Part shown: positions 1 to 64,000 of the stretch, one piece after another | How the letters are laid out: every line of letters starts with the position of its first letter | Numbering within the stretch: position 1 is the stretch's first letter | Assembly (NCBI GenBank): GCA_902624075.1 | Contig: CACNWC010000004.1 | Location: forward strand, 1-64,000 | Direction: 5' to 3' | DNA: 64,000 bases | DNA from: an uncultured Pelagibacteraceae bacterium | Lineage (GTDB): Bacteria > Pseudomonadota > Alphaproteobacteria > Pelagibacterales > Pelagibacteraceae | Program-made: the position numbers and the translations under genes | The notes under the pieces: model-generated | Seen by the model: only the letters and a program-made list of their open reading frames with translations | Database searches by the model: none | What the model was told of the DNA's origin: nothing

Positions 1-1470
1 ATGACAGATCTAGAAAAACACGTTAGCCAGCCTGGAAGAGACAAATTAATAAAAAAAGTTAGAGATAAAATAAATGAGCTAGGAATAACATATATTTATT
101 TTCAATTTATCTCGGTTACTGGAAGAGTAGTTGGTAAAGGTATTCCAGCAGATCACTGGGAAAGGACTGCTGAAAAAGGTTTTCAATTAGTTTATGGAGC
201 TACTGCAAATTTATTCTTAGATCGTCATAACAATTATATTGGTTATGGCCCAGAGGCTAAAGAATTGGTGGGTATTCCAGATCCTGAAACTTTTGTTCAA
301 TTACCTTGGGATAAAAGAGTTGGAAGAGTTTTTTGTACTTGTTTTAGAAATAGAGAAGAGAGAGAAAATCCAGGCGGGCATCTCACTTCTGACTGTAGAG
401 GAAATTTAAGAATAATAGCAGAAGAATTTAAGAAAAAACATGGATACCAAATGCGTGTTGGTACAGAACCAGAAATGATGTGGCTTACAAAAAATGAAGA
501 TGGCACTCCAACAGGTAAAGGGTTTTCAAAACCTTTCTGCTATCATATAGATCAATTTGAGTCTTTAAGACCTGTTTTCATGAAGGTCATTGAGTATGCA
601 AATGCAATGGGACTTGATATGATTCAGGGTGATCATGAAGATGCACCTGGCCAATTAGAATTGAACTGGATGTATGATGATGTTTTAAGAAATGCTGATA
701 GGCTTTCAACTTATAGACAAATTTGTGCACAAGTTGCACGAGAGCATGGGTTAATTGCATGTTTTATGACAAAACCATTTATGGGTGTTTCGGCCAGTGG
801 GTGTCACACCAACTTATCTTTATGGAAAGGTGGAAAAGACGTTGTAAACAAATTGGGACATAAGTCATTACCAGGTGTAGAAGAGGTATTTACTTATGTT
901 GAAGGTGGAACTAATACATTTATGCCAGATACAAAAGATATGCAGTTGCCAGGAAAAGTAGGACTGATGTCAATAGGTGGTATCATGAAACACTTGCCAG
1001 CTTTAACAGCTATTGGGTCTTCAACAGTTAATTCTTATAGAAGATTATGGGACCAAGGTTTTTGGGCACCTGTTTATGCAGATTGGGGATACCAAAATAG
1101 AACTTGCGGATTAAGAGTTTCTGCTCCAGGTAGATTTGAATATAGATCAGTTGACTCTATGCATAACCCTTATCTAATGGGTGCAGCATTACTTAAGACA
1201 ATGGATGATGGATTGACAAATAAAATTGATCCGGGTAAGCCTGAATCTAGAAATATTTATGAGGCTCAAAAAGCTGGAAAAGATGTTAAAAAGCTACCTT
1301 TAAGTTTAGGTGAAGCGCTTGATAGATTGTCAGAGGATAAAATTGTTCAATCTGCTATGCCAGATGAGATGTATAAAATATTTCACTGGTATAAAAATGA
1401 TGAATGGGAAAAATTTTTAGGTGCAACAACTCAATGGGATCTTGATACATATCTGGATTGTTTACCTTAA
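1..1470 (+). CDS. Glutamine synthetase family protein (module 1; associated with glutamate-synthase-like subunits); may extend upstream of window
   Basis: 489 aa ORF; GS-type motifs (VGTEPEMMW, GDHEDAPGQLELNW, GCHTNLSLW, NSYRRL, RFEYRSVDSMHNPYL); next to GlxB/C/D-like genes. ATG coincides with base 1, so the true start is uncertain. Confidence 0.88.
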   Translation: MTDLEKHVSQPGRDKLIKKVRDKINELGITYIYFQFISVTGRVVGKGIPADHWERTAEKGFQLVYGATANLFLDRHNNYIGYGPEAKELVGIPDPETFVQLPWDKRVGRVFCTCFRNREERENPGGHLTSDCRGNLRIIAEEFKKKHGYQMRVGTEPEMMWLTKNEDGTPTGKGFSKPFCYHIDQFESLRPVFMKVIEYANAMGLDMIQGDHEDAPGQLELNWMYDDVLRNADRLSTYRQICAQVAREHGLIACFMTKPFMGVSASGCHTNLSLWKGGKDVVNKLGHKSLPGVEEVFTYVEGGTNTFMPDTKDMQLPGKVGLMSIGGIMKHLPALTAIGSSTVNSYRRLWDQGFWAPVYADWGYQNRTCGLRVSAPGRFEYRSVDSMHNPYLMGAALLKTMDDGLTNKIDPGKPESRNIYEAQKAGKDVKKLPLSLGEALDRLSEDKIVQSAMPDEMYKIFHWYKNDEWEKFLGATTQWDLDTYLDCLP

Positions 1471-1500
1471 ACTAAGGAATTAAAGAAAGAGGAGATGTAA

Positions 1501-2445
1501 ATGTGCGGAATTGCAGGATTAATACATAGGGGAAAATCATCAAATGTAGGTAGTGAACTTCAAGGAATGCTTCAAGCGTTAAAGCATAGAGGAGAGGACT
1601 CAACTGGTTATGCTTTGTATGGAGACACTGATGGAAAAAATTTCATAATGAGATTTAAAGTTGGTGAGAATGTTGGTGAGGGAAGCACATCTGTTTCAGA
1701 GGATGTTTCTGTTTACGATGAAAGAAAAAAAATTGTTGATCAAACTCTTTCTGAATTAGGTGCAAAAATTGTTAAAGAAGAAAGAACACTTCCTTATTCA
1801 TTAAGATATGAACTTGCTTACGATAAAAAAGATTTATTAGAATTTTCACAAAGAATTGAAAATATCCCTGGTGTTGAAATTCTTTCAATGGGAAAATCTT
1901 TAGAGGTTATTAAAGATCTTGGAAATGCAAAGGCTGTATGTGATAGATATTCATTAGATAAGCTTGTAGGTACACATGCTATTGGTCATGCTAGAATGGC
2001 TACGGAGTCTGGTGTTGATATAAAATCTGCTCATCCTTTCTGGGGATATCCGTTTAGTGATGTATCAGTTGTACACAATGGCCAATTAACTAATTATTGG
2101 AATAACAGAAGAGCTCTAGAAAATAAGGGAATGAGATTTATGTCTGAATGTGACTCAGAGCTTATTGCAGTTTACATAGCACAAAAAATGAGAGAAGGAG
2201 CATCATTAGAAGAAGGTATGAAAGACTCTTTAACAGGTTTAGATGGTGTGTTCACTTATTTTGTCGCTACCAAAGATTCTCTTGGCATGGCAAAAGATAC
2301 TATGGCAGCAAAACCTTTGGTTCTATATGAGTCAGATGATTTGGTAGCAATGGGCTCAGAGGAAATAGCAATTAGATCTGTTCTACCTCAAGAAATAGAC
2401 ACTTATGATCCGTTTGATGGAGAAGTTAAAGTATGGCAAATATAA
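1501..2445 (+). CDS. Class II glutamine amidotransferase, GlxB/MgsA-like (module 1)
   Basis: N-terminal MCGIAG with Cys2 nucleophile, HAIGHARMATES and VVHNGQLTNY motifs; followed by GlxC- and GlxD-like genes. Confidence 0.9.
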   Translation: MCGIAGLIHRGKSSNVGSELQGMLQALKHRGEDSTGYALYGDTDGKNFIMRFKVGENVGEGSTSVSEDVSVYDERKKIVDQTLSELGAKIVKEERTLPYSLRYELAYDKKDLLEFSQRIENIPGVEILSMGKSLEVIKDLGNAKAVCDRYSLDKLVGTHAIGHARMATESGVDIKSAHPFWGYPFSDVSVVHNGQLTNYWNNRRALENKGMRFMSECDSELIAVYIAQKMREGASLEEGMKDSLTGLDGVFTYFVATKDSLGMAKDTMAAKPLVLYESDDLVAMGSEEIAIRSVLPQEIDTYDPFDGEVKVWQI

Positions 2446-3287
2446 AAAATGTAACTAAAAAAACTAAAGCCCAGGCAATGGGTATGCACACTGAAGTTTT
2501 GACTGGTAGAACACAGCAAAAGTTTTTTAATCCTGATGAAGCAGAAAATTTTTATTATTTTGGAACTTACGATGTAGACTTTAATAAAAGAACCAACCTA
2601 GATGTTATAGATATGACTGCTGCTGAAGCAAACAAAGAAATAGATAATTTAATGAGCCAAGGTTATGGAACTATAGTTATTAAAAATCCTCAAGGTAAAC
2701 ATAGTATAGGAGTTGGAATTTTAAATAAACTAAATTTAATTTTTGAGGGTAGTTTAGGATATTTTGGAATTGGCTCATGTGATGGGCCAACGGTACGAAT
2801 CAATGGTAGAGTTGGTTGGTCTTGTGCTGAAAACTTAATGGCTGGTAAAGTAGTCATAGAGAAAAACGCAGGATCATGTTTTGGCGCAGCTATTAGAGGT
2901 GGAGATTTAATTTGTAAAGGTAGTGTTGGTGCCCGAACTGGTATTGATATGAAAGGTGGAACGATAATTATTGGTGGAGATGCTGGTGCTTTTACAGGAT
3001 TTATGATGCAAAGGGGTAGAATCATTATATTAGGTGATGTTGGGATCAATTTAGGTGACTCTATGTATGATGGGACAATTTTCGTAGGTGGAGAAATTGG
3101 TTCTTATGGTAGTGATGCTGTAGACGCCGAATTAACAAAAAGTGATCAAGATTGGTTAAAACGAAAATTAAAGGTTGCTGAAATCGGTGAAAATTTTAAC
3201 GTGAGTAAAATGAAAAAAATAGTAGCTGGTAAAAAACTTTGGAATTACGATAATTTAGAACCTACTGAGAAAAAAGGAGCAATTTAA
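2433..3287 (+). CDS. Glutamate synthase GXGXG-domain subunit, GlxC/MgsB-like (module 1)
   Basis: Repeated glycine-rich beta-helix pattern (GSVGARTGIDMKGGTIIIGGDAGAFTGFMMQRGRIIILGDVG); overlaps the upstream gene. Confidence 0.88.
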   Translation: MANIKNVTKKTKAQAMGMHTEVLTGRTQQKFFNPDEAENFYYFGTYDVDFNKRTNLDVIDMTAAEANKEIDNLMSQGYGTIVIKNPQGKHSIGVGILNKLNLIFEGSLGYFGIGSCDGPTVRINGRVGWSCAENLMAGKVVIEKNAGSCFGAAIRGGDLICKGSVGARTGIDMKGGTIIIGGDAGAFTGFMMQRGRIIILGDVGINLGDSMYDGTIFVGGEIGSYGSDAVDAELTKSDQDWLKRKLKVAEIGENFNVSKMKKIVAGKKLWNYDNLEPTEKKGAI

Positions 3288-4705
3288 TGCCTAAGAAAAA
3301 AAAGAAAAAAAATGGTAAAATAAAAAAAAATGGTAATGTTGGTGGAAAAGCTGATGTTCACCTAAGTTCTAATGGTGGAAGAAACAAAAGTCTCTTAGGA
3401 CATAATGCTATTTTTACTCCTGATGTAATTGATGACATTCATATAAAATCGCAATTAGGAAGATACAGAATGCGTGGAATGGCATTAATGAAAAAAATTC
3501 CAACTTTTGATGATTTAGTTTTTTTACCAGGAACTCTTACAAGGTTTGTAATTGAAGGGTATAGAGAAAAATGTGAAACAAAAACAGTAATTGGTCCAAG
3601 ATGTGAAAATCCAATTGAGTTAGATATACCAGTTTACATTACAGGTATGAGTTTTGGAGCTTTATCTTATGAAGCAAAAACTGCTCTTGCAAGAGGTGCT
3701 ACAATGGCTGGTAGCGCAACATGTTCGGGTGAAGGCGGAATGATCCCCGACGAAAGAAGATATTCAGAAAAATGGTTTTACCAATGTATTCAATCAAGAT
3801 ATGGATTTAACCCACATCATGCGCAGCTCGCGGATGGAATAGAAGTTTTTATTGGACAAGGACAAAAAGTTGGGATGGGTGGACACTTAATGGGTCAAAA
3901 AGTTACTGACCAAGTAGCTGAGATGAGATCATTACCATCTGGTATCGATCAAAGATCTCCAGCAAGACATCCAGATTGGTTAGGTCCTGATGATTTAGCT
4001 TTAAAAGTTGAGGAATTAAGACAATTAACAAAAAATAAAGTTCCTATTCAATTAAAACTAGGTGCATCAAAAGTTTATGATGATGTTCGTATGGCAGCTA
4101 AATGTGATCCTGACTCTATATATCTAGATGGTATGGAAGGATCAACTGGTGCTGGTCCACACATCGCAGCAGCAAACACTGGTATTCCTGGTATCGCGGC
4201 AATTAGAGAAGCAAGAAGAGCATTGGATGATGTAGGTAAAACTGGAAAAGTAACTTTAATTTATGCAGGTGGTGTAAGAGATGGCGCTGATATGGCAAAA
4301 GCTTTAGCTTTGGGTGCTGATGCAATTGCTATAGGTACTGGTTCTATGATTGCATTAAATTGTAACAAAGATATTCCAGAAGCAAATTTTGAAAAAGAAA
4401 TGGGAGTTAAAGCAGGTGAATGTTATCACTGTCATACAGGAAGATGTCCAGTAGGTGTTGCAACGCAAGATCCAAAGCTTAGAGCAAGGTTAAATCCTGA
4501 TGATGCGGCATTGAGAGTTTATAACTATCTACATTCAATGACTTTAGAAGCCCAGTTGTTGGCGAGAGCATGTGGAAAAACAAATATTCATTCTCTAGAG
4601 CCTGAAGATTTAGCTGCACTAACATCTGAAGCATCAGCTTTAGCAAAAGTACCTTTAGCTGGAACAAATTACACTGTTGGAGTTGATAACTACCATAAAA
4701 TTTAG
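3287..4705 (+). CDS. FMN-binding glutamate synthase-like subunit, GlxD/MgsC-like, with 3Fe-4S-type Cys motif (module 1)
   Basis: Glutamate synthase FMN domain motifs (YITGMSFGALSYEAK, GGMIPDERR, IYAGGVRDGADMAKALALGADAIAIG) and CYHCHTGRCPVGVATQ. Confidence 0.92.
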   Translation: MPKKKKKKNGKIKKNGNVGGKADVHLSSNGGRNKSLLGHNAIFTPDVIDDIHIKSQLGRYRMRGMALMKKIPTFDDLVFLPGTLTRFVIEGYREKCETKTVIGPRCENPIELDIPVYITGMSFGALSYEAKTALARGATMAGSATCSGEGGMIPDERRYSEKWFYQCIQSRYGFNPHHAQLADGIEVFIGQGQKVGMGGHLMGQKVTDQVAEMRSLPSGIDQRSPARHPDWLGPDDLALKVEELRQLTKNKVPIQLKLGASKVYDDVRMAAKCDPDSIYLDGMEGSTGAGPHIAAANTGIPGIAAIREARRALDDVGKTGKVTLIYAGGVRDGADMAKALALGADAIAIGTGSMIALNCNKDIPEANFEKEMGVKAGECYHCHTGRCPVGVATQDPKLRARLNPDDAALRVYNYLHSMTLEAQLLARACGKTNIHSLEPEDLAALTSEASALAKVPLAGTNYTVGVDNYHKI

Positions 4706-4713
4706 AAGCAATC

Positions 4714-5124
4714 ATGGTTAAGAAAAAAAATAAAAAAACAAAATCAATTGTTGTAAAGGATCAACAATTAGGTAAAAAAAAAGAAACAGCTAGAGAAAAG
4801 ATGATCGGTCAATCAATTGGTTACCGATATGACGTAAATCTACTTCCAGACTATAACAAGATAACTCCTTTTCTAAAAAAATATATTGAGGCAATGGGAT
4901 GGGATGATCTAAATTGGTTAGAAGATGTCCATATGGGTTATGAAGAAGGAAGACCTGCAGTATTTTGTAGAAATGCTAATGGTTGGGTTACAATTCCTAA
5001 ATCAATTAAACTTCCAAACAATCAGCAAGATAGAGACATGATAGCAAGAGAGCTCTTAGTAAAATTTCAAATGTCTCCAAAACATCCTCTTGTTGATTTA
5101 AAAAAAGCTTACTTAAAATTTTAA
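4714..5124 (+). CDS. Uncharacterised 136-aa protein with polybasic N-terminus
   Basis: ORF 9 nt after the GlxD-like stop, same strand, no competing ORF; no family recognised. Confidence 0.7.
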   Translation: MVKKKNKKTKSIVVKDQQLGKKKETAREKMIGQSIGYRYDVNLLPDYNKITPFLKKYIEAMGWDDLNWLEDVHMGYEEGRPAVFCRNANGWVTIPKSIKLPNNQQDRDMIARELLVKFQMSPKHPLVDLKKAYLKF

Positions 5125-5162
5125 TAACACAATCTTAAGTTGATTTTATTTTAATATTTATC

Positions 5163-5185
5163 GTCAATACTAGGTTTTTATTGAC
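5163..5185. promoter_or_regulatory. Perfect 7-bp inverted repeat GTCAATA-N9-TATTGAC upstream of amt
   Basis: Read directly: gtcaata ctaggtttt tattgac; about 67 nt upstream of the amt start codon. Confidence 0.4.
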
Positions 5186-5251
5186 TGTTTTATTTGTCAC
5201 TTCTCTCTAAATTTTATAGGGTTTTAAAAACTAAATAAGGAGAGAGAGAAT

Positions 5252-6652
5252 ATGACTGATCAGTTAGGTGCTCTTACTACTATATTTACAGAATTTTACT
5301 ACTGGGTAACAGTGGTACTGATGTTTTTAATTCACGTCGGTTTCTGTATGTATGAAGTTGGAGCTTCTCGTTACAAACACCATCAACATACTCTTATGAA
5401 AAATACTATGCTGATACCTTTGGTAACAGTAACGTGGTTTTTATTCGGTTGGTGGATTTACTGGGCTTTCCCAACAGGACCTGGGTTAGCACCATCTATA
5501 ATGAATGAAAGTTCTGCTCTAATTACCGATGACTCGGCATTTAGCTCAGTTTACTATAAAGCAACAAGTGAACTAATGGCAATAAACTTAGGAGACCATA
5601 TTTCTGGTGTCTTCTGGGCTGCATTCCTTTTATTCTCTTGGACAGCTGCTTCGATCGTTTCAGGAGCAATCATTGAAAGAATTACGACTTTTGCATTTGG
5701 AATTTTAGCAATTGCAATTGGTTCTGTGTTCTGGGTAATAGATGCTGCCTGGGGATGGCACTTTGATGGCTGGATGCTTAAACTATTAGGGTACCATGAT
5801 GCATATGCATCAGGAGTAATTCACGCGATTGCGGGTGGATTTGCTTTAGGTGTTCTTATGGTTTTAGGACCAAGAATTGGAAAATTTTCATCTAGCGGAG
5901 AACCAAGAAATATTGGACCAAGAAATCCTTGGTTAGTTACAATTGGACTATTTCTAATTTATACTGGTTTCTGGGGTTTCTACGCTGCATGTAATATACC
6001 AATATTTGATCTTGGACCTGAATATGGTATGGAAGGAATAAGTTATTGGACAGCAACAAACATATACGTAACCCCTACTACACTAAGTGGTATTACTTTT
6101 AACTTCTTGATGTCATTATCAGGAGGGTTATTAGCCGGTTATTGGATTGCTAAAGGTGATCCTTTTTGGACATACTCAAGTGGACTAGCAGGTATCATAT
6201 GTGCTTCAGCTGGAAATGATTTATATCATCCAATTCAAGCAATGATTATCGGTATGATCGGTGTTGTAATTTCATACAAACTACATTATTGGGTTGAACG
6301 TAAGTTCAAAATTGATGATGCAGTTGGTGCAGTTGCGGTACATGGTTATGCTGGATTTATTGGTCTAGTAATATGTGGTTTTGTTCTAAATGGTTACCCA
6401 GCATCTGGTTATAGTGTTGGTGCTATGTGGGATGGAACAACTTATGCTTCCATTAACCCATTAGGACAATTCCTAGGAGCATTAATTATGTTTGTAGTTC
6501 TTGGACTAATACCAGGTTATGTTATTGCAAAAGTTCTTCATGGAATGGGTAAATTAAGAATACCTCGTGAAGTGGAGATTGCAGGACTTGACTATGAAAT
6601 AATGGAAACTGCTAAAAAAGACGAAAGAGCTGTTTCGTCAGCAACCAGGTAA
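5252..6652 (+). CDS. amt: Ammonium transporter family (Amt) protein, divergent
   Basis: Multi-TM 466 aa ORF; D-x7-H (DAYASGVIH) and VAVHGYAGFIGL match the Asp160/twin-His region of AmtB; RBS ggagagagag. Confidence 0.87.
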   Translation: MTDQLGALTTIFTEFYYWVTVVLMFLIHVGFCMYEVGASRYKHHQHTLMKNTMLIPLVTVTWFLFGWWIYWAFPTGPGLAPSIMNESSALITDDSAFSSVYYKATSELMAINLGDHISGVFWAAFLLFSWTAASIVSGAIIERITTFAFGILAIAIGSVFWVIDAAWGWHFDGWMLKLLGYHDAYASGVIHAIAGGFALGVLMVLGPRIGKFSSSGEPRNIGPRNPWLVTIGLFLIYTGFWGFYAACNIPIFDLGPEYGMEGISYWTATNIYVTPTTLSGITFNFLMSLSGGLLAGYWIAKGDPFWTYSSGLAGIICASAGNDLYHPIQAMIIGMIGVVISYKLHYWVERKFKIDDAVGAVAVHGYAGFIGLVICGFVLNGYPASGYSVGAMWDGTTYASINPLGQFLGALIMFVVLGLIPGYVIAKVLHGMGKLRIPREVEIAGLDYEIMETAKKDERAVSSATR

Positions 6653-6664
6653 AGGAGAAACAAT

Positions 6665-6895
6665 ATGGCAACAGTCACAAATTGGATCGATCACCTAAAC
6701 AAGCCTGCTGAAGAAGTTGTAGGCGCTGTTTATCCTGGTGCTGGATCCTCAGAAGGATTGCTAGTAATTTTAGCAATTATTTTATGGGTTGGTTGGCATG
6801 TTTTAACTGCGAGATCTGAAAGTGAAGAACTTGAGAGATTATCTCGGAAAAGACATGGCTCTAATGATCATAAAAGTAATATTACCGAGTGGTAA
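6665..6895 (+). CDS. Small single-TM protein (76 aa) downstream of amt
   Basis: 12 nt after amt with ggagaaa RBS; one hydrophobic segment (LLVILAIILWVGWHVL) then a charged tail. Confidence 0.7.
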   Translation: MATVTNWIDHLNKPAEEVVGAVYPGAGSSEGLLVILAIILWVGWHVLTARSESEELERLSRKRHGSNDHKSNITEW

Positions 6896-6911
6896 TTTTA
6901 AATAAAAATTT

Positions 6912-6942
6912 GGGCGCTACTTTAATGTGGCGCCCTTTTTTT
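6912..6942 (+). terminator. Rho-independent terminator after amt operon
   Basis: gggcgctac-tttaat-gtggcgccc stem-loop followed by T7. Confidence 0.88.
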
Positions 6943-6952
6943 ATAATCAAAA

Positions 6953-7108
6953 ATGTCTGAAGAAAATAATAACGAAGAATTAAGACCAAGTAAGATGCGT
7001 GGTGTTGCTTTTCCAAAAGCAAAGTATGGTGTCTTTGCCGCAATAATCATTATTGTTTTGGTTAATGCTTTTTACTATAAAGACTTCTTATTATCTTTAA
7101 TTAAATAA
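6953..7108 (+). CDS. Small membrane protein, 51 aa (MSEENNNEELRPSKMRGVAFPKAKYGVFAAIIIIVLVNAFYYKDFLLSLIK)
   Basis: Not in supplied ORF track; translated by hand from ATG 6953 to TAA 7108; fills the gap between the terminator and the next glxB-like start at 7115; one TM segment. Confidence 0.6.
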   Translation: MSEENNNEELRPSKMRGVAFPKAKYGVFAAIIIIVLVNAFYYKDFLLSLIK

Positions 7109-7114
7109 AAAAAC

Positions 7115-7996
7115 ATGTGTGGAATAGTTGGAATTTATCTTAAAAATGAAAAATTAGAAAACTCACTTGGCTCCCTTTTGTCAAAAATGTTAATTAACAT
7201 GGGTTCTCGCGGACCAGATAGTGCAGGCTTTGCTATATATAAAAAAGAAGAAAAAGAAAAATTCAAATATTCACTATGTATTAATAAATTAAATTTTAAA
7301 GATTTTGAGGAAAGAATTAATAAACATATAGAAGCTGAATTAAAAATAAATTCTGATCATGTCATTTTAAAAACATCAATAAAGCCCGATGCTATGTTAG
7401 CTATCCTTAAAAAAAATTTTCAAGATGTTGCTTTGGTAGGCTTTGGTAAATCAATTGAGATATTCAAACAAGTTGGGGATCCAAGTGAAGTTGTAAAGAA
7501 ATTTAAACTTGATGGCTACTCTGGCTCTCACGCAATTGGCCATACAAGAATGGCAACTGAAAGTGCAATTACAACTGACGGTTCACACCCATATTCTACA
7601 GGAGAAGATGAATGTTTGGTTCATAACGGTTCTTTATCTAATCATAACAATCTTAGAAGAAAGTTAAAAAAAAATGGAGTAAATTTTGACTCAGAAAATG
7701 ATACTGAAGTAGCAGCTGGATATATCTCAAATAAACTTTCTAATAAAAAGAATTTAAAGGAAACCCTCAAAGATAGTCTAAAAGATTTAGATGGTTTTTA
7801 TACTTTTATAACTGGCACAAAAGATGGCTTTGCAGTTTTAAGGGATGAGATTGCTTGTAAACCAGCAGTGATTGCTGAAACAGATGATTACGTAGCTATA
7901 GCATCAGAATTTCAAGCTATGGCACATCTTCCAGAAGTAAATAATGCAAAAATTTTTGAACCAGAGCCGGGTGTAGTTTATTCTTGGGGTAATTAA
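7115..7996 (+). CDS. Class II glutamine amidotransferase, GlxB/MgsA-like (module 2)
   Basis: MCGIVG N-terminus, HAIGHTRMATES, LVHNGSLSNH. Confidence 0.9.
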   Translation: MCGIVGIYLKNEKLENSLGSLLSKMLINMGSRGPDSAGFAIYKKEEKEKFKYSLCINKLNFKDFEERINKHIEAELKINSDHVILKTSIKPDAMLAILKKNFQDVALVGFGKSIEIFKQVGDPSEVVKKFKLDGYSGSHAIGHTRMATESAITTDGSHPYSTGEDECLVHNGSLSNHNNLRRKLKKNGVNFDSENDTEVAAGYISNKLSNKKNLKETLKDSLKDLDGFYTFITGTKDGFAVLRDEIACKPAVIAETDDYVAIASEFQAMAHLPEVNNAKIFEPEPGVVYSWGN

Positions 7997-8673
7997 TGGA
8001 ACTAGATTTAAAAAAATTAGAATTAAGAAATGTTAACGATAAGTTACAAAACCTTGATAGAAAAACTAATGAAAGAGATTTTACTATTGTTAACCCTGAA
8101 GGAAATCATGCAATCTGTGCAGGATTAGACAAAGAAATGAGTGTAACAATTAAAGGTCATGTTGGTTATTATTGTGCGGGCATGAATAAAAAAGCAACTA
8201 TTACAATTGAAGGAAATGTTGGAACAGGAGTGGCTGAAAATATGATGTCTGGAAAAGTTCATGTTAAAGGAAATGCTTCTCAATCTGCTGGTGCAACAGC
8301 ACATGGAGGTCTATTAATAATTGATGGAGATGCTAGTTCTAGGTGTGGTATATCAATGAAAGGTGCAGACATTATTGTGAAAGGTTCAGTTGGCCATATG
8401 TCAGGTTTCATGTCTCAATCCGGGAATCTAGTAGTTTGTGGAGACGCTGGTGAGGCATTAGGAGACAGTTTATATGAAACAAATATCTATATTAAAGGAA
8501 ATGTAAAATCACTAGGAGCTGATTGTGTTGAAAAAAAAATGGACAAAAAACATATTAATAAATTAAAAAAATTTCTTAAAGATGCTGAAATAAAAAACCA
8601 TAAGGCAGAAAGCTTCAAAAGATATGGTTCAGCGAGAAAATTGTATAATTTTAAAATCGATAATAATTATTAA
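7996..8673 (+). CDS. GXGXG-domain subunit, GlxC/MgsB-like (module 2)
   Basis: Glycine-rich repeats (GNVGTGVAENMMSGKVHVKGNASQSAG, GDASSRCGISMKGADIIVKGSVGHMSGFMSQSG). Confidence 0.88.
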   Translation: MELDLKKLELRNVNDKLQNLDRKTNERDFTIVNPEGNHAICAGLDKEMSVTIKGHVGYYCAGMNKKATITIEGNVGTGVAENMMSGKVHVKGNASQSAGATAHGGLLIIDGDASSRCGISMKGADIIVKGSVGHMSGFMSQSGNLVVCGDAGEALGDSLYETNIYIKGNVKSLGADCVEKKMDKKHINKLKKFLKDAEIKNHKAESFKRYGSARKLYNFKIDNNY

Positions 8674-8675
8674 TT

Positions 8676-10004
8676 ATGAAAAAAAATTACAAGACTCATC
8701 CTAGACAATCTTGGACTTTCGATGAATACACAAATTCTGAAATTAGAAGAGCAGCAGCCACAGGTATATATGATATTAGAGGTGGAGGATCAAAAAGAAA
8801 GCTTCCCCATTTTGATGATTTATTATTTCTAGGTGCTTCAATGTCAAGATATCCTCTAGAAGGTTACAGAGAAAAGTGTACTACAAATGTTACATTGGGA
8901 ACTAGGTATGCAAAAAAACCTTTGGAACTTGATATACCTATTACTATTGCTGGCATGAGTTTTGGAGCCTTATCTGGTGCAGCTAAGGAAGCCTTAGGAA
9001 GAGGAGCAAGCGCAGCTGGTACATCAACAACTACTGGTGACGGTGGTATGACGCGTGAAGAACGAGGACAATCAAAATATTTGGTTTATCAATTACTTCC
9101 ATCAAGATATGGAATGAATCCTGATGATTTGAGAAAAGCAGATGCAATAGAAGTGGTCATAGGACAAGGGGCAAAACCTGGAGGTGGAGGAATGTTATTA
9201 GGTCAAAAAATTAATGACCGTGTAGCAAAAATGAGAACTTTACCTAAAGGAGTTGACCAAAGATCAGCGTGCAGACATCCTGACTGGACTGGTCCAGACG
9301 ATCTTAAAATAAAAATTTTAGAATTAAGAGAGATAACTAAGTGGCAAGTTCCTATTTTTATAAAAATTGCAGGTGCAAGACCATATTATGATACAGCTTT
9401 AGCTGTTAAAGCTGGTGCTGATGTTGTTGTTCTAGATGGAATGCAAGGTGGAACTGCAGCTACCCAAGAAGTATTTATTGAAAACGTGGGACAACCTACC
9501 TTAGCATGTATAAGACCTGCAGTTGATGCTCTTCAAGATCTAGATGTTCATAGAAAAGTACAATTAGTAATTTCAGGTGGTATAAGAAATGGAGCTGATG
9601 TTGCGAAAGCCCTAGCATTAGGTGCAGATGCGGTTTCAATTGGTAGTGCTGCTATGATTGCTATAGGAGATAATGATCCTAAATGGGAAAATGATTATAA
9701 AAAACTAGGTACTACTGCCGGAGCATATGATGATTGGCATGAAGGTAATGATCCAGCGGGAATATCTACTCAAAATCCAAAATTAATGAAAAGATTAGAC
9801 CCCAAAAAAGCAGGAAAAAAACTTACTAATTATTTAAAAGTTATGACTTTAGAAGCTCAAACGCTCGCTAGAGCATGTGGTAAAAATAGTTTACATAACT
9901 TAGAACCTGAAGATTTATGTGCTTTGACAGTAGAGGCTGCAGCTATGGCAAGAGTTCCGCTTGCTGGAAGCAGTTGGATACCAGGAATAAAAGAAAAAAA
10001 ATGA
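8676..10004 (+). CDS. FMN-binding glutamate synthase-like subunit, GlxD/MgsC-like, lacking the Fe-S-type Cys motif (module 2)
   Basis: AGMSFGALSGAAKEAL, GGIRNGADVAKALALGADAVSIG; YDDWHEGNDPAGISTQNP at the position of CYHCHTGRCPVGVATQDP in module 1. Confidence 0.92.
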   Translation: MKKNYKTHPRQSWTFDEYTNSEIRRAAATGIYDIRGGGSKRKLPHFDDLLFLGASMSRYPLEGYREKCTTNVTLGTRYAKKPLELDIPITIAGMSFGALSGAAKEALGRGASAAGTSTTTGDGGMTREERGQSKYLVYQLLPSRYGMNPDDLRKADAIEVVIGQGAKPGGGGMLLGQKINDRVAKMRTLPKGVDQRSACRHPDWTGPDDLKIKILELREITKWQVPIFIKIAGARPYYDTALAVKAGADVVVLDGMQGGTAATQEVFIENVGQPTLACIRPAVDALQDLDVHRKVQLVISGGIRNGADVAKALALGADAVSIGSAAMIAIGDNDPKWENDYKKLGTTAGAYDDWHEGNDPAGISTQNPKLMKRLDPKKAGKKLTNYLKVMTLEAQTLARACGKNSLHNLEPEDLCALTVEAAAMARVPLAGSSWIPGIKEKK

Positions 10005-10038
10005 TTGCTAGGCATCTTTTAAATAATTAAGATTAAAT

Positions 10039-11364
10039 ATGCCAAAAAATTTATCTCAAATAGCAAAATCAAAAAAAATAAAATATTTTCTTATAAGCTT
10101 TGTGGACCTATTTGGTGTCTTAAGATCTAAGCTTGTCCCAGCGCAAGCAATAAGTGAAATGCAAAAAAATGGTGCTGGTTTTGCTGGTTTCGCAACTTGG
10201 TTAGATATGACACCAGCTGATAGTGATATGTTTGGTGTGCCAGATCCAAATAGTCTTATTCAATTACCATGGAATAAAGAGATCGGTTGGTTAGCATCAG
10301 ATTTATATATGGATGGAAAACCTGTCAAAGCATCTCCAAGAATTATGCTCAAAGAACAAATTAAAAAATTATCACAAAAAAAATTACAAATGAAATCAGG
10401 TGTTGAATGTGAATATTTTTTAATTTCTGATGATGGATCATCTATTGCTGACTCAAGAGATATACAATCAAAACCTTGTTATGATCAATCAGCTTTGATG
10501 AGGAGATATAATTTGATTAAAGAAATTTGCGACAGCATGCTTCAACTAGGATGGAAGCCGTACCAAAATGATCATGAAGATGCTAATGGTCAATTTGAAA
10601 TGAATTGGGATTATTCTGACTGTTTAATAACAGCAGATCGACATGTTTTTTTTAAATTTATGGTAAAAAGTTTAGCAGAAAAACATGGTTTAAGAGCTAC
10701 CTTCATGCCAAAACCTTTTCACAACTTAACTGGAAATGGTTGTCACGCTCATGTTTCAGTATGGAGTGGGAAAAATAATAAATTTTTAGATAAAAAAGAT
10801 ATATTAGGTTTAAGTAAGTTGGCTTACAATTTTCTTGGCGGAATAATGAAAAATGCACAGGCTCTATCTGCTTTTTTTAATCCCAGCATCAACAGTTATA
10901 GAAGAATTAATGCGCCCCCAACTAAATCGGGTGCAACATGGTCTCCGAGCAGTATTTCGTATACAGGAAATAATAGAACACACATGATTAGAATTCCTGA
11001 TCAAGGTCGGTTTGAGTTAAGATTAATGGATGGTTCAGCTAATCCATACTTACTTCAATCTGGAATAATTGCTGCTGGCCTGGAGGGTATAAATAAAAAA
11101 ATTAATCCTGGTAAACCATTGCACTGTAACATGTATACAGATTATAAAAAATATCCAAATTTAAAAAAACTTCCTAATGATGTGAATCAAGCAATCAAAA
11201 TGCTTGAAAATAGTAAATCACTTGCAGATGCTTTTGGGAAAGATGTAATACAAAGCTATATAAAACTTAAAAAACAAGAAATTAAAAATTTTAATTACAA
11301 AGAAAACTTCAACAAAAAAAGACCTGTTACTAAGTGGGAAAAAGATAATACTTTAGACTGTTAA
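10039..11364 (+). CDS. gmaS: Type III glutamine synthetase / gamma-glutamylmethylamide synthetase-like (GlnT/GmaS) (module 2)
   Basis: GlnT/GmaS-like N-terminus (KIKYFLISFVDLFGVLRSKLVPAQAI) and YQNDHEDANGQFEMNW, FMPKPFHNLTGNGCHAHVSVW; downstream of GlxBCD-like genes. Confidence 0.82.
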   Translation: MPKNLSQIAKSKKIKYFLISFVDLFGVLRSKLVPAQAISEMQKNGAGFAGFATWLDMTPADSDMFGVPDPNSLIQLPWNKEIGWLASDLYMDGKPVKASPRIMLKEQIKKLSQKKLQMKSGVECEYFLISDDGSSIADSRDIQSKPCYDQSALMRRYNLIKEICDSMLQLGWKPYQNDHEDANGQFEMNWDYSDCLITADRHVFFKFMVKSLAEKHGLRATFMPKPFHNLTGNGCHAHVSVWSGKNNKFLDKKDILGLSKLAYNFLGGIMKNAQALSAFFNPSINSYRRINAPPTKSGATWSPSSISYTGNNRTHMIRIPDQGRFELRLMDGSANPYLLQSGIIAAGLEGINKKINPGKPLHCNMYTDYKKYPNLKKLPNDVNQAIKMLENSKSLADAFGKDVIQSYIKLKKQEIKNFNYKENFNKKRPVTKWEKDNTLDC

Positions 11365-11365
11365 A

Positions 11366-12499
11366 GTGATAAGCTTAAAAGATCTTAAAAGCTGGAAATT
11401 TAAAAAACTTTTAAAAAATAATAATTATAGTTTTAAAAGAAATTATGTTTTAAAACATCTTCCATCAGCTTTAATGTTGAATGCTTATAAATCAATATCG
11501 AGTTGGAAAAATTATAAAGCTACTCCTCTTTTATCACTTGATAAATTGGAGAAAAATTTAAAATTTAATAATATATTTTATAAAGATGAATCTAAGAGAT
11601 TTCACTTAAAGTCTTTTAAAGCCTTAGGAGGAGCTTACGCTGTAGAAAAAATATCTAAAAGAAAAAAGAGTATAGTAATTTCTTCAGCAACAGCTGGTAA
11701 TCATGGTAGATCTGTAGCTTGGGGTGCAAAAAGATTAAATTTAAAGTGTAAAATTTTTGTAAGTCAATATGTAAGCCAAACAAGAGTTCATGAAATAGAG
11801 AAATTTGGTGCTGAGGTTGTAAGAGTTAAAGGAGATTATGAGAATTCATTAGAAGAATGCAAAAGACTCTCAAAAAAGAATAATTGGCAAATTGTTCAGG
11901 ATGTTTCTACCAAGAACTATAAGTATATTCCCCAACTTACAATGGCAGGTTATTCCGTAATGATAAAAGAAATATCTAAGCAGACAAATCATTACATAAC
12001 ACATATATTTGTTCAAGCTGGTGTTGGAGGATTAGCAGCAGGTGTAGTTGCTGGGGTAGCAAAATATTTTAAAAAAATTCCAAAAATAATTGTTGTTGAA
12101 CCTGACAGAGCAGATTGTGTGCTTCAGAGTGTAAAAGCAAATAAACTGAAAAAAATAAGAATAAAAAAAGAGAGTATTATGGGTGGGATGTCGTGTAATG
12201 AAATGTCACTTGTTCCATGGCAAATATTAAAAAAAACCTCTAACTATTGTGTATCTGTTGCTGACAATAATGTTGCTAAAACAACAGCAATGCTAAAAGA
12301 TAAAAAATTTAGTAAAGGCTCAATTATTGGGGGAGAATGTGCAACTCCTGGAGTTATCGCACTTATAGGTTTAGCTAATAATCCTAAAGTAAGAAAATCA
12401 TTAAATTTGAATAAAGATTCCAACATTCTTGTCATTGGATGCGAAGGAAATGCAGATGTTAAACTTTACAAAGAGCTGCTATCTAAAGGTAGAAAATAA
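11366..12499 (+). CDS. PLP-dependent lyase, diaminopropionate ammonia-lyase / threonine dehydratase-like
   Basis: GTG start; FHLKSFKALGGAYA (PLP-Lys), SSATAGNHGRSVAWGA, VQAGVGGLAAGVV motifs resembling DpaL/YgeX. Confidence 0.82.
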   Translation: MISLKDLKSWKFKKLLKNNNYSFKRNYVLKHLPSALMLNAYKSISSWKNYKATPLLSLDKLEKNLKFNNIFYKDESKRFHLKSFKALGGAYAVEKISKRKKSIVISSATAGNHGRSVAWGAKRLNLKCKIFVSQYVSQTRVHEIEKFGAEVVRVKGDYENSLEECKRLSKKNNWQIVQDVSTKNYKYIPQLTMAGYSVMIKEISKQTNHYITHIFVQAGVGGLAAGVVAGVAKYFKKIPKIIVVEPDRADCVLQSVKANKLKKIRIKKESIMGGMSCNEMSLVPWQILKKTSNYCVSVADNNVAKTTAMLKDKKFSKGSIIGGECATPGVIALIGLANNPKVRKSLNLNKDSNILVIGCEGNADVKLYKELLSKGRK

Positions 12500-12506
12500 T
12501 TTTTAT

Positions 12507-13928
12507 ATGACAAAAAATGCAATAGCTTGGATAAGAGAAGACTTTAGAATTGATCACAACCCTGCTCTTTCAAATGCCACACAAAATCATGAAAATGTAA
12601 CTGCATTATATATTTATAATAAAACTGATTTTGATAATAAAAGAGAAGCACAGAAATGGTGGTTGTTTAAATCTTTAGAAACATTCAAATCAGAATTGTC
12701 CAAATACAAAATAAATCTTCAAATATTAGAAGGTGATGAAATAGATGTATTTTCTAAAATCAAAAAAAAAGATGATGTTACAATTTATTGGAATAAGATC
12801 TATGAACCTGATGTAATTGCAAAAGGAAAAAAAATTAGAGATATCTTTTTAAAAAAAGAAATTGAATTTAAATATTTTAAAGGAAATATCTTAAATGAAT
12901 TTCAAGAAGTTACAAAAAATGATGGAACACCTTTTAAAGTATTCACACCTTTCTGGAGAAATGCAGAGCAAAAATATCTTGGTTTACCACCAAGTAAAAA
13001 TTATATTGTAAAGAAAAAAGCGAAAACAATCTCTTTCTTTAAAAATTGTATTGAACCTAAGAATATTTTACCAAAAAAAAATTGGTATAAAAAGTTTGAG
13101 AATTATTGGAAGGTCTCAGAAAATGACTCAAAAAAAGTTCTTAACAGTTTAATTAATGAAAAGATTAAAGAATATGGTACAGCAAGAGATTATCCGTCTA
13201 TAGAGGGCACATCTAAATTATCTCCTTATATTAAACATGGGCAAATACATGTAAGTACTATTTGGAAAAAATGTAATGACGTCAAATCTAAAGGAATTGG
13301 TTATAGAAAATATATTAATGAATTAGGTTGGCGTGAGTTCTCTCATAGTTTGATTAATTATTTTCCTGAGTTCTTAAAAGGAAATTATAGAAAAGAATTT
13401 GATAAATTTCCGTGGGTAAAAAATGAAAAATTTTTGAAAGCGTGGAAATCAGGAATGACTGGTTATCCAATTGTCGATGCTGGAATGAGGGAGTTATATG
13501 AAACTGGTTGGATGCATAACAGAATAAGAATGGTAGTTGGCTCTTTTTTAGTGAAACATTTAAGAATTAATTGGACTGAGGGTGAAAAGCATTTTAGAAA
13601 TTGTTTACTTGATTTTAACAAAGCCAATAATGTAGCTCAATGGCAATGGGTTGCAGGTTGTGGAGCAGATGCAGCTCCTTATTTCAGAATTTTTAATCCT
13701 ATTCTCCAAGGTGAAAAATTCGATAAAGAAGGTAAATATGTAAAAAAATGGATTCCAGAATTAAGCAAGGTTCCACAAAAATTTATTCACAAACCTTGGG
13801 AAATGGAAATGAAATATCAACAAGCAATAAATACAATCATTGGAAAAGATTATCCAAAACCAATAGTTATACATGAAGAGGCAAGAGCTTCAGCTCTAAA
13901 AGCTTTTCAGAGTTTAAAAAAAAATTAA
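12507..13928 (+). CDS. phrB: Deoxyribodipyrimidine photo-lyase
   Basis: Photolyase C-terminal motifs (GWREFSHSLINYFPEFL, GYPIVDAGMRELYETGWMHNRIRMVVGSFLVKHL, WQWVAGCGADAAPYFRIFNP); start set at internal ATG 12507 (MTKNAIAWIREDFR), not the listed 12429. Confidence 0.92.
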   Translation: MTKNAIAWIREDFRIDHNPALSNATQNHENVTALYIYNKTDFDNKREAQKWWLFKSLETFKSELSKYKINLQILEGDEIDVFSKIKKKDDVTIYWNKIYEPDVIAKGKKIRDIFLKKEIEFKYFKGNILNEFQEVTKNDGTPFKVFTPFWRNAEQKYLGLPPSKNYIVKKKAKTISFFKNCIEPKNILPKKNWYKKFENYWKVSENDSKKVLNSLINEKIKEYGTARDYPSIEGTSKLSPYIKHGQIHVSTIWKKCNDVKSKGIGYRKYINELGWREFSHSLINYFPEFLKGNYRKEFDKFPWVKNEKFLKAWKSGMTGYPIVDAGMRELYETGWMHNRIRMVVGSFLVKHLRINWTEGEKHFRNCLLDFNKANNVAQWQWVAGCGADAAPYFRIFNPILQGEKFDKEGKYVKKWIPELSKVPQKFIHKPWEMEMKYQQAINTIIGKDYPKPIVIHEEARASALKAFQSLKKN

Positions 13929-14347
13929 ACTTCACCTAAAAAATGATGAATTATAGTTCTTGTTTGTGGGTTTAATCTGTGCTCAAATAAATAAATACCC
14001 TGCCAAGTTCCAAGTAATAATTCTCCATTCTCAACGCTGAGAGAAATTTGATTGTTAGTTAAACTTGATTTGATGTGAGCAGGCATATCATCCTTGCCTT
14101 CTGTTGTGTGTATATATAGTTTGTTATCCATCGGCGCTAATTTGTTAAAATAATTTATTAAGTCAGTTTGAACGTCGGGATCTGCATTTTCTTGAATAAT
14201 CAAAGAAGCACTAGTGTGTTGAATACTAAGGTTAAGAATACCATTTTTAAATTTATTTTTTTTGATCCACTCAGTTGTTTTGTCAGTAAATTCGTATAAT
14301 TTTTGTCCATTAGTATTGATTTGAAAGTTATTGAATTTTTGTATCAT
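13925..14347 (-). CDS. YjbQ/UPF0047 family protein
   Basis: LSIQHTSASLIIQENADPDVQTDL, GTWQGIYLFEHR signatures. Confidence 0.88.
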   Translation of the reverse strand: MIQKFNNFQINTNGQKLYEFTDKTTEWIKKNKFKNGILNLSIQHTSASLIIQENADPDVQTDLINYFNKLAPMDNKLYIHTTEGKDDMPAHIKSSLTNNQISLSVENGELLLGTWQGIYLFEHRLNPQTRTIIHHFLGEV

Positions 14348-15402
14348 AGATTAAATTTTGAAGATGTTAGTTCATAAAGACGACTAATTGTACGTTTAAA
14401 TGGTTCTTTTAACGATTTAGACGAAGTTAATTCCTCTAGACTCTTTTCTGATGTGACAGCGATAGGTATTTTCTTGTCATAAACTATATCAATTAAGGTT
14501 ATAAAACGGTGTTGTTGGTTTACATTTATGTCATCAAACTTAGGTATATTATCAATAACCATAAATTTAGAGACTTTAGCTATTTCAAGGTAATCTTCAG
14601 CGCCTAGATTTTTGTCACATAATTCATCAAATGTTAATCTAACAACTCCCTCATAGAATTCTTTAATTAAAAATTCTCTTCCTTTTATATCAAGACTTTG
14701 AGTAATCTTTTTTTTATCTTTTGAAATAATCCTAAAAAATTTGTTCATCTTAAAATTACTTTCTTGGTTTAGTGGGAAAAAGTATCTATCATTTTGATTT
14801 TCTTTTGATTTTCTGTAATCATCTTCAATAACAAGCTGATGTTCGACTGTTTTTTTTTTCATAATCTCAATAAAAGGTTTGAATTGATCTCGTTGTAAAC
14901 CATCTTTATATAATTCTGAGATTGTAATATTTGATGTAATAATTATCTTTATATTCTCACTAAATATTTTATCAAATAATTTACCTAATATCATGGCATC
15001 TACTATATTGGTGACTTGAAATTCATCAAAATAAATTAACGAAGCTTTTGATTTAAGATCTTTAACAAATAAATTAATAATATTTTCATCCTCCATATTT
15101 TTATTTTCATGGACAAAATCATGAAAATTTATCATAAACTCATTAAAGTGTAGTCTAAGTTTTTTTTTAGAGATAAGATCATAAAAAAAATCTAAGATCA
15201 TTGTTTTTCCAACACCAACGTCTCCATGAAGATAGAAACCTTTTTTTTGATCTTTTTTTTTGAAAAAATTGAGAATTGATGAATGAAAATTTTCATAATA
15301 AAAATCTTCAAGTATTTGAATTGTTGTTATTTGATTTTGATTTATCTCTAAATTTTTTAAATTACAAAATAATCTAAATTTTTCCTCAAGAGTTTTAGAC
15401 AT
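14344..15402 (-). CDS. zapE: ZapE/AFG1-like ATPase
   Basis: Walker A GDVGVGKTMILDFFYD, IYFDEFQVTNIVDAMILGKLF; internal start at MSKTLEEKF preferred over the listed 15432. Confidence 0.85.
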   Translation of the reverse strand: MSKTLEEKFRLFCNLKNLEINQNQITTIQILEDFYYENFHSSILNFFKKKDQKKGFYLHGDVGVGKTMILDFFYDLISKKKLRLHFNEFMINFHDFVHENKNMEDENIINLFVKDLKSKASLIYFDEFQVTNIVDAMILGKLFDKIFSENIKIIITSNITISELYKDGLQRDQFKPFIEIMKKKTVEHQLVIEDDYRKSKENQNDRYFFPLNQESNFKMNKFFRIISKDKKKITQSLDIKGREFLIKEFYEGVVRLTFDELCDKNLGAEDYLEIAKVSKFMVIDNIPKFDDINVNQQHRFITLIDIVYDKKIPIAVTSEKSLEELTSSKSLKEPFKRTISRLYELTSSKFNL

Positions 15403-15832
15403 CAATTTTTTTGGATTTAAAATCAATCCCATATTCTGACCTTGGACCTTTCCTCAAACCAAATGGACCAGAAATAAAAATAGTCATTGGTTTTGTTCCA
15501 GGCTTCAAATCAACTCTGTGATGCGCATTGGCAGATCTAAATCCAATATAGCCAGGTCTTCTCCAAAATTTTCCTTTCTTCGTTGTTTCCCAATAACCAC
15601 CTCTTATGACAATTGTAATGTATGGAAAAAGATGATTATGTACTCCTTCACCATGATCATCAGCCAACATTTCATGAATAAGTATATTAAACGGAAACCA
15701 TTTTGGTCGATGTCTAAATATTAGATAGTATCTATTCATCCAAGGTTTCGCTAAATCAAATCTTGGGTGTGAAGGTCCTCTATCTAGAACAACTTTTTTT
15801 CTTCCAAGTTTATCTAAAATTTTTAAAAACAT
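15395..15832 (-). CDS. Cupin-fold protein
   Basis: 145 aa; GEGVHNHLFPYITIVIRGGYWE ... HHRVDL pattern. Confidence 0.65.
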   Translation of the reverse strand: MFLKILDKLGRKKVVLDRGPSHPRFDLAKPWMNRYYLIFRHRPKWFPFNILIHEMLADDHGEGVHNHLFPYITIVIRGGYWETTKKGKFWRRPGYIGFRSANAHHRVDLKPGTKPMTIFISGPFGLRKGPRSEYGIDFKSKKIDV

Positions 15833-15833
15833 T

Positions 15834-17135
15834 CTAATTTAATTTTATAATTGAGTCTGCTCTAATTAAGAATATATTTTTTTTATTTGCAAATGGTCTA
15901 GAAATTTTATCTTTATCAACTTTAATTGCATTAATTATCTTTCCCGTTTCTATATTAATTACTATAAGACTTCCGTTATTGGTAGAAACAAAAATTTTTT
16001 TTGAATTTAAAATAAATCCAGTTGAAAAATTTTTTTCTTTTTTATTAAATTTATATTGTTTAAGAATATTTGTAATTCTTAATATATTCCCACTTTTTTT
16101 TTCTAAAACATAAAGATAACCATCTTCAGAAATTGAGAAAATTAAATTATTTATTATTGTTGGTCTTAATTCCGATGAAAAATTTTGTATCCAATTTACA
16201 GCACCTGTTTTAAGATCAATAGAGTAAAATTTTCCTTTATTATTTGAAAAATAAATTGAATTTTCATTTTCAACTATATTTGAGGTTTTAAGTTTCATTA
16301 TCTCTTCATACATATCAGAATTCAAAGTTGAGATTTGCCATACAAGTGTACCTTTATTAAGATCTACAGCGGTAATATCACCAAAAGAGTTGGAAAAAAC
16401 TATCAAATCTTTTTTTAGAATTATAGATAATTTTTTTGATGAACTAATAAATGGTTTTTCTGTAGAATGAGTCCAAATTAGATCTCCTGAATTTAAAGAA
16501 AAACAATGTAAATTATTATTTACATCACTAATAAAAAATTTGTTTTTGCTAACTTTTATTTGAGAATTAAAAGATGCCAAATTTTTTTTTGTCCATAATA
16601 TTTTTCCACTTTTTAAGTCAATTGCGTATGTTTTAGCAAGATTATCAGCAATGATTAATTTTTTATCATTTTGAACCATAGTTAACAATGGTCCTATTTT
16701 TTTTTCTTCATTTGAATAATTATTGATTTTCCAAATTAGCTTGGAGTCTTGATCAAAATTTAAAATATTACCTTTATTATCAAAGAAAATTATATTTTTA
16801 TCCAAGATTATTAAGTTTGGATCTAGTTTTTCAAAGTTTTTAATTTTGGAAAAATTATATTTTATTTTTGTTTTAAGTTGGTTATCAAATACAGTATAAC
16901 CATCATTGTTATCTTTAATTGAATTTTCATTAAATTTTATATTTGATTTATTGAGTGATATTTTGAAGTTGGAATTAAACTCTCTAGTAATTATTTCTTT
17001 ATCTAAAAAGACTTTCTTGAATTGAATTTCATTCTGCTCTATTTCCTTTTCTTTTGTCCAAAAACCTCCACTGTCATGAAATGAACAATATGAAAGAAAA
17101 AATATAAAAAAAATATATCTTAAAATATTAATCAC
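15834..17135 (-). CDS. PQQ-like beta-propeller repeat protein (BamB-like), lipoprotein-type N-terminus
   Basis: Lipobox-like LSYC; repeated 'DLKSGKILWTKK', 'SLNSGDLIWTHS', 'DLNKGTLVWQIS', 'DLKTGAVNWIQN' blades; adjacent YfgM-like gene. Confidence 0.75.
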   Translation of the reverse strand: MINILRYIFFIFFLSYCSFHDSGGFWTKEKEIEQNEIQFKKVFLDKEIITREFNSNFKISLNKSNIKFNENSIKDNNDGYTVFDNQLKTKIKYNFSKIKNFEKLDPNLIILDKNIIFFDNKGNILNFDQDSKLIWKINNYSNEEKKIGPLLTMVQNDKKLIIADNLAKTYAIDLKSGKILWTKKNLASFNSQIKVSKNKFFISDVNNNLHCFSLNSGDLIWTHSTEKPFISSSKKLSIILKKDLIVFSNSFGDITAVDLNKGTLVWQISTLNSDMYEEIMKLKTSNIVENENSIYFSNNKGKFYSIDLKTGAVNWIQNFSSELRPTIINNLIFSISEDGYLYVLEKKSGNILRITNILKQYKFNKKEKNFSTGFILNSKKIFVSTNNGSLIVINIETGKIINAIKVDKDKISRPFANKKNIFLIRADSIIKLN

Positions 17136-17772
17136 TTAAATCTCTTTTAAGAATTCTATGAGCTTTTTGTCTTAATTCTTCATCTGAATTTTCTAAAGTG
17201 AGAATTTTATTAAAAAATTCTTTTGATTTTTGTTTTTCATTTTTAAAATAAAAAAACTCTGCAATTAAATATAAAGCATGTGATTTCCAAATAGAATCTG
17301 AATTTATTATTGGATTTAAAATTTTTAGCAAATCATTTTCTTCAATATAATCAACATTATATAAGGCTTTTTTATAAATTATTAAGTTTTTAATTTCATT
17401 CTCTAAAGAAGTTTTGTCTATTAAAATATTAAATAGATCATTAATTTCCTCACGATTTTTTATTAAACTATTATCAATAATAAAATAAAGTGCTAAAGGT
17501 GAGTACGTGGGATCTTTCTCTCTTATTATTTTTTTTAACTCTTCTGCTATCAGGTCTGAATTACCATTTGTAAAGTCAATTACAGCAGAGTTATAATGAT
17601 CAGAAATTAGTTTTTTTTTCTTATCACTATATTCAATATAACCAAAGAAACTGAATAAACTTATAATTAAAATTGATATGAATATAATTATTGATTTTTT
17701 ATTATTAATAAAAAAGTTTTTAATTTTTTCATTTTGTGTTCTTTGATTAATTATTGATAAATCCTCATCCAT
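17128..17772 (-). CDS. Membrane-anchored TPR-like protein (YfgM/DUF2659-like)
   Basis: Single N-terminal TM, helical repeats, upstream of the BamB-like gene. Confidence 0.55.
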   Translation of the reverse strand: MDEDLSIINQRTQNEKIKNFFINNKKSIIIFISILIISLFSFFGYIEYSDKKKKLISDHYNSAVIDFTNGNSDLIAEELKKIIREKDPTYSPLALYFIIDNSLIKNREEINDLFNILIDKTSLENEIKNLIIYKKALYNVDYIEENDLLKILNPIINSDSIWKSHALYLIAEFFYFKNEKQKSKEFFNKILTLENSDEELRQKAHRILKRDLSD

Positions 17773-17774
17773 AT

Positions 17775-20444
17775 CTAAATCATATTTCTTAGAACATATT
17801 GTAATATGCCCCCATTTTTATAATACTCTAATTCATTTTTAGTATCTATCCTACATAATGTTTCTATTTTTTTAATTTCTCCTGATAAATATTTTATTTC
17901 TAATTTAACTTTATTAGATGGATTAAGTCCTTTTTCTAGATCAATAACACTAATCAGTTCTGATCCTTTCAAATTTAAGCTTTTACTATTCATATTATTT
18001 AAAAATTGAAGGGGAAGTATCCCCATTCCTATTAAATTTGATCTATGGATTCTTTCAAAACTTTCTGCAATTACAGCTTTTATACCTAATAATTTTGTAC
18101 CTTTTGCAGCCCAGTCTCTTGAGGAACCTGTGCCATATTCTTTACCACCTATAACAACTAAATCGGTCTTTCTCTTTTTATATTCCATAACCGCATCATA
18201 AACAGGCATGATTTTTTCCTCTGGGTATAATTTAGTAAAGCCCCCCTCTGTTCCTGGTGCCATTTCATTTCTTATTCTTATATTTGCAAAAGTACCTCTC
18301 ATCATAACTTCATGATTACCTCTTCGAGATCCATAAGAATTGTAATCTTTTGGTAAAATTTGATGTTTCATGAAATATTCACCAGTTGGGCTATCTTTTT
18401 GTATATTGCCTGCAGGGGAAATATGATCAGTTGTAACCATATCACCTAGAATTAATAAAGGCCTTGCATCTTTAATTTCTTTAAATCCTTCAGGTTCATC
18501 AGGTAAATTGTCAAAAAAAGGCGGCTTTTTTACATAAGTAGAATTTTCTTTCCAATCATAAATACTACTTTTTTTAGTTTTAATTTCTTGCCATTGTTTT
18601 GGTCCTTCTGAAACATTTGAATATCTTTTAATAAACATATCAGCACTTAAAGAATTTTTTAAAACATCCTCAATTTCTTTATTAGAAGGCCAAATGTCCT
18701 TCATATAAACTTCTTTACCATCTTTATCCTTGCCCAATGAGTCTTTATATAAATCAAAATCCATTCTACCCGCTAAAGCATAAGCAACAACAAGTGGTGG
18801 GGATGCAAGATAATTTGCTTTTATGTGAGGTGAAATTCTACCTTCAAAATTTCTATTACCTGACAAAACTGAAACAGCATAAATATTTTCTTTTTTGATT
18901 GCCTCAACAATATTGTCTGCTAACGGTCCAGAATTTCCGATACAGGTTGTACAACCATAACCAACTAAGTTGAAGCCAAGTTTGTCTAAATAAGTATTTA
19001 AACCTGCTTTTCTTAGATAATCAGTTACAACTTGAGACCCAGGCGCTAATGAAGTTTTTACCCAAGGTTTTACTTTAAGGCCAAGCTCAACTGCTTTTTT
19101 AGCTACCAAGCCTGCACCAATTAATACATTGGGGTTTGATGTATTTGTACAAGAAGTAATTGCTGCAATCAAAATTGAACCATCTTTAATTTCAAAATCA
19201 GTTTCATCAACTTTAGATGAAGAAAAATTCTTTTTATTTGTAATTGAATGAAAATTTTTTTTAAATGAAACTGAAGCATCTGATAATAAAACTTTATCTT
19301 GAGGTCTCTTTGGACCAGAGATTGTTGGAACAATTGTAGACATATCTAATGTTAAAATATCTGAAAATTCCATATCATCACTTGCCCACAAACCCTGTAT
19401 CTTTGCGTATTCTTTGACAACTTTAATAGTCGATTTATCTCTTCCTGAAAATTCTAAATATTTTAATGTTTCTTCATCAATTGGAAAAAAGCCACAAGTT
19501 GCCCCATATTCAGGAGCCATATTTGCAATGGTAGCACGATCAGCGAGAGATAAATTTTTTAATCCATCTCCAAAAAATTCAACAAATTTTCCTACAACAC
19601 CTTTGTCCCTTAGCATTTTCACCACTGTTAATACTAAATCAGTCGCAGTAGTACCTTCAGGCATTTTGCTTTTAATCTCAAATCCAATTACCTCTGGTAT
19701 CAACATTGATATTGGTTGACCCAACATACCAGCTTCAGCTTCAATGCCGCCTACACCCCAGCCTAGTACTGATAATCCATTTACCATAGTTGTATGACTG
19801 TCTGTACCAACAAGTGTATCTGGAAATATATAATCATCACCATTGAATTTTTCTTTCCAAACTACTTTTGATAAATATTCTAAATTTACTTGATGACAAA
19901 TTCCTGTTCCAGGTGGAACAATTCTGAAATTATCAAATGCTTGCTGACCCCATTTTAAAAAAGAATATCTTTCACCATTTCTTTTAAATTCAATTTCTAC
20001 ATTTTTATCAAATGAGTCTGATTTTGCTGATTGATCAACTTGAACCGAATGGTCTATTACTAAATCCACTGATGAAAGTGGATTGATTGTTTTAGGATCT
20101 TTATTTTTTTCTTTTACAGCTTCACGCATTGCTGCTAAATCAGCAACTGCTGGGATACCAGTATAGTCTTGTAGTAAAACTCTGGCTGGCCTGTATGCAA
20201 TTTCTATTTTAGATTTTTTATCCTTCAACCATTGCTTTAATGCCTCTATCTGATTTTTTGTTACAGTTAAATCATCCTCATATCTTAATAGGTTTTCTAA
20301 AAGTACCTTTAAAGATTTCGGTAATCTTGAAATACCCTCTAATCCATTCTGTTCAGCATTTTTTAAAGAATAGAACTTAAATTTTTTACCATCGATGGTA
20401 ATTTCTGAGAGAGATTTATATGAATTTTTTGTCCCTGGTTTCAT
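17775..20444 (-). CDS. acnA: Aconitate hydratase A
   Basis: 889 aa; VGTDSHTTMVNGLSVLGWGVGGIEAEA, AAITSCTNTSNP, GCTTCIGNSGP, GKEYGTGSSRDWAAKG. Confidence 0.97.
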   Translation of the reverse strand: MKPGTKNSYKSLSEITIDGKKFKFYSLKNAEQNGLEGISRLPKSLKVLLENLLRYEDDLTVTKNQIEALKQWLKDKKSKIEIAYRPARVLLQDYTGIPAVADLAAMREAVKEKNKDPKTINPLSSVDLVIDHSVQVDQSAKSDSFDKNVEIEFKRNGERYSFLKWGQQAFDNFRIVPPGTGICHQVNLEYLSKVVWKEKFNGDDYIFPDTLVGTDSHTTMVNGLSVLGWGVGGIEAEAGMLGQPISMLIPEVIGFEIKSKMPEGTTATDLVLTVVKMLRDKGVVGKFVEFFGDGLKNLSLADRATIANMAPEYGATCGFFPIDEETLKYLEFSGRDKSTIKVVKEYAKIQGLWASDDMEFSDILTLDMSTIVPTISGPKRPQDKVLLSDASVSFKKNFHSITNKKNFSSSKVDETDFEIKDGSILIAAITSCTNTSNPNVLIGAGLVAKKAVELGLKVKPWVKTSLAPGSQVVTDYLRKAGLNTYLDKLGFNLVGYGCTTCIGNSGPLADNIVEAIKKENIYAVSVLSGNRNFEGRISPHIKANYLASPPLVVAYALAGRMDFDLYKDSLGKDKDGKEVYMKDIWPSNKEIEDVLKNSLSADMFIKRYSNVSEGPKQWQEIKTKKSSIYDWKENSTYVKKPPFFDNLPDEPEGFKEIKDARPLLILGDMVTTDHISPAGNIQKDSPTGEYFMKHQILPKDYNSYGSRRGNHEVMMRGTFANIRIRNEMAPGTEGGFTKLYPEEKIMPVYDAVMEYKKRKTDLVVIGGKEYGTGSSRDWAAKGTKLLGIKAVIAESFERIHRSNLIGMGILPLQFLNNMNSKSLNLKGSELISVIDLEKGLNPSNKVKLEIKYLSGEIKKIETLCRIDTKNELEYYKNGGILQYVLRNMI

Positions 20445-20447
20445 ACC

Positions 20448-21038
20448 TTATATATAAAATGTAATTATGCTCAAAAGAAGAAGCCCTGACATAACATAAT
20501 TAAAATATTTAATAAAATTATCATTTGTCGCAAATTTCCTCAAAAATTTGCCAATAAAAGTCCATAATGTAATGCTGCTTAAAGCAAATATAAAGGCTAA
20601 TAAGATAATTTGAGTCGCATAACTAATAAAGTTTTCACCTAATTCAACATAATTTGATACGACAATTATAGTAACAGAAACACCTTTGGGATTAAGATAT
20701 TGAAAAAGAAAGGTTTCAATAAATTTAACAGGATTTTCTTTTCTTGTTTCTTTAGATGCACCAGAAAAAGCAATTTTGTAAGCTAAATATATTAAAAACA
20801 AAGTTCCTAGATATTTTATTACAACCTGTATAATTGGAAAAAGTTTAAATACATTTACTAAACCAATTGATAAAAAAATAACTAATGATGTAAAGCCAAG
20901 TGTTACACCAAGTATGTGTGGAATAGTTTTAGTAAATCCAAAATTAAATCCTGAATATGAAGCAACAACATTATTTGGACCTGGAGTAAATGCTGTAACA
21001 AACCAGAATAAACAAATTGACAATATTTCTGGATGCAT
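20448..21038 (-). CDS. LysE family translocator
   Basis: FTPGPNNVVASYSGFNFG, LGTLFLIYLAYKI, FQYLNPKG. Confidence 0.85.
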   Translation of the reverse strand: MHPEILSICLFWFVTAFTPGPNNVVASYSGFNFGFTKTIPHILGVTLGFTSLVIFLSIGLVNVFKLFPIIQVVIKYLGTLFLIYLAYKIAFSGASKETRKENPVKFIETFLFQYLNPKGVSVTIIVVSNYVELGENFISYATQIILLAFIFALSSITLWTFIGKFLRKFATNDNFIKYFNYVMSGLLLLSIITFYI

Positions 21039-21040
21039 AT

Positions 21041-21382
21041 TTATGCTATTGGGAGACCATTTTCTGATTTTTGAGAAGGGTGAACTAAAATTACCTTTCC
21101 TTCTTTATCAATCGAACCTAAAATTAAAACTTGAGAAACAACGCCTGCAATATTTTTTTCAGGGAAATTACAAATACCTATAACTTGTTTTCCTTTTAAA
21201 TTATCTTCATTATAATAATGAGTTATTTGAGCAGAAGATTGTTTAATTCCAATTTCTTCCCCAAAATCTACTTCAATGACAAGAGACGGTTTTCTGGCTT
21301 TTTCATTTTTCTTAACTGAAATAACAGTTCCCACCCTTATATCCACTTTTTCAAATATATCGTATGTTATTTGTTCTTTCAT
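21041..21382 (-). CDS. csaA: tRNA-binding domain protein, CsaA-like
   Basis: VDIRVGTVISV ... SSAQIT ... KQVIGICNFPEKNIAGVVSQVLILG. Confidence 0.88.
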   Translation of the reverse strand: MKEQITYDIFEKVDIRVGTVISVKKNEKARKPSLVIEVDFGEEIGIKQSSAQITHYYNEDNLKGKQVIGICNFPEKNIAGVVSQVLILGSIDKEGKVILVHPSQKSENGLPIA

Positions 21383-21411
21383 AAAGTCAGTATATATATT
21401 ATTTATTATTC

Positions 21412-22602
21412 ATGAGTACAGAAATTAATTTAGAGGAATTATACAAAAATTCGATTAAAATTTTGACTGATTTGATTGGGTTTAGAACTATCTCTGGTGA
21501 GGATAATAGTAATCTTATAAATTATTGTGAGAAATATCTTCACGAACTAGGTGCTACTTCTTTCAAAACTTTTGATGATGAAAAAAAAAGGGTTAATCTG
21601 TTTGCTACAATTAAAGCAAAAAAACCAAATGGTGTAAAACCAATAATTTTATCTGGTCACACTGATACAGTGCCTGTTTCAAAAAGTTGGAGCACTGATC
21701 CTTTTAAAGCAACTATTAAAGGTGATAAACTTTATGGCAGAGGATCATGTGATATGAAAGGATTTATTGCATGTGCTCTAGCTTTTGCCCCAATTTATTC
21801 CAAAATAGATTTAAATAGAGATATTCATTTTTCATTTACCTTTGATGAAGAAACCGCTTGTTTAGGTGCTCCAATTTTAATTAAAGAATTAGAAAAGAGA
21901 AATATCAAAGACGGAATTTGTATAGTTGGTGAGCCTACAAAAATGAAGATTATTGATGCTCATAAAGGCTGCTACGAATATACTACTTATTTTGAAGGTT
22001 TGGCAGGACACAGCTCAATGCCACACAAAGGTGTTAGTGCAGTTGAATTTGCTTCAAGGTATGCAAATAAGTTAATTGAACTTAGAGAGGAATTAAAAAA
22101 AAGAGTACCTAAAAATTCTATTTTTGACCCACCTTTTTCAACTTTACAAGTTGGAGGAATATTTGGTGGTATTGCTCATAATGTTATTGCAGACAAATGT
22201 CATGTAAATTGGGAAACTCGACCTGTGGTTAAAGAAGATGGAATATTTTTAAATAATGAAATTGATAGATATTCCAATGAAGTTCTTTTACCTGAGATGA
22301 AAAAAGTATTTCCTCAATCAAATATTAGAAAAGAAATTATTGGAGAAGTTATAGGGTTTGATCGTGTTGACAAATCAGAGGCATGTGAATTGGTCTCGAG
22401 TTTAACAGGAGACAACTCAAGGGAAGTAGTTTCTTTTGGGACTGAGGCAGGCTTATTTCAAGAAATAGGAATTAGCACTGTTGTATGCGGCCCTGGATCA
22501 ATTGAACAAGCTCATAAAGTAGATGAATTCATTGAACTTAATGAAATTAAAAAATGTTTAAATTTTTTAAACGGGATAAAATCTAAATCTCTTATAAATT
22601 AA
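21412..22602 (+). CDS. M20 family amidohydrolase, acetylornithine deacetylase (ArgE)-like
   Basis: LSGHTDTVPV, YGRGSCDMKGFIA, FTFDEETACLGA, GEPTKMKIIDAHKG. Confidence 0.85.
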   Translation: MSTEINLEELYKNSIKILTDLIGFRTISGEDNSNLINYCEKYLHELGATSFKTFDDEKKRVNLFATIKAKKPNGVKPIILSGHTDTVPVSKSWSTDPFKATIKGDKLYGRGSCDMKGFIACALAFAPIYSKIDLNRDIHFSFTFDEETACLGAPILIKELEKRNIKDGICIVGEPTKMKIIDAHKGCYEYTTYFEGLAGHSSMPHKGVSAVEFASRYANKLIELREELKKRVPKNSIFDPPFSTLQVGGIFGGIAHNVIADKCHVNWETRPVVKEDGIFLNNEIDRYSNEVLLPEMKKVFPQSNIRKEIIGEVIGFDRVDKSEACELVSSLTGDNSREVVSFGTEAGLFQEIGISTVVCGPGSIEQAHKVDEFIELNEIKKCLNFLNGIKSKSLIN

Positions 22603-24035
22603 TTATTCCAACCACCTACAGATTTAACTTCTAAAAATTCCTCGAGGCCATGTTCTCCAGCCTCTCTGCCAATTCCTGAATGTTTAAATCCTCCAAATGG
22701 AGCATCAACTGCTATACCTGCGCCATTAACATCTACCATTCCAGATCTTAGCTTTCTTGCAACTCTCTTTACTTTTTCTTTGTCTTGAGTTTGAATATAA
22801 TTCGTTAAACCATATGGAGTGTCATTAGCTATCTCGATAGCTTCTTCCTCCGTTTCAAATGACATCACAGACAATACAGGACCAAAAATTTCTGTTCTAG
22901 CTATTTCCATCTTGTTGTTTACATCTGCAAATACAGTTGGCTTAACAAAATATCCTTTCTCTAACCCATCTGGTTTACCTGGTCCTCCAGCTACTAATTT
23001 TGCTCCTTCATCAATTCCCTTTTTAATTAAAGTTTGAATCTTGTTATATTGTGTCTCAGAGATAACAGGGCCTATATGTTCACCTTCTTTCTTTGGATCG
23101 CCAACTTCAAAACTTTCTGTGTATTTTTTTAATCTTTTTACAGCTTCATTATACATTGATTTTTCAACAAGCATTCTTGTAGGTGCGTTGCAGGATTGAC
23201 CTGAATTTCTAAAACATCTTAATGCACCTCTTTCAATAGCTTCAGGATCAGCATCTTTAAATATAATATTAGCTCCTTTGCCACCTAACTCTAAACTAAC
23301 TCTTTTAAAATCTTTAGCAGCATTTTGGGAAATTAAGGCACCAGCTCGTGTTGAGCCTGTGAATGAAATCATATTCACATCTGGATGACTTGTTAGTGCA
23401 TCTCCGGTTGTTGCTCCATCTCCATTTACTAAATTAAATACCCCTGATGGAAATTTTGTTTCATCAATCAATTCTGCAAGTATCATTGATGATAATGGAG
23501 CAAGTTCTGAAGGTTTTAAAACCATTGTACATCCAGACGCTATTGCTGGCATCACTTTTAAACAAACTTGATTCATAGGCCAGTTCCAAGGTGTTATTAA
23601 TGCACAAACACCCTTGGGTTCATATATAAGTCTTTGATTAGGAGCATGATCTCCTAATGGTTTTTCAAATTCAAAATTCTTTAAATATCTTATAAAAGAT
23701 TTCAAATGTGCTGCACCTGTTCCTGCTTGAAGTTTCGTTGCAAAATCTTTTGGAGCACCCATTTCTTTTGTGATTGCAGCTGCAATATCTGCCCATCTTT
23801 TTTTATAATTTTCATAAAGTTTTTCTAGTAGTTTAATCCTTTCATCTTTAGTAGAAAATGCCCAAGAACTATATGCTTTCTTAGCAGCGCTTACAGCATC
23901 GTTTACATCTTCAATATTTCCCAAAGATATAACTGCACATTCTTCCTCTGTTGCAGGATTTATTACTTTAATATCTTCTTTACTTTTTGGGGTTACCCAT
24001 TTTCCATTAATGTAAAAATTTTTTTTATTTTCCAT
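22599..24035 (-). CDS. NAD(P)-dependent aldehyde dehydrogenase family protein
   Basis: TPWNWPMNQ, VSLELGGKGANIIF, FRNSGQSCNAPTR. Confidence 0.9.
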   Translation of the reverse strand: MENKKNFYINGKWVTPKSKEDIKVINPATEEECAVISLGNIEDVNDAVSAAKKAYSSWAFSTKDERIKLLEKLYENYKKRWADIAAAITKEMGAPKDFATKLQAGTGAAHLKSFIRYLKNFEFEKPLGDHAPNQRLIYEPKGVCALITPWNWPMNQVCLKVMPAIASGCTMVLKPSELAPLSSMILAELIDETKFPSGVFNLVNGDGATTGDALTSHPDVNMISFTGSTRAGALISQNAAKDFKRVSLELGGKGANIIFKDADPEAIERGALRCFRNSGQSCNAPTRMLVEKSMYNEAVKRLKKYTESFEVGDPKKEGEHIGPVISETQYNKIQTLIKKGIDEGAKLVAGGPGKPDGLEKGYFVKPTVFADVNNKMEIARTEIFGPVLSVMSFETEEEAIEIANDTPYGLTNYIQTQDKEKVKRVARKLRSGMVDVNGAGIAVDAPFGGFKHSGIGREAGEHGLEEFLEVKSVGGWNN

Positions 24036-24055
24036 AGCAGACTCCTAACCTTTCT

Positions 24056-25015
24056 TTATTTTTTTGCAAACAAATTAGTTAATTCATAAACTATAGTTGC
24101 AGCAGCCAATGAAGTTACTTCTGCATGATCATAGGCTGGTGATACCTCAACAACATCTGCAGAAATTAAATTCATACCTGACAATCCTCTTATTACATTG
24201 ACCATTTCTCTTGTTGTCATTCCTGCAATTTCTGGTGTGCCCGTACCAGGGGCGAACGCTGGATCCAAAACATCAATATCAATTGATAAATATAAAGGAT
24301 TATCCCCTACTCTTTTTTTTATCCTTTCAGCAATTTTATCAGTACCTTCTGTTTGAAATTCATCACAGTGGATTATTTTAAAACCAAAGCTTTCATCATT
24401 TTTAATATCATCTCTGCTGTATAAAGGACCTCTAATACCAACGTGCATTGATGCATTATCTAAAAATAAATTTTCCTCTCTTGCTCTTCTAAAAGGAGTT
24501 CCATGTGTGTAAGGTGCACCAAAATAAGTATCCCAAGTATCTAAATGTGCATCAAAATGAACTAAAGCAACCGGACCTTTATTAATCTTATTTACAGCCT
24601 TTAATAAAGGAAATGCAATTGTATGATCCCCACCTAAACTTATAATACCTCCAGTTTTTTTTAATAATTCAGTTGCACCAACTTCTATTTGCTTGATTGC
24701 TTCATTTATATTAAAAGGATTACAAGTAATATCTCCAGCATCAGCTACTTGTTGAACTTTAAATGGTTCAACATCATAACTTGGATGATAATTAGTTCTT
24801 AAGTGTCTCGAGGCTTGTCTAATACTTTGCGGACCAAACCTTGCCCCTGGTCTGTAGCTTGTACCTGCATCAAAAGGTATTCCTACAATAGCTACATCAC
24901 AGTATTCAACGTCTCGTAATTCTGGCAATCTTGCAAAAGTAGATGGACCAGCAAACCTAGGCACCTTAGTTCCACTTACTGGCTGAATAGGTTCTTTACT
25001 ACTTTTTTTTTTCAT
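24056..25015 (-). CDS. Agmatinase/ureohydrolase family protein
   Basis: GGDHTIAFPLL, HFDAHLDTWD, SIDIDVLDPAFAPGTGTPE metal-binding motifs. Confidence 0.88.
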   Translation of the reverse strand: MKKKSSKEPIQPVSGTKVPRFAGPSTFARLPELRDVEYCDVAIVGIPFDAGTSYRPGARFGPQSIRQASRHLRTNYHPSYDVEPFKVQQVADAGDITCNPFNINEAIKQIEVGATELLKKTGGIISLGGDHTIAFPLLKAVNKINKGPVALVHFDAHLDTWDTYFGAPYTHGTPFRRAREENLFLDNASMHVGIRGPLYSRDDIKNDESFGFKIIHCDEFQTEGTDKIAERIKKRVGDNPLYLSIDIDVLDPAFAPGTGTPEIAGMTTREMVNVIRGLSGMNLISADVVEVSPAYDHAEVTSLAAATIVYELTNLFAKK

Positions 25016-25060
25016 TGTAAAAAGTCTATCACATTCTTACTATTTGGAATATCTTCAATA

Positions 25061-25792
25061 ATGCTAATTATGAAATTTTTTAAGTTTATTTTATTGTATT
25101 TATTTTTATTTTCTAATGCTAATGCAAATACGATTTATGAATTGATCAAAATACCTCATCTTGAAATTTATAATATTAAAACTGAAAATAAATTGAGATA
25201 TTTATACGCTAAACAACCTTTTACAATTGGAGTAGATAATAATATCAATTGTTTTAATTCACCAAAAAAAGATTTAGAAAAAAAATACGTAATTATAGAG
25301 AGAAACCTAAGGAGATATCCAAAAGATTTTCTCAAAAAAATAAATCTAAAATATATTGTTCTTTGTGAAGATTTATCGATTTCAGGAATTGGAACAGCAG
25401 GTATTCCAGATAATGTTATGAAAACTCTAATTGTAGATATTAAATTTAATGAGAAATATTTTGAAAGAGTTCTTCATCATGAAGTATTTCATATTATAAA
25501 TGACACTTATAAAGAAATATTTAATGAAAAAATCTGGTCATCATTTAATCCTTCAGGATTTAATTATGCTGAGTGCTCTACATGTACAAAAAAAATTGGT
25601 TTGGATACATATTTAAAGACTAATGGTTTTATTACAGAATATTCAAGATCTACTGCATCTGAGGATATGGCTGAAGTATTCTCCCATTTAATGTATGGAG
25701 ATTTACCAGATGAAATTGACCCTATTTTAAAAAAAAAGATAGAGTTTATTAAAAAAGGTATTTTAAAAATTGATAAAAATTTTATTTTATGA
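25061..25792 (+). CDS. Putative secreted zinc metallopeptidase-like protein (HExxH)
   Basis: Signal-peptide-like N-terminus; VLHHEVFHIIND contains HEVFH. Confidence 0.65.
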   Translation: MLIMKFFKFILLYLFLFSNANANTIYELIKIPHLEIYNIKTENKLRYLYAKQPFTIGVDNNINCFNSPKKDLEKKYVIIERNLRRYPKDFLKKINLKYIVLCEDLSISGIGTAGIPDNVMKTLIVDIKFNEKYFERVLHHEVFHIINDTYKEIFNEKIWSSFNPSGFNYAECSTCTKKIGLDTYLKTNGFITEYSRSTASEDMAEVFSHLMYGDLPDEIDPILKKKIEFIKKGILKIDKNFIL

Positions 25793-26433
25793 TTGAGAAA
25801 ATTAAAGCCTCAACATCAGAAAAAATTATATTTATTTTTATTTTAATTTTGGGTTTATTTTCATTAACTTCATTTTTTCTTATAAAAGATAAATGTTTAT
25901 TTGTTAAAAACTATGATCCTGAAAAGATTAGGTTTAAAGATCCGAGTAATATTGCAGTTCTTAATGTTGGTTGTGGAAATGTAATCATAGAATTATATCC
26001 AGAAATCTCACCAAAAGGAGTTGAAAGATTTAAAACTCTTATCAAATCAAAATCATATGATGATGTTGCTTTTCACAGGGTAATTAAAGATAAGCTCGTC
26101 CAGGCTGGTGACTTAGAGTTTGGAAGAAAAGGTAATATTGATTATGGAAAAATTGGAACTGGAAAATCTGGCTTGGGAACTATTAAGTCTGAAATTGAAA
26201 AAGAATTTAAATATTCAAAAGGAAGTGTGGGTTTAGCTAGAACTCAACAATATGATACAGAGGATAGTCAATTTTTTATTATACTTCAGGATGAGCCATT
26301 ATATGAGGGTGAGTTTACTCCAATAGGAAAAGTAATTTATGGAATTAAAGTTTTAGAAAAAATAAAACATTTAGATAAGTCTGAATATGTTCTTAGACCT
26401 GATTTTATTAATTCATTAAGGTTATTTAATTAA
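25789..26433 (+). CDS. Membrane-anchored cyclophilin-type peptidyl-prolyl cis-trans isomerase
   Basis: N-terminal TM; YDDVAFHRVIKDKLVQAGD, SQFFIILQDEPLYEGEFTPIGKVIYG. Confidence 0.87.
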   Translation: MIEKIKASTSEKIIFIFILILGLFSLTSFFLIKDKCLFVKNYDPEKIRFKDPSNIAVLNVGCGNVIIELYPEISPKGVERFKTLIKSKSYDDVAFHRVIKDKLVQAGDLEFGRKGNIDYGKIGTGKSGLGTIKSEIEKEFKYSKGSVGLARTQQYDTEDSQFFIILQDEPLYEGEFTPIGKVIYGIKVLEKIKHLDKSEYVLRPDFINSLRLFN

Positions 26434-28648
26434 CTAAAGGCTTACCTGTCGCGAGTGTATGTTTAATTCTATCTTGGGTTTGTTTCATTTCAATTAATTT
26501 CATAAAGGCATCAAGTTCTAATTTAAATAAATCATCCTCTGACAAACTTTTATCCATAGTTGTATCTCCACCACTAAGAACATGAGCTAACTCTTTAGCA
26601 ACAGTCATGCCATGGTCTAGAATAACTTTTTCATTGTAAAGTTTATCTAAAATTTTAGTCATCTCTCCAATAACTGCTTTTCCAGGCAAATTAAATTTAA
26701 GTTCATTTGGAGCTTTAAAATTTTTGTTATCATTTAAGATTTTCTTTGAAACTTCCAACAAACTATTCCTATTCATAATTTTTTTATTTTCAGGTAATAG
26801 ATATTTCAATGGCTCCGCCTCAACTGGAGAGGTGGCTGTTCTCCCATAGCCAATAATATCAAATACTTTTAATGGTGCATAATTAGGATCTTTTTTTGCT
26901 TCATCTGTATTAAGCCATCTTGCTAACATTTCTTTACATCCTCCACCCGCGGGAATTAAACCAACAATAGTTTCAACAAGTCCAATTACTATATTTGTAT
27001 GAGATGCCACAAAATTACTTTGAACTAGAACCTCAAACCCACCTCCCAATGTCAACCCAGAAGGTGCAGATATAACTGGATGTTTAGAATATTTGAGATG
27101 TTTGCATGTTTCTTGAAAATACTTGATGAACTTTTCAATTGATTTAAAATCATTCTTGTCAGCAAATTGCATTGTATAAGTTAAATTTACTCCAGCAGAA
27201 AATTGCATGCTTTCGTTAATTATTATTAAAGGTTTATCAGTAGCTTTCTTAAGTGCATCCATTGAGTCATAATCTAAAGCATTAGCTTTAGTCGTAAACT
27301 CAACTATATTGTAATCATTAAATCTATAGATTGATGCCGAACTATTTCCATCAACACTTGATGCTGTTTTTTTAACCTTACCTAAAGTTTCTATAGAAGT
27401 ATATTTCTGTCTTACTCCATAAAAATTTTCATTTTTTGTTTCAGCTAAATTTTCTAAAAATTTATTACCTTTAAAATTATCAACTTTCTCAAAAAAGTTT
27501 TTTACTCCAATTTCTTCAAGCATTTCGAAAGGTCCTTTAGCCCAATTAAAGCCAAGTCTCATTGCTTCATCAATGTCATTAAATTCTTTTGTAATTGCAG
27601 GAACTAAAGAAGATGCATACTTAATAATTTTTTCTAAAACAGACCAGGCATATTCACCATATTTATCACCTCTGTTAATTAGACTCTTTAAATCAACTTT
27701 ATCTGATTTTATATCAATTTTTTCACTTGGAGAATAATCTCCAGTTTGAAGATTTATAGCTTCCATAATTTTTGCATTATCGGTCTTCTTCATTCTATAA
27801 AAGCCACCTTTCCCTTTTCTTCCTGTGTAGCCTGTTTCAATTAACTTTTTTACTAATGGGATTTCTTTTGCAACTTCATGAAACTCATCAGACTCTGGTA
27901 ATTCCTTAATAAAACTTTTCAAAACATCGGCCATCAAATCAATACCTATCAGATCATAAAGACCAAAAACTCCTGTTTTTGGAATACCCATTGGTCTTCC
28001 AAATATTGCATCTGCCTCTTCAACAGTAAGCTTCATCTTAAATGCCTCAGTCATCGCTATTTGCATAGCGTAAACACCTACTCTATTTCCTAAAAATCCA
28101 GGAGTGTCGTTACAAACAATAGCACCCTTACCTAATTCAATTTCACAAAATTCTTTTAATTGATTAATCTTAACCAAATCATTATCTTCATTCTTAACAA
28201 TTTCTAAAAGACCCATGTATCTAACTGGATTAAAAAAGTGGGTAATACAAAAATCTTTTTTTTGTTCTTTATTCAAATTTTGTGACAAAACTTTAATTGG
28301 AATTGAAGAAGTATTTGATGAAACTATTGCACCTTCTTTCCGACTTTTAAAAATTTTTTCATAAATTTGATGTTTAATATCAATTCTTTCAACAACTGCT
28401 TCTACTATCCAGTCTGCTTTTTCAACAACAGAAAAATCATCAGTAATATTTCCAACTTTAATATTATTTATCTTCGATTTATCAATTAATAATGGCGGTC
28501 TTGATTTATGAATTCTTTCTCTTGCAGTTTCACTTATTTCAGTTTTTAAATCTAGTAATGTAACTGGAACATCTGCATTACAAAGATGTGCAGCAATACC
28601 ACTCCCCATTGTACCTGAGCCAATCACCACTACATTCTTAATTTTCAT
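26426..28648 (-). CDS. Bifunctional 3-hydroxyacyl-CoA dehydrogenase / enoyl-CoA hydratase-like
   Basis: VVIGSGTMGSGIAAHLCNADVPVTLLD, ITHFFNPVRYMGLLEIV, LTLGGGFEVLVQ; enoyl-CoA hydratase-like domain C-terminal. Confidence 0.88.
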   Translation of the reverse strand: MKIKNVVVIGSGTMGSGIAAHLCNADVPVTLLDLKTEISETARERIHKSRPPLLIDKSKINNIKVGNITDDFSVVEKADWIVEAVVERIDIKHQIYEKIFKSRKEGAIVSSNTSSIPIKVLSQNLNKEQKKDFCITHFFNPVRYMGLLEIVKNEDNDLVKINQLKEFCEIELGKGAIVCNDTPGFLGNRVGVYAMQIAMTEAFKMKLTVEEADAIFGRPMGIPKTGVFGLYDLIGIDLMADVLKSFIKELPESDEFHEVAKEIPLVKKLIETGYTGRKGKGGFYRMKKTDNAKIMEAINLQTGDYSPSEKIDIKSDKVDLKSLINRGDKYGEYAWSVLEKIIKYASSLVPAITKEFNDIDEAMRLGFNWAKGPFEMLEEIGVKNFFEKVDNFKGNKFLENLAETKNENFYGVRQKYTSIETLGKVKKTASSVDGNSSASIYRFNDYNIVEFTTKANALDYDSMDALKKATDKPLIIINESMQFSAGVNLTYTMQFADKNDFKSIEKFIKYFQETCKHLKYSKHPVISAPSGLTLGGGFEVLVQSNFVASHTNIVIGLVETIVGLIPAGGGCKEMLARWLNTDEAKKDPNYAPLKVFDIIGYGRTATSPVEAEPLKYLLPENKKIMNRNSLLEVSKKILNDNKNFKAPNELKFNLPGKAVIGEMTKILDKLYNEKVILDHGMTVAKELAHVLSGGDTTMDKSLSEDDLFKLELDAFMKLIEMKQTQDRIKHTLATGKPLVN

Positions 28649-28660
28649 GATATGATTTTG

Positions 28661-29515
28661 TTATTGATTTATTCCTCTAAGTCTTTCAGATCTTCTTCTC
28701 AAAAGCTCAGCAGTTACTAATATTAATGTTGATAAGATAATCAAACAAGTTGCTACTGCTAGAATAGTTGGACTTAATTGTTCTCTCAAACCCGTCCACA
28801 TTTGAATTGGGATAGTAGTATTTTCTAATCCAGCTAAGAATAAAACTACAACAACTTCATCAAATGAGGTAACAAATGCAAATAAACCTCCAGAAATAAC
28901 TCCCGGTAAAATTAATGGTAAAGTAATCTTCATAAAAGTATTCACAGGATCACTTCCTAAACTTGCAGCCGCTCTTGTAACACTGTGATCAAATCCTGAA
29001 AGTGTTGCTGTCACTGTAATTACCACAAAAGGTGTTCCCAAGATAATATGAGCAAGAACAATTCCAGTGTGTGTCGCTGCTAAACCAGCTTTTGCCATAA
29101 AGAAAAATATTGCAACACCTGAAATAATTAAAGGTACGATCATTGGAGAAATTAACACAGCCATTATCAAACCTTTGTAAGGCATATGTCTGCTACTTAG
29201 CCCTAGAGCAGCTACCGTTCCTAGTATCACTGAACCAATAGTAGCAAAAATTGCAATTATAAAACTATTCTTGGCAGCTAATCCCCAAGGATTTTTAGTT
29301 CCATAGATCATATCTTTGTACCATCTCAAAGAAAAAGCATCTGGATCAAGACTTTTCATACCATCAGAGAAACTTAAAAATTCTTCTGCATTAAATGATA
29401 AGGGGAAGATTACAAATAAAGGAGCAATTAGAAAAAAGAAAACAGCGCCACAAATTGTTAAATAAAAATAATGCCAAATTCTATAATGTGGTTCGGTATA
29501 TTTTGGTAATGCCAT
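28661..29515 (-). CDS. ABC transporter permease, PotC-like
   Basis: Binding-protein-dependent permease motif EAA-like (RAAASLGSDPVNTFMKITLPLILPGVISG). Confidence 0.88.
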   Translation of the reverse strand: MALPKYTEPHYRIWHYFYLTICGAVFFFLIAPLFVIFPLSFNAEEFLSFSDGMKSLDPDAFSLRWYKDMIYGTKNPWGLAAKNSFIIAIFATIGSVILGTVAALGLSSRHMPYKGLIMAVLISPMIVPLIISGVAIFFFMAKAGLAATHTGIVLAHIILGTPFVVITVTATLSGFDHSVTRAAASLGSDPVNTFMKITLPLILPGVISGGLFAFVTSFDEVVVVLFLAGLENTTIPIQMWTGLREQLSPTILAVATCLIILSTLILVTAELLRRRSERLRGINQ

Positions 29516-29520
29516 TCTAA

Positions 29521-30774
29521 TTATCCTAATTTAATATTATCTATTCCTACTATTTTGTTATAAAGCCAATAAATCACCAATACTCCACTCAACAACATTA
29601 ATCCCATTGCTGACGCAAAACTCCAATCAAGGGTACTTTTCATATGAAAGGCAATCTGGTTACTAATTAAAGTTCCGGATGCACCACCAACCAAGGCTGG
29701 TGTAATGTAATAACCAATCGCTAAAATAAAAACTAGTAGACAACCTGCACCTATTCCAGGGATTGTTAGTGGAAAATAAACTTTCCAAAATGCTACAAAC
29801 GGTGTACCGCCTAGTGATTTTCCAGCTCTCATTAAGCTTGGTGAGATAGTTTTCATTACACTGTATAATGGTAGTACCATAAATGGTAGCAAGATTTGTG
29901 TCATTGCTACATAACTTCCAGTCTTATTATACATCATTTCAGGTCTGTTATCATCAGTCACCAATCCTATTCCAACAAAGAAATCATTTACGATACCTTG
30001 TTGTTGTAACAAAATCATCCAGCTGGCAGTTCTTACAAGTAATGAAGTCCAAAACGGTAAAAGCACACAGATCATTAATAAGTTACTATACTTCATGGGC
30101 AGAGTAGCTAATAAATGAGCAATTGGGTAAGCCATCAAAAAACAAAAGACTGTTACAAAGAATGCAATCTCCAAAGTTCTTAACCATAATACTCTGTGAA
30201 TTCTCCTATCTTCTTCAACACTTACTATTTTCCCTTCCTCATTTACATACATATCCATTCCTTTTAGATATTTTTGACCTGTAAATTCAGGGGCTCTTCT
30301 TTGGATTGCTCTCCAGTACTCAACGTCAGCCCATCGTTTATGCACTGACATTATTTGTTCTTTGTAGTTTCCTTCTTCAAATTTTTTTGATGCTCTACGA
30401 AGTTTCTTAATAATACTTTTAAATCCATTCTTTGTGTAATTTAACTGAGTAGATAATTTACCCTCACGTTTATCTTCAACTAATTTTATAAAATCTTCAT
30501 GAAAAGCAGCAAAAACTTCTTCTTCAGGTAATTCTTGACCATCCCAACTTTCCATAGCTTTAAAAGTTTTTGGAAGCATTTGTGTTACCATTTTATCATC
30601 AACACTTCTGAACAACATGTCTCCTATTGGGAAAACATAGGTAATAATCAAGAAAAATAATAAAGGCGCAACTAGCAAGAAAGCTTTGATCTTATTTTTT
30701 CTTTCTGCTTTTTTTAGACTAACCTCTAAGGGTATTCCGTCTGTAGTTAAAATTTGTTTTGTTTCTGAGCTCAT
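29521..30774 (-). CDS. ABC transporter permease, PotB-like, with large insertion between TM1 and TM2
   Basis: RAGKSLGGTPFVAFWKVYFPLTIPGIGAG; ~130 aa soluble insert before the core permease domain. Confidence 0.87.
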   Translation of the reverse strand: MSSETKQILTTDGIPLEVSLKKAERKNKIKAFLLVAPLLFFLIITYVFPIGDMLFRSVDDKMVTQMLPKTFKAMESWDGQELPEEEVFAAFHEDFIKLVEDKREGKLSTQLNYTKNGFKSIIKKLRRASKKFEEGNYKEQIMSVHKRWADVEYWRAIQRRAPEFTGQKYLKGMDMYVNEEGKIVSVEEDRRIHRVLWLRTLEIAFFVTVFCFLMAYPIAHLLATLPMKYSNLLMICVLLPFWTSLLVRTASWMILLQQQGIVNDFFVGIGLVTDDNRPEMMYNKTGSYVAMTQILLPFMVLPLYSVMKTISPSLMRAGKSLGGTPFVAFWKVYFPLTIPGIGAGCLLVFILAIGYYITPALVGGASGTLISNQIAFHMKSTLDWSFASAMGLMLLSGVLVIYWLYNKIVGIDNIKLG

Positions 30775-30783
30775 AAATAAAAA

Positions 30784-30805
30784 GGGCGGTTATAAATAAC
30801 CGCCC
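30784..30805 (-). terminator. Intercistronic hairpin between potD-like and potB-like genes
   Basis: Perfect inverted repeat gggcggttat-aa-ataaccgccc; on minus strand followed by TTTTTATTT. Confidence 0.75.
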
Positions 30806-30844
30806 TTAAATTATAATATATAATTAAGTTTAATAAAACTTAAA

Positions 30845-31972
30845 TTATAGACCAGCTTTCATAGCTTCCCATTTTTCACCAAGCTCTGTTCCGTTATCAG
30901 CCCAGAAAATTGGATCTACTAGGAAGTAGTTTTTAGTGTTAGCTGGTGCAGTTGGCATTTGTGGTACCATGTTAGTCTTACCATCTTTATACCAAGGCTC
31001 ACCTTTTTCCATAATACCAATTGAAGATTTTCTCCAAGGAGCATATGCAATGTATTTAGCACTTCCTGCTAACATTTCAGAACTAGTCATCATAGCTAAA
31101 GCTTTTTTAGCCATACCATTAGCATCGTTCGGTCCACCTTTAACTTGTACGAAATATTCGTAGTCAAGACCTTGGCCGTCCCAAACTTGTTTGATTGGTG
31201 CACCTTCTCCAATTTCAGCATTGAAGAATCTACCATTCCAACCAGTAGCCATTACTACTTCACCTGATACTAACAGTTCTGGTGGTTGAGCACCTGCAGA
31301 CCAAAATACACATCCACCATTAGGGTCTGTGCAAAGTTTTTTGATCTTGTCCATTGCTCTTTGAACACCTTTTTCTGTTTCTAAAGCTTTATAGATTTTT
31401 GCTCCGCCTTTTCCTGGCTTAATTCCATCTGCAGCTAAAGCGATCTCTAAATTAGTTAGAGCGCTTTTGTAGATAGCTCTTTTTCCAGGGAATTTCTTTG
31501 TGTTAAAGAAATCTTTGATAGTCTTTGGAGTACCTTTAACATTATTAGTGTTATAAGCGTAGTTCCAAGAATATAAAATATTTCCTACAGCACATTTACT
31601 TGGCATTGCAGTAAAGAAATCTTTACTTGCTGGAGTTCCATCTGGTGCTGGTGGAAAGTCTTTGTCGAAATCAAATTCAACAAATAACCCTTCATCACAT
31701 CCAGTAATAGTATCCATTGCAAACACGTCGATTATATCCCACGTGATCTTTCCAGCTTCTTTTTGTGCTTTAATTTCTGATAAACCACCTGAATAATCAA
31801 CCCAAGCAATGTTAATGCCTAGTTTTTTAGCAGTAGGATCACCATAACCTAACTTTTGAGACTCAGTATAAGCCCCACCCCAAGACACTGCAGTTACCGT
31901 TGTTGCAAATGCTGAAGTAGTTAGTGAAAGTACAAAAGAAATAGCTAGTAATATTTTACTTAGTTTTTTCAT
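30845..31972 (-). CDS. ABC transporter substrate-binding protein, PotD/spermidine-putrescine-type family
   Basis: Signal peptide, VTAVSWGGAYTESQKLGY, WDIIDVF; next to PotA/B/C-like genes. Confidence 0.85.
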   Translation of the reverse strand: MKKLSKILLAISFVLSLTTSAFATTVTAVSWGGAYTESQKLGYGDPTAKKLGINIAWVDYSGGLSEIKAQKEAGKITWDIIDVFAMDTITGCDEGLFVEFDFDKDFPPAPDGTPASKDFFTAMPSKCAVGNILYSWNYAYNTNNVKGTPKTIKDFFNTKKFPGKRAIYKSALTNLEIALAADGIKPGKGGAKIYKALETEKGVQRAMDKIKKLCTDPNGGCVFWSAGAQPPELLVSGEVVMATGWNGRFFNAEIGEGAPIKQVWDGQGLDYEYFVQVKGGPNDANGMAKKALAMMTSSEMLAGSAKYIAYAPWRKSSIGIMEKGEPWYKDGKTNMVPQMPTAPANTKNYFLVDPIFWADNGTELGEKWEAMKAGL

Positions 31973-31982
31973 TTTTCCTCCG

Positions 31983-31996
31983 TTTAAACGTTTAAA
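31983..31996. repeat. Perfect 14-bp palindrome TTTAAACGTTTAAA in the potD-like leader
   Basis: Read directly; lies 11 nt upstream of the start codon at 31972. Confidence 0.4.
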
Positions 31997-32070
31997 AAGC
32001 TAATTAAAACAACTTCAGGCATGAGAGTCAACAGCCCTTTTTTACCTATTCTGTAGTTATTTTATGATGT

Positions 32071-33156
32071 TTATTTTGGGTCTAGTGCACGAGCGTCTTC
32101 ACTGTTCCAGCCAATCTTAATCTCATTTCCAAGTTTAATATCAAGGTTAGCTGAGCTGTTTGGGACTTTAAGAATAAATTCTGGATTTCCTAATAAATTT
32201 ATTCGCACTCTAGTATGGTCACCATGATAAATGACCTCTTCTATTTTGCCGCTGTGAATATTATCCATTTTTTCTTTTGGATTGATTAAAGCTCTTTCTG
32301 GTCTTAATGATACTTTGGTGCTCTCGCCTTTTGACTTAACAGATATTGGGTTTGCCATTATTTCAGAATTACCAAGTTTAACTTTACATTTTCCACCCGA
32401 GATTTCTGAAACTTCACCTGTAAATGTATTATTCTCTCCAATAAATTCAGCTACAAAAGAATTAACCGGTTTCTCATATAGCTCATCTGGACTTGAGAGT
32501 TGTTGAACCTTTCCATCATTAAATACTGCAATTCTATTTGACATGGTTAAAGCCTCACTTTGATCATGAGTAACATAAACAACTGTTACACCGATACTTT
32601 CATGAATATGTTTAATCTCATATTGCATACTTTCTCTTAAATTTTTATCTAAAGCTCCTAAAGGCTCATCCATTAAGACTAACTGTGGATCAAACACCAA
32701 TGATCTTGCAACTGCTACCCTTTGCTGTTGACCTCCAGACAACTGGCCTGGCATTCTTGATGCAAAACCTTGTAGTGAAACCATTGATAACGCTTTATCA
32801 ATTTTTTTATCAGCTTCATCTTTAGGAATTTTTCTAACCCTTAAAGGAAATGCTAAATTTTCATAAACAGTCATGTGTGGAAATAAAGCATAGTTTTGGA
32901 ACACCATTCCAATTCCTCTTTTATGAGGTGGAATACTTGAAATTGCTTTGCCACCTAAATAAATTTCTCCATTTGTTGGAGTTTCAAATCCCGCTAACAT
33001 CATGAGACAAGTTGTTTTTCCAGAACCAGATGGTCCCAACATTGTAACAAACTCTCCTTCTTCAATGTCTAATTGAAGGTCTTTGACAACTAAAACTTTG
33101 CCATCATAACTTTTGTCGACATTTTCAAACTTAACGAAATCTTTTTGTTTTGACAT
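32071..33156 (-). CDS. ABC transporter ATP-binding protein, PotA-like
   Basis: Walker A GPSGSGKTT, LSGGQQQRVAVARSL, LVLMDEPLGALD. Confidence 0.92.
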   Translation of the reverse strand: MSKQKDFVKFENVDKSYDGKVLVVKDLQLDIEEGEFVTMLGPSGSGKTTCLMMLAGFETPTNGEIYLGGKAISSIPPHKRGIGMVFQNYALFPHMTVYENLAFPLRVRKIPKDEADKKIDKALSMVSLQGFASRMPGQLSGGQQQRVAVARSLVFDPQLVLMDEPLGALDKNLRESMQYEIKHIHESIGVTVVYVTHDQSEALTMSNRIAVFNDGKVQQLSSPDELYEKPVNSFVAEFIGENNTFTGEVSEISGGKCKVKLGNSEIMANPISVKSKGESTKVSLRPERALINPKEKMDNIHSGKIEEVIYHGDHTRVRINLLGNPEFILKVPNSSANLDIKLGNEIKIGWNSEDARALDPK

Positions 33157-33207
33157 AAAATAAATGACTTTAAAACATTTGTACGAATAAATTTCAACCT
33201 TTAATAA

Positions 33208-34377
33208 TTAGCTTTTAACGTGAAGTTCTTTAGAAAAATTACAGAATAACTCGGCCCCTTTGTCTGTTACTCTTATTGCTTCAGATGCTTCAACTCCCCA
33301 ATTTCCAAATTGCATTACTGCAATCATGTGAAAAGTAATATTAGGTTGTAATACTGTCATATCACCTTTTGATATATTAAGAGTATGTTCGCCCCAATCA
33401 GGAGGATATCCTATGCCAATTGAATATCCAGTTCTTGATTTTTTTTCTATTCCATATTTATCTAAAATTTTCCAAAACGCTTGTGCCACATCATCCGCAG
33501 TATTTCCAGGTTTAACCAAATTGATTCCAGCTTGAAGTGCTTCAATAGTTTTTTTCATGGTATCGATTTTCTTTTGATCTGGTTGTCCAAGCAAAACTGT
33601 TCGAGCCATAGGACAATGATATTTCTTATTAACACCTGATAATTCAATTATTGTAGCTTCTCCCTCTACAAACTTATCCTCTGACCATGTTAAATGCGAA
33701 GCTGATGTGCCTTTTCCTGTTGGTATCATTGGAACAATAGATGAATAATCTCCACCAAATTCAGGTGTGCCTTTTATTAATGTAGTATAAATTTCTGATA
33801 CTGCATCGCACTGTCTTACTCCGGGATTTATAGCCTCAAAAGCTTTTTTCATTCCTAACTCAGTGATTTGAGCCGCTGCTTTCATAAACTTAATTTCAGT
33901 ATCTGATTTAACAACTCTCACCCAATTGACCAATCTTTCACAGTCTAAAACTTTTGCATTAGGTAAACCTTGTTTAATTTTTTCATAACAATAAGCTGTA
34001 AAATAATGACTATCCATTTCTAATCCTACAGAAAGTTTATCCCACTTTCTTTCTTTAATGAAATCTACAAGTGCATCATAAGGATGTAGCGGCCAAGTAT
34101 GAATATATTTTTCATGATACTTAATTATATTCTCATCTTTAAGATAAGTTTTGATGTATGCACCACCTGCATCTTGATCTCTAACAAAACAAATTGGTTC
34201 ATCGGCATTGACATGTATGATTACGCATTGAGCATAATAGAATGACCACGCATCATAACCAGTCAAATAATTCATATTTGATGGATCTTGTGATATTAAA
34301 AGTTCAATACCTTTTTCTTGCATTGAAGATTGAACTTTTTTTAATCTCGTTTTGTATTCTTCATTGGTAAAATTCAT
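33208..34377 (-). CDS. M24-family hydrolase, DoeA/EutD (ectoine hydrolase)-like
   Basis: DPSNMNYLTGYDAWSFYYAQ, GGDYSSIVPMIPTGKGTSASHLTW, YHCPMARTV, YPPDWGEHTLNI resemble the DoeA family. Confidence 0.75.
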   Translation of the reverse strand: MNFTNEEYKTRLKKVQSSMQEKGIELLISQDPSNMNYLTGYDAWSFYYAQCVIIHVNADEPICFVRDQDAGGAYIKTYLKDENIIKYHEKYIHTWPLHPYDALVDFIKERKWDKLSVGLEMDSHYFTAYCYEKIKQGLPNAKVLDCERLVNWVRVVKSDTEIKFMKAAAQITELGMKKAFEAINPGVRQCDAVSEIYTTLIKGTPEFGGDYSSIVPMIPTGKGTSASHLTWSEDKFVEGEATIIELSGVNKKYHCPMARTVLLGQPDQKKIDTMKKTIEALQAGINLVKPGNTADDVAQAFWKILDKYGIEKKSRTGYSIGIGYPPDWGEHTLNISKGDMTVLQPNITFHMIAVMQFGNWGVEASEAIRVTDKGAELFCNFSKELHVKS

Positions 34378-34380
34378 AAT

Positions 34381-35124
34381 TTAATTTTTAAATAATTCAC
34401 CAAAACCTTCAACTTTATTATTATAATTTATTTGTTTAAGAGTATCCCAAATTAAAGTTTGGTTACTAGATAAAACAATTTTACTTATTTTTTTTTCTAA
34501 CTCATTTATAAAAGATAGAATTGGTAATGCTGTGCAAGAAACAAATAAAGCATCACTATTGGTTAAATCTATTTTTTCAAGGGTTTCAAAAACATATTCT
34601 GGATCAACTTTACCAATATCTAAATCTGAAGCTATGTCAAAATAGGAAAGTTCACAAATTTCTATTTTTTCTTTTTTAAAATAATTTATTACTGATTGAT
34701 TTATCTCATCTGTATATGGAGTAAAAATCGATAATTTTTTTATTTTTAAACTTTTAAGCGCGTTCACTGCTGATGTTATTGGTGTGGTAACTTTAGTATT
34801 TGGTTTTGCTAAATTTACTTTATCATAAATTGATTGATAACCAGCAGCTATTGTTCCTGATGTACATCCATAAGCTACACAATCCAATTTTTGATCCGGC
34901 AAAATATCCTCAGTAACTTTTGGAATATCATCTGCCATTTTTTTTAATGTTTCGTTTGTTAAAGGATTATAAGATTTAATCCTATTACAGAATAAATCTA
35001 TATCCTTGCCATAAATTACATTATTGAAATCTTTTTCTATTCTAAAATCACTAGCTAACGTAATTAGACCTACCCTTGGATTATGCTTTTTTACATATTT
35101 TGGTTCTATCTTGGTTAATTTCAT
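34381..35124 (-). CDS. Asp/Glu racemase / maleate isomerase superfamily, EutA-like
   Basis: DCVAYGCTSGTI and LFVSCTALPIL paired Cys motifs. Confidence 0.75.
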   Translation of the reverse strand: MKLTKIEPKYVKKHNPRVGLITLASDFRIEKDFNNVIYGKDIDLFCNRIKSYNPLTNETLKKMADDIPKVTEDILPDQKLDCVAYGCTSGTIAAGYQSIYDKVNLAKPNTKVTTPITSAVNALKSLKIKKLSIFTPYTDEINQSVINYFKKEKIEICELSYFDIASDLDIGKVDPEYVFETLEKIDLTNSDALFVSCTALPILSFINELEKKISKIVLSSNQTLIWDTLKQINYNNKVEGFGELFKN

Positions 35125-35264
35125 TTAAAGCTTGATTAAATATATATTGATTAAATAGTCTAGTTAAATTACAGTCTTAACTAAGCGATACATAACTCGT
35201 CGATATTTACAAAATACGAAAGTGGGATCGATCGTCTTAGATTTAAATATTTAAGGAGGTTCGA

Positions 35265-36431
35265 ATGAAATTTGGTTATTTTTGCAATACCACAAACTGG
35301 AATCACAAACCCTATAAACAATTATTAGATGAAACCAAAGAAATCACAACTTATTGTGATGAAAATAACTGGGATTCAATTTGGTATACTGAACATCATT
35401 TCAATCATGAGGGAATGGAGTCCTGCACTAACCCCTTAATGATGGGTGTGGATGCAGCAGCAAGAACCAAACAAATAAGAATAGGTCAAGCTTGTAATGT
35501 TATCACTTTCCATAACCCAATAAGATTAGCAGAGGACATCGCTTTATTAGATCAATTATCAAATGGAAGAGTCGAAGTTGGAATTGGCAGAGGCATTTAT
35601 GGAAGAGAAGCTATAAATATGAATAAAGAGGCTGACCTTAAAGATCAAGCTAAAAACTTTAGATTATTTGATGAAACTCTTACAATAATGAAAAAAGCTT
35701 GGACTGAAGAATTTTTTAGTCACAAAGGAGAATTTTACACTTATCCATCACCAAATTTTGTTTGGCAACATGACATGAGTCCACCAAGTGAAAAATTTTT
35801 AGACACAAAAACAAATGAGATTAAAAAAATAAGTATTGTTCCAAAACCAAAACAAGCACCTCATCCTCCAATTTGGCAGGTAGTAGATGGTGCAAGATCA
35901 ATAGAATGGGCAGCGCAAAATGGTCTAAATACTATAATGTGGATACCAACTGTTAAAGCTTTAAAGAAAAGATTTGAGATATATAGAGAAGCAAAATCAA
36001 AAGCTGAAAATAGAGATGTTCCATTAGGAGAAGGAATTTCATTAGTTAGAGACATGTTTGTTGCAGAAACAATGGAAGAAGCAGAAAAATTAGCTGGGGA
36101 ACACATAATAAATTATATGAGATGGGTTTGTCATTGGAGAGGATTAGGAAATCATATGGACCCAGGTGAAGAATTGCCAGAGACAAAGCACAAATTAGAT
36201 CTTCTAAATTATGATTTCTTGCATAAAAGAAATTTATTATTTGGTACTCCTGAATATGTTGTTAATAAAATTAATGAATTAAAATCAGAATTAAACTTAC
36301 AAAATTTACAAGTTTGGTCAAATTTTCCAGGAATTGATCATAAAGCTTGTATGAGAAGTATAAAACTGTTTAATGATGAAGTGATACCTAAAATTAATTT
36401 TGATAACGACGATATAGAGAAAGCCAGTTAG
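35265..36431 (+). CDS. LLM-class flavin-dependent monooxygenase
   Basis: WDSIWYTEHHF, IRIGQACNVITFHNPIRLAEDIALLDQLSNGRVEVGIGRG; RBS aaggagg. Confidence 0.88.
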   Translation: MKFGYFCNTTNWNHKPYKQLLDETKEITTYCDENNWDSIWYTEHHFNHEGMESCTNPLMMGVDAAARTKQIRIGQACNVITFHNPIRLAEDIALLDQLSNGRVEVGIGRGIYGREAINMNKEADLKDQAKNFRLFDETLTIMKKAWTEEFFSHKGEFYTYPSPNFVWQHDMSPPSEKFLDTKTNEIKKISIVPKPKQAPHPPIWQVVDGARSIEWAAQNGLNTIMWIPTVKALKKRFEIYREAKSKAENRDVPLGEGISLVRDMFVAETMEEAEKLAGEHIINYMRWVCHWRGLGNHMDPGEELPETKHKLDLLNYDFLHKRNLLFGTPEYVVNKINELKSELNLQNLQVWSNFPGIDHKACMRSIKLFNDEVIPKINFDNDDIEKAS

Positions 36432-37018
36432 TGAAACTTGAATTAAGGAAGTTTACAAAATTCGTAGATAAAACTTTTATTGAGGGCGGGAAAGATGCCA
36501 AGGAACCAGTTTTGATGGTTTCAGTGGCAGCTGTTTTTAAAAACCCTTGGGCAGGACAAGGTTTTGTTGAAGACTTGAAACCAATCATTTTAGATTTAGC
36601 TCCAAAACTTGGTGATATATTAGTACCAGAATTAATTAAAGAAATTGGATCACCAGAAAAAATTTTAGCTTATGGAAAAGCTGGCACTGTAGGATTAAAT
36701 GGTGAAATAGAACATGCTTCAGCTTTTATTCATACTTTGAGATTTGGAAATAAATTTAGAGATGCTGTTGGAGGAACTTCTTATTTAAGCTTCACTAATA
36801 CAAGAGGTCCCGCTGGGTCAAAAATATCAATTCCAATGATGCACAAGACAGACTCTGGTTTAAGACCATATTATTTGACTCATGAATTTACTATTCATGA
36901 TGCTCCTTTTGATGATGAAATTGTAATTGCAATTGGTGGTGCATCAAGCGGAAGAGCTCATGCTAGAACTGGAGATCGATATCAAGATATGAAAGAAATG
37001 GGATTAGATCCCAAATAA
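36431..37018 (+). CDS. DUF1185-like ('amino acid synthesis') protein
   Basis: GTG start; VAAVFKNPWAGQGFVEDL, GKAGTVGLNGEIEHASAFIHTLRFGNKFRDAVGG. Confidence 0.75.
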   Translation: MKLELRKFTKFVDKTFIEGGKDAKEPVLMVSVAAVFKNPWAGQGFVEDLKPIILDLAPKLGDILVPELIKEIGSPEKILAYGKAGTVGLNGEIEHASAFIHTLRFGNKFRDAVGGTSYLSFTNTRGPAGSKISIPMMHKTDSGLRPYYLTHEFTIHDAPFDDEIVIAIGGASSGRAHARTGDRYQDMKEMGLDPK

Positions 37019-37022
37019 TCTA

Positions 37023-37805
37023 ATGTCCCAAAATTTTGATCTAAATCAAAATTATTTTTCTTTTAATAAAAAAAATTCTGTGCCTATGGTATTTATCCAT
37101 GGAGTTGGTCTTGATCATCAAATGTGGGATTATCAAATCAATTACTTCAATGAATATTCAACTCTAACTTATGATTTATTAGGACACGGAAAAACACCAT
37201 GTGATAAAGACAAACTTAGTCTTAGAGATTTTTCTAATCAACTTTTAGAAATTTTAGATTATTTGGGAGTTGAGAAAATAAATCTTATTGGTTTTTCTTT
37301 AGGCTCTTTAATTGCATTAGATTTTTCATCACATTTTCAAAAAAAAGTAGAAAAACTTATATTAATTGGCACTACTTATAAAAGATCAGATAAAGAGAGA
37401 TCGCTTGTACTAGATAGATATAATCAAGCAAAATTAAATAAACAAATATCAAAACAAGCTTTGAAAAGATGGTTTAGCGACAAATACCTTGAGGATAATC
37501 CGAAAACGTATGATTCTTTTATGAAAATCTTAAATAAAAAACCAAAGGATCACAAAAACTTTCTCAAAGCTTATGAATTATTTGCTTATCATTATGATGA
37601 TTTAGAAGCCATTAAAATGATAGACAGAAAAACTTTAGTAATGACTGGTTCAGATGATGTTGGCTCTACTCCAACAATGTCTAAAGAATTAGTAAAAGAC
37701 CTTGTTAATTCTAGTTATATTGAAATTAAGAATGGAAAACATCTTTGTAGTATAGAATGTGCAGATGATGTTAATATGAAAATTAAAAATTTTATTAATA
37801 ATTAA
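37023..37805 (+). CDS. Alpha/beta hydrolase
   Basis: MVFIHGVGLDHQMWDYQ, LIGFSLGSLIAL nucleophile elbow, GKHLCSIE. Confidence 0.87.
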   Translation: MSQNFDLNQNYFSFNKKNSVPMVFIHGVGLDHQMWDYQINYFNEYSTLTYDLLGHGKTPCDKDKLSLRDFSNQLLEILDYLGVEKINLIGFSLGSLIALDFSSHFQKKVEKLILIGTTYKRSDKERSLVLDRYNQAKLNKQISKQALKRWFSDKYLEDNPKTYDSFMKILNKKPKDHKNFLKAYELFAYHYDDLEAIKMIDRKTLVMTGSDDVGSTPTMSKELVKDLVNSSYIEIKNGKHLCSIECADDVNMKIKNFINN

Positions 37806-39287
37806 ATGCCAAAAATTCAAGATTTTAAAATGTATATTAATGGTGAATGGGTAGATTCATCCTCTGGAAAAAAAATTGAAACATTAAATCCTGAAAATAA
37901 TGAAGTTTGGGCAACTGTTCCTGAAGCAAATGAAAAGGATGTGGATAAAGCTGTTCAATCAGCTCAAAAAGCTTTTGAAAATAATTGGTCTACACTTCAT
38001 CCAAGAGAAAGAGCAAAATATTTAAAATTAATTGCTGATCAACTAAGAGCTAATGCAGAACATCTTGGAAAAATTGAAACCATTGATACTGGTAAACTTT
38101 ATAGAGAAACAAAAACTCAAGCTAATTATATTGCAGAATATTATGAATACTTTGCAGGTTTAGCTGACAAAGTAGAAGGAACTGTTGTCCCAATAGACAA
38201 ACCAGATATGCAAGTTACAACAACAAGAATTCCTATAGGTGTTGTGGCTGCAATTATTCCTTGGAATTCTCAAATGTTATTAACAGCTGTCAAACTCGCA
38301 CCAGCTCTTGCAATGGGAAATACTGTTGTAATTAAAGCTTCTGAACTTGCTCCTGTAACTCTTTTGGAGTTTGCAAAATTAATTGATAAAGCTGGATTTC
38401 CAAAAGGAGTAATTAATATAATTACCGGTTTAGGTGAACCATGTGGTAAAGCATTAACTACGCACAATCTTGTGGAAAGAATAGCATTCACTGGTGGGCC
38501 GGAGACTGCGAAACATATTATTAAAAACTCTGCAGAAAATTTATCTCAAGTAAGCTTGGAACTTGGTGGTAAAAGTCCAGTTGTTGTATTTGATGATGCT
38601 GATCAAGAAAATGCTTTAAATGGAATAACTGCAGGAATATTTGGAGCAAGTGGTCAAAGTTGTATTGCAGGATCTAGGCTTTATTTACAATCAAGTATTT
38701 ATGATGAATTTTTAAAAAAATTAATTTCAAAAGCTGAAAAAATAAAATTAGGTAGTCCAATGGAAAAAGATACACAAATGGGACCATTAAATAGTTTTAA
38801 ACAATTAGAAAACATAGAAAAAAATATTAAAGCAACAATTGAACAAGGTGGAAAGATTAGATGTGGAGGAAAAAGATCTTCTGTTTCAAACAAAGGTTAT
38901 TACTTTCCAGCAACTATTATAGAATGTAAAAATCATAATCTACCTGTTGCAGAAAATGAATTATTTGGTCCGATATTATCAGTTATGAAGTTTGACAAAG
39001 AAGATGAAGTAATAAATAAAATGAATGATAATAAATATGGTCTTTCCTCTGGAGTTTATACTTCAAATTTTGCACGTGGTTTAAGGGTATCTAAAGCTAT
39101 ACGTGCAGGTATAGTTTTTATAAACACTTACCGATTGATCTCTCCAATGGCTCCTTTTGGCGGCATCAAAGATAGTGGCTATGGCAAAGAAGCAGGGATT
39201 GAGTCTATAAAAGAGTACACAAGAATAAAGACCACGTGGTATAACTCATCAGACAAACCGATGACTGACCCATTTACAATGGGATAA
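37806..39287 (+). CDS. NAD(P)-dependent aldehyde dehydrogenase
   Basis: IPWNSQMLLT, VSLELGGKSPVVVFDDAD, GASGQSCIAGSR. Confidence 0.92.
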   Translation: MPKIQDFKMYINGEWVDSSSGKKIETLNPENNEVWATVPEANEKDVDKAVQSAQKAFENNWSTLHPRERAKYLKLIADQLRANAEHLGKIETIDTGKLYRETKTQANYIAEYYEYFAGLADKVEGTVVPIDKPDMQVTTTRIPIGVVAAIIPWNSQMLLTAVKLAPALAMGNTVVIKASELAPVTLLEFAKLIDKAGFPKGVINIITGLGEPCGKALTTHNLVERIAFTGGPETAKHIIKNSAENLSQVSLELGGKSPVVVFDDADQENALNGITAGIFGASGQSCIAGSRLYLQSSIYDEFLKKLISKAEKIKLGSPMEKDTQMGPLNSFKQLENIEKNIKATIEQGGKIRCGGKRSSVSNKGYYFPATIIECKNHNLPVAENELFGPILSVMKFDKEDEVINKMNDNKYGLSSGVYTSNFARGLRVSKAIRAGIVFINTYRLISPMAPFGGIKDSGYGKEAGIESIKEYTRIKTTWYNSSDKPMTDPFTMG

Positions 39288-39290
39288 ATT

Positions 39291-40148
39291 TTGCCAATTA
39301 AACATTTATTAATTTTAATTTTTATAATGATAGCTCATGGAAGTGCTTTTCCAGTAGCAAAATTAGCACTTAATAATTCTGTACCACCTATATTAATGGC
39401 TTCATTAAGAATGGGTCTTGTATTTATGATATTGATTCCACTCTGGAGATTTAAGCTTCCAGAAAAAAAATATTTCAAATCTTTGATAGCATTTTCTATT
39501 TCGATGGGTGTTTTAGTTTATGTTTTTATGAATTTATCTCTTTATTATTCATCAATTATATCTCCAATTATTCTTGGTTCTCAACTTGCTATTCCTTTTG
39601 GAATTCTTGCAAGTGCTATAATGCTAGGTGAAAATATAAGTTTAAAGAAATGGTTGTTAATATTTAGCGCATTTATAGGAATATTAATTATATTTTTTGA
39701 CCCTAAGTTAGCTAATAATTTTTTGGGATTATTTTTTGCGAGTTTAATGGCTTTATCTTTTGGGTTATCTCAAGTTTACTCAAGAGAGTTAAGAAATTTA
39801 GATATAAGCTTACTTAATGCCTTTGTTGGTTTGGTGGGATTTTTAATTTTATTAATTATTTCTTATTTTATTGAGGGAGATACAATTTTAAATATTATTT
39901 CAATCAATGTAGATTCTTGGATGCTAATTTCATATCAGGCAATAGTAGTTTCGTTAGGAGCCCATTTGTTAATGTTTTACTTATATAAATTTTATACAGT
40001 TGGAAAAATTTTTCCTTTCTATTCCTTGTTTCCAATTTTTGGTATCATCTTGACCTTTCTAGTATTTGGAGAGATACCAACTTTATTGTTCATATTGGGT
40101 GGTATAATTGTTATATCTTCTGTGTTTTTTCTTCACAAAATTGAATAA
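39291..40148 (+). CDS. EamA/DMT-family transporter
   Basis: TTG start; ~10 TM, AHGSAFPVAKLAL. Confidence 0.8.
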   Translation: MPIKHLLILIFIMIAHGSAFPVAKLALNNSVPPILMASLRMGLVFMILIPLWRFKLPEKKYFKSLIAFSISMGVLVYVFMNLSLYYSSIISPIILGSQLAIPFGILASAIMLGENISLKKWLLIFSAFIGILIIFFDPKLANNFLGLFFASLMALSFGLSQVYSRELRNLDISLLNAFVGLVGFLILLIISYFIEGDTILNIISINVDSWMLISYQAIVVSLGAHLLMFYLYKFYTVGKIFPFYSLFPIFGIILTFLVFGEIPTLLFILGGIIVISSVFFLHKIE

Positions 40149-40220
40149 TTTGCTTATTGAAAATCTTTTTAAATAAGATTTAATTTGCTTTTATAAATTG
40201 TTAACAAATAGAGGAAAATA

Positions 40221-41402
40221 ATGAAAAAACTATTTATTGCTGCATTTATATTTGTTTCTACTTTTACAACAAATGTTTTTGCAGAAGTTAAAATGGGGAT
40301 AATTTTAGGATTTACTGGTCCTATTGAATCCCTAACACCAGCTATGGCTGCATCTGCAGAACTTGCTTTTAAAGAAGCATCTGACTCAGGTTCACTATTA
40401 GGTGGAGAAACTATTTCAGTAATAAGAGCAGATTCAACTTGTGTTGACTCAGCAGCAGCAACTGCAGCAGCTGAAGGTGTCATTTCACAAGGTGTTGCGG
40501 CTATTATGGGTGCTGACTGTTCAGGTGTAACTGGAGCAATAGCTTCAAACGTTGCTGTACCAAATGGTGTGGTAATGATCTCACCATCAGCTACATCACC
40601 AGGGTTAACTACATTAGATGACAAAGGGTATTTCTTTAGAACTGCTCCATCTGATGCTAGAGGTGGTCAAATTTTAGCTGATATTACTAAAGACAGAAAA
40701 GTTAAAAGTGTTGCAATCACTTATACAAATAATGACTACGGAAAAGGTTTAGCAGATGTTTACAAAGCAGCTGTTGAAGCTCATGGTATTAAAGTAACTA
40801 CAGTAACAGCTCATGAAGATGGAAAAGCAGATTACTCTTCTGAAGTAGCAACTCTTGCTTCAGCTGGTGGTGATGCGGTAGCTGTAATTGGATACCTAGA
40901 CCAAGGTGGTAAAGGAATTATCCAAGCTTCTTTAGACTCTGGTGCATTTGATAAATTTATTTTATCTGATGGTATGATCGGTCAGTCTTTAGTTGATGCG
41001 TTTGGAAAAGACTTAAGAAAATCTTTTGGTTCAATGCCAGGTTCAACTGGTAAAGGTGCGGGCGTATTCGGTAATGTAGCAAAAGCTGCTGGTATTGATA
41101 GTTCAGGACCTTACACTGGAGAATCTTATGATGCAGCTGCTTTGATTGTTTTAGCAATGCAAGCAGGTGGGTCAGCTGATAGAGCATCAATTGCAAAAAA
41201 TGTAATGGATGTTGCTAACGGCCCTGGAACAAAAATTTACCCAGGTGAATTAAAAAAAGGTTTAGATTTATTAGCTAAAGGTAAAAAAGTTGACTATGAA
41301 GGTGCAACTGGAGTTACTTTTACTAGCGTCGGTGAAGCTGAAGGTTCTTTCTTAGAACAAGAAGTTAAAGGCGGAAAATTCAAAACTAAAAAACAAAGAT
41401 AA
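40221..41402 (+). CDS. Branched-chain amino acid-type ABC transporter substrate-binding protein
   Basis: Signal peptide; MGIILGFTGPIESLTPAMAASAELAF periplasmic-binding fold motif; convergent with livMHFG-like genes. Confidence 0.87.
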   Translation: MKKLFIAAFIFVSTFTTNVFAEVKMGIILGFTGPIESLTPAMAASAELAFKEASDSGSLLGGETISVIRADSTCVDSAAATAAAEGVISQGVAAIMGADCSGVTGAIASNVAVPNGVVMISPSATSPGLTTLDDKGYFFRTAPSDARGGQILADITKDRKVKSVAITYTNNDYGKGLADVYKAAVEAHGIKVTTVTAHEDGKADYSSEVATLASAGGDAVAVIGYLDQGGKGIIQASLDSGAFDKFILSDGMIGQSLVDAFGKDLRKSFGSMPGSTGKGAGVFGNVAKAAGIDSSGPYTGESYDAAALIVLAMQAGGSADRASIAKNVMDVANGPGTKIYPGELKKGLDLLAKGKKVDYEGATGVTFTSVGEAEGSFLEQEVKGGKFKTKKQR

Positions 41403-41416
41403 TTTATCTTAAAATT

Positions 41417-41453
41417 AAAACCCCCAGCATTAATTCGTTGGGGGTTTTTTTTT
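41417..41453. terminator. Terminator hairpin between convergent livJ-like and livM-like genes
   Basis: aaaaccccca-N12-tgggggtttt followed by a further T run on + strand. Confidence 0.87.
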
Positions 41454-41523
41454 AAAAAAATAAATATTTATCTGCCATATACAAAGCCCAAGCTATTGCG
41501 GCACCTGTAATAATATATTTCAT
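41452..41523 (-). CDS. Candidate microprotein, 23 aa (MKYIITGAAIAWALYMADKYLFF)
   Basis: ATG 5 nt downstream of the livM-like stop codon; hydrophobic; translated by hand, absent from ORF track. Confidence 0.35.
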   Translation of the reverse strand: MKYIITGAAIAWALYMADKYLFF

Positions 41524-41528
41524 AATAA

Positions 41529-42899
41529 TTATTTTATTTCTATTTTTTCAGGAAGTATACCTTTTGGTCTATATCTCATTATTATCAAAAGACCTACTCC
41601 CATCATTAAAAATCTAAAGTAAGGAACACTTTCAATTAAGTGTACTTTTAAAAAGTGTGTATCCTCTAGACCTGCTGTAGTTAAATTGACCAAATAAAGA
41701 CCAATCGGAGCCGCCTCAATCCATAAGAACCAAACAACAAAACCTCCAAGAATAGCACCAAAATTATTTCCACTTCCACCTACAATAACCATTACCCAAA
41801 TTAAAAAAGTATATCTCAAGGGCCTATAACTTCCAGGAGTAAACAGTCCATCTTGTGTAACTAACATTGCACCTGCAATACCGACGATGGCTGAGCCTAA
41901 AACAAAAATTAATAAGTGTTGTTTGACTACATTTTTACCCATTGCATTAGCCGCTTCCTCATTATCTCTAATAGCTCTCATCATTCTTCCCCAAGGAGAA
42001 TAAAGAGCTTTTTGAGTTAAGATTAATAAAATAATTACTACAACTAAAAATAATCCGGAGTAACAAAGTTTTACGAAAACTGATGATCCTTCGATTACTA
42101 ATTGATTTAAGGCTGCTTGTCTTTCTGTTAAATCAGTAATTAAATTTAATTTACTTGAGTTAAATTTTTCAACAAGATTTATAAACCAATCTGTTTGTTG
42201 TAAGTTTACCTCATAAGGTGCAGGTCTTTTTAATCCAATTACATTCTTAACACCTCTTGTAAGCCAATCCTCATGTTTTATAATTGCAATAACAATTTCT
42301 GATATTAATAAAGTTGCTATAGCTAAATAATCAGCTCTTAGTCCTAAGGCTACTTTTCCTATAACAAAAGCTAATCCACCTGCAAAAAAAGCTCCAACAA
42401 CCCAAGAAAAAATAATTGGAAGACCTAATCCGCCAAGAAAACCAGTTTTTGCTGGCTCTACATTTTCAATAGCCTCAATTCCAGGCTCTGAAATAAATCT
42501 TATGATAACAATTCCCAAAACTATGATAGCAGCTACAATGTAAGTTCTGTTTTTTGATTTCTTATAATTTTTTAATATATATCTAACAGCCAATACCATT
42601 GCTATTATTAGAAAAAGACTAAATAAAATATTAGATCCACCTGCGCTCCAAGCTTCTTGAACTGGATCTACTGAAATTAAAACAGCTGCCAAACCACCTA
42701 AAGCTGTAAAACCCATTATTCCAAAGTTAATAAGACCAGCATATCCCCATTGAATATTAGCACCCATTGTCATCACTGCTGAAATAAGACAAAGATTAAA
42801 TATTGATAGAGCAATGTTCCAAGACTGAAATATACCCACAAGGATAATTAATCCCATCATAATACTATATGCAGCAATTACGTTTAAATTTTTTCTCAC
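41529..42899 (-). CDS. Branched-chain amino acid ABC transporter permease, LivM-like
   Basis: SPWGRMMRAIRDNEEAANAMGKNV, IVGGSGNNFGAILGGFV. Confidence 0.88.
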   Translation of the reverse strand: MRKNLNVIAAYSIMMGLIILVGIFQSWNIALSIFNLCLISAVMTMGANIQWGYAGLINFGIMGFTALGGLAAVLISVDPVQEAWSAGGSNILFSLFLIIAMVLAVRYILKNYKKSKNRTYIVAAIIVLGIVIIRFISEPGIEAIENVEPAKTGFLGGLGLPIIFSWVVGAFFAGGLAFVIGKVALGLRADYLAIATLLISEIVIAIIKHEDWLTRGVKNVIGLKRPAPYEVNLQQTDWFINLVEKFNSSKLNLITDLTERQAALNQLVIEGSSVFVKLCYSGLFLVVVIILLILTQKALYSPWGRMMRAIRDNEEAANAMGKNVVKQHLLIFVLGSAIVGIAGAMLVTQDGLFTPGSYRPLRYTFLIWVMVIVGGSGNNFGAILGGFVVWFLWIEAAPIGLYLVNLTTAGLEDTHFLKVHLIESVPYFRFLMMGVGLLIIMRYRPKGILPEKIEIK

Positions 42900-43915
42900 A
42901 ACACCTTCCCTTTAAATATACCTGATGGACGATAGAGCAAGACAATGACCAGTATTGAAAAAGATACTGCAAATTTATAATCCGTGGAAAGCAATTGAAT
43001 TAAGCCATCTGGCTCCATACTTTCAGGTAAAACATACATAAAAAATTTTCTATAAGCGTAAGTTAATAATATTTCTGAAAAAGCAATTACATATCCTCCT
43101 AGAAAGGCTCCAAATGGATTACCAATACCACCCACTATAGCTGCTGCAAATATTGGCAGCATATTATTAAAGTAGGTAAATGGTTTGAAGCTTTTGTCTA
43201 AACCATATAAAGCACCACCAATAGTAGCAAGGATACCTGCTATGATCCAAGTTGTCATAACAATTTTTTTTGGATCAATACCTGATAATAATGCTAAATC
43301 CTCATTATCAGAATACGCTCTCATACTTTTTCCTGTCTTAGTTTTATTTAAAAACCAAAACAGAGTTGAAACTAAAATCAATGTAACAATAATTGTAATA
43401 ACTTGAGTAGATTTTATCGCAAGACCTTCGTTTAATCCTGTCATTTCTTTAAATTCACCTGCTTTAATCAAAAATTTTTCTCCATCAAAAAATCTTCTAT
43501 CAGAGGGTCCAATAATTATACGAACCACTGCTTGAGTAACAAACATTACTCCAATGCTTACCATTGCTAATTGTACAGGGGGGCTTTTTTTTGTTCGGTA
43601 ATATTTAAAGACAAATTTATCTATTATTAACATGTAACCAACCATGAAAATAATTGCAAAAGGAATTGCTAAAAGAGCTGTGGGAAAAATTCCAAGACTA
43701 ATTCCAACAGACTGAAAATACCAAGTGAATAAGATTACAAACATTGTTCCAAAAGACATCATGTCTCCTGTAGCAAAGTTCGCAAATCGTAAAATTCCAT
43801 AGATTAAAGTTACAAAAATTGCACCAAGTGCTAATTGGGATCCATATGCTAAAGCTGGAACAAAAATGTAGTTTAATATAAGTATTATTGCGTTTACAAA
43901 GTCCATATTAACCAC
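42896..43915 (-). CDS. Branched-chain amino acid ABC transporter permease, LivH-like
   Basis: GKSMRAYSDNEDLALLSGID, IVGGIGNPFGAFLGGYVI. Confidence 0.88.
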   Translation of the reverse strand: MVNMDFVNAIILILNYIFVPALAYGSQLALGAIFVTLIYGILRFANFATGDMMSFGTMFVILFTWYFQSVGISLGIFPTALLAIPFAIIFMVGYMLIIDKFVFKYYRTKKSPPVQLAMVSIGVMFVTQAVVRIIIGPSDRRFFDGEKFLIKAGEFKEMTGLNEGLAIKSTQVITIIVTLILVSTLFWFLNKTKTGKSMRAYSDNEDLALLSGIDPKKIVMTTWIIAGILATIGGALYGLDKSFKPFTYFNNMLPIFAAAIVGGIGNPFGAFLGGYVIAFSEILLTYAYRKFFMYVLPESMEPDGLIQLLSTDYKFAVSFSILVIVLLYRPSGIFKGKVL

Positions 43916-44615
43916 CTAGAAAAGAGCTTCTTACTCTTGGATCCTCTAGTAATTCTTTCCCAGTGCCAGAATGCCGGTTCTCACCCGTTACCAAAACATA
44001 TCCTCTATCAGAAATATTCAATGCTTGTTTTGCATTTTGCTCAACCATCAAAATTGCTACATTGGTTCTTTTAACTTTAATAATATGATCAAATAATTCA
44101 TCCATTACAATTGGTGAAACTCCCGCCGTTGGTTCATCAAGCATTAAAACTGATGGCTTAATCATTAGTGCTCTTCCAAGAGCTACTTGTTGTCTTTGTC
44201 CACCAGATAATTCTCCAACTAATTGACTTCTTTTTTCTTTGAGTACAGGAAATAAATCGTATATCTCATCTATGACTGACTTATGATCACTGTTAATTAA
44301 AAAAGCACCCATTTCTAAATTTTCTTCAACAGTCATGCCTGCAAAAACATTTTTTGTTTGAGGTACAAATGAGATACCTTCTTTAACTCTATCCTGTGGA
44401 GATAATTTAGAAATATCTTTTCCATCAATTATTACAGAACCAGACTTTAGATTAAGTAAACCTAACATTGCTCTCATTGCAGTAGATTTTCCAGCCCCAT
44501 TAGGTCCAAGAATTGACACTATTTCTCCCCTTTCAACATTTACGGAACAAGAATTAATTATATCCGGTCCATTTCCATAACCACCAGTCATTTTATTACC
44601 TTCAAAAAATGCCAT
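43908..44615 (-). CDS. ABC transporter ATP-binding protein, LivF-like
   Basis: GPNGAGKST, LSGGQRQQVALGRALM, LMLDEPTAGVSP. Confidence 0.9.
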   Translation of the reverse strand: MAFFEGNKMTGGYGNGPDIINSCSVNVERGEIVSILGPNGAGKSTAMRAMLGLLNLKSGSVIIDGKDISKLSPQDRVKEGISFVPQTKNVFAGMTVEENLEMGAFLINSDHKSVIDEIYDLFPVLKEKRSQLVGELSGGQRQQVALGRALMIKPSVLMLDEPTAGVSPIVMDELFDHIIKVKRTNVAILMVEQNAKQALNISDRGYVLVTGENRHSGTGKELLEDPRVRSSFLGG

Positions 44616-44617
44616 AC

Positions 44618-45403
44618 TTAATTATCTTTTAATTTTGAACCTCTGCCTAAATAACTTTCTATAACTTTTTCGTTTTTTTTTGCATCTTCAACTGAACCTT
44701 CAAAAAGAACTGAACCTTCTGCCATAACAATCACTGGATCACACAATCTTCCTATAAAATCCATATCATGTTCAATCATACAAAAAGTATAGCCTTTTTC
44801 TTTATTTAGCTTTTCAATAGCTGTTCCTAGATCTTTTAGTAAAGTTCTATTAACTCCTGCACCAACTTCATCTAATAAAACTAATTTAGCATCAACCATC
44901 ATTGTTCGACCTAATTCTAATAATTTTTTTTGTCCTCCAGATAAATTGCCAGCTAACTCATTTTTTAAATGACTTAAATTTAAAAAATCTACAACTTCCA
45001 TAGCTTTTTCTTTGATTTGAGTTTCTTCTTTTGCAACCAGTGAGGGCTTTAAAAGAGCATTCATTAATTTTTCTCCAGATTGATTGCCTGGCACCATCAT
45101 TAAATTCTCAAGTACAGACAAATTAGTAAATTCATGTGCAATTTGGAATGTTCTAAGTAATCCTTTTGAGAATAATTCATAAGAAGGTACATCGGTAATA
45201 TCTTCATTATTAAACATAACATTACCTTTTGATGATTTTAAATTTCCAGCAATCAAATTAAAAAGAGTAGTTTTTCCTGAACCATTAGGACCAATTATAC
45301 CTGTTATAGTTCCTTTTTTGACTTTTAAAGAACAGTTAGAAACTGCAGCTAATCCACCAAAATATTTTGATAATTGGTTTATTTCTAAGATGTTTTCAGA
45401 CAT
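44618..45403 (-). CDS. ABC transporter ATP-binding protein, LivG-like
   Basis: GPNGSGKTTLFNLI, LSGGQKKLLELGRTM, IEHDMDFI. Confidence 0.9.
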   Translation of the reverse strand: MSENILEINQLSKYFGGLAAVSNCSLKVKKGTITGIIGPNGSGKTTLFNLIAGNLKSSKGNVMFNNEDITDVPSYELFSKGLLRTFQIAHEFTNLSVLENLMMVPGNQSGEKLMNALLKPSLVAKEETQIKEKAMEVVDFLNLSHLKNELAGNLSGGQKKLLELGRTMMVDAKLVLLDEVGAGVNRTLLKDLGTAIEKLNKEKGYTFCMIEHDMDFIGRLCDPVIVMAEGSVLFEGSVEDAKKNEKVIESYLGRGSKLKDN

Positions 45404-45406
45404 TAA

Positions 45407-46174
45407 TTACTTATTTAATCTTTTATGAATACTATTTAAAGTATTAATAACAGATTTATAAACACCTTTTTTACTCATTTCTTTTAAACCTTGTTCATTT
45501 AAACCTTTAGGAGTTTGAGATTCTTTTACTAAATATTTCAATTCTTTTTTATTATTTACAACAGCGTCTTCAGATAAAGCTAAAAATAAAGAAGTAATAT
45601 ATTTTTGAGAGTCTCTTCTTTGAATACCTTTTTTAACTAACCAATCACTCATTATCTTTAACATTTCATAATAAGAAGCCATCATTCCTGATGTTGACCA
45701 AAAATTGATAGATAATTTTTCATTTTTAATTTCAACTGTAGATCCTATTTTGTCAAAAAAATTTTTTACTTTTTTGTTAGGGGGACAAATTGGAACAGGT
45801 CCTTTCTTTAAAGATATTGGTGGTAGAGGTATAGCTCTAACAATATTTGCTCTTACTTTGATCATTTTTTTTAATCTTGGAATAGTTATTGTGGAAATAA
45901 AACTTATAATTGTTTGATTTGATTTAAATTTTAGATTTTTAATTATTTTTTCACCAACATTTGGTGTAATAGCTAAAAAAATCCAGTTACAATTATTTAC
46001 AATTTTTTGATTATCTTTTTCTATTGTAATTCTTTTAAACTTTTTTTTTAAGTGTTTTGAAGTTTTCTTATTTCTTAATGAAATAAATATCTTGTTATAT
46101 TTAATAGATGATTTGCATATACCAGTAATTACTGATGATGCAATTTTTCCAGTTCCAATAAATCCTAAATTCAT
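45407..46174 (-). CDS. Pyrroline-5-carboxylate reductase-like NAD(P)-binding protein
   Basis: GFIGTGKIASSVITGI, ANIVRAIPLPPISLKKGPVPI; first gene of the liv operon. Confidence 0.72.
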   Translation of the reverse strand: MNLGFIGTGKIASSVITGICKSSIKYNKIFISLRNKKTSKHLKKKFKRITIEKDNQKIVNNCNWIFLAITPNVGEKIIKNLKFKSNQTIISFISTITIPRLKKMIKVRANIVRAIPLPPISLKKGPVPICPPNKKVKNFFDKIGSTVEIKNEKLSINFWSTSGMMASYYEMLKIMSDWLVKKGIQRRDSQKYITSLFLALSEDAVVNNKKELKYLVKESQTPKGLNEQGLKEMSKKGVYKSVINTLNSIHKRLNK

Positions 46175-46201
46175 AGAATGGATACTTTATAATGAGCATA
46201 T

Positions 46202-46258
46202 AAAAAAAAAGATAGTCCTTAAAAACCGGGAGCTAAAGATGGCTAAGAAGGACTATCC
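46202..46258 (-). promoter_or_regulatory. Candidate transcription attenuator / structured leader RNA upstream of proC-livGFHM
   Basis: Perfect 10-bp inverted repeat gatagtcctt (46211-46220) / aaggactatc (46248-46257) with 27-nt loop; on minus strand immediately followed by T9 (A9 at 46202-46210); 28 nt upstream of the proC-like start. Confidence 0.65.
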
Positions 46259-46320
46259 AAGCCAATATAACAGATCCTAAAAAAAATGCATTATTCATTT
46301 TTTTCAAATATAAAGGATTT

Positions 46321-46618
46321 ATGAAAAAAAAAGGTCACAGGCCTGTTACCCGGGTCAAAAATCCTGAGCCCAAAATTGAAGATCCAGATTGGGTCATCTG
46401 GGCAGCCTGGGCCGACAGGATCACTTTTGAAGAAATTGAAAAAAAAAACTGGTTATAAGGAATCTGATGTTATTAAAATTATGAGAAGATCTTTAAAACC
46501 TTCGTCATTTAGATTGTGGAGAAAAAGAGTTCATGAAAAAAGTATAAAACATAGAAAAAAGTTTGAGTATTCTCGAAAACAAATAACTAGTAAAATTAAA
46601 AAAGGTGATTATCTGTAG
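46321..46618 (+). pseudogene. TIGR03643-like family protein interrupted by an A10 homopolymer frameshift (sequencing error, pseudogene, or frameshift-expressed gene)
   Basis: Frame from ATG 46321: MKKKGHRPVTRVKNPEPKIEDPDWVIWAAWADRITFEEIEKKNWL*; one fewer A gives EEIEKKTGYKESDVIKIMRRSLKPSSFRLWRKRVHEKS, the C-terminus of listed ORF 46376..46618. Confidence 0.82.
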
Positions 46619-46621
46619 TTA

Positions 46622-46876
46622 ATGAAAAAAATTACAATTTATACAGGTCCAATGTGTAATTACTGTGAAGCAGCAAAAAGATTATTAACAAGGAATAACG
46701 CAACTTATAATGAAATAAATATTGCAACTGTTAATGGTGCAATGGATGAAATGATTAAGAAAGCCAATGGTAAAAGAACAATACCACAAATATTTTTTGA
46801 TGATAAACACATTGGTGGTTATGACGAAGTTAGAGCACTAGAAAAAGAAAATAAATTACAAGATCTTTTAAAATAA
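46622..46876 (+). CDS. grxC: Glutaredoxin (GrxC type)
   Basis: ITIYTGPMCNYCEAAKRLL, RTIPQIFFDDKHIGGYDEV. Confidence 0.92.
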   Translation: MKKITIYTGPMCNYCEAAKRLLTRNNATYNEINIATVNGAMDEMIKKANGKRTIPQIFFDDKHIGGYDEVRALEKENKLQDLLK

Positions 46877-47209
46877 AACGTAATAAATAACCCAAAAAAT
46901 TAAAGTATATTCAAAAAAACTTTTGAAAATTGTAATTTTTTTTTCATCAAATCTTTGATTAATAAATTTTTTTGATAAATAAAATCCAATATTCACTAAC
47001 AAAATAGCAATAATAATACCAATAATGGTAAATTTGACAGAAAAATTTTTATAACCAAAGTAACAAGCTGCAATTAAAGTAAACCAAGAAACTTTTGTAA
47101 TAAAAATTTTAAAGATTAATCCAGCTTTTTTGCTAAAAACCGATTGTGTTTTTATGATTGAATATGACCAAATAACTCCAATTAAAAAACTTAAATACTT
47201 AATTATCAT
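46868..47209 (-). CDS. Small membrane protein of unknown function
   Basis: 113 aa, ~4 hydrophobic segments; overlaps the msrB start by 4 nt. Confidence 0.6.
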   Translation of the reverse strand: MIIKYLSFLIGVIWSYSIIKTQSVFSKKAGLIFKIFITKVSWFTLIAACYFGYKNFSVKFTIIGIIIAILLVNIGFYLSKKFINQRFDEKKITIFKSFFEYTLIFWVIYYVLF

Positions 47210-47580
47210 AATTTTTTTGGTTTAAAGATTAAACAAACACCATTGTTACAATATCTTTTACCTGTAGGTTGAGGACCATCATCAAAAATATGTCCATGAT
47301 GAGCATCACAATTTTTACAATGATATTCTGTGCGAGCATATCCTAATAAATGATCTGTTTTTGTTACGAAAACATCTGGTAATGATTTAAAAAAAGATGG
47401 CCAACCAGAACCGCTTTCATATTTTGTTTCAGATTCAAATAGTTTTACTCCACAATTTGCACAGTGATAACTTCCATTTCTTTTTTCATTGTTTAATTCA
47501 CTAGTTCCTGGGGGTTCAGTACCATCTTCAAACATTACTAATTTTTGTTCATATGTAAGGTTTGGATTTTTTTTAGTCAT
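47206..47580 (-). CDS. msrB: Peptide-methionine (R)-S-oxide reductase MsrB
   Basis: CANCGVKLFES, SGSGWPSF, RTEYHCKNCDAHHGHIFDDGPQPTGKRYCNNG. Confidence 0.95.
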   Translation of the reverse strand: MTKKNPNLTYEQKLVMFEDGTEPPGTSELNNEKRNGSYHCANCGVKLFESETKYESGSGWPSFFKSLPDVFVTKTDHLLGYARTEYHCKNCDAHHGHIFDDGPQPTGKRYCNNGVCLIFKPKKL

Positions 47581-47583
47581 TAT

Positions 47584-48477
47584 TTATAATAATTTAGAAC
47601 ATGATTGATGTAAAATAGAATGTAATTCAACAAGTTTATTAAAATCATTATTATAACCACCACCCAAAACTCCACAAAGTGGAACTCCTCTTGAAAAAAA
47701 GTTTTCTGTTACAATTTCGTCTCTTTCTCTGATTCCATCATCTGAAATTTTTAATTTGCCTAAACGATCATTGAAATGAATATCAACACCAGCTATGTAA
47801 AAAACAAAGTCAAAATTTTCCTCATTTAATTGATTTAAATAAAATTTTAATACTTTTATATATTGTTCATCCTCCAAATTATCATCTAGTTCAATATCAA
47901 GATTACTAATGGATTTTTTTGCTGGATAATTCGATTTTGAATGCATACTAAAAGTAAATACGTTTTTATTATCTTTAAATATATCTGCGCTCCCATTTCC
48001 TTGATGAACATCTAAATCAACTATTAAAATTCTGCCCGCTAATCCTCTATCCAATAAATAATGGGCAGCTACAGCTACATCATTGAATACACAATAACCT
48101 GCTCCACTATCAAAATTTGCATGATGACTTCCACCCGCTGTATTACAAGCAACACCATTTTTAATTGCAAGTTTAGATGCTAGCACAGTGCCTCCTGTGG
48201 CCACAAAAGATCTTTTAACTACACTATCAACTAATGGGAAACCGATTTTTTTTATCGCATTTTCATCTAAAGTTTTATTTTTTACGTCTTTTATATAATT
48301 TTCAGAATGAGCTCGTTTTAATGTCTCCTCTGAACAAGGATATGGAGTATAAAATTTTTTTACAATTTTTTCTTTAATTAAATAATTAGCAAGTTCACCA
48401 AATTTATTGATTGGAAATTTATGATCATCACCAATTTTGGCAAAATAATCCTTGTGGTTTACGACAGGCAAATCCAT
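47584..48477 (-). CDS. Histone deacetylase/acetylpolyamine amidohydrolase family protein
   Basis: GGSHHANFDSGAGYCVFNDVAVAA, ILIVDLDVHQGNG, YIAGVDIHFND. Confidence 0.88.
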   Translation of the reverse strand: MDLPVVNHKDYFAKIGDDHKFPINKFGELANYLIKEKIVKKFYTPYPCSEETLKRAHSENYIKDVKNKTLDENAIKKIGFPLVDSVVKRSFVATGGTVLASKLAIKNGVACNTAGGSHHANFDSGAGYCVFNDVAVAAHYLLDRGLAGRILIVDLDVHQGNGSADIFKDNKNVFTFSMHSKSNYPAKKSISNLDIELDDNLEDEQYIKVLKFYLNQLNEENFDFVFYIAGVDIHFNDRLGKLKISDDGIRERDEIVTENFFSRGVPLCGVLGGGYNNDFNKLVELHSILHQSCSKLL

Positions 48478-48479
48478 CT

Positions 48480-49430
48480 TTATTCTATTACACGAATAGG
48501 CTTACCATTAACACAGGATTCTAATGCTTCGATCATTTGATTATAAAAAATACTATAGTTTTCTGCTGTGACATAACCAATATGTGGAGTAAGTAAAGCG
48601 TTGGGTAGAAATCTTAATTTATTATTTTCTGGAAGAGGCTCTTTATCATAAACATCAAGACCTGCTCCAGCTATTTCATTTGTAGATAAAGCTATTATTA
48701 GATCATCTTCATTAACTATTGGTCCTCTTGAGGTATTTATTAAATACGCCGTTTTTTTCATTTTGTCTAATTCTTTAATAGTAATGCAATTTTTATATCT
48801 TTCCCCCCCTTGAACATGGATAGATAAAAAATCTGAATTTGTAATTAAATCATCCTTACTACTTGGCAAAACATCTAGTTCTTTACATTTATTTAAATCT
48901 AAATTTTCACTCCAAGCCATAACTTGCATTCCAAATACTTTTCCTATCTTCGCAACCTGTGAACCAACTCGACCAAGACCAATTAATCCTAAAATCTTTC
49001 CTTTAAGTTCAACACCTAAGGTTGTTTGCCAATATCCTTGATACATATTATCAATTTCCTCTTTTAAATTTCTAGCTAATCCTAATATCAAAGCCCATGT
49101 CAATTCTGGAGTAGAGTGAATATTTATCTCTGTCCCACATACTATAATTTTTCTTTTTTTTGCAGCTTCTAAATCAATTGATTTATTTCTAGTTCCACTA
49201 GTTATTATAAATTTTAATTTAGTTAAATTATCTATAATATTCTTAGTCATTGGTGTTCTTTCTCGCATTATAAGAAGAGCTTCAAAATCTGCTAATTGTT
49301 CTAAAGTATCAGCTTCATCAATAAATGGTTCACTAAATATTTTAAATTCATACTTTCCAGATAATTTTTCCAAATCAACAAATTGTTCAGAAACATTCTG
49401 ATAGTCGTCTAATATTGCAACTTTAAGCAT
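48480..49430 (-). CDS. D-2-hydroxyacid dehydrogenase family protein
   Basis: GKILGLIGLGRVGSQVAKIG, LINTSRGPIVNEDDLI, LLTPHIGYVT. Confidence 0.9.
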   Translation of the reverse strand: MLKVAILDDYQNVSEQFVDLEKLSGKYEFKIFSEPFIDEADTLEQLADFEALLIMRERTPMTKNIIDNLTKLKFIITSGTRNKSIDLEAAKKRKIIVCGTEINIHSTPELTWALILGLARNLKEEIDNMYQGYWQTTLGVELKGKILGLIGLGRVGSQVAKIGKVFGMQVMAWSENLDLNKCKELDVLPSSKDDLITNSDFLSIHVQGGERYKNCITIKELDKMKKTAYLINTSRGPIVNEDDLIIALSTNEIAGAGLDVYDKEPLPENNKLRFLPNALLTPHIGYVTAENYSIFYNQMIEALESCVNGKPIRVIE

Positions 49431-50316
49431 TTTTAATTTCCTTATTTGATAAAAATAAACCCAATATAATTAAAATTGCTCCAATCAAATGAAAAAATTG
49501 GAATACTTCATTATAAATTGCTATAGCCATTAATGAACTAAACAAAGGTATTAAAGATAATGAAATTCCAGCTCTATTTGCACCAATGATTGATACAGCA
49601 CCAGCCCAGCAATAGTAAGAACCTATACTTGGAAAAAGAGCCAAAAATATTAAAGTATAAACTAGATTAAGATCAAACTTAATTACTTGACCATTTGAGA
49701 TTTCATACAAAAATTGAGGAAAAACACTAATTAAACCAAATGTACAAATAACATGAACCAAAGTTAATAACGGCAGTGTAAATTTCTTTTTTTTTAAAAG
49801 AGTTGAGTAAATGCCCCAAGTTACTACACCTCCTATCATTATTAAATCTCCTTTGTTAAAATTAAATGATAGTAAAATATCTAGCTTAAGTTTAGTGATA
49901 ATTGCTAAAATTCCACATGCTGAAATTATAAGACCTAAAATTTGAAATCTATTAGTTCTTTCAATTTTGAATAAAAAACAAAGTAAAATTATTACAGCAG
50001 GGATAGCAGTGTTAAAAAGGGATGCATTAATTACCTGTGTATGAATAAGGGATAAGTATGTAAATGAATTGAATAAACCAACACTTGTTAATCCCAAAAA
50101 AAATAATAGTGGCATATTATTTAAAATGGTATCTTTGTATTTGATTATTTCTTTTAAGGTAAAGGGTAACAATAATACCCAAACAAGTGACCAACGATAA
50201 AATACTAGAGACAAAGGAGGAATTTCTGTCAAAAATGCATATTTTCCTATCATAAAATTACCAGCCCAAAATAACGATGCACATACCAGCATTATGTATG
50301 CCTTGATATTTTGCAT
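49423..50316 (-). CDS. EamA/DMT-family transporter
   Basis: ~10 TM; LFWAGNFMIGKYAF. Confidence 0.85.
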   Translation of the reverse strand: MQNIKAYIMLVCASLFWAGNFMIGKYAFLTEIPPLSLVFYRWSLVWVLLLPFTLKEIIKYKDTILNNMPLLFFLGLTSVGLFNSFTYLSLIHTQVINASLFNTAIPAVIILLCFLFKIERTNRFQILGLIISACGILAIITKLKLDILLSFNFNKGDLIMIGGVVTWGIYSTLLKKKKFTLPLLTLVHVICTFGLISVFPQFLYEISNGQVIKFDLNLVYTLIFLALFPSIGSYYCWAGAVSIIGANRAGISLSLIPLFSSLMAIAIYNEVFQFFHLIGAILIILGLFLSNKEIKNA

Positions 50317-50319
50317 AAA

Positions 50320-51561
50320 TTAATTAAATCTTTTTGAGCTATAAGGATCTAAATTAAGATTTGTATTTTCTTTAGCTATCATTCCTGAAACAATCTTTCC
50401 AGAAATTGGACCTAAAGTCCATCCTAAATGATGATGACCAAAGCAATAAAATACGTTTTTATGATTTTTAGATGGTCCCATGACTGGAAGAAAATCTGGA
50501 AGTGTTGGTCTAAAACCTAACCATTCATCTTCATGTTCTGGTAAATCTCCCAACATATATTTAGCATTATTGATTAAATTTTTAATTCTAGATTTTGATA
50601 AAGGGTTTCTTAAACCACCAAACTCGACTGTGCCTACAACCCTCAATCCTTGCTCCATTGGAGTTATTCCAAAACCTCTATTTGAAAAAATGACTGGTCT
50701 ATTTAATAAATGATCACAATTTTTAAAATGAACGTGGTAACCTCTCTCAGTATCTAATGGTATTCTTTCATCTAAATTATCGGTCAAAATTTTAGAAAAA
50801 GCTCCACATGCAATTACAATTTTATCAAAATGGTATCTTTTATCATCTGAAATAATAATTGGTTTTTCAGTATCGAATTGAATATCATTAATATTTCTTC
50901 TCTCAAATTTTCCACCCTTCTTAATGAATAACTCAAAGAATTTTAATAAAATTTTTTTTGGATTTCTTGCATGTCTTGCATAAGGATAATACACACCAGC
51001 ATGATAAAAGGGTTTTATATTAGGTTCTAAATCATGAATTTCAGATTTATTTACAAGTTGTTGTTCTACACCTAGTTCTTTTCTAACATTTATCTCTAAT
51101 TCACGACTTTTAAGATCTTGATTATTCCAGATATATAAAATTCCTTTTTTCTCTACTAAACCATCTAAATTTATTTCATCAAATAATTCGTCGTATGCAG
51201 GCAATGCTAAGTCTAAAATTTGATGCATATTTCTAGCTGTATGCATCATTTTTTTTTTTGAAGTATTTGATATAAATTTTAGAAACCACGGTATCATCTT
51301 TGGTACATAGTTCCATTTTAAAGCTAATGGGCCTGTTGAGCTCAATAACATCGCAGGTACATCAGCAAGAACATCAGTTCTATTTAATGATAAAGAAGCG
51401 TAAGGTGAAAAATGACCTGCATTCCCATAAGATGCTGCTGGACTCCCAGGATTATCTCTATCAAAAATTGTTACATTGAAACCTTTTTTTTGAAGAAATA
51501 GAGCATTTGATATTCCTTGGATGCCAGCTCCAATAATACCAACATTTAAAGAATTAGTCAT
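50320..51561 (-). CDS. FAD-dependent D-amino-acid dehydrogenase-like oxidoreductase (DadA family)
   Basis: VGIIGAGIQGISNALFLQKKGFNVTIFDRDNPG, ASYGNAGHFSPY, CFGHHHLGWTLGPISGK. Confidence 0.88.
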   Translation of the reverse strand: MTNSLNVGIIGAGIQGISNALFLQKKGFNVTIFDRDNPGSPAASYGNAGHFSPYASLSLNRTDVLADVPAMLLSSTGPLALKWNYVPKMIPWFLKFISNTSKKKMMHTARNMHQILDLALPAYDELFDEINLDGLVEKKGILYIWNNQDLKSRELEINVRKELGVEQQLVNKSEIHDLEPNIKPFYHAGVYYPYARHARNPKKILLKFFELFIKKGGKFERRNINDIQFDTEKPIIISDDKRYHFDKIVIACGAFSKILTDNLDERIPLDTERGYHVHFKNCDHLLNRPVIFSNRGFGITPMEQGLRVVGTVEFGGLRNPLSKSRIKNLINNAKYMLGDLPEHEDEWLGFRPTLPDFLPVMGPSKNHKNVFYCFGHHHLGWTLGPISGKIVSGMIAKENTNLNLDPYSSKRFN

Positions 51562-51610
51562 AAAACTTTATACAACCAAAATCAAAAATAACTTAGGCGA
51601 CAAATTATAC

Positions 51611-52738
51611 TTAAGCAATTAATTGTTGACTATGAACTTTGGCACTCATCACTATTCCAAAGCCAATCATTGTCGCAAGCATTGATGAACCTCCATAAGA
51701 CATGATTGGTAAAGGAGAACCAACTATAGGTAGTAAACCAAGGACCATACTCATATTTATAGTTATAAAAACAAAAATTGCAGCTCCAAAACTGTAACAA
51801 AAAATCTTTGCAAAATAACTTCTTGAAGTAGCTCCAATAGCTACAATTCTATAAATAATAATTGCATAAATTATGAGTAAAAAAGCGGATCCAACAAATC
51901 CAAACTCCTCAGAAAAAAGTGTAAAAATAAAATCAGTGTGTTTCTCGGGTAAAAACTCTAGATAACTTTGTGTTCCTTTCAAAAAACCTTTGCCAAAAAT
52001 ACCACCTGATCCAACTGCTATTTTAGATTGTATAATTTGATACCCAGCACCCAAAGGATCCTTGTCTGGATTTAAAAAAGTTAAAACTCTCAATTTTTGA
52101 TAAGGTTTCAAAAAAGCAATAATAAAAGGTAACGAAATTACAAAACCTAAAATTGTATAAATAAAATATTTGTAATTTATTCCGGCAAACCATATTACTG
52201 CTACACCGCTTATTGCAATCAAAAGTGAGGTACCCAGATCAGGTTGAACTATAACAAGACCCATTGGTAAAATAATAATGATTAATGAAGTTAAAATTGT
52301 GTATATGGAATTAACATTTTCCAACTTCATTCTATGAAAATATTTTGCTAAACATAAAATTATAAAAATCTTCATTAATTCTGATGGTTGTAAATTAATA
52401 AAATAAAGATTTATCCACCTTTGTGATCCTGAAGAAGTTATTCCAAATAAATAGGTCCAAACCAAAAGACCGATTACAACCACATACGATAAATATCCTA
52501 ATGCAAACCAATATTTGATGTTAATAAAAGAGATTATCAACATCATAAAAGTAAATATTACTAATTTAGTAAAATGACTTTTTGTATGAAATAAAACCTT
52601 TCCTCCATCTGTAGAATACATCGTAGCAAGGCTTATGAAGCCTAATAACAAAATACATGCTAATAAAATATAATCAAAATTTTTAAATTTTTGAAAAAAA
52701 TTAAAACTACTAGTCGATAATCTTCTATGTTGATACAT
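51611..52738 (-). CDS. rodA: Rod shape-determining protein RodA
   Basis: FTEPS-type SEDS motifs (LQPSELMKIFIILCLAKY, VQPDLGTSLLI, PIMSYGGSSML). Confidence 0.93.
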   Translation of the reverse strand: MYQHRRLSTSSFNFFQKFKNFDYILLACILLLGFISLATMYSTDGGKVLFHTKSHFTKLVIFTFMMLIISFINIKYWFALGYLSYVVVIGLLVWTYLFGITSSGSQRWINLYFINLQPSELMKIFIILCLAKYFHRMKLENVNSIYTILTSLIIIILPMGLVIVQPDLGTSLLIAISGVAVIWFAGINYKYFIYTILGFVISLPFIIAFLKPYQKLRVLTFLNPDKDPLGAGYQIIQSKIAVGSGGIFGKGFLKGTQSYLEFLPEKHTDFIFTLFSEEFGFVGSAFLLIIYAIIIYRIVAIGATSRSYFAKIFCYSFGAAIFVFITINMSMVLGLLPIVGSPLPIMSYGGSSMLATMIGFGIVMSAKVHSQQLIA

Positions 52739-54613
52739 TTAAATCTCTAAATATTTATTTTTATTCATTGTTTCTCTAATTTTATGCCTATCAATAATCA
52801 ATTTAAATAATTTTTTTGCCATTGGTGCTGCTGTAGTGCTACCGTTACCTCCATGCTCAACTATAATACTTAATGCATATCTTGGATTTTTATAAGGGCC
52901 AAAAGCTATGTAAAGAGCATGATCTCTTTGTTCGTAAGGTATCTCAAATGTTTTAAGATCTAATTCTCTTTCTCGTTCAGTTATTTTTTTTACCTGCGAT
53001 GTTCCTGTTTTACCAGCAAATTGATATTTTGGATTATCAATTCTTGAACGATAAGATGTGCCCATCACTTCATTTGTTGAACCAAACATTGCGTCTTGAA
53101 TAATCTTGATATTTTTTGATTTTTCAAACAACTGTTCAAATTTATCAGATGGATTTATTTTATTTTCTTTATCTGCTAAAATTTGAGGATAAATTTTATA
53201 ACCACCATTAGCAATTTGTGCAGTCATTAAGCAAAGCTGAATTGGAGTTGTTTGAATATAACCTTGACCAATTCCAGTGATCATTGTCTCTCCTAACAAC
53301 CATCCTTTACCCAATGCATTTTTTTTCCATTGAGTGTTAGGAACAAGTCCCTTTTTTTCAATACTAAATAAATCACCAAAAGCTGTCTCTCCGAGACCAA
53401 ATTTTTTTGCTGTTTCACTTAATTTATCTACTCCAAGTCTACGAGCAATTTCATAAAAATAAGTGTCACAAGATTGTTTCATAGCATTTCTTAAACTTAC
53501 AAAACCATGACCTTTTTTCTTCCAGCAATGATAAGTTTGACCATACATTTCTGTTTTACCTGTGCACTTTACTGTAAAGTTAGTATTGATTATTCCATTT
53601 TCCAAAGCTGATAGGGCAACGATAGGTTTAATAGTTGAACCTGGAGAATAATTACCCTGTAAAGTTTTATTTACTAAAGGTTTCATAGGATTATTACGAA
53701 TTAATTGCCAATCATCTTGACTAATACCAAAAACAAATAAATTTGGATCAAATGAAGGAGATGAGTGCATTGCAACCACATCACCTGTATAAATATCCAT
53801 CACACAAATCGATCCTGCTTTATCCTTCAATAACTCATTAGATAATTTTTGTATTTCTGTATCAATTGTAAGTTTTAAAGTTTTGCCTTTTTCTCCTTTT
53901 TGAAACTCTAGTTGACTAATTCTTCTACCATAAGCATTCACCTCATATCGCTCAATATCATTTGTGCCTAATAACTTTGTCTCTAATGATTTTTCTAAGC
54001 CAACTTTTCCAACTTTAAGGCCTGGTACAAAATTTTTCTTTATGGCTTCTGTATTCTCAATATCATTTTGATTTGCTTGACTAACATATCCAATTAAATG
54101 AGTAAAATTTTCTTTATATGGATAGTTTCTTGAAATAGATATTACAGGTTTTACTCCATTTAAATCATATAAGTGATTGTTGATTTTTGAAAATTTTTGC
54201 CAATCTAAATTATCTGCTACAATCAATGTTTCCCAAGATTTTATTTCATTCTTTTTTTTTAGTATTTTGTTGAATTCTTTATCTGATAATTCTAATAAAT
54301 CTTTTACTCTATTAATTACATACCTAAAATCTTCTACTTCTTCTGGGATAATATGAAGTTGATAAGCTTCAAAATTACCTGCAATTACATTACCAAAATA
54401 ATCATGAAATTCACCTCTAACAGGAGCTAATTTCCATTCTCTAATTCTATTTTTATCAGAAAGAGTTAAATATTTTTTATTTTCTTTAACTTGTAAAAAA
54501 AACAATCTGCTAACAATACCTACCATTATGAAAAATTTTAAAGACCCTGTTATAAACATACGTCTATTTATAGAATTCAGTTTTTTTACATTGTCACTCG
54601 AGGAATTAATCAT
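52739..54613 (-). CDS. mrdA: Penicillin-binding protein 2
   Basis: SPGSTIKP, GKTGTSQVKK; dimerisation domain; adjacent rodA. Confidence 0.95.
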   Translation of the reverse strand: MINSSSDNVKKLNSINRRMFITGSLKFFIMVGIVSRLFFLQVKENKKYLTLSDKNRIREWKLAPVRGEFHDYFGNVIAGNFEAYQLHIIPEEVEDFRYVINRVKDLLELSDKEFNKILKKKNEIKSWETLIVADNLDWQKFSKINNHLYDLNGVKPVISISRNYPYKENFTHLIGYVSQANQNDIENTEAIKKNFVPGLKVGKVGLEKSLETKLLGTNDIERYEVNAYGRRISQLEFQKGEKGKTLKLTIDTEIQKLSNELLKDKAGSICVMDIYTGDVVAMHSSPSFDPNLFVFGISQDDWQLIRNNPMKPLVNKTLQGNYSPGSTIKPIVALSALENGIINTNFTVKCTGKTEMYGQTYHCWKKKGHGFVSLRNAMKQSCDTYFYEIARRLGVDKLSETAKKFGLGETAFGDLFSIEKKGLVPNTQWKKNALGKGWLLGETMITGIGQGYIQTTPIQLCLMTAQIANGGYKIYPQILADKENKINPSDKFEQLFEKSKNIKIIQDAMFGSTNEVMGTSYRSRIDNPKYQFAGKTGTSQVKKITERERELDLKTFEIPYEQRDHALYIAFGPYKNPRYALSIIVEHGGNGSTTAAPMAKKLFKLIIDRHKIRETMNKNKYLEI

Positions 54614-55112
54614 CTAAACCCTTCATGTAATATTTAAATAAATTTGCAAAAATAATATAAAATAAGAATGTGAAAAAAGTATTAACCAGATAGCTCATTA
54701 AAATAAGATTGTAAGAAAAAAATAAAGTTAATATAGAATAATTCATCGAATTAATAAGACTAATTATAAATAAGAAATAAAACCAATCTTTAACTGGGTT
54801 TGGTCTTATAGTAATATTTCTAAAATATGAAGTAGCAATACAAATAAACATAAATGATAAACTGCTAATACCTAAAGGTAACCCAACCACTGTATCATTG
54901 ATTAATCCTGCAAGAAAAACTAACAAATAGTCAAAATTTTTAATATCTTTTAAAGTAAAAAAGAAAATCAATATAAAAGGGAAATTAAAAGAAAAATATT
55001 TAAGATTTAGATAATTAAAATCAAATTCATTTAAAACTGAAATAAAAAGAATTATTATTGGTAAAAGTGAGTAAAATTTAAAGTAAAATCCTCTTGAATT
55101 TAAACTAGTCAT
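54606..55112 (-). CDS. mreD: Rod shape-determining protein MreD-like
   Basis: Hydrophobic 168 aa between mreC and mrdA; LINDTVVGLPLGISSLSF. Confidence 0.82.
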   Translation of the reverse strand: MTSLNSRGFYFKFYSLLPIIILFISVLNEFDFNYLNLKYFSFNFPFILIFFFTLKDIKNFDYLLVFLAGLINDTVVGLPLGISSLSFMFICIATSYFRNITIRPNPVKDWFYFLFIISLINSMNYSILTLFFSYNLILMSYLVNTFFTFLFYIIFANLFKYYMKGLDD

Positions 55113-56331
55113 TAATCTTGCCTCTTTTTAATACGCACTCTTTATATTCTGATGTACCAACTGTATAACCTTTATGATTGAATAAAGATTTTCTGCATTT
55201 GTGACCATATTGTAAATTTAATCTAAGAAATATTAATTCATCTGTTTCTATATTAAATTGACTTATAGTTTCATTTTGCTCAGAAATTTTTGTTTGAAAA
55301 CCGGTAATTTTTTCACCCAAAGTATTAATTTCATTTTTTAAACTTTCATTTTCCTCTTTAAATCTTGCATTACTTTCTTCAATAATTTCAAGTTCATCTT
55401 CTAATATCTTTAATTTAGCTTCCATTGGATTTTGATTGGTCACACTAGCTTCGGCTTCTTCATTATTTCTTTTAATATCAATTTTTGTGACGACTTCAGC
55501 AAAAACATATTTGAGTTGAGAAAAATCACTATAAAATTCAACATTGAATTTTTTAGCCTCAGTGTCATTTGCACTTATCACTCTTCCAATAGGTATGCCA
55601 CTTTTAAAAATTGCACCCGATCCTGATGTGTAAACTATACTTTCATTAGTGAATTCATCAGAGAAACCTTTTTTTATGTATTTTATCTGTGCATTATTAT
55701 TCCCACTACCAGTAATAATCGCTTGAATATTTTGAGGCGCTATAGTTACAGGTACATTGGAATTTAAATCAGATAACAATAAGACTCTAGAAGTTTTAAA
55801 GTTTACCTCAATCACTCTTCCAACCAAATAAGATTGATCATAAACATTTGTGCCAATTTTAATATTATCTTTACTACCCTTATTAATGATAATACTTTTT
55901 AAAAATGGACTATCATGATCAACTATAATTTTGGCTAATACTTTGTCTGAACTCGACACATAATCATTTATTAATTCTTTTAATTCTTTATTTTCGTATT
56001 GTAAAATTTCACTTGAAACATTTTTTGATTTCAATTGACTTAGATCTTCTTTGATATTTTTAAATTCTTTGAAATAAGTTGAGTATTCCCTTATTTCAAA
56101 AAATGAATTTTTAATGAAGTTTTCAGGAACAGAAATAATAAATGAAGATCTATAAACAAGCTCATTAATTCCATTTTTCATATATCTTACTACTTTAAAA
56201 TCTAAATTTGATAAAATAATAATAGATATTGAAATAACAACTAACGTTAGTAATGAAAACTTTTGTTGTGTACTTTTTTTTAAAAAAGCAGAACGAATTG
56301 CTATTATAAAATCATCTCTGCTAGTGGCCAT
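55105..56331 (-). CDS. mreC: Rod shape-determining protein MreC with C-terminal coiled-coil/Cys extension
   Basis: N-terminal TM, coiled coil, VYDQSYLVGRVIEVNFKTSRVLLLSDLNSNVPV; adjacent mreB/mreD. Confidence 0.9.
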   Translation of the reverse strand: MATSRDDFIIAIRSAFLKKSTQQKFSLLTLVVISISIIILSNLDFKVVRYMKNGINELVYRSSFIISVPENFIKNSFFEIREYSTYFKEFKNIKEDLSQLKSKNVSSEILQYENKELKELINDYVSSSDKVLAKIIVDHDSPFLKSIIINKGSKDNIKIGTNVYDQSYLVGRVIEVNFKTSRVLLLSDLNSNVPVTIAPQNIQAIITGSGNNNAQIKYIKKGFSDEFTNESIVYTSGSGAIFKSGIPIGRVISANDTEAKKFNVEFYSDFSQLKYVFAEVVTKIDIKRNNEEAEASVTNQNPMEAKLKILEDELEIIEESNARFKEENESLKNEINTLGEKITGFQTKISEQNETISQFNIETDELIFLRLNLQYGHKCRKSLFNHKGYTVGTSEYKECVLKRGKIND

Positions 56332-56336
56332 TTCTG

Positions 56337-58948
<2,612 letters not shown>

Positions 58949-58980
58949 TAATAAATTTTTTTTGAAAAACCATATTACAA

Positions 58981-59011
58981 TCTATAAGTGATATTGCAAA
59001 ATAAATGTCAA
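58981..59011 (-). promoter_or_regulatory. Possible sigma70-type promoter of leuA
   Basis: Minus strand TTGACA (59011-59006) and TATAGA (58986-58981), spacing 19 nt (long). Confidence 0.35.
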
Positions 59012-59053
59012 ATTTAAGTATTTTTAAATGATCTTTTTGGGTTTATTTAAAAA

Positions 59054-60091
<1,038 letters not shown>

Positions 60092-60640
60092 TTAATTAAA
60101 TATCTTTTCTCCTCTTGTCATTGCAACAGCTCCTGTTCTAGAAACGCTGACAAGTCCAAATTTTTTCAAATTTTTTGTCATTTTGTCTATTTCTCTTCTT
60201 AATGCAGTAACTTGGATTACTTTAGATTTTTTTGTCTTATCCAATAATACAGCATTATATTTTTTACAAGCTTTAATAGCTTGTTTGATCTTATTTTCAT
60301 TTCCAACAATTTTAAATAAGGCCATTTCCTTAAATATTACACTTTTATCATTTCTTTTAAAATCGGCTACTTTATGGACTGGAACAAGTTTTTTTAATTG
60401 AAGTTTTATCTGATCTACAACTTGTGGAGTTCCTGTTGTGACGATAGTAATTCTTGAAATATTTTTTTTTGCGTCAACTTCAGCTACAGCTAACGACTCA
60501 ATATTATATCCTCTTCCAGAAAATAAACCTACAACTCTGGCTAAAACACCGGTCTCATTATCAACCCATACAACAATTATATGAGTGTCTGATTTTTCTT
60601 TTTTAGTAGAAACGCTGTAAGCCGATTTTGGATTTGTCAT
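60092..60640 (-). CDS. ilvH: Acetolactate synthase small subunit
   Basis: VWVDNETGVLARVVGLFSGRGYNIESLAVAE (ACT domain). Confidence 0.94.
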   Translation of the reverse strand: MTNPKSAYSVSTKKEKSDTHIIVVWVDNETGVLARVVGLFSGRGYNIESLAVAEVDAKKNISRITIVTTGTPQVVDQIKLQLKKLVPVHKVADFKRNDKSVIFKEMALFKIVGNENKIKQAIKACKKYNAVLLDKTKKSKVIQVTALRREIDKMTKNLKKFGLVSVSRTGAVAMTRGEKIFN

Positions 60641-60642
60641 AG

Positions 60643-62409
60643 CTATACCAAAGATTTTCCTTTACCAGTAATTTTATTTTCTTCTTTTTCATCAGGTCCT
60701 AATATCATTTGATTGTGAGCTTTACCTGATGGTATCATTGGAAAACAATTTTCATTTGGATCTACTCGGCAATCAAAAATAACTGGACCATCAAATTGAA
60801 GCATCTCTGTAATTTTTTCATCGAGATCATTAGGTTTTTCAGCTATAATTCCTTTGCAACCGTACGCTTCGGCTAATTTAATAAAATCAGGTAACGCCTC
60901 AGAATAACTCTCTGAATAATTTTTCTCATGTAATAATTCTTGCCATTGTCTCACCATTCCCATGTACTGATTATTCAAAATAAAAATTTTAATTGGTAGA
61001 TTGTATTGAACTGCAGTCGACATCTCTTGCATTGTCATCAAAACTGAGGCCTCTCCAGCTATATCAATTACTAATTTTTTTGGATGTGCGATTTGAACTC
61101 CAACTGCAGCTGGTAATCCATACCCCATAGTTCCTAAACCACCAGAAGTCATCCAACGATTAGGTTTATTGAATTTATAATGTTGAGCAGCCCACATTTG
61201 ATGCTGACCAACTTCTGTAGTAATAAAAGTATCTTTATCTTTCGTAAGTTCATAAAGTCTCTGAACTGCATGTTGTGGTTTAATTGTTTCATCACTATTT
61301 TTAAAATGAAGCGAATTTTTTGTTCTCCATTTTTGAATTTGTTCCCACCACTGAGAAATTTTTTGTTTATTAGATTGTTTAAGATCTATACTATTTTTTT
61401 TCAAAGTTTTAGTAACGTTCTCGAGGACAATTTTTACATCTCCAACCAATGCTAGATCAACTTTGATAATTTTATTTATAGATGATGGATCGATATCAAT
61501 ATGAACTTTTTTTGATTTTGGTGAAAACTCATCAATCTTACCTGTAATCCTATCGTCAAATCTTGCTCCAATATTAATCAATAAATCACAATCATGCATT
61601 GCATTATTTGCTTCATAAGTTCCATGCATACCAAGCATACCTAAAAATTGATTATCGTCACCCGGATACGCACCTAAACCTTGTAGAGTTGATGTAATTG
61701 GGAAGCCTGTCAATTGAACTAGCTCTCTTAAAGCTTCACTTGCCTCTGGGCCTGAGTTAATAACACCACCACCAGAATAAATAATTGGTTTTTTTGATTT
61801 ATTCATTAAATCAATAAGCTCATCAATTTCTTTTTGTGAAAAATGATTCAATGATTTTCCATTTAACTTTTTTTGAATTTTTGGTTTTGAGTATCCAATT
61901 TTTGCAAATTGAATATCTTTTGGAATATCAACTAAAACTGGACCAGGCCTACCAGTTGTTGCAACTCTAAAAGCTTCATGCAGAGTTTTTGACAAATCTT
62001 TGATATCTTTTATTAACCAATTATGTTTTGTACAAGGTCTAGTAATACCTGTTGTATCACATTCTTGAAAAGCATCAGTACCTATTAAGTGAGTTGGAAC
62101 TTGTCCTGAAATACAAACTAATGGAACAGAGTCCATATATGCATCAGTTAATGCAGTCACAACATTAGTTGCACCAGGTCCTGAAGTTACTAAGACGATT
62201 CCTGGTTTACCTGATGATCTTGCATAACCTTCTGCGGCATGTCCTGCTCCTTGTTCATGTCTTACTAAAATATGTTTTATTGAAGAATGATTTTTTAATT
62301 CATCATAGATTGGTAAAACTGCGCCACCAGGATATCCAAAAATAAACTCTACATCTTGATCTTCAAGACATTTAAAAACAATTTCGGCACCTGTATATAA
62401 TTTAGACAT
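60643..62409 (-). CDS. ilvB: Acetolactate synthase large subunit
   Basis: GYPGGAVLPIYDEL, RHEQGAGHAAEGYARSSGKPGIVLVTSGPGATN; TPP motif region IDIAGEASVLMTMQEMSTAVQYNLPIKIFILNN. Confidence 0.96.
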   Translation of the reverse strand: MSKLYTGAEIVFKCLEDQDVEFIFGYPGGAVLPIYDELKNHSSIKHILVRHEQGAGHAAEGYARSSGKPGIVLVTSGPGATNVVTALTDAYMDSVPLVCISGQVPTHLIGTDAFQECDTTGITRPCTKHNWLIKDIKDLSKTLHEAFRVATTGRPGPVLVDIPKDIQFAKIGYSKPKIQKKLNGKSLNHFSQKEIDELIDLMNKSKKPIIYSGGGVINSGPEASEALRELVQLTGFPITSTLQGLGAYPGDDNQFLGMLGMHGTYEANNAMHDCDLLINIGARFDDRITGKIDEFSPKSKKVHIDIDPSSINKIIKVDLALVGDVKIVLENVTKTLKKNSIDLKQSNKQKISQWWEQIQKWRTKNSLHFKNSDETIKPQHAVQRLYELTKDKDTFITTEVGQHQMWAAQHYKFNKPNRWMTSGGLGTMGYGLPAAVGVQIAHPKKLVIDIAGEASVLMTMQEMSTAVQYNLPIKIFILNNQYMGMVRQWQELLHEKNYSESYSEALPDFIKLAEAYGCKGIIAEKPNDLDEKITEMLQFDGPVIFDCRVDPNENCFPMIPSGKAHNQMILGPDEKEENKITGKGKSLV

Positions 62410-62462
62410 AAATGCAATCTAGCTGAAGTTGTGCTGATTGGTCAAGACTAACTACGAAATAT

Positions 62463-63371
62463 CTAAACTTTTTTTAAAAATTTATTTAGATCACTTGACT
62501 TGATCTTATTCCAATCCGACATATTACCTCTAGCCCAAGTAGTCTGTCTTTTGGCATATTGTCTTGTCTTTATTGATATTTTTTCAATAAGCTCATGTTT
62601 TTGGATACCTTTTTCTAAATAATCTTTTATATCTTTAACTCCTATAGCCTTATATGCAGTCTTAATTCTTGGAATTTTTAGTTTTATAAACTTTTTTGCC
62701 TCTAATATTGCGCCAACTTTTATCATGTTTGCTGCACGAGTATTTATTTGTCCAATTAATTTTTCTCTTGGATAATCTATGTAAATTTTGAAAAAATCCC
62801 CCTTTTCAAAATCTGATTTAGTATTTTTAAACCAATCATACATAGATTTTTTTGTGTATGATTTTATTTCATAAGCACGGATAGCTCTTTGAGTATCTGA
62901 AGGATTAATATGATCTATTGTCTTTGGGTCTAATTTATTTAACTTTAAAAAAAATTTTTTTGTACCAAGTTTAATATGTAAATTTCTTACCTTTTGTCTA
63001 AATTTGATTGGTATATTTGGAATTTGAACTAATCCTTCGGTAAGGATTTTAAAATATAATCCTGTACCTCCAACAAGAATAGGAGTTTTTTTTCTTTTTT
63101 TTAAATAAAAAATTTTTTGTTTTACTAATTTAAGCCAATCACCTGATGAAAAATTTTTTTTTGCACTTTGAAAACCATATAAATGATGTTTTATTTTTTT
63201 GTAATCTACTTTTAATGGTCTGGCAGATAATATTTTTAACTCTTTGTAAACTTGCATACTATCAGCATTAATTATTTCTCCATTTATTTTTTTAGCCAGT
63301 TTAATTGCAAATTTAGATTTTCCTGATGCTGTTGGTCCATAAATTAAAATAATTTTGGATTTTAAATCCAT
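62463..63371 (-). CDS. miaA: tRNA dimethylallyltransferase
   Basis: IYGPTASGKSKFAIKLAKKINGEIINADSMQVYKEL, GGTGLYFKILTEGL, RQYAKRQTTWARG. Confidence 0.95.
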   Translation of the reverse strand: MDLKSKIILIYGPTASGKSKFAIKLAKKINGEIINADSMQVYKELKILSARPLKVDYKKIKHHLYGFQSAKKNFSSGDWLKLVKQKIFYLKKRKKTPILVGGTGLYFKILTEGLVQIPNIPIKFRQKVRNLHIKLGTKKFFLKLNKLDPKTIDHINPSDTQRAIRAYEIKSYTKKSMYDWFKNTKSDFEKGDFFKIYIDYPREKLIGQINTRAANMIKVGAILEAKKFIKLKIPRIKTAYKAIGVKDIKDYLEKGIQKHELIEKISIKTRQYAKRQTTWARGNMSDWNKIKSSDLNKFLKKV

Positions 63372-63374
63372 ATA

Positions 63375-64000
63375 TTAATCTAATTTTATACCAATATATC
63401 TTCTTTTATTTTGACTGTTGTATATTACTAGAAGAATTGTTTTTTGATTACTTTTTAAAACTTCTTTTACAACTTTATTTAAATCATCAACAGATTTAAT
63501 TTTTTTCTTTTGTGCTTCCAAAATAATGCTGTCAACTTCTACTGAGTTTAATAATGGGCTTGTTGATTCAATATTTGTTATAACAAGACCATTGGTTTGA
63601 TTAGGTAAATTTCTAGACTTTATATCCTCTTTGGTAAGCTTTCTTACTGTTATCTTTAAATTGTCTATTTGTGATTCCTTTTGCTTAGCCTCTTCTTCTG
63701 CTACTTTGAAATCTTCTGAAGTTTCCAATCTTCCTAAAGTAATATCTTTAATGATCTCTTTTTTATTTCTCCAAATTTTAACTTTAACTTTTTTTCCTAC
63801 TTCTGTTCTTGCAACTATTATGGGTAGCTCTTTCATTTCACTAATTTTTTCACCATCAAATTCTAGAATAATATCTCCTGCTTTCACTCCAGCTTTATCA
63901 GATGGACTGTTTTCAGCTACACTAGCTACTAGTGCACCTCTTGGTTTCCCCAAATCTTCAACGTCGGCTATTTCTTTTGTGACATCTTGAATTCTTACAC
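63375..64000 (-). CDS. Do/HtrA-like periplasmic serine protease, C-terminal PDZ part, truncated at window edge
   Basis: PDZ motifs GALVASVAENSPSDKAGVKAGDIILEFDGEKI; reading frame stays open past listed 63953 to the window end (VRIQDVTKEIADVEDLGKPRG). Confidence 0.85.
   Translation of the reverse strand, partial: VRIQDVTKEIADVEDLGKPRGALVASVAENSPSDKAGVKAGDIILEFDGEKISEMKELPIIVARTEVGKKVKVKIWRNKKEIIKDITLGRLETSEDFKVAEEEAKQKESQIDNLKITVRKLTKEDIKSRNLPNQTNGLVITNIESTSPLLNSVEVDSIILEAQKKKIKSVDDLNKVVKEVLKSNQKTILLVIYNSQNKRRYIGIKLD

Follow-up and report, generated by a model that had tools for sequence, protein, structure and literature searches.

Hairpin locus and RNA family

The window, that is, the whole stretch of 64,000 nt that was analysed, carries on its minus strand a hairpin GATAGTCC...GGACTATC (sequence read directly), which is followed by a T9 tract and, after a further 27 nt (46175-46201), by the ATG (46172-46174) of a proC-like gene, while the only gene upstream is the divergent TIGR03643 gene (Table 1). 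These features, together with the TATATT hexamer in front of the hairpin, are all present as a sequence-only reading of this DNA had described them. That reading had interpreted the hairpin as an attenuator for proC-livGFHM or, as an option, as a short terminated RNA. The predicted fold has an energy of -19.3 kcal/mol, compared with -11.4 +/- 2.4 kcal/mol for shuffled sequences (z -3.3), and only one of 200 shuffles folded equally well.

Table 1. Positions of the element, its target and the genes around it
Feature	Position	Strand	Remarks
Predicted small RNA	46202-46257	-	47-nt hairpin (46211-46257) plus T9 tract
Rfam RF01814 match	46193-46275	-	predicted small RNA is the core of the match
T9 tract	46202-46210	-	turns the hairpin into an intrinsic terminator
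Loop segment TTAGCCATCTTTAGCTCCC	46228-46246	-	exact complement of the peptide-gene SD and start codon
Extended -10 element TGTTATATT	46264-46272	-	TG 46271-46272, hexamer TATATT 46264-46269; 6 nt before the hairpin
proC-like gene (pyrroline-5-carboxylate reductase)	45407-46174	-	NF005063, 1.8e-95; downstream neighbour
Divergent TIGR03643 gene	46321-46618	+	ATG at 46321; constant neighbour of the element
Target start region	G000:C1:20688-20706		outside the window; SD and start codon of the Lys/Arg-peptide gene
Loci with varied downstream gene	L010, L013, L015, L049, L052, L053, L065, L074		
Loci with varied downstream gene	L088, L095, L097, L100, L101, L112, L127		

A covariance-model search of the window identified the element as Rfam RF01814 ('rhtB'), matched over its full length (1-83) with 81.9 bits, the gathering cut-off being 55 bits, and a match to a described RNA family is what the sequence-only reading had itself named as refuting its interpretation. 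RF01814 was found in 'Cand. P. ubique' and in marine metagenomes; it consists of one bulged hairpin, located mostly beside rhtB and also upstream of proC, livM and livK, with poly-U after about half of the cases, and it was published without a function and without a target, a regulatory role, a termination signal or another role of the inverted repeat being put forward as ideas (Meyer et al., 2009; PMC2704228). The bulged hairpin with a loop conserved in SAR11, the rhtB/proC/liv contexts and the poly-U in about half of the cases are shared by the element studied here, and to this account we add a candidate target in trans, a promoter at the hairpin, and co-variation between loop and target.

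Of 397 Pelagibacteraceae genomes, 141 gave an RF01814 match, and nearly all of these belong to one genus, that of the window, where 106 of the 140 well-assembled genomes in the sample carry it. The RNA is essentially single-copy per genome, and single-copy in most Pelagibacter genomes. A match of 34.7 bits in one further genome (G161) was dismissed as an unrelated terminator-like hairpin, and 13 Pelagibacter genomes without the RNA were unusable as a sign of loss, since 11 of them are also without the TIGR03643 locus; the absence in these 13 probably reflects assembly gaps for the most part. Base pairing at the nine outer stem positions, scored over 132 relatives, fails in a single one of 1188 cells, and there are double changes from U-A to A-U, from U-A to C-G and, in G512, from C-G to U-A. 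For the loop, 119 of these relatives have exactly GCCAUCUUUAGCUCCCGG, and the others depart from it at one or two places. Conservation is thus far stronger than the sequence-only reading could have known.

An extended -10 element (TGnTAnnnN) precedes the hairpin in all 132 relatives, with a gap of 6-9 nt between the two, and from this fixed distance transcription should start at the hairpin itself. At the level of sequence, the element therefore has its own promoter and constitutes a discrete transcript unit, as is expected of a trans-encoded antisense small RNA. A T-run of at least five follows the hairpin in 45 of the 132 relatives, implying that termination is not always intrinsic; the T9 tract would end the transcript in the window genome, and partial termination or read-through would be expected elsewhere.

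A tiny Lys/Arg peptide gene and its predicted pairing with the loop

When the window's own genome was searched for the 19-mer GGGAGCTAAAGATGGCTAA with up to three mismatches, only two sites were recovered, namely the element and a site outside the window (Table 1), and the reversed pattern used as a control gave no match. A 23-aa frame, MAKRRKKAKKKAKKKAKKKRRRR, begins at the second site, and the loop core CAUCUUUAGCUCCC is complementary to GGGAGCUAAAGAUG, which comprises the ribosome-binding site and the start codon of this peptide gene. The target was revealed by weak matches (such as L073, L211 and L213-L219) which proved to be the target gene on its other strand. With a permissive pattern, which was run on 80 genomes, the true target start was counted in 68 that carry the RNA, and most of the remaining ones look like assembly gaps.

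Across the genus, the peptide gene consists of a TTGACA-type promoter, a palindrome ACGAATC..GATTCGT, the invariant GGGAGCTAAA[G/A]ATG, a Lys/Arg/Ala frame of about 20-35 aa and a strong terminator. No family match was obtained for it in Rfam, NCBIfam or Pfam, and its composition suggests that the peptide may be a polycation that binds nucleic acids or the ribosome. In the four loci examined it is flanked by an AMP-binding acyl-CoA ligase gene on one side and by a CarD-type gene, in convergent orientation, on the other. The adjoining CarD-type transcription factor gene has a Lys-rich N-terminal region (L131, L165, L168, L179). The palindrome, situated between the promoter and the ribosome-binding site and about 10-35 nt upstream of the latter (L131, L165, L179, L289 and others), is present in another SAR11 genus too; it is possibly an operator or a 5' hairpin.

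Duplexes between the RNA and its target in 24 genomes were predicted to have energies of -33 to -44.5 kcal/mol, whereas shuffled RNAs gave -14.5 to -18.5 kcal/mol (z -3.9 to -8.5). About half of the targets start with AUGCC, which introduces one mismatch just after the AUG; an uncompensated C/A mismatch is found in G154 and G180, and a G-U pair plus flank mismatches in G208. For the AACC loops of these three genomes as well as for the AUGCC targets, the mismatch lies outside the 14-nt core.

The complementarity to the distant mRNA is held by compensatory change, as would be expected of a trans-acting antisense RNA. Five genomes carry a C-to-U variant of the loop, CCAUUUUUAGC, and in all five the pairing target base is changed from G to A, so that loop CAUUUUU faces target AAAAAUG (5/5). 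Four further genomes were chosen by their target alone (AAAAATG), and each of them contained the predicted loop. When 399 genomes were scanned for the variant, 13 had the change in exactly both places and none was discordant; a further three had one component unassembled, and two unrelated sites were returned. The common loop/target pair is present in about 106 sampled genomes. By parsimony, the co-variation, which concerns one loop position, corresponds to three loop/target switches (clade supports 95, 100 and 69), a count that uses a tree of TIGR03643 and glutaredoxin, both short genes, and for which two switches, or one gain plus reversals, are also possible. Together, these comparisons strongly support the predicted pairing of the loop with the start region of the peptide gene.

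Proposed mode of action and alternatives

We consider it very probable that the element specifies an antisense small RNA which acts in trans and represses the peptide's translation. The RF01814 element would be the gene for an RNA of about 55 nt, transcribed from the hairpin's first base onward under its own extended -10 promoter and ended in the window genome by T9. The stem would present the loop, whose core would pair with the ribosome-binding site and the start codon of the separate mRNA for the 22-35-aa peptide, and the resulting duplex, covering both, would block ribosome binding and thereby repress translation. Of the two suggestions in the sequence-only reading, the short terminated RNA fits this proposal, whereas the attenuator for proC-livGFHM does not, as discussed below. 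The RNA family itself is already known; as far as we found in the literature available, the trans target and the mode of action are new, no paper naming an RF01814 target or the peptide having been found. The main text of Stav et al. (2019; PMC6429828) mentions, without details, a single small RNA and several short reading frames of strain HIMB5. An orphan RNA family of a very abundant ocean bacterium hereby gains a specific target and a mechanism that can be put to the test, and the antisense RNA has pointed to a tiny protein that is strongly conserved but unannotated.

TIGR03643, usually together with glutaredoxin, stands beside the element in 120 of 128 loci. Downstream, rhtB starts 3-15 nt past the hairpin in about 94 loci and proC lies 35-78 nt past it in 11; neither is nearby in about 20, where porin-like or other genes are found instead. 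In the different genomes, the genes 3' of the RNA thus comprise rhtB, proC, porin-like MKKIL... proteins and others (Table 1), which suggests that the site just downstream of the RNA is a spot of gene exchange. In the window, an A10 run (46439-46448) breaks the TIGR03643 gene into two frames, a split match that occurs in the window only among 129 relatives and that may reflect a sequencing error, a real pseudogene or slippage.

Since in most genomes rhtB starts no more than 15 nt past the hairpin, and most elements are without a long T-run, so that a read-through mRNA would carry the loop, the element might be put to dual use, as 5' untranslated region or partial terminator of rhtB or proC and as an RNA acting in trans on the peptide mRNA. 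Such dual use is compatible with antisense repression, but it appears rather unlikely to us, considering the loci with neither rhtB nor proC nearby and the T9 tract in the window.

A toxic Lys/Arg peptide with the RNA as its antitoxin, in the manner of a type I toxin-antitoxin pair, would be a special case of antisense repression, and a tiny peptide with an antisense RNA over its start site agrees with such an arrangement. However, both genes are core, single-copy and syntenic, and in the outgroup genera the peptide gene persists with neither RF01814 nor a matching antisense site found there, where a diverged RNA may nevertheless be present. Known type I toxins are hydrophobic, whereas this peptide is rich in Lys, Arg and Ala and is not a small hydrophobic one. 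We therefore regard a toxin-antitoxin pair as improbable.

The possibility that the element is a cis-acting attenuator, riboswitch or terminator leader of the operon that follows, proC-livGFHM here and rhtB elsewhere, has to be judged less probable still. The T9 tract and the proC ATG 27 nt beyond it, as well as the closeness of the rhtB start in most loci, would be in keeping with a leader, and rhtB is likely the ancestral neighbour, as in two other SAR11 genera rhtB (recognised by eye) is divergent to TIGR03643 with no element between them. The same arrangement makes the element look like a later arrival, and it seems to have stayed when rhtB was replaced, which speaks against cis attenuation of any particular operon. 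Moreover, the predicted start at the hairpin's own 5' base in 132 of 132 relatives leaves no room for an aptamer, a leader peptide or an antiterminator, and a leader with an alternative structure or leader peptide upstream of the terminator would be lacking. Nor is there one constant downstream gene or pathway: the downstream gene changes among the 128 loci while the loop hardly does, and a cis leader would leave the match to a distant gene and the co-variation of the loop unexplained. The proC-like gene, whose context is not conserved, is probably not the regulated gene, and the proC and rhtB neighbours are presumably mostly positional bystanders.

A DNA site shared by both loci and bound by one regulator protein would account for the same 14-19 bp at both places changing together, but this is very improbable, as the segment lies on the ribosome-binding site and AUG in the target, downstream of the promoter, and within the loop of a conserved hairpin in the element, and its antisense orientation suits RNA pairing. 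Plus-strand coding, with a short upstream frame (MAKKDY...) leading the TIGR03643 gene and its ribosome-binding site masked in the hairpin, was rejected as scarcely credible: the DNA does read CCGGGAGCTAAAG-ATG-GCT-AAG, an SD-like sequence plus ATG, but the frame is not conserved, with a stop at codon 3 or 4 in 60 of 132 relatives and divergence beyond codon 6 in the others, and the conserved promoter is on the opposite strand.

Relation to known antisense RNAs and other SAR11 genera

Trans-encoded antisense small RNAs that act on small-protein mRNAs are exemplified by IstR-1/tisB and OhsC/shoB, with which the proposed antisense RNA shares a separate gene, a stable hairpin, complementarity to another mRNA and a tiny product. 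It differs from them in that its terminator-hairpin loop would pair directly with the SD and AUG, and in that its target encodes not a hydrophobic toxin but a polycation, the product of a core gene that seems to predate the RNA. Small RNAs with CU-rich anti-SD loops in Alphaproteobacteria and Firmicutes are generic and have multiple targets. A CUCCC-type loop directed at a GGGAG ribosome-binding site is common to these and to the element, whose complementarity, in contrast, extends over as much as 14-23 bp and is specific for a single gene.

Homologues of the peptide gene occur in SAR11 genera that gave no RF01814 match, where the site reads GGGAGATAAAG or GGGAGAAAAAA. A search there for an antisense partner with the pattern GGGAGMNAAARATGG, allowing one mismatch, recognised none, and a diverged RNA is possible. 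The presence of the peptide gene in genera without an RF01814 match suggests that the peptide predates the RNA. It is conceivable, though rather less likely than not, that Pelagibacter possesses a genus-defining RNA switch which acts one-to-one and determines the dose of a protamine-like polycation of 22-35 aa binding the nucleoid or the ribosome; on this view the peptide came first, and the circuit, which originated in the space between rhtB and TIGR03643, was retained in a streamlined genome. Few regulators are known in SAR11, so that a small-RNA circuit dedicated to one target and spared by genome streamlining would be informative. In the RNA-bearing genus, GGGAGCUAAARAUG is fixed, and all of the matches listed for the 19-mer in GTDB genomes belong to Pelagibacter, Pelagibacteraceae or Pelagibacterales.
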